A stretch of DNA of 21,423 bases. Origin: a virus. Location of the stretch: positions 1-21,423 of the IMG/VR virus record IMGVR_UViG_3300030107_001718, one strand, 5' to 3'. Shown piece after piece: positions 1 through 21,423 of the stretch (position 1 is its first letter; every line of letters starts with the position of its first letter). Below the pieces are notes generated by a model. That model was given only the letters and a program-made list of their open reading frames with translations, was not told where the DNA came from and did not search any database. The position numbers and the translations under genes are program-made.

Positions 1-159
1 GTATATACTGCATCAGCAGATACTATTGATGTAGAAATTGAAACTTCTGGTGGAACTATTACTGGCGGTATTATTCGTGTGTACGCAGTATGTGTACTCT
101 TGGATGATGTAACACAGTCTAGCTCTGCTAATGAAGTGGATCGTGATCTACTCGCATAA
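1..159 (+). CDS. C-terminal fragment of a probable head/virion protein (partial)
   Basis: An open frame enters from the left edge and runs 52 codons to a TAA. The visible tail is beta-strand-like (alternating hydrophobic and polar residues, TITGGIIRVYAVCVLLDD) and ends in an acidic stretch, NEVDRDLLA. It lies immediately upstream of the probable head-tail adaptor. In many short-tailed phages that position is held by the major capsid protein or a head decoration protein. The fragment is too short to name the family, so the role as a head protein is inferred from context only. A terminator-like hairpin begins eight bases after the stop codon, which would separate this gene's transcription from the tail genes. 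Confidence 0.6.
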   Translation, partial: VYTASADTIDVEIETSGGTITGGIIRVYAVCVLLDDVTQSSSANEVDRDLLA

Positions 160-166
160 TAACTTT

Positions 167-192
167 AGGGGCTGACTTAGGTTGGCCCCTTT
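167..192 (+). terminator. Weak terminator-like hairpin between head and tail genes
   Basis: AGGGGC at 167-172 can pair with GCCCCT at 185-190 around a 12-nt loop, and a short run of T follows (190-192). The six-pair GC-rich stem is convincing, but the T-tract is only three bases, so termination is probably partial. It sits between the stop of the head-protein fragment (159) and the start of the adaptor gene (214). Partial termination here would lower expression of low-copy tail proteins relative to a high-copy head protein. An alternative is an mRNA-stabilising or processing hairpin at the 3' end of the head transcript. Confidence 0.5.
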
Positions 193-213
193 AGCTCACC
201 ATAAGGGATTAAG

Positions 214-1164
214 ATGGCACTTACTTTTCTTACATTGACTAACCGTGTTATAGTTCGTATGAATGAGGTACAACTAACTGATACTACTTTTAGCAATGCT
301 AGAGGCGTTCAAGTACAGTGTCAAAATGCAGTTAATGAAGCAATAAGATATATTAATCAAAGAGAGTTTGGTTATTCTTTTAATCATGCTGTAGAAACAA
401 AAACACTCACGGCAGGAGTTGTAAGATACTCTCTGCCTACAGATGCTAAATCTGTAGATTATGCAACTGCAAGAATAAAAAAAGATGCAGACTTATCTGT
501 TACTGGTAATAATTTAACAACTTTAAACTATAATGAATATATACAAAAAGAGTTTGCTAATCAAGAAGACGATATTAAATCCACAACTATTAATGCATCA
601 TCAGGTTTATCAGCATCTGTAGAAACTATAACTGTGGCATCTACTACAGGGTTTAGTTCTACAGGAACTATACATGTAGGTGGAGAACAAATAACATATA
701 CAGGTAAATCAAGTAATGGTATTGACTTTACTGGATGTACTAGAGGGGCAAATAACACAACTGCAGCAACAATAGCAAATGGAACTACAGTTACACAATT
801 TGATCAAGGCAGTATTCCAGATTTTATTGTAAGAACCCCAGACAATAATTATTTATTATATCCTTATCCAGATAAACAATATGTGTTAACATTTGACTAC
901 TTTACTTTTCCTAGTGACCTATCTGCACATGGAGATACTACAAGTATACCCGATAGGTTTGCTCCTGTTATTGTAGATGGCGCTACTGCATTTGTATATC
1001 AGTATCGTGGAGAAACAGGTCAATATCAATTAAACTTTCAAAGATTTGATCAAGGTATAAAAAATATGCAAAGTCTTCTTATCAATAAGTATGAGTATGT
1101 TCGGTCTACTTATATTCAAAGGTCTGCTGGATATAACGCATTTGCATCTGGAGTTTCTATCTAA
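214..1164 (+). CDS. Probable head-tail adaptor protein with an inserted module
   Basis: This 316-aa protein has the layout of short-tail adaptor (connector) proteins of the P22 gp4/SU10-adaptor type. Residues 1-120 form a mostly helical N-terminal part (QCQNAVNEAIRYINQREFGY) followed by a strand-rich stretch. A segment around 200-235 reads PDFIVRTPDNNYLLYPYPDK, and a helical C-terminus (about 245-305) is of the kind that inserts at the portal. Residues ~126-196 look like a separate inserted module (ASTTGFSSTGTIHVGGEQIT, ending near TRGANNTTAA) that also occurs in the next gene. A purine-rich site (AAGGG at 203-207) supports the ATG at 214 over the internal ATG at 259. The stop overlaps the start of the nozzle gene as TAATG. 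The adaptor call is an inference from recalled family sequences and gene order. Confidence 0.6.
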   Translation: MALTFLTLTNRVIVRMNEVQLTDTTFSNARGVQVQCQNAVNEAIRYINQREFGYSFNHAVETKTLTAGVVRYSLPTDAKSVDYATARIKKDADLSVTGNNLTTLNYNEYIQKEFANQEDDIKSTTINASSGLSASVETITVASTTGFSSTGTIHVGGEQITYTGKSSNGIDFTGCTRGANNTTAATIANGTTVTQFDQGSIPDFIVRTPDNNYLLYPYPDKQYVLTFDYFTFPSDLSAHGDTTSIPDRFAPVIVDGATAFVYQYRGETGQYQLNFQRFDQGIKNMQSLLINKYEYVRSTYIQRSAGYNAFASGVSI

Positions 1165-2903
1165 TGCCAGATTTATCTCAAGCACAACCTGTTGCGTTTA
1201 ATTGTGAGGGTGGCTTAGTTCTTAATCGTTCTGCCTTTTTAATGCAACCAGGAGAAGCATTAGAGTTAGAAAATTTTGAACCTGACATTGAGGGTGGATA
1301 CAGAAGAATTAGTGGGTTTAGAAAATTTGTAAATCAAATTGTTCCACAAACATCATCTAGCTCTGAAAAAATATTAATGGTACTTACTTTTCAAAATAAA
1401 GTGCTTGCAGCTAGAGGAGAAAAAATATATAATTCAGCATCTACTGAACTTTCGGCTGTAATAGCTGCAGATACAGGTATGACAGGATCAGGAACTATAT
1501 CAGTAGATAGCACAACGGGATTTTCTAGTAGTGGCACGTTACAAATAAACAGTGAAAAATTTACATATACAGGTGTTACCGCTAGTACCTTTACAGGAGT
1601 AACTCGTGCTGCGTCAAGCACTTCTGCTGCAGCACATGTAATTGATGATGTTGTATCTTTAGATTGGACAGAAATAGATAGTGGTAGAACTAATGCAGTT
1701 AAATATAGAGTTGAAAGATTTAATTTTGATGGCACAGATAAAATAATAGTAGTAGATGAAGCAAATGCACCAACTGTATTTAATAGTTCTTTAAGTGCAA
1801 CAGACGTTAGTGAATCCTCTGTGGCTGGTTCTAAATTTGTTGCAGCTTATAAAGCACACATGTTTTATGCAGGTAAATCAAGCTCTCCACAAGAATTAGT
1901 TTTTAGTGTGCCAAATGATGAAGATAATTTTAATACAGGCAGTGGTGCTGGAAGTATTAAAGTAGATGATACTATAACAGGATTAAAATCTTTTCGTGAT
2001 TCATTATTTATTTTTTGTGAAAATAGAATATTTAAATTAACAGGAAATACTACTTCAGATTTTGCAATACAGCCCGTTACACGAAATATTGGTTGTATTA
2101 ATGGAGATACTATACAAGAATTTGCTGGTGATTTAATATTTCTTGGTCCAGATGGTTTAAGAACTGTTGCTGGTACTGCTAGAATTGGTGACGTTGAACT
2201 TGGTACTATTAGTAGAAACGTTCAATCATTATTTGATGCAGCTATAAAAGATTCTGCTTTATTTGAAAGTGTTGTTATACAAGATAAAACACAATATAGA
2301 ATATTTTTTACAAAAGATGGTCAATCTCAAAAAATTACTAGGGGCGTAATAGCAGTAAGAAAAGCAGATAAATATGAGTTTTCAGAAATACGTGGAATAA
2401 AACCTACATCTACAGACACTTTTGTAGAGGCAGGAGATGTGATAGTTTTACACGGTGATTTTGATGGATTTGTGCATAGGCAAGAGGTTGGTAATACGTA
2501 TGATGGCACATCAATATTAGGAAAATACAGAAGTCCTGATTTAAGTTTTGGTGACACTGGCATACGAAAGCATATGCAACGTGTTATTATAAACTATAAA
2601 CCTGAATCTGCAATTGATGCAGATCTTATAGTGCGGTATGATAATGAAAATGCTGACTCAGCAAGACCTGCTGCATATGCTTTAGACTCTTCAGATGTTG
2701 CTGCTCAGTTTGGTGTGGCTACATTTAGTGGTGGTGCTACAGGTGCTAGATTTGTATTTGGTGGTGCAATCCAACCACTGATTAGACAATCCGTGGAGGG
2801 GTCAGGGTTTTCTGTAATATTAAGAGTAAATGATGGTGGAGAAACTGCTCCATATTCATTAAAAGGATTTCAATTAGAGTACCAACTCGGAGGAAGACGT
2901 TAA
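1164..2903 (+). CDS. Probable tail nozzle (tail tubular/stabilisation) protein
   Basis: This 579-aa protein starts with the pattern expected of short-tail nozzle proteins: a polar head, then MQPGEALELENFEPDIEGGY, then strand-rich sequence reminiscent of a beta-propeller (for example KIYNSA, KIIVVDEANAPTVFN, KSFRDSLFIFCENRIFKLTG, GDLIFLGPDGLRTVAGT). In podoviruses this protein forms the distal tube below the adaptor, and here it follows the adaptor directly. Residues ~103-166 carry the module shared with the adaptor (STTGFSSSGTLQINSEKFTY, then FTGVTRAASSTSAAAH). The start overlaps the previous stop (TAATG), with a GGAG site at 1150-1153. No catalytic motif is visible. The assignment rests on recalled similarity and gene order. 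Confidence 0.6.
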   Translation: MPDLSQAQPVAFNCEGGLVLNRSAFLMQPGEALELENFEPDIEGGYRRISGFRKFVNQIVPQTSSSSEKILMVLTFQNKVLAARGEKIYNSASTELSAVIAADTGMTGSGTISVDSTTGFSSSGTLQINSEKFTYTGVTASTFTGVTRAASSTSAAAHVIDDVVSLDWTEIDSGRTNAVKYRVERFNFDGTDKIIVVDEANAPTVFNSSLSATDVSESSVAGSKFVAAYKAHMFYAGKSSSPQELVFSVPNDEDNFNTGSGAGSIKVDDTITGLKSFRDSLFIFCENRIFKLTGNTTSDFAIQPVTRNIGCINGDTIQEFAGDLIFLGPDGLRTVAGTARIGDVELGTISRNVQSLFDAAIKDSALFESVVIQDKTQYRIFFTKDGQSQKITRGVIAVRKADKYEFSEIRGIKPTSTDTFVEAGDVIVLHGDFDGFVHRQEVGNTYDGTSILGKYRSPDLSFGDTGIRKHMQRVIINYKPESAIDADLIVRYDNENADSARPAAYALDSSDVAAQFGVATFSGGATGARFVFGGAIQPLIRQSVEGSGFSVILRVNDGGETAPYSLKGFQLEYQLGGRR

Positions 2904-5900
2904 ATGGGTTCTACATATACAAGACAATCTTCGTTTGCTGACGGTGATGTTATTACAGCCGATCTATTTAATAATGAATATGATCAGTTATTAGCAGCAT
3001 TTGCAGCAACAACAGGACACACACATGATGGCACCTCTGCAGAGGGTGGGCCTATAACTAAATTACTAGGTAACAGTATTACACTTGGTGCAGGTACAGC
3101 AGGTACAGATGTTACTATAACTTTTGATGGCGAGACTAATGATGGTGAACTGAAGTGGATGGAAGACGAGGACTACTTTGAGTTCTCTGATGATATACTT
3201 ATAGCCTCTACAGAGAAGCTACAATTTCGTGATACTGCTATCTATATTAATTCTAGCACAGATGGACAACTTGATCTTGTTGCAGATACAGAAATACAAA
3301 TAGCAGCTACAACCATTGATATTAACGGTGCAGTAGATATCTCTGGTAATCTTTCGGTTGGTGGTAACTTAGACGTTACAGGTACATTTGATCTTAGTGA
3401 TTCTAATTTTACAAATGCAGGTAACATACAGCTTGATAGTATATCAGGTGATGCAGATACAAACACAAGTATTACGTTTAGTGGCTCTGATGTAATTACT
3501 GTAGCTACAGGTGGCACTACATCTTTTACCGTGGATGCAAGTCAAAACATATTAATGAACGCTGCACAGAAAGTCCAGTTCCGCGATACTGCTCTTACTA
3601 TTAACTCTAGCACTGATGGTCAGCTAGACATTGACGCAGATACAGAGTTAGAAATAACTGCACCTACTGTAGACATAAACGCATCTACTGCAGTTCTAGT
3701 AAGTAATGACTTAAAATTAGACAGTGACTCTGCCGTATTAGGCTTTGGTGCAGACAACGATACTACACTTACACACACAGATGGCACAGGTCTTACATTA
3801 AATAGTACAAACAAGCTGACCTTTGGTGACGCTGCGTCATTTGTACAGCAGTCATCTGATGGTGTGTTACGCATAGACGGTGAGGCTACAGTTGACATTA
3901 ACGCTTCTACTGCAGTCACAGTTAGCAATGATTTAAAACTTGACAGTGATGCTGCTGTGCTGGGCTTTGGTGCAGATAATGATGTCACACTTACACACGT
4001 AGCTGACACAGGATTACTTCTTAACAGCACTAGTGTTATTCAATTCAACGATGCAAGTCAAAAGATAGGTGCTCCTAATGCAACTACACTTGACATTGAT
4101 GCAACAGATGAAATAGAACTTAATGCTACACTTGTAGATGTTAACGCTAACCTAGATGTAAGTGGAACATATACAGGTGCTGGTCTTATGACTACAGGTG
4201 GTAACATAGTTATACCTGATGCTGGCAATATTGGTTCAGCTAGTGATACTGATGCTATAGCTATAGGTGCTGACGGTGATGTTACACTTACCCAAGACTT
4301 AGAGTTACAACACGATGCTGCAACATTATCCTTTGGTGCTGACAACGATGTTGTTCTTACACACGTAGCTGACACAGGACTGTTACTTAACAGCACTATG
4401 GCTTTGCAGTTTAATGATGCATCACAATTTATAAACGCTCCTAGCGCAACTGTGCTAGATATTAACGCTACAGATGAGATAGAACTTAACGCTACGCTTG
4501 TGGATGTCAACGCTAACTTAGACGTAAGCGGCACGTATACTGGTGGTGGTCTTATGACTACGGGTGGTAACATAGTCATACCTGATGCAGGTAATATAGG
4601 TTCAGCTAGTGACACTGACGCTATAGCTATTGCGTCTGATGGTGTAGTGACATTAACGCAAAAACTAATTGGCACAGAGTTAGATATCTCTGGCGATATA
4701 GACGTAGACGGTACGACTAATCTAGATGTTACAAATATTGTAGGTGATCTTACTGTAACAGGAGATACTGCCACCTTTACATCAACAAATGCTGAAGACC
4801 CCTTAATAATTATCAAAGACACAACTAATGACGCTAATGCTGCGAGGCTTCGTTTTGTAAAAGACAAAGGCGCTGCTGGCGCTGATGATGATGATATTGG
4901 CACAATAGAGTTTTTTGCTGATAATGACGCCCAAGAACAGACTAAATTTGCATTAATTCGTGCAGAAGTTGCAGATGCTTCTGACGGTGCTGAAGGTGGT
5001 AAACTAAGACTTCAAGTTGCTTCCCATGATGGGGAGATGCAAAATGGTCTTATAATAACCGATGGCAGTGCAGAGGATGAAATAGATGTAACTATTGGTA
5101 ATGGTGCAAATTCTATTACTAGTGTGGTTGGTAACTTTCAAATTAAAGATGGCGGCACTATTGGTGTTGCATCAGATGCAGATGCTATTACCATTGCTTC
5201 TGATGGGCAGGTGACTTTTAGTCAAGCTATATCTGGCACATCCGCAACTTTTACAACTGCTGATAATACCACTCAACTGTCTCTTGTTTCTACAGATACA
5301 GATGCAAGTGTTGGTCCTAGTTTAAATTTATATCGTAACTCCTCTAGTCCTGCTGATAATGACATAGCTGGTAGAATTCAATATACTTCTCGTAATGATA
5401 ATTCTGAGAATGTTACATATGCAGAAATACATATTAGTACCCCTGATGTTTCTGACGGTTCTGAAGATGGTCAACTTCATATTGATACAATGGTTGCAGG
5501 CACTTCAAGAAGTCGTATAAAGTTAATGCCTGCTGAAACAGTACTTAACGAAAACGCTATTGACCTAGACTTCCGTGTTGAAAGTAATGGCAATGAAAAT
5601 ATGCTGTTTGTTGATGGTGGTAATAACGGAGTTGGTATTGGAACAAATTCCCCTAGTGCAGCTTTGCAAGTTGAAGGTACAACAAACGGTTTACAATCTG
5701 TTTTTGGTTTAGATTCATCTGGTTTAAAGATTAGCACATTTCAAAAAACAGATAATGATGCTGGTGTAATACTAGATGCACAAGAATCTTCTAATGGTAC
5801 ATTGACGTTTGCAACGGCTGGCACAGAACGTCTTCGTATTGCCACAGATGGTTCACTATCAACAAATACGTCTGGTACATCTAACGTTAGGTTTGGTGTA

Positions 5901-8900
5901 AACGCAGGTAACAGTATTGCGTCTGGCGGTAACTATAATGTTGTTGTAGGTGATGAAGCTGGTACTGCTATTACTACAGGTGATTTCAATACAGCTTTAG
6001 GTTTTGAAGCACTTGCAGCCACTACGGATAGAAATAGTAATACTGCTCTTGGTGCTCAAACACTTAAAACAAATGTAAATGGAGCTAAAAATACTGCTGT
6101 AGGCTCTGGTGCATTACTTACTATGAACCCTGCAACAGACACAGATACTCACAATGTAGCTGTAGGTTTTGATGCAGGTGGTGACGTTACAACAGGTGTG
6201 AGAAATACTTTAATTGGTAGTTTAGCAGGGACTGTACTTACTACAGGCATAAGAAATGTAGCAGTAGGTTTTCAGGCATTAACTACAGATACAAAAGGTC
6301 AAAGATCTGTTGCAATAGGCCATAATGCACTTAGTGTTCAAAACTTCACTACAGCTACAGATAGTTTTAACGTGGCTGTTGGACATGAAGCAGGTGCAGC
6401 AGTCACAACAGGCACAAGAAATACTATTGTAGGTGCAATAGCAGGTGATGCTTTTACAATTGGCTTTAATAATATAGCAATTGGTTACGATGCTATGGGT
6501 GCAAATACAGCATCTGGTGCAAATGTAGCTGTTGGTTATGAGGCAATGCAAGCCTATAACGACACTAATGAATTAAGTCGTTTTAATACTGCTGTGGGAA
6601 CACAAGCAGGTAAGGCACTTACAACAGGCGTAGAAAATACCCTCATAGGTGGATTAGCAGGAGATGCTCTTACTGATGCAGATAGTAATGTGGCTGTTGG
6701 CAATGCAGCGTTAGGCTCAGATACGTTAGGTTCAAGGTCTACAGCAATAGGGGCTGGCGCTCTCAATGAACAAAATTTTACCACAGCAACAAATAGTTAT
6801 AATACAGCAGTTGGTTTTGCGGCAGGTAATAGAGTCTCAACAGGTGTTCAGAATACTTTAATTGGTGCAAATAATGGTATTGATTTATTATCAGGTAATT
6901 ACAATGTAGCAGTTGGCTATTTAGCATTATTTGAAGATCAGCACGGTTCTGAGTCTGTAGCTGTCGGTTATGGGGCATTACAAAATCAAAGATTTACTAC
7001 GGCCACAGATAGTTTTAATACAGCAGTGGGATATGCAGCAGGACTATCAAATACTACAGGAACTAATAACACTTTCATTGGTGCAGAGGCAGGTGAGGCA
7101 AATACTACTGGTGCTAACAATACTGCTGTCGGTGCATTAGCTTTAGAGTCAACTACAGAAGGAACTAACAATACTGCTGTAGGGCAAGCATCATTGTTTG
7201 AAAATACTTTAGGATCAAAAAGTATTGCTGTTGGACGAGGCACGTTACAAAATCAAAATTATGCTACAGCTACAGATGGTCATAACGTGGCTGTTGGCCA
7301 TGAGGCAGGTAATGATATTACAACAGGTGTACAAAACACCCTTGTCGGTGGTTTATCGGGGGACGCATTAACGGATGCAGACTACAATGTAGCAATAGGA
7401 ATGGGTACATTAACTAGTGATACACTAGGTTCAAGAAGTGTTGCTGTAGGTGCTTTTGCTTTAGAATCTCAAAACTTCACTACAGCTACAGATAGTCATA
7501 ACGTGGCTGTTGGTAATCATGCAGGACTATCAGTAACAACAGGAACACTCAACACTCTTATTGGTTCACTAGCTGGCGATGCACTTACAGCAGCAGACTC
7601 AAATACAGCAATAGGTTATGTAGCTTTATCAGCAGATACTAGAGGTGAAAGAGCAATAGCCATTGGTGAAGGTGCTTTATTTAGTCAAAACTTTACCACA
7701 GAAACAAATAACTACAATGTAGCTATTGGTTATAATGCAGGTTATTCAGTTTCAACAGGCACACAAAACACCCTTATAGGTGGTTTAGCAGGTGATGCTC
7801 TTACAGATGCAGATTTTAATGTAGCAGTGGGGTATCAAGCACTTACAACGGATACTCTTGGAAGTCGTACAACAGCTATAGGTAGATTTGCAGGGTACAA
7901 TCAAAATTTTGATACAGCTACAGATACTAACAATGTTTATGTTGGATATTACGCAGGTGCAAATGTTACAACAGGTTTGTCAAATACCCTTATAGGTACA
8001 GAAGCAGGTGATGCACTTACTGATGCAGACTTTAATGTTGCAATAGGTAAGGATGCTTTGGGTCAAGATACTTTAGGTAGTAAATCAGTAGCTATTGGTA
8101 CTGCCGCATTAAATGCACAAAACTTCACTACAGCTACAGACAGTAATAATACAGCCGTTGGATATTTTGCAGGACTATCAGTAACAACTGGCACACTCAA
8201 TACACTTGTGGGTGCTAATACAGGGGATGCTATTACCACAGGTTTTGATAACGTTGCTGTGGGCAGGTCTGCTTTAACTGGAGAAGATACAGGTAGAAAA
8301 AACGTAGCTATAGGTAGTTCTGCATTAGAAGTACAAAATAGTGATGTGGATAATTTAAACACTGCAGTAGGTTTTGAAGCAGGTAAAGCAGTCTCAACAG
8401 GTCAAAATAACGTAATTATTGGAGGTTTGGCAGGGGCCGCAAATGCTGATATGTCTGGTGAAACTCCTCTCACTACAGGAAACAATAATGTTTTAATTGG
8501 CACTAAATGTCAAACAGGGGCTGCTGATGCTGATGCACAAATTGCAATGGGTTTTGAGTGTACAGGGGCAAGTAATACAAGTGTAACTTTTGGAAAATCT
8601 ACAACAGATAGTAATATTGATTTTGGTGCTACTTCAATAACTGCTCCTTCAGATGAAAGATATAAAGAAAATATACAAACGTCTACTGCAGGACTTTTAT
8701 TTGTAAATGATTTACGCCCTGTAACTTTTCAATGGAAAAAAGAAAAAGATGTACCTGTAAATTCAAAGTCCTATAAAGAAAACTCTGATACAAGAGTTAT
8801 GAATTGTGGTGATAAAACAATGCACGGTTTTATTGCTCAAGAGGTTAAAACCGTAATAGATAATCACTCTGAAATAAAAGATGGTTTTCGTATGTGGACT

Positions 8901-9032
8901 GAACAAGAGGGAGCAGATAAAAGACAGAGATTAGCCCCAGGTGAACTAGTGCCAATCCTAGTCAAAGCAATCCAAGAACTATCAGCAAAGAACGATGCCT
9001 TAGAAGCACGTATAGCAACACTAGAAGGATAA
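2904..9032 (+). CDS. Giant tail fibre, YadA-like repeats and Peptidase_S74 chaperone
   Basis: This 2042-aa fibre protein probably forms a long trimer that binds the host surface. Residues 1-60 are a virion-attachment-like head (FADGDVITADLFNNEYDQLL). Residues ~100-610 are a shaft of long tandem repeats with FGADND-x-x-LTH and INSSTDGQLD motifs. Residues ~900-980 contain the fibre motif GVGIGTNSPSAALQVEG and then GTERLRIATDGSLS. Residues ~1002-1880 are YadA-like NxAVG/NTLIG repeats on a 72-residue super-repeat. The C-terminus is a Peptidase_S74 intramolecular chaperone: S1916 and K1921 in SDERYKEN match the known Ser-Lys self-cleavage dyad (five residues apart). The protein ends in a short coiled coil. 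In this family the ~127-aa chaperone folds the trimer and then cuts itself off; here that is inferred. GGAGG at 2889-2893 precedes the ATG, which directly follows the nozzle stop. Confidence 0.92.
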   Translation: MGSTYTRQSSFADGDVITADLFNNEYDQLLAAFAATTGHTHDGTSAEGGPITKLLGNSITLGAGTAGTDVTITFDGETNDGELKWMEDEDYFEFSDDILIASTEKLQFRDTAIYINSSTDGQLDLVADTEIQIAATTIDINGAVDISGNLSVGGNLDVTGTFDLSDSNFTNAGNIQLDSISGDADTNTSITFSGSDVITVATGGTTSFTVDASQNILMNAAQKVQFRDTALTINSSTDGQLDIDADTELEITAPTVDINASTAVLVSNDLKLDSDSAVLGFGADNDTTLTHTDGTGLTLNSTNKLTFGDAASFVQQSSDGVLRIDGEATVDINASTAVTVSNDLKLDSDAAVLGFGADNDVTLTHVADTGLLLNSTSVIQFNDASQKIGAPNATTLDIDATDEIELNATLVDVNANLDVSGTYTGAGLMTTGGNIVIPDAGNIGSASDTDAIAIGADGDVTLTQDLELQHDAATLSFGADNDVVLTHVADTGLLLNSTMALQFNDASQFINAPSATVLDINATDEIELNATLVDVNANLDVSGTYTGGGLMTTGGNIVIPDAGNIGSASDTDAIAIASDGVVTLTQKLIGTELDISGDIDVDGTTNLDVTNIVGDLTVTGDTATFTSTNAEDPLIIIKDTTNDANAARLRFVKDKGAAGADDDDIGTIEFFADNDAQEQTKFALIRAEVADASDGAEGGKLRLQVASHDGEMQNGLIITDGSAEDEIDVTIGNGANSITSVVGNFQIKDGGTIGVASDADAITIASDGQVTFSQAISGTSATFTTADNTTQLSLVSTDTDASVGPSLNLYRNSSSPADNDIAGRIQYTSRNDNSENVTYAEIHISTPDVSDGSEDGQLHIDTMVAGTSRSRIKLMPAETVLNENAIDLDFRVESNGNENMLFVDGGNNGVGIGTNSPSAALQVEGTTNGLQSVFGLDSSGLKISTFQKTDNDAGVILDAQESSNGTLTFATAGTERLRIATDGSLSTNTSGTSNVRFGVNAGNSIASGGNYNVVVGDEAGTAITTGDFNTALGFEALAATTDRNSNTALGAQTLKTNVNGAKNTAVGSGALLTMNPATDTDTHNVAVGFDAGGDVTTGVRNTLIGSLAGTVLTTGIRNVAVGFQALTTDTKGQRSVAIGHNALSVQNFTTATDSFNVAVGHEAGAAVTTGTRNTIVGAIAGDAFTIGFNNIAIGYDAMGANTASGANVAVGYEAMQAYNDTNELSRFNTAVGTQAGKALTTGVENTLIGGLAGDALTDADSNVAVGNAALGSDTLGSRSTAIGAGALNEQNFTTATNSYNTAVGFAAGNRVSTGVQNTLIGANNGIDLLSGNYNVAVGYLALFEDQHGSESVAVGYGALQNQRFTTATDSFNTAVGYAAGLSNTTGTNNTFIGAEAGEANTTGANNTAVGALALESTTEGTNNTAVGQASLFENTLGSKSIAVGRGTLQNQNYATATDGHNVAVGHEAGNDITTGVQNTLVGGLSGDALTDADYNVAIGMGTLTSDTLGSRSVAVGAFALESQNFTTATDSHNVAVGNHAGLSVTTGTLNTLIGSLAGDALTAADSNTAIGYVALSADTRGERAIAIGEGALFSQNFTTETNNYNVAIGYNAGYSVSTGTQNTLIGGLAGDALTDADFNVAVGYQALTTDTLGSRTTAIGRFAGYNQNFDTATDTNNVYVGYYAGANVTTGLSNTLIGTEAGDALTDADFNVAIGKDALGQDTLGSKSVAIGTAALNAQNFTTATDSNNTAVGYFAGLSVTTGTLNTLVGANTGDAITTGFDNVAVGRSALTGEDTGRKNVAIGSSALEVQNSDVDNLNTAVGFEAGKAVSTGQNNVIIGGLAGAANADMSGETPLTTGNNNVLIGTKCQTGAADADAQIAMGFECTGASNTSVTFGKSTTDSNIDFGATSITAPSDERYKENIQTSTAGLLFVNDLRPVTFQWKKEKDVPVNSKSYKENSDTRVMNCGDKTMHGFIAQEVKTVIDNHSEIKDGFRMWTEQEGADKRQRLAPGELVPILVKAIQELSAKNDALEARIATLEG
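3246..3956 (+). repeat. Fibre shaft repeats (INSSTDGQLD and NDLKLDSD units)
   Basis: The motif INSSTDGQLD is encoded at 3246 and again at 3600, 354 bp (118 codons) apart, each followed by a DINA-type strand. Further on, DINASTAV, then VSNDLKLDSD and the FGADND-x-x-LTH motif recur at a 222-bp (74-codon) step (FGADND copies begin near 3741 and 3963). The copies keep the amino acids while the codons differ, so the repeats are not recent. They presumably form a repetitive beta-structured trimeric shaft. Confidence 0.75.
3963..4694 (+). repeat. 366-bp tandem duplication in the fibre shaft
   Basis: Two adjacent units (3963-4328 and 4329-4694) encode nearly the same 122 residues. Each contains in order FGADND-V, LTHVADTGLLLNST, QFNDASQ, DATDEIELNATLVDVNANLD, SGTYTG, LMTTGGNIVIPDAGNIGSAS and DTDAIAI. 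The last ~15 residues of the second unit diverge. Many synonymous codons differ (for example AATGCT against AACGCT), so the protein is constrained while the DNA has drifted. This is a beta-structured shaft segment. Confidence 0.85.
5907..8549 (+). repeat. YadA-like stalk: 72-codon (216-bp) super-repeat, about 12 units
   Basis: Units begin at 5907, 6123, 6339, 6555, 6771, 6987, 7254, 7470, 7686, 7902, 8118 and 8334. All steps are exactly 216 bp except 6987 to 7254, which is 267 bp. Each unit holds four NxxxG motifs of the trimeric-autotransporter head type: NVAVG, NTLIG, NVAVG and SVAIG. The typical order is QNFTTATDSxNVAVG, then AGDALTDADxNVAVG, then DTLGSRSVAIG. The first and last units are the most degenerate. 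The longer unit carries one extra 17-residue element. In YadA-type proteins such repeats form a trimeric left-handed beta-roll; that fold is inferred here. Confidence 0.93.
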
Positions 9033-9035
9033 ACA

Positions 9036-9680
9036 ATGGAACTACTAGCAAGAAACTTCCCTAACATTGGGGTAGTAGAAGGAAAACTATCAGAAGAAAT
9101 AGTTGATGACTTGTGGACATTAATAAACGAAGCAAGAGAAAAGCCAGAAGATATGAAGCCTGAACTAGCAGGTAATATCAGTTCTTCTATTAGGTTAGAT
9201 AATAACTCTGACTTAATGACTGACTTTGTAGGTGAGGTGCTACCAGCCTGTATAAAGAGACACATGCAAGAGTATGGGCCACCTTATCGACTGACCATGA
9301 AGGAAGGTGAGACATTTAACTTAGAAAGCCTGTGGGTAAACTTTCAAAAGCAAAACGAGTTTAACCCACCACACGATCACGCAGGTGTGTACAGCTTTGT
9401 AATATGGATGCAGATACCTACGTCATACGAAGAACAACGTAAGCTACCTATTTGTGCAGAGTCAAATGCAGACAATCACATTAGCAACTTTGCATTTAGC
9501 TACACAAATACGTTAGGCAGAGTGTCAACCTTTGCATACAATATGGAGAAAGAAGCTGAGGGGTATATGGTTATGTTTCCTTCGTGCTTACTTCATCAGG
9601 TCTTTCCGTTTTACAATGATGACGGTGAAAGAATATCAATATCTGGTAATATTAATATAGGAGAAATGAAAAATGACTAG
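9036..9680 (+). CDS. 2OG-Fe(II) oxygenase (PF13759-like)
   Basis: This 214-aa protein has the layout of the putative 2OG-Fe(II) oxygenase family common in marine phages. In the pattern NPPHDHAGVYSFVIWMQIP, H113 and H115 are the probable first metal ligands in an HxH arrangement. The distal histidine is H187 (CLLHQVFPF), and R199 in ERISISGNI is the probable 2-oxoglutarate-binding arginine. Such enzymes couple oxidative decarboxylation of 2-oxoglutarate to hydroxylation of a substrate, which is unknown here. The gene starts three bases after the fibre stop with AAGGA at 9025-9029, so it is translated together with the fibre. Hydroxylation of a virion protein is one possible role. The family call is firm; the substrate is open. 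Confidence 0.85.
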   Translation: MELLARNFPNIGVVEGKLSEEIVDDLWTLINEAREKPEDMKPELAGNISSSIRLDNNSDLMTDFVGEVLPACIKRHMQEYGPPYRLTMKEGETFNLESLWVNFQKQNEFNPPHDHAGVYSFVIWMQIPTSYEEQRKLPICAESNADNHISNFAFSYTNTLGRVSTFAYNMEKEAEGYMVMFPSCLLHQVFPFYNDDGERISISGNINIGEMKND

Positions 9681-9945
9681 AGAAACAGCAGTAATGGAAC
9701 AAGCATACAAGGCTTGTCTTGATGGTGCAAATGTTGTTAACACTGTAATTGCAACGCACAACAAAGGCAATGATGCTACACCAGCAGACTTTGCATACGA
9801 CATGACACACGATGAAAAGAAAGAACGTGTGACTCGTAGTGTAGGCTACCTTAAACATCAGAAAGATACATACTCTGATTGGGGAGATAAAGACTTTACA
9901 GCTATTGATGCAGCCATAACTGCTGCTGATAACTTTACAAGTTAA
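9673..9945 (+). CDS. Conserved-looking 90-aa phage protein of unknown function
   Basis: This small soluble protein is rich in charged residues, with helical N- and C-terminal parts and a charged middle (DFAYDMTHDEKKERVTRSVG, then HQKDTYSDWGDKDFTAIDAA). No signal peptide or membrane segment is visible. The start overlaps the oxygenase gene by 8 nt, and GGAG at 9660-9663 lies about 9 nt upstream of the ATG. I do not recognise a named family, although similar short proteins occur beside fibre genes in marine phages as far as I recall. Its position behind the fibre and oxygenase suggests a virion-associated or accessory role, without proof. Confidence 0.75.
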   Translation: MTRETAVMEQAYKACLDGANVVNTVIATHNKGNDATPADFAYDMTHDEKKERVTRSVGYLKHQKDTYSDWGDKDFTAIDAAITAADNFTS

Positions 9946-9950
9946 CTCTT

Positions 9951-10187
9951 ATGGAGATGGAGTTGCTATGGAGTGCAGGACTAACTGGCCTACTTGGTAT
10001 AGTAGGCTGGGTTATCCGTAGTCAACACACAGAAACACAACGTATGCAAGTCCTACTAAATAAAACACGAGAAGAAATGGCTCGTGACTATATGACTAAA
10101 GCAGAAGCTAACAGTGATATAAATAGAATAATAGACAGACTGGAGGCTCTAGACGCAAAACTAGATAGAATTATAGAGAGAAGATGA
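9951..10187 (+). CDS. Small membrane protein, holin or spanin-like candidate
   Basis: This 78-aa protein has one N-terminal hydrophobic segment (residues ~5-22, LLWSAGLTGLLGIVGWVI). A basic flank and a charged, probably coiled-coil helix follow to the end (DINRIIDRLEALDAKLDRII). This topology is shared by many uncharacterised phage proteins annotated as holins or inner-membrane spanin subunits, so a lysis role is plausible but unproven. A second in-frame ATG lies at 9957. Neither start has a good upstream ribosome-binding site; a GGAG directly abuts the second. Translation may therefore depend on coupling to the upstream gene, which ends five bases before. The stop overlaps the next start as ATGA. 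Confidence 0.75.
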   Translation: MEMELLWSAGLTGLLGIVGWVIRSQHTETQRMQVLLNKTREEMARDYMTKAEANSDINRIIDRLEALDAKLDRIIERR

Positions 10188-10645
10188 TAGATCCCATAAC
10201 GGCTATTGCAGGTGCCACTGCTGCCTTTAACACACTGAAGAAAGGCATACAGGTTGGCAAAGACCTGCAAGACATGGGTGGCACTATGGCTAAGTGGGCT
10301 GGTGCGATAGCTGATCTAGATTTTGCAGATAAACAAAACCAGAAACCCCCATGGTACAAGGCTCTAGGTGGTGGTGTAGAGGCACAAGCAATGGAGATCT
10401 TTGCAGCAAAACAAAAAGCTGCATCTATGAGACAGGAGCTAAAAGACTTTATATCTGTGGTGTATGGACCATCTAAATGGCAAGAGATATTAGAAATAGA
10501 AGCAAAGCTTAGAAAGCAAAAGAGAGAACATGAATACAGACAAATGGAAATCAGACAAACAATCATTGAATGGGCTACAGGTATTTTACTCTTTATTATT
10601 TCCGTTGGCCTTTTGTTCGGTTTTGTATGGATAGGGACTAGATAA
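10184..10645 (+). CDS. C-terminally membrane-anchored phage protein (unknown function)
   Basis: This 153-aa protein begins MIDPITAIAGATAAFNTLKK, an N-terminus I associate with a conserved but uncharacterised family in marine phages. It continues through an Ala/Gly-rich part and a PPWYKALGGG turn. A long charged helix follows (residues ~65-125, with EIEAKLRKQKREHEYRQMEI), and the protein ends in a single hydrophobic segment (about 131-150, ATGILLFIISVGLLFGFVWI). The layout fits a tail-anchored inner-membrane protein or a virion protein that inserts into the membrane on ejection. The gene overlaps its upstream neighbour by ATGA and its downstream neighbour by TAATG, placing it in one translational block. 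Together with the preceding small membrane protein it could form a lysis pair, but no endolysin is visible nearby. Confidence 0.75.
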   Translation: MIDPITAIAGATAAFNTLKKGIQVGKDLQDMGGTMAKWAGAIADLDFADKQNQKPPWYKALGGGVEAQAMEIFAAKQKAASMRQELKDFISVVYGPSKWQEILEIEAKLRKQKREHEYRQMEIRQTIIEWATGILLFIISVGLLFGFVWIGTR

Positions 10646-13600
10646 TGCCACAAGTAATAAAAACAATGGCTCGTGATGGTGAAGGCAATAGAATTTATCG
10701 TGTTTTCATGGATGATGGTAGTGTTAGCACTTTTAATAATTTAGCTAGTGCAAACTATCATGCATACGGTAGTGCAACTGCTCCTGTTTCTAATCAACCC
10801 AACACTACAACTCCACAACCCACAGATAATATTGAGGATGATGAACCAGCACCAACTGATGATCCTGTAGAAGATACTATAGATGATCCATATTCAGCGT
10901 ATCAAGTATCTAGAGATGGGACTAAATATGCTTTAAGTGATGAAGAAATAAAATTTATTGATCTTTCTAAGGCTCTAGGTTATAATGATGAAGAAATTAA
11001 TACTTTTTTAGATAAAAGGTTTGCTCACAGAACACCTAGTACCGTATCAGATCCTATTGATATGTCTAATGTAGAATTTGCTAATGAAACTTCTACAGAA
11101 GAACCTGAAACAACTACAAGAACTACAACACAGCCCACTAATAGGGGCGCTCGTAGATTTCAAATGCATCTTGATCGTGGGGTCATAGATATATATACTG
11201 CACAAGATGCTTTAATGGCGAATAGCACACTAAGAGAAAACCCTAAATATAGAGGACTAACTTCTCAACAAGCTCAAAATGCTATAGACTTATATTATAA
11301 GAATAATTTATCAGAAGAAAATTTTAATTTTTATAAACAGGGTGGCTTTGATCCACTGTTAGACACTAGATCAGATATTTACAATCCACAAAGGGTTGCA
11401 GATGTATATGGTGAGAATATATTACAAGCAAATGATCCAGAGGGTTATGATGCTATATTTAATCCAGATCCAGATCCTGTGGATGATACGGATGTAACAG
11501 ATCCTATAGATGACACAGGTGCAACAGATCCTATCGTAACAGATCCTGTAGTTACACCAACTCCTGTGGTCGATAGCCCCGTAATAGTGGATGGAACAGG
11601 CCAACCTGTTAACATACCATTTCAACCAACTAGTGGCACATATCAAGCCCCTGTAGTGCAACCACAATTTGTACAGCCTGTTGGTGATAATGTTGGACAA
11701 GTTGATCCTGTTACAGGAACGTATACCGTAACACCTACATTTGGAACGACTGTTAGCCAATATCAACCTGCAGATGCACAAATTTCTACAGGTGTAGTCG
11801 GTCAATCTCTTCAAGCTAATCAAGCCTATAATCCTACTATAGGATTAAATTATAGACCTGCAAGTGCTTTTACACCTATTACTTATAATCAACCACAACA
11901 AACTGGGTATATGCCAAGATTTACATATCAACAAGGTGGGGCGGTTCCTAACATGCAACAACAAAATATGCCAATGACACAACAAAATATGTTTGGTGGG
12001 TTTAAGCCACAAGCAATGCAACGTATTGCTGGTAGTTTAGGTTATCAAGGAGATATGAACGGGTTTAATAATTATTTAAATAATAATCCTGATAAAAAAC
12101 AAATGATGGACATGTATACACAAAAGGCTATACAGATGGCTAATGGTGGAATGGCTAAGAAAAATGTAATTTATGCACAGTCAGGTACAGTAGGGACTAA
12201 CACTACAACTACAGAGGAGATGGAAGAACAATCTGCAGTGGATGAAGCATTTTCAGAGTCTTTAGGTGGCACAGGGGCAAATACAATACAGCTAGGGTCT
12301 AGTTTATATCAACAAGAGCCTCCAGCGGGAGATACAGGAACAGGGCAAACTGATCCTGATGTATATACACCATCAGATCCACGTGTTTTAGGACAACAGT
12401 TTATACCACAACAAGATTTTGTAAGTGAAGGTACAGCTTCACAATTACAAGATGTACTAGCTACACAGGCAATAGCACCAGGGATGCCTGTTGGTGCAAC
12501 TTTTGTTCCTGTGGGTGTGGCTCAAGAGGCAGGGCAGTTTGTAGATCCTACATCAGGACAGGTTGTAGGTGCATCTGCATTAGGAACTACACTGGCATCC
12601 ACTACACAAGCTGCTCAACCTGCAGCTACTGCAGCTACATTAATGGCTCCTGCTACATCTGCTCGTAGTGTTAAGGCTGTATTAGAGGGTGGTGAGGTAG
12701 TTGATGCACAAGGACTACTTAGTGCAGTAACTGCCTCTACAGAATTTGAAGAGGGACAAACCCCTACGTATGATGCAGAGCGAAATAGATACATTCAAGG
12801 TGGTAGAGAGTTTACACCAGAGCAATTTGCTGAGAGATTTAATTTAGATCCCTCTAATTATATAACTGGTGAGGCAGGTATAGAGGCACAAACAGGCTTT
12901 GTAAGTGACGCAGCGCAATCAACAGCAGCTACACAGGCAACCACTGGTATAGCCACCAGAATGGCAGAGGAAGATGGACTAGCTGCCGCTAAAATAGAGG
13001 AAGACTTTGATCAAGTAGTTAAGTTAGCTGAGTTAACAGAAGAGACAGAACGTACCCTTATAAATGATATTGAAACTGGACAGTCAGAGCTTGTTAGTGG
13101 TCTAGGCACAGTAGATGCAACTAAAGTAGCAAAATATACTAATGCCGTAGCCGCTGCGCAAGCTTCAGAAAATAGTAAAAGAACAGTACGTGGTCAGTTA
13201 GAAACATTAATGCAGGACTTTGAGGGTGGTGAAACACCCCCTTGGGCTGCAGGAGCAATGCGGCTTGCTACACAACAGATGGCTGCACGTGGACTAGGCA
13301 CATCTTCAATAGCAGGACAGGCTATTGTACAGGCCGCTATGGAAGCTGCATTGCCTATTGCACAGGCTGACGCTGCAACACAAGCAGCTTTTGATGCACA
13401 AAACCTATCTAATAAACAGCAGATGGCTATGCTTTCTGCAGAGCAACGTGCTAAGTTTATGGGCTTAGAGTTTGATCAAGGATTTCAAGCAAAGGTAATT
13501 AATGCAAGTAAAATTAGTGATATAGCTAATGTTAATTTTACAGCAGAGCAGCAAATTGCTCTTGAGAACTCTAGACTAGCGAACTCAGAAAGTTTAGCGG

Positions 13601-14400
13601 AGTTAAATAATAGTCAGGCTCTTGTGATGGCAGAGGCTGCTGCTTTGTCTCAGCTTGACGTAGCTAATTTAAGTAATAGACAACAGACTGTTGTACAAAA
13701 TGCACAAAACTTTTTACAAATGGACATGGCAAATCTATCTAATAGACAACAGATGGAGCTATTTAAAGGTCAGCAGCGCACACAATCTTTGTTTAGCGAT
13801 CAGGCTGCACAGAATGCTGCTGCACAATTTAATGCTAGTTCACAAAATCAGGTAGATCAATTTTTTGCTAGTCTTGCAAACTCAACTGCTCAGTTTAATG
13901 CGACACAATCTAATGCACAGTCACAATTTAACGCAGGTCAGGTAAATGTTATTGAAAGATTTAATACTGAGGTAAACAATCAACGTGAGCAGTTTAATGC
14001 TACTAATCGTTTAGTTATAGATCAGGCAAATGCACAGTGGCGTAGAGAGATTGCAACGTCTGATACGGCTGCAGTTAATCGTGCTAATGAAATAAACTCT
14101 GAGGCTTTGTTAGATATGTCACGTGATGCATACAATGACCTGTGGCAATTCTATTCTGATAACATGGAGCAAGCATGGACTGCCGCAGAGAGTGAAAAAG
14201 ATCGCATGACACGACTTGCCATTCAAAACATAGCATCAAATACTCAGTATGACCTTGCAGAAATGAAACAAGACTATAGTACAAGTGTAGGATTTGGATC
14301 ATTAATTGGTAAAATATTAACATCTGATCTTACAGGCACACTGGGTGGTTCTATTTTAGGTCCAGTATTTGATATATTTAGCACAGATGCACCAGAGTAA
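10645..14400 (+). CDS. Large internal-virion-like structural protein (1251 aa)
   Basis: This protein has a modular layout. Residues 1-270 are globular and charged. A P/D/T-rich linker lies at ~273-312, followed by a Q/N/P/M-rich stretch to ~500 with QQGGAVPNMQQQNMPM and NGGMAKKNVIYAQSG. An Ala-rich region follows to ~840. Residues ~860-1200 are a long helical zone containing EGGETPPWAAGAMRLATQQM, ARGLGTSSIAGQAIVQAA, three NLSN(R/K)QQ repeats and six 11-residue QFNA-type repeats. The C-terminus is Gly/hydrophobic (GSLIGKILTSDLTGTLGGSI). I recall proteins with the same helical zone in marine cyanophages and pelagiphages as uncharacterised virion proteins. The role as an ejected core protein is inferred from size, helicity and position. 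The start overlaps the previous stop (TAATG). Confidence 0.75.
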   Translation: MPQVIKTMARDGEGNRIYRVFMDDGSVSTFNNLASANYHAYGSATAPVSNQPNTTTPQPTDNIEDDEPAPTDDPVEDTIDDPYSAYQVSRDGTKYALSDEEIKFIDLSKALGYNDEEINTFLDKRFAHRTPSTVSDPIDMSNVEFANETSTEEPETTTRTTTQPTNRGARRFQMHLDRGVIDIYTAQDALMANSTLRENPKYRGLTSQQAQNAIDLYYKNNLSEENFNFYKQGGFDPLLDTRSDIYNPQRVADVYGENILQANDPEGYDAIFNPDPDPVDDTDVTDPIDDTGATDPIVTDPVVTPTPVVDSPVIVDGTGQPVNIPFQPTSGTYQAPVVQPQFVQPVGDNVGQVDPVTGTYTVTPTFGTTVSQYQPADAQISTGVVGQSLQANQAYNPTIGLNYRPASAFTPITYNQPQQTGYMPRFTYQQGGAVPNMQQQNMPMTQQNMFGGFKPQAMQRIAGSLGYQGDMNGFNNYLNNNPDKKQMMDMYTQKAIQMANGGMAKKNVIYAQSGTVGTNTTTTEEMEEQSAVDEAFSESLGGTGANTIQLGSSLYQQEPPAGDTGTGQTDPDVYTPSDPRVLGQQFIPQQDFVSEGTASQLQDVLATQAIAPGMPVGATFVPVGVAQEAGQFVDPTSGQVVGASALGTTLASTTQAAQPAATAATLMAPATSARSVKAVLEGGEVVDAQGLLSAVTASTEFEEGQTPTYDAERNRYIQGGREFTPEQFAERFNLDPSNYITGEAGIEAQTGFVSDAAQSTAATQATTGIATRMAEEDGLAAAKIEEDFDQVVKLAELTEETERTLINDIETGQSELVSGLGTVDATKVAKYTNAVAAAQASENSKRTVRGQLETLMQDFEGGETPPWAAGAMRLATQQMAARGLGTSSIAGQAIVQAAMEAALPIAQADAATQAAFDAQNLSNKQQMAMLSAEQRAKFMGLEFDQGFQAKVINASKISDIANVNFTAEQQIALENSRLANSESLAELNNSQALVMAEAAALSQLDVANLSNRQQTVVQNAQNFLQMDMANLSNRQQMELFKGQQRTQSLFSDQAAQNAAAQFNASSQNQVDQFFASLANSTAQFNATQSNAQSQFNAGQVNVIERFNTEVNNQREQFNATNRLVIDQANAQWRREIATSDTAAVNRANEINSEALLDMSRDAYNDLWQFYSDNMEQAWTAAESEKDRMTRLAIQNIASNTQYDLAEMKQDYSTSVGFGSLIGKILTSDLTGTLGGSILGPVFDIFSTDAPE
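11461..11580 (+). repeat. Low-complexity D/P/T/V linker
   Basis: This segment of the 1251-aa protein encodes imperfect repeats of D-P-(I/V)-x-D and T-D-P-(I/V) (for example DPDPVDDTDVTDPIDDTGAT). At the DNA level GATCC(A/T) recurs every 6 to 21 bases. The segment is acidic and proline-rich and probably an extended, flexible linker between the N-terminal globular part and the Q/N-rich middle. Confidence 0.65.
13825..14022 (+). repeat. Six 11-residue (33-bp) QFNA hendecad repeats
   Basis: A Q/R-F-(N/F)-(A/T) motif starts at 13825, 13858, 13891, 13924, 13957 and 13990, exactly 33 bp apart (residues ~1061-1126 of the 1251-aa protein). The units begin QFNASSQ, QFFASLA, QFNATQS, QFNAGQV, RFNTEVN and QFNATNR. 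An 11-residue period with one aromatic per turn set is typical of right-handed coiled coils or long helical bundles. The codons vary between copies, so selection acts on the protein. Confidence 0.88.
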
Positions 14401-14411
14401 GAGGTATAAGA

Positions 14412-14612
14412 ATGTATAACGCAGGTTTTAAAGCATATAAAAATTTACAAATGCCTAAACAGAAAAAACAACCAGTGCAAAGCACAGGATTATTATCTCG
14501 TAGTCCTAGTATGCCACAGCAAAATACTAATGATAAATTAGAACCAAGAGAGCGTATTGCAAAGTATGTTATGGAAATACGAAAAGCAAGACAGGAATTA
14601 AAGAATGGCTGA
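14412..14612 (+). CDS. Small basic protein of unknown function (66 aa)
   Basis: This 66-aa basic protein starts 11 bases after the stop of the 1251-aa gene and has a GAGG site at 14401-14404. The N-terminal half is Lys/Gln/Pro-rich and probably disordered (KNLQMPKQKKQPVQSTG). The C-terminal half looks like one amphipathic helix (EPRERIAKYVMEIRKARQEL). No domain is recognised. The gene overlaps the next start by 8 nt, and the next gene's AGGA site lies inside its last codons, which implies coupled translation. It may be a small virion or assembly partner of its neighbours. Confidence 0.7.
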   Translation: MYNAGFKAYKNLQMPKQKKQPVQSTGLLSRSPSMPQQNTNDKLEPRERIAKYVMEIRKARQELKNG

Positions 14613-15150
14613 AGTACCACAAGTATCATTTGAAAGGGCATTACCAGGTCAGGGATTAACACATGAGTTGGGTAATAGACCATGGCAGCAACCCCCACAG
14701 TATACAACTGTAGAGCAAGCATTACAGTATCATATTCCTCGTATAACGCATCCTGATTTGCAAGAAGATTTGATGAATGTAATAGAAACGGGTGTGCCTC
14801 TTACTATTATTGCTGAGTCATTACAGAGTGGTGCTGTTATGCAAGGCAAGCATAGTGTTGATGTAGGTATATTAATTATACCTGTGCTTATGGAAACATT
14901 AGCATATCTCGCAGAAGAGTTAGATGTAGAATATAATATGGGTACAGAGTTAAAAACAGAAGACACACCATCTGAGTCTTCAATTGCTGTAGCCATGAGT
15001 AAGATACGTAAAAGAAAGAAGGCTATGCGTGGTCTGGAAGAAGAAGAAACTCCAGTAGAAAGAGTTTCATTGGATGCAGCAATGCAACAAGATGAGCCTA
15101 TGGAAGAGGAAGCACCTCCACAAACAGGATTGATGGCTAGGAGAATGTAA
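14605..15150 (+). CDS. Conserved-looking marine phage protein of unknown function (181 aa)
   Basis: The protein begins with a polar segment containing GQGLTHELGNRPWQQPPQYT. A helical core of ~35-110 follows, with EDLMNVIETGVPLTIIAESL, a central MQGKHSVDVG turn and the hydrophobic ILIIPVLMETLAYLAEELD. The tail from ~115 is highly charged, with a basic patch (KIRKRKKAMRG), an acidic stretch, and the ending QTGLMARRM. I recall this core (NRPWxxPPQY, GVPL, GxHSxDVG) as a recurrent uncharacterised family next to large virion proteins in marine phages. The hydrophobic stretch is interrupted by acidic residues and looks like a buried helix rather than a membrane span. Overlap of 8 nt upstream and TAATG downstream puts the gene in the structural operon. 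Confidence 0.75.
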   Translation: MAEVPQVSFERALPGQGLTHELGNRPWQQPPQYTTVEQALQYHIPRITHPDLQEDLMNVIETGVPLTIIAESLQSGAVMQGKHSVDVGILIIPVLMETLAYLAEELDVEYNMGTELKTEDTPSESSIAVAMSKIRKRKKAMRGLEEEETPVERVSLDAAMQQDEPMEEEAPPQTGLMARRM

Positions 15151-16322
15151 TGTCGTTTAACTTTGGTGGTTTTTTAGCTGGGATGTCTGAGTCTATTGTA
15201 GATAAAATAGAGGCAGAAGAGGAACAACAGCGTAGATTTCAGTATTTAGCTGAGACAGAATCTATGAGAGCACGTGCAGCAAAGAAAGCTGAACGTGATA
15301 AAAAGAATGCTATCATGGAGGAACTCGCTGGTACAATGGAAGCACTAGGTATTAATGATAAAAATATTGAACTAGCTCTTGGTCAAGGGATAGGAGCTTC
15401 AAAGTTATATATTGATGCCGCAAAAAATAATTTTGGTAAGACAGACTTTTTTGATCCTAATGTTATGTTTGAAATGGCTGGTCCTAATGCAACACCAGAG
15501 GATGTTGTAAATGATATGAATGCTGCAGGTGACGCCGCAGTTAAAACTGCAGAGGTTCCAGCATTATCTCAAACAACATTAACACAACCTACTGCGCCTA
15601 CCGCTACAAATAATCAAAAGGCTGCATATTTAAAAGCTGCGTTTGGTAAACCGCCAAAAGAATACGCTAGTTTAGATGCTGCTCATGCTTCTATTGTACA
15701 AAAGATGATGCGAACTACTGACGAAAATGAATTATCTCAACTAAAAACACAAGAAGAATTTATATTAGGTAAAATTGCACTCAAACAAAAAGATGATGAA
15801 AAGAAGGGCAAAGAGCCTGACAACTGGATGACTGCAGAAAATGTTTTGCTAAATTCAAGCAGGGCTTTTAAGGACAATCTTATACAGTTTGGTCTTAAAT
15901 ATGATGACATATCAGAGACAATAGCTGGTAATTTACAGGGTAAAGGGGGTTTAGTTAGTATAGCACGACTACGTGGTGCTAACTCTCTTATGACTTTAAA
16001 CAACGCAGTGCCTACCTCAGATACTAAACTTACTGCACATATATCTAGTGAAATAAACACTGCTAAATCAGATTTAACTACATATGCAAAAAGGGTAGCT
16101 GCTGCAGGTAGAGCAACTGATCCAGAGAGTTTAACTGGTGGAACAAAATTTGATTATAATAGGTTTAGAGGGAATGTATCTAACTTAGCTGCTCTTGAAG
16201 ATATTCAATATAGACTTAGTGATGTTGTAAATTTTAACGGTAAGTTATTAGTTTATGTAGGTGCTAATGCACCACTTGATGGTGTTAGTGCTAGTTTTCC
16301 ATTTTATCAAGTAGGTTCTTAA
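15150..16322 (+). CDS. Internal-virion-like protein with N-terminal coiled coil (390 aa)
   Basis: The N-terminus (MSFNFGGFLAGMSESIVDKI) leads into a long charged helix (residues ~18-65, rich in E, K, R and A), probably a coiled coil. A mixed middle follows, with an Ala/Thr/Pro linker near 135-155. A second charged helical region lies at ~195-225 (KTQEEFILGKIALKQKDDEK), and the C-terminal part is more globular. No enzyme motif or membrane span is visible. The start overlaps the previous stop (TAATG), with an AGGAG site at 15139-15143 inside the last codons of the upstream gene. Gene order between two very large virion-like proteins suggests a core/ejection protein comparable in position to the T7 internal virion proteins; this is inference. 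Confidence 0.7.
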   Translation: MSFNFGGFLAGMSESIVDKIEAEEEQQRRFQYLAETESMRARAAKKAERDKKNAIMEELAGTMEALGINDKNIELALGQGIGASKLYIDAAKNNFGKTDFFDPNVMFEMAGPNATPEDVVNDMNAAGDAAVKTAEVPALSQTTLTQPTAPTATNNQKAAYLKAAFGKPPKEYASLDAAHASIVQKMMRTTDENELSQLKTQEEFILGKIALKQKDDEKKGKEPDNWMTAENVLLNSSRAFKDNLIQFGLKYDDISETIAGNLQGKGGLVSIARLRGANSLMTLNNAVPTSDTKLTAHISSEINTAKSDLTTYAKRVAAAGRATDPESLTGGTKFDYNRFRGNVSNLAALEDIQYRLSDVVNFNGKLLVYVGANAPLDGVSASFPFYQVGS

Positions 16323-19300
16323 ATGGCTAATAATTTTGTATTGCCTGAAGGTTTTGAGGCTGGCACAATGCCCCCACAAGGTATGCGAATACCTGATGAG
16401 AAAGAAGAGGTATTTACAAACAATCAGTTTGCTTTACCTAAAGATTCTCAAGAATCCCCCAAACAAAATAATAAATTTACATTGCCCTCTGGTTTAGAGA
16501 ACAATACATCTGTGCCTGAAGATAACTCTATAGCCACACAGATAGACATAGAGAACAAAAATGAAGAGGTAATGCAAGATGCAAGAGCACGTGTAGAAGA
16601 GTTATTTAAAATAGAGGAAAATCGTAGACTTGATTTAGCCGCTAGTGATGAGCAGATACAGAATTATATAACACAAATAGAAAATGAAAAGAAAGAAAAC
16701 TTTGCTACACTAGATAAATTATATGGAAATTTAACTAGAGAACAAGCCTTAGAAAAGTTAAAAGAAAAAAATCCTGATAGTATTTTATTTAAAGACACAG
16801 AAACAGAGGCATATGAACGTGCAGGTGTCATGGTGGGTAAGGCAAGTGATAAAAAGGAAAGACTAATTAGTTATTTAACTAGTCCAAATGCCGTTACAAG
16901 AAAACTTGCAAACAAACTTGTAGATAGTGGCATGACAAATATATCAGAGATAAATGCAATTATACAAGCTGACTCTGTGTTTAACCCTGTTACTTCTATC
17001 GTTGACGTTCCTATTTTGTATGGAGATGCGCAAGAGGCATTTAAAGAGGGTAGGATTGGTGCTGCTGGCGGTAATTTAGCTTTGGCAGGGCTAAGTGCCT
17101 TGCCTCTCGTAGGTGCTGTAGGGGTAACTAAAAAAGGCGCTAAAGAGGTAGGTAAAAGACTAGGCGTTAAGAGTGCAGCTATAGAAAATTATACACGTGC
17201 TCAAAAGGCAATAGATGCAGAGGCTGCAGAGGCAGTTAAAATGCGTGAACGTGCAATAAATGTAGCAGAAAAAAATGTAAAAACACGTAATGATTTAATA
17301 CGTGCATTTGAAGAAAATAATCTTGATGCAGGTCAGCGAATATCAAAGACTGATAAGGATGGTAATTTAGTTATTGATCCTGACTTAGTTCGTGAGGTAG
17401 GGGCAGGTAAGACAAAAGAGATATATGATACAAACTTTTTGGGTATAATAAGAGAGACAGAGGAAACATTTAAAACTGGTGATGGTGGCACACTGGGGTA
17501 CTCTGATCTTGCAAAATCTACAGATCAATTAATTAATCCTTTACTAGACCCTGATAAAATGGATGGTCTTACTGCTGTTGTATCTAAACTTAAAGAGAGT
17601 AAGCCAGATGCTTTTGGAAAGAAAACAAAGAACACAGTAATTGATGACTTGTTTGACTACACAGTTACAGGAGACTTGAAGCAGACAGAAGAATTAATGG
17701 ACTTGCTATCTTATTATGGCCTATCATTTGAAGATTATATCCTATCTGTGGTGAGTAGCGGATCAAAAGCTGGTAAAATACTTAATCAACTAAGTCAAAT
17801 AAAAAGAAAAAAATCTGCTGTTGCTAAAGGACAAGCGGAACTTGCTGCAGGGTTAGACATGAAGTCTGAGCTTGGTAAGTTTTGGAAGAATTATTTTTTA
17901 AGATTTGAGAATATAAGACGTGGATCAATGGTATCTGCGTTGGCAACTGCTGCTCGTAACGTAACATCATTTGGTATACGTGCACCTGCAGAAGCATTGG
18001 CAGATATATTTGAAGATGCAACCTTCGCATTTGCTAGAGAACAAAATAAATTAGTAGGAGCAGGTAAAGCATTTCAAGAGATAAATCCCTTTGCCAAGAC
18101 AGGTTCTTACACAGATGCTATGCGAGGCATGAAGTACATATTTGCAAAACCTCTCAGAGCAAAAGATTATACAGAGTATTTATTAGAAAGACCTGAATTA
18201 CGTGATATAAATGACAGTTTATTTGGCGGCATAAATGAGCTACAAAAACTAACTGGTAGAGGACAGGCAGAAACTGTTGTCGGAAAGGCATTTGACAAGG
18301 CGTATGGAGTCCTTGAGGATGGGGTTAGCGTTGTAAATATACCAAACCGTATGCAAGAATTTATGATACGCAGAGGTACGTTTTTAGGGGAGCTAGAGAG
18401 ACTTGTCCGAAAAGAATGGGACATGGATCTATTGAAGTCTCTTGATGAAGGCAAGATACGTGATATACTAAACGATGCTACAACTGTCAGACCATCAGAT
18501 GCAAGGTCAATACATGCAATAATGGATGACGCTGCACGTAAGGCTCTTGATGTTACCTACGCAAAGCAACCAGACTTTTGGTTGTTTAAAGATATATCAA
18601 ACTTTATTACTCGCACAGGTTTAACAACTGTAGTCCCATTTCCAAGATTTATGTTTAACTCAATAGAGTTAATGACAAAGTACATGGCAGGTGGCACAAA
18701 GCCATTGTTTAAAATGCTAACTGGTAAAGAGGTAACTCGTGGTGATGCTAGACTACTTGGACAAAATATAATAGGTCTTGGTGCGGCAAATGCTTTTTAT
18801 CAATATCGCATGTCTGATGATGCAAAGGGAACAAAATATAATGAATTACGTACAGAGGATGGTAATCTTATAGATATAACTCCACAATTTCCCCTAAGAC
18901 AATTTGCATATATAGCAGAGGCAGTAAAACAGGGTATGATTGGAGACAGAAATTGGTCAAACTTTGATCCTGATTTGACAGAGTTAGCGGAAACATTTTT
19001 AGGTAGTACATTTCGTACAGGTACAGGCAATGTCATGCTTGACACTGTGCGTGAAGCTGTAGTGCAGAGCGAAGACATTGTAGATACTAGTCGTAGAAAT
19101 GAGTTTCTTGGTAGATTCTTTGGTCAGTTAGCTGCTAGTGTGTTTACACCATTATACCAACTGTCGGATGCGCAGCGTCTACAAGGGGAGCGCCCCACAG
19201 AATACGCAGACTTTAAGCCAGAGCCATCAATGGAGTCTGGATTTACAAGCGAGTTTATACGATCCTTAAAACAAAGAGGACTATCTGCCCCATCGACAGA

Positions 19301-19850
19301 AAGAGATTTACCTCAAAGAGAATTTATAATGACAGAGGATGCCGAAAGAATAGGCTTAGGCACAAGAATGTTATTTGGTATAAACATGAAAAAGGGAGAA
19401 ACAAAAGCAGGAGAGTATCTTAAAACACTTGGATTAGAAGAGTTTGATATATCAAGTAGATCACAGTCTCCTACGATTAGAAACTTTGAGAATAGTTTGA
19501 TACGTGAGTATTTGCCATTGGCTGCTGAGATGGCTAGGTTGGCAGAAAAAGATGAGCTTGCAGCGTATGACGAACAGAGCGCAGAGTATAAAAAGAAATA
19601 TAGTAAACGTAAAGCTGGTGTGGCTGCTGCAAAAGAGAAGTTTAAAAGCTCTATTAAAATAATAAAAGAAAAGCTACAAGATGGTAGTGCAGGACAAGCA
19701 TCTCCATATGTGCAGGAATTATTATCTTACAGACGTATGGGTAAGATGCAAAGAAAGAAAGCAGAACGTGCCTTTATAAAACAGTTTGGCAACCCCGATT
19801 ACAGTAACATAGAGCATCTACGTGTATTACGTATTTTAGGGAGCAACTAA
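16323..19850 (+). CDS. Very large internal-virion/ejection-like protein (1175 aa)
   Basis: The N-terminus carries three short copies of an NNxFxLP-type motif (residues 3-8, 33-39 and 49-55). Charged helices follow (~75-160), then a hydrophobic Ala/Gly/Leu segment (~247-267, NLALAGLSALPLVGAVGV) that could enter a membrane. A Lys/Glu-rich helical region lies at ~270-340. The remaining ~800 residues are long and mostly helical, with no motif I can name. I see no lytic transglycosylase, peptidase or polymerase signature. Size (T7 gp16 is of similar length), last position in the structural operon and the hydrophobic segment fit a protein ejected into the cell envelope. The start has only a weak TAGG site and directly follows the previous stop. 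Its own stop lies in the loop of a strong terminator. Confidence 0.75.
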   Translation: MANNFVLPEGFEAGTMPPQGMRIPDEKEEVFTNNQFALPKDSQESPKQNNKFTLPSGLENNTSVPEDNSIATQIDIENKNEEVMQDARARVEELFKIEENRRLDLAASDEQIQNYITQIENEKKENFATLDKLYGNLTREQALEKLKEKNPDSILFKDTETEAYERAGVMVGKASDKKERLISYLTSPNAVTRKLANKLVDSGMTNISEINAIIQADSVFNPVTSIVDVPILYGDAQEAFKEGRIGAAGGNLALAGLSALPLVGAVGVTKKGAKEVGKRLGVKSAAIENYTRAQKAIDAEAAEAVKMRERAINVAEKNVKTRNDLIRAFEENNLDAGQRISKTDKDGNLVIDPDLVREVGAGKTKEIYDTNFLGIIRETEETFKTGDGGTLGYSDLAKSTDQLINPLLDPDKMDGLTAVVSKLKESKPDAFGKKTKNTVIDDLFDYTVTGDLKQTEELMDLLSYYGLSFEDYILSVVSSGSKAGKILNQLSQIKRKKSAVAKGQAELAAGLDMKSELGKFWKNYFLRFENIRRGSMVSALATAARNVTSFGIRAPAEALADIFEDATFAFAREQNKLVGAGKAFQEINPFAKTGSYTDAMRGMKYIFAKPLRAKDYTEYLLERPELRDINDSLFGGINELQKLTGRGQAETVVGKAFDKAYGVLEDGVSVVNIPNRMQEFMIRRGTFLGELERLVRKEWDMDLLKSLDEGKIRDILNDATTVRPSDARSIHAIMDDAARKALDVTYAKQPDFWLFKDISNFITRTGLTTVVPFPRFMFNSIELMTKYMAGGTKPLFKMLTGKEVTRGDARLLGQNIIGLGAANAFYQYRMSDDAKGTKYNELRTEDGNLIDITPQFPLRQFAYIAEAVKQGMIGDRNWSNFDPDLTELAETFLGSTFRTGTGNVMLDTVREAVVQSEDIVDTSRRNEFLGRFFGQLAASVFTPLYQLSDAQRLQGERPTEYADFKPEPSMESGFTSEFIRSLKQRGLSAPSTERDLPQREFIMTEDAERIGLGTRMLFGINMKKGETKAGEYLKTLGLEEFDISSRSQSPTIRNFENSLIREYLPLAAEMARLAEKDELAAYDEQSAEYKKKYSKRKAGVAAAKEKFKSSIKIIKEKLQDGSAGQASPYVQELLSYRRMGKMQRKKAERAFIKQFGNPDYSNIEHLRVLRILGSN

Positions 19851-19864
19851 GCTCCCTTTTTTTT
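19839..19864 (+). terminator. Rho-independent terminator ending the structural operon
   Basis: GGGAGC at 19839-19844 pairs perfectly with GCTCCC at 19851-19856 around the 6-nt loop AACTAA, followed by eight T (19857-19864). The + strand stop TAA (19848-19850) lies inside the loop, so the terminator begins within the coding sequence. On the minus strand the same hairpin is not followed by a T-run, so it should act only on rightward transcription. It insulates the convergent minus-strand operon from the structural transcript. Confidence 0.93.
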
Positions 19865-19978
19865 CAACTGTTCTATGAACCACTCTAACATTTTTATTAA
19901 ATCATTACGTAATTTATCTGGATCAGACTCTGCATTCCGTTTCTCCAGAAATCTCTTTGCCTCTTCTTCCAAGCTCAT
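19847..19978 (-). CDS. Small 43-aa ORF at the end of the minus-strand operon
   Basis: An ATG at 19978 opens a 43-codon frame ending with TAG at 19847-19849. The product (starting MSLEEEAKRFLEKRNAESDP, ending FIEQLKKKGA) is a charged, amphipathic, probably helical peptide with protein-like composition. The frame is closed upstream by a TAA three codons before the ATG. The gene overlaps the 3' end of the Rmf-like gene by 56 nt in a +1-shifted frame, and a run of seven A sits just upstream of the ATG. The ribosome-binding site is weak (CGGAT). Its stop overlaps the + strand stop tail-to-tail. It may be a separate small gene or the displaced C-terminus of the Rmf-like protein. Confidence 0.45.
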   Translation of the reverse strand: MSLEEEAKRFLEKRNAESDPDKLRNDLIKMLEWFIEQLKKKGA

Positions 19979-20180
19979 ATTTTTTTATCCGTTTTAGCTG
20001 CTCATAGTAGGCTTTATTGAAGCCTCGCTCCCATTCTCTCCACTGCATTGTGTCACTAGAGAATGGGTTTACTATTTGCCCACGTTTAAAAGCACTGTGG
20101 CCTTGCTCAAACTGCCATTTTAATGGGGCATCGTGCTTGCCAAGGTTACGTTGTTTGCGAGATAATTTTTTAAGGCTCAT
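19923..20180 (-). CDS. Rmf/CrpP-like small protein (85 aa)
   Basis: Residues ~24-59 show the compact pattern of the ribosome modulation factor/CrpP family: FEQGHSAFKRG, then NPF, then WREWERGFNKAYYEQL. This parallels the E. coli RMF pattern of RGYQAG, CPY and WLGGWREAM. The N-terminus is basic (KKLSRKQRNLGKH). In bacteria RMF binds 30S ribosomes and promotes hibernation; phage-encoded relatives are mostly uncharacterised, so the function here is open. An AGGAG site (20188-20192, read on the minus strand) lies seven bases before the ATG, and the start overlaps the nuclease gene's stop as ATGA. The last ~18 residues (GRRGKEISGETECRV region) overlap another ORF and may not be the natural C-terminus. 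Confidence 0.7.
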   Translation of the reverse strand: MSLKKLSRKQRNLGKHDAPLKWQFEQGHSAFKRGQIVNPFSSDTMQWREWERGFNKAYYEQLKRIKKYELGRRGKEISGETECRV

Positions 20181-20662
20181 GCTGCTTCTCCTATTTTAAG
20201 TTTATGATCTGAGTGTTCTTGTAAAAAAGACAAAGGTAAAATAGTAATTAGATCACCACGTGTTGGACGTGAGTGTAATCCCCATTCACCACGATAATAG
20301 TTCTTACATTTTTCTCTTATCTTGTCGATAACTTTTTCGGGCTTTACAAGATAAAAATAGTCATGTGTCTTTATTGCAACATACCTATCTATGCCATTAG
20401 GTACGCCCCAACCATCTGAAGACGTCCAGTGAGGAGGTCTTTTTACAGTGGTTAGTTCCCACCATATAGTGCCATCCACTTGACCATTTCTATACTTGCG
20501 TTTAGCTGCCTTAACATCTATCTTACCAAACTCTTTATCTAACACATCCCAATGTTCTTGTATATCCTCCTTTTTAGTTGACCTACGAATGATATTACCT
20601 CCACGTAAAGCAATAAACTCTTGCTCTGCTTCAGAACCCTCTTTAAAAGAGTTACTCCTCAT
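20177..20662 (-). CDS. PD-(D/E)XK-type nuclease candidate (161 aa)
   Basis: The N-terminal half fits a PD-(D/E)XK nuclease core. An acidic helix (GSEAEQEFIALRGG) precedes a strand-loop containing EHWDVLDKEFGKIDVKAAKR, where D39 and the D49-x-K51 pair are the probable catalytic metal and lysine ligands. After it come E69 in TIWWELTTVKRPPHW and a basic strand region. At 161 aa it is close in length to small phage resolvase/endonuclease-I-type enzymes (T7 gp3 is about 150 aa), so a role in branch resolution or host DNA breakdown is possible, though no specific family is proven. The gene overlaps the upstream small gene by 11 nt and the downstream Rmf-like gene by ATGA, in one minus-strand operon with ribonucleotide reductase. 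Confidence 0.6.
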   Translation of the reverse strand: MRSNSFKEGSEAEQEFIALRGGNIIRRSTKKEDIQEHWDVLDKEFGKIDVKAAKRKYRNGQVDGTIWWELTTVKRPPHWTSSDGWGVPNGIDRYVAIKTHDYFYLVKPEKVIDKIREKCKNYYRGEWGLHSRPTRGDLITILPLSFLQEHSDHKLKIGEAA

Positions 20663-20849
20663 CTTTATGGCCTAATGATTGTTTCAACTCGTTTACCTTC
20701 ATTTTGCCAACAGCAGATACACACTGCAACTCATGCTCTAGTTGCCGCACGACAGTGTCGTTGTACTGTATTAGATTTACGATAGCCTTTTGCTCATCTG
20801 TAAAATCATCAATGTCATATTCGGTTTCGTCAATAGTTAGTTTAGTCAT
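20652..20849 (-). CDS. DUF6447-like small protein (65 aa)
   Basis: The sequence begins with a beta-hairpin-like TKLTIDETEYDIDDFTDEQK and continues as a helical heptad-like stretch (IVNLIQYNDTVVRQLEHELQ) with a Lys-rich end. This matches the pattern I recall for the DUF6447 family, frequent in cyanophage and other marine phage genomes and without known function. A strong AGGAG site (about 20856-20860, minus strand) precedes the ATG at a short distance. The gene starts 14 bases after the reductase stop and overlaps the nuclease start by 11 nt, so it is co-translated with both. No catalytic motif is visible. Confidence 0.6.
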   Translation of the reverse strand: MTKLTIDETEYDIDDFTDEQKAIVNLIQYNDTVVRQLEHELQCVSAVGKMKVNELKQSLGHKDEE

Positions 20850-20863
20850 GTTAGTTCTCCTTT

Positions 20864-21421
20864 TTACTCACATTTTCTAAGACCAGTTTCCATATCATAA
20901 TAGCAAGCGGTCCCTTCGTCAACAAAATCTTTTGTATTTTCTATAATTTCTTCCTCTACTATGTCTTCAGCAGAGGATGCATTAAGAATACCGTACCGTT
21001 TTCCTGATGCACGAAACGTTGTACAACCAGAAGCACCACCTTCATATGCTTGCATGTACACGTTCTTAAAGTCTTCCCACGATACATCATCACCAACATT
21101 ACATGTCTTTGAACATGCACTGTCAACATACTTGCTGGCGGCATTAAGCACTTTTACGTGGTCAAACACAGACAGATCGTCTGCAGTCCTACCCTTTACG
21201 CCAAACACTCTGTAACCATAGTCCTCTACTCTCTCAGTTTTGGGTCCGTCAAAGGTGATAATGGTTCTGTCGTAATAGTAGGAGAAGACGGGTTCGATTC
21301 CACTGGAGACATTATCTGCGGAGAGACTAATTGTTCCTGTGGGGGCCACAGATAATAAATGGCTGTTACGAATGCCATAATTAGAAATATCCTGCCTAAT
21401 GTCGTCTGGTAAAGTCTTCGC
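20864..21421 (-). CDS. nrdJ: Class II (B12-dependent) ribonucleotide reductase, C-terminal part
   Basis: The frame enters from the right edge (first complete codon ends at 21421) and gives the C-terminal ~185 residues of an adenosylcobalamin-dependent ribonucleoside-triphosphate reductase. Diagnostic stretches are NYGIRNSHLLSVAPTGTISL and NVSSGIEPVFSYYYDR. Further on come KYVDSACSKTCNV and the YEGGASGCTTFRASGKRYGIL block, all typical of class II enzymes. The extreme C-terminus has two cysteines, C-YYDMETGLRK-C, the probable thioredoxin-reduced relay pair. The enzyme makes deoxynucleotides for phage replication without needing oxygen. The GTG at about 21349 is internal and not a real start, since homologous residues continue upstream. 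Upstream active-site cysteines lie outside the window. Confidence 0.9.
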   Translation of the reverse strand, partial: AKTLPDDIRQDISNYGIRNSHLLSVAPTGTISLSADNVSSGIEPVFSYYYDRTIITFDGPKTERVEDYGYRVFGVKGRTADDLSVFDHVKVLNAASKYVDSACSKTCNVGDDVSWEDFKNVYMQAYEGGASGCTTFRASGKRYGILNASSAEDIVEEEIIENTKDFVDEGTACYYDMETGLRKCE

Positions 21422-21423
21422 AA

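Follow-up and report, generated by a model that had tools for sequence, protein, structure and literature searches.

The window, by which we mean the whole stretch of DNA analysed (a 21.4-kb record of an HMO-2011-type marine podophage, perhaps a fragment), encodes an adaptor, or head-to-tail connector, and an adjacent nozzle protein, each containing one copy of a shared sequence module (Table 1). The nearest phage relatives of both proteins belong to Puniceispirillum phage HMO-2011, with about 56% identity over the aligned parts. The adaptor was recognised by the Pfam family SU10_adaptor (PF24175, 2.2e-15), by phrog_10775 (2.4e-38) and by its fold, the core of the model matching the adaptors of cyanophage A4 (Z 17.3), SU10 (Z 13.9) and T7 gp11 (Z about 11). 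Identification of the 579-aa protein came through PHROGs only (phrog_5107 at 4.8e-78 and phrog_578, 'head closure Hc3', at 5.2e-9), and these profile matches support its assignment as a P22 gp10-like nozzle. Phrog_5107 is labelled 'amidase', as is the HMO-2011 nozzle in RefSeq; the label is probably an annotation error. Judged by eye, the next gene (2904-9032) encodes a 2042-aa tail fibre whose many NTAVG/NVAVG-type repeats resemble those in the heads of YadA-type adhesins and whose C terminus has an S74-like chaperone region; it is followed by a 214-aa protein resembling 2OG-Fe(II) oxygenases (9036-9680).

Table 1. Coordinates of the module, its carriers and other inserts; unprefixed positions refer to the window.
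Feature	Position	Strand	Basis
Adaptor (head-to-tail connector) gene, 316 aa, one module	214..1164	+	SU10_adaptor, phrog_10775, fold
Adaptor copy of module, about aa 120-197	571..804	+	Alignment with nozzle; HMO-2011 adaptor without module; own six-strand domain
Nozzle gene, 579 aa, one module	1164..2903	+	phrog_5107, phrog_578; full-length HMO-2011-type relatives
Nozzle copy of module, about aa 91-167	1434..1664	+	Alignment with adaptor; HMO-2011 nozzle without module; model
HTVC033P-type adaptor insert	L084:6280-6663, L266:2891-3274, L304:2135-2518		
Nozzles with other inserts	L086:5001-7424, L087:5001-6812, L089, L090		
SAR116 genomes with flagellar modules	L333, L334, L341, L382, L383, L389		
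445-472-aa protein with divergent module	L381:2257-3651, L384:2704-4041, L397		

Adaptor aa 123-199 (nt 580-810) and nozzle aa 97-174 (nt 1452-1685) aligned locally with a score of 138, against a mean of 43.6 (s.d. 6.9) and a maximum of 80 in 1000 shuffles, which rules out chance or low complexity as the cause of the similarity. The similarity extends to the segments' DNA (28 vs a shuffled maximum of 17), and a search of the whole record found exactly these two copies. Once the matched parts were removed, the two proteins scored only 34, the level of background, so the surroundings are unrelated. A reading made earlier from the sequence alone had claimed both the similarity and the unrelated surroundings, placing the segments at aa 126-196 and 103-166. 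Those positions hold, but comparison with HMO-2011 gives slightly wider insertions: the HMO-2011 adaptor and nozzle measure 238 and 502 aa against 316 and 579 aa in the window, and the alignment gaps, which correspond to the module and are cleanly closed, span aa 120-197 of the adaptor and aa 91-167 of the nozzle. We regard it as close to certain that both segments represent the same mobile inserted domain.

The same strand pattern was predicted in both contexts, a comparison that the sequence-only reading had proposed as a check. Modelled alone with AlphaFold2 from 58 sequences, the nozzle module forms six strands (pLDDT 82.5), and in the model of the whole adaptor (57 sequences, pLDDT 86.2) residues 121-195 form a six-strand domain of their own, with the number and order of strands seen in the nozzle module. 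The module is thus predicted to be a compact, independently folding six-stranded beta-barrel of about 70-75 residues. The module part of the adaptor model matched a VP1 capsid-entry chain (9in6 chain M; Z 10.9, rmsd 1.6), a baseplate chain of phage JBD30 (8rk3 chain b; Z 10.3, rmsd 1.8), the Mystique tail tube (9n71; Z 8.4, rmsd 1.8), the Chi tail tip (8vjh; Z 8.1, rmsd 2.0) and the N-terminal barrels of F1-ATPase (Z about 7); the module model alone reached Z 8.0-8.6, close to values flagged as commonplace by the search tool. With the four solved phage barrels the module shares its fold over 68-74 residues (Z 8.1-10.9, rmsd 1.6-2.0), but at 13-22% identity and with no profile match the likeness is one of fold only. 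No family matching the module was found in Pfam or NCBIfam, and module profiles A1 and A3 detected no phage chain among PDB sequences; short haemagglutinin matches in that search (E 0.01-0.03) were taken as chance. Thirteen modules compared with Pfam at E up to 1 matched no Ig-like family (Big_1, Big_2, I-set, fn3), nor did the module alone match any carbohydrate-binding module (CBM) family in that comparison. The structural matches listed are small barrels with neither an Ig-like nor a CBM fold among them, both folds still being possible.

Both proteins have relatives without the segment, and the module was found in none of the HMO-2011-type isolates examined. Among 294 loci in which both insertion regions were visible, picked by similarity to particular queries so that the counts are not natural frequencies, the (adaptor, nozzle) copy numbers were (1,1) in 177, (0,0) in 91, (1,2) in 13, (0,1) in 7, (1,0) in 5 and (0,2) in one. 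Since six combinations occur, each copy must be optional. On a module-free tree of both proteins the adaptor state requires three changes, nozzle presence two and nozzle copy number seven. Within the HMO-2011 clade, the L179 and L213-type adaptors are occupied and close relatives are empty at the same gene position. The linkers of these occupied adaptors resemble those of the window adaptor ('QEDDV ... VAQF' in L179, 'QEDDI ... VTQF' in the window), so the module may equally well have reached them by recombination between adaptor genes or by new insertion. In some relatives (L046, L048, L050-L052, L072, L073, L075, L256, L272, L311 and L314) the nozzle has a second module, which follows the first by about 130 aa; in the module tree the second copies cluster as a single group nested with first copies.

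These copy-number states bear on whether the module is a structural buttress, lying between adjoining subunits, or between the ring of the adaptor and that of the nozzle, and stiffening the tail without host contact. The hub of the JBD30 baseplate contains a small six-stranded barrel described as stabilising the baseplate (PMC11445458), the JBD30 chain among our best structural matches is perhaps that hub chain, and loci with one copy mostly have both. However, either copy can occur alone and many relatives have none, which argues that neither is required for joining the rings. We therefore judge a buttress unlikely, at roughly one chance in four.

Other sequences are also found inserted at these sites or close to them. 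HTVC033P-type adaptors have a different insert of about 120 aa, which precedes the module site by about 20 residues and shows sub-threshold matches to the phage carbohydrate-binding domain CBM_4_9_1 (BppA) and to the GP4 fibre protein Gp80. Further inserts lie at or close to the module site in the nozzles of CRP-345, HTVC104P, CRP-212 and CRP-3, that of CRP-345 weakly matching the B domain of T5 pb9. Given these inserts, the module sites look like permissive exposed loops. Fibres of known podophages attach near the adaptor-nozzle boundary, and the sequence-only reading had offered a fibre-docking collar, with the modules as the attachment site, as one possible role. This suggestion fared badly: the first 110 aa of the fibre are alike with or without modules (the window and HMO-2011 share 54% over 89 aa), and L213-type phages, which have the adaptor module, keep an HMO-2011-like fibre start (85%). 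Given this conservation of the virion-end domain, fibre docking is very improbable.

The module is not confined to adaptors and P22-like nozzles. It also sits in T7-like nozzles, T4-like gp7, tailspike-like proteins and Phage-tail_3 proteins. Contig scans were made with a 6-sequence core alignment, because a 13-sequence alignment was too diverse. Its carriers include the 'tail tube B' of Pelagibacter Skadi phages, gp7-type baseplate wedge proteins of cyanophages (with weaker matches under gp15 and VrlC) and, on other contigs, members of a phrog_3287 group, Phage-tail_3 proteins and a pectate-lyase protein of tailspike type. Similar modules in structural proteins of other marine phages had indeed been mentioned in the sequence-only reading, and optional presence at both sites together with this spread through virion proteins bears out its idea of a mobile domain. 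That idea also withstood the two refuting outcomes named there, different folds for the two segments and homologues that never lack them. A contig labelled Ascidiaceihabitans (L358:3414-5642) encodes a 743-aa protein, and the module in it is the same, without any difference, as the one in tail tube B of pelagiphage Skadi; the protein is probably phage sequence within the Ascidiaceihabitans assembly.

Unexpectedly, and not anticipated in the sequence-only reading, a genome scan found the module at many loci of SAR116, the host group of HMO-2011. The SAR116 loci examined encode flagellin (Flagellin_N and Flagellin_C), the hook protein FlgE and FlgK, each with 3-4 tandem modules between conserved ends, and the modules of flagellin and FlgK correspond position by position. 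The genes sit in an ordinary flagellar cluster; by eye, the open frames between flgE and flgK are flgF, flgG, flgH, flgI and a short flgJ-like gene. Matches occurred in 46 of 136 genomes of the same order at 1e-6 and in 44 at 1e-8, against one of 385 in a class sample at 1e-8, namely the SAR116 reference itself (Fisher p 6e-29), these genomes being often incomplete and, where related, not independent. In a phylum sample (n=398) six other genomes matched, two of their proteins being Phage-tail_3-like. Several SAR116 genomes also have a divergent, weaker module in a 445-472-aa protein that adjoins a purM-like gene and has no Pfam match. No description of the module turned up in searches of the open-access literature for flagellin inserts of SAR116, Ig-like domains of phages and the capsid of VP1.

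Frequent gains, losses and duplications, together with many unrelated carriers, are what a neutral passenger would also produce, that is, a tolerated and easily copied domain spreading among exposed loops with no selected role. Conserved residues are, however, kept across carriers, the module is retained in many lineages, and it occurs in tandem in three SAR116 flagellar proteins; we give such neutrality about one chance in five.

Trees of the module, like the approximately unbiased (AU) tests made with them, comprise only some 76 columns. In both trees the nozzle modules, second copies included, cluster with the middle module of flagellin and FlgK (97/89 in one tree, 95/90 in the other), whereas adaptor modules fall elsewhere. 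A single clade of all flagellar modules was rejected (p 0.015), a single clade of adaptor and nozzle modules narrowly escaped rejection (p 0.074), and a nozzle clade excluding the flagellar modules was compatible with the data (p 0.48), all of these values being rough because the groups were named after the first tree had been seen. As the last arrangement fits, flagellin ancestry of the nozzle module is only a possibility. That one copy arose from the other by duplication, instead of each being acquired separately, could be suspected because the two genes are adjacent, and is consistent with the survival of the joint adaptor-nozzle clade in the AU test. Nevertheless, the best trees part the two kinds of module, as described above, and the window adaptor copy lies nearest by path to modules of T7-like nozzles. 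The trees thus favour a separate origin of the two copies, with the AU test borderline, and local duplication appears improbable.

Parallels for such a domain are known from both phages and flagella. Phage Ig-like domains are promiscuous in several virion protein classes, with their role unclear (Fraser et al. 2006, reviewed in PMC9022992); they are surface exposed and, in the cases tested, not essential, and some mutants are less infective (PMC9022992). The module is similarly promiscuous across virion protein classes, but it has no Ig-like Pfam match, is predicted to be a six-stranded barrel and also occurs in flagellar proteins of the host group. Giant flagellins of marine gammaproteobacteria have a large, variable, solvent-exposed insert between conserved ends, and phage are not mentioned in their description (PMC6248924). 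SAR116 flagellin resembles them as a protein of marine bacteria with a large insert between conserved ends; unlike theirs, its insert consists of a phage-tail module.

The best overall explanation, to which we give slightly less than even odds, is that the module is an exchangeable, surface-exposed decoration acting as a weak multivalent adhesin. The promiscuous barrel would sit in outward-facing loops of the adaptor and the nozzle, and its exposure on the virion surface is probable. With outward-facing loops and the ring sizes usual in podophage tails, a virion would display 12 modules around its adaptor and another 6 or 12 around its nozzle. As its presence is optional, the module would be dispensable for assembly, like the Ig-like domains of other phages. 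Recombination at the permissive loops would allow copies to be gained, swapped and lost. During adsorption the modules might adhere weakly and multivalently to the envelope or to extracellular polysaccharide, and those on host flagella might make the same kind of surface contact. Permissive exposed loops and flagellar carriers together make a surface role the economical reading. That this role is adhesion we hold tentatively; by analogy with the Ig-like domains of phages it is most likely, ahead of a structural buttress or a neutral passenger, and contact with host glycans by the module is possible. We think it doubtful, yet worth stating, that tail and flagellum came to share the module by transfer, that both use the same surface contact and that displaying a piece of the flagellum aids adsorption to the cell, to its flagellum or to the matrix to which the host sticks.

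Neither Pfam nor NCBIfam holds a match to the module family, which is carried by an abundant marine phage group, and we found no sequence relative of it in the PDB. It is common to marine phages and to the flagellin, hook protein and FlgK of the order of bacteria to which the type phage's host belongs. At both sites, nature provides pairs that differ in having or lacking the module, so that an effect on adsorption is directly testable.
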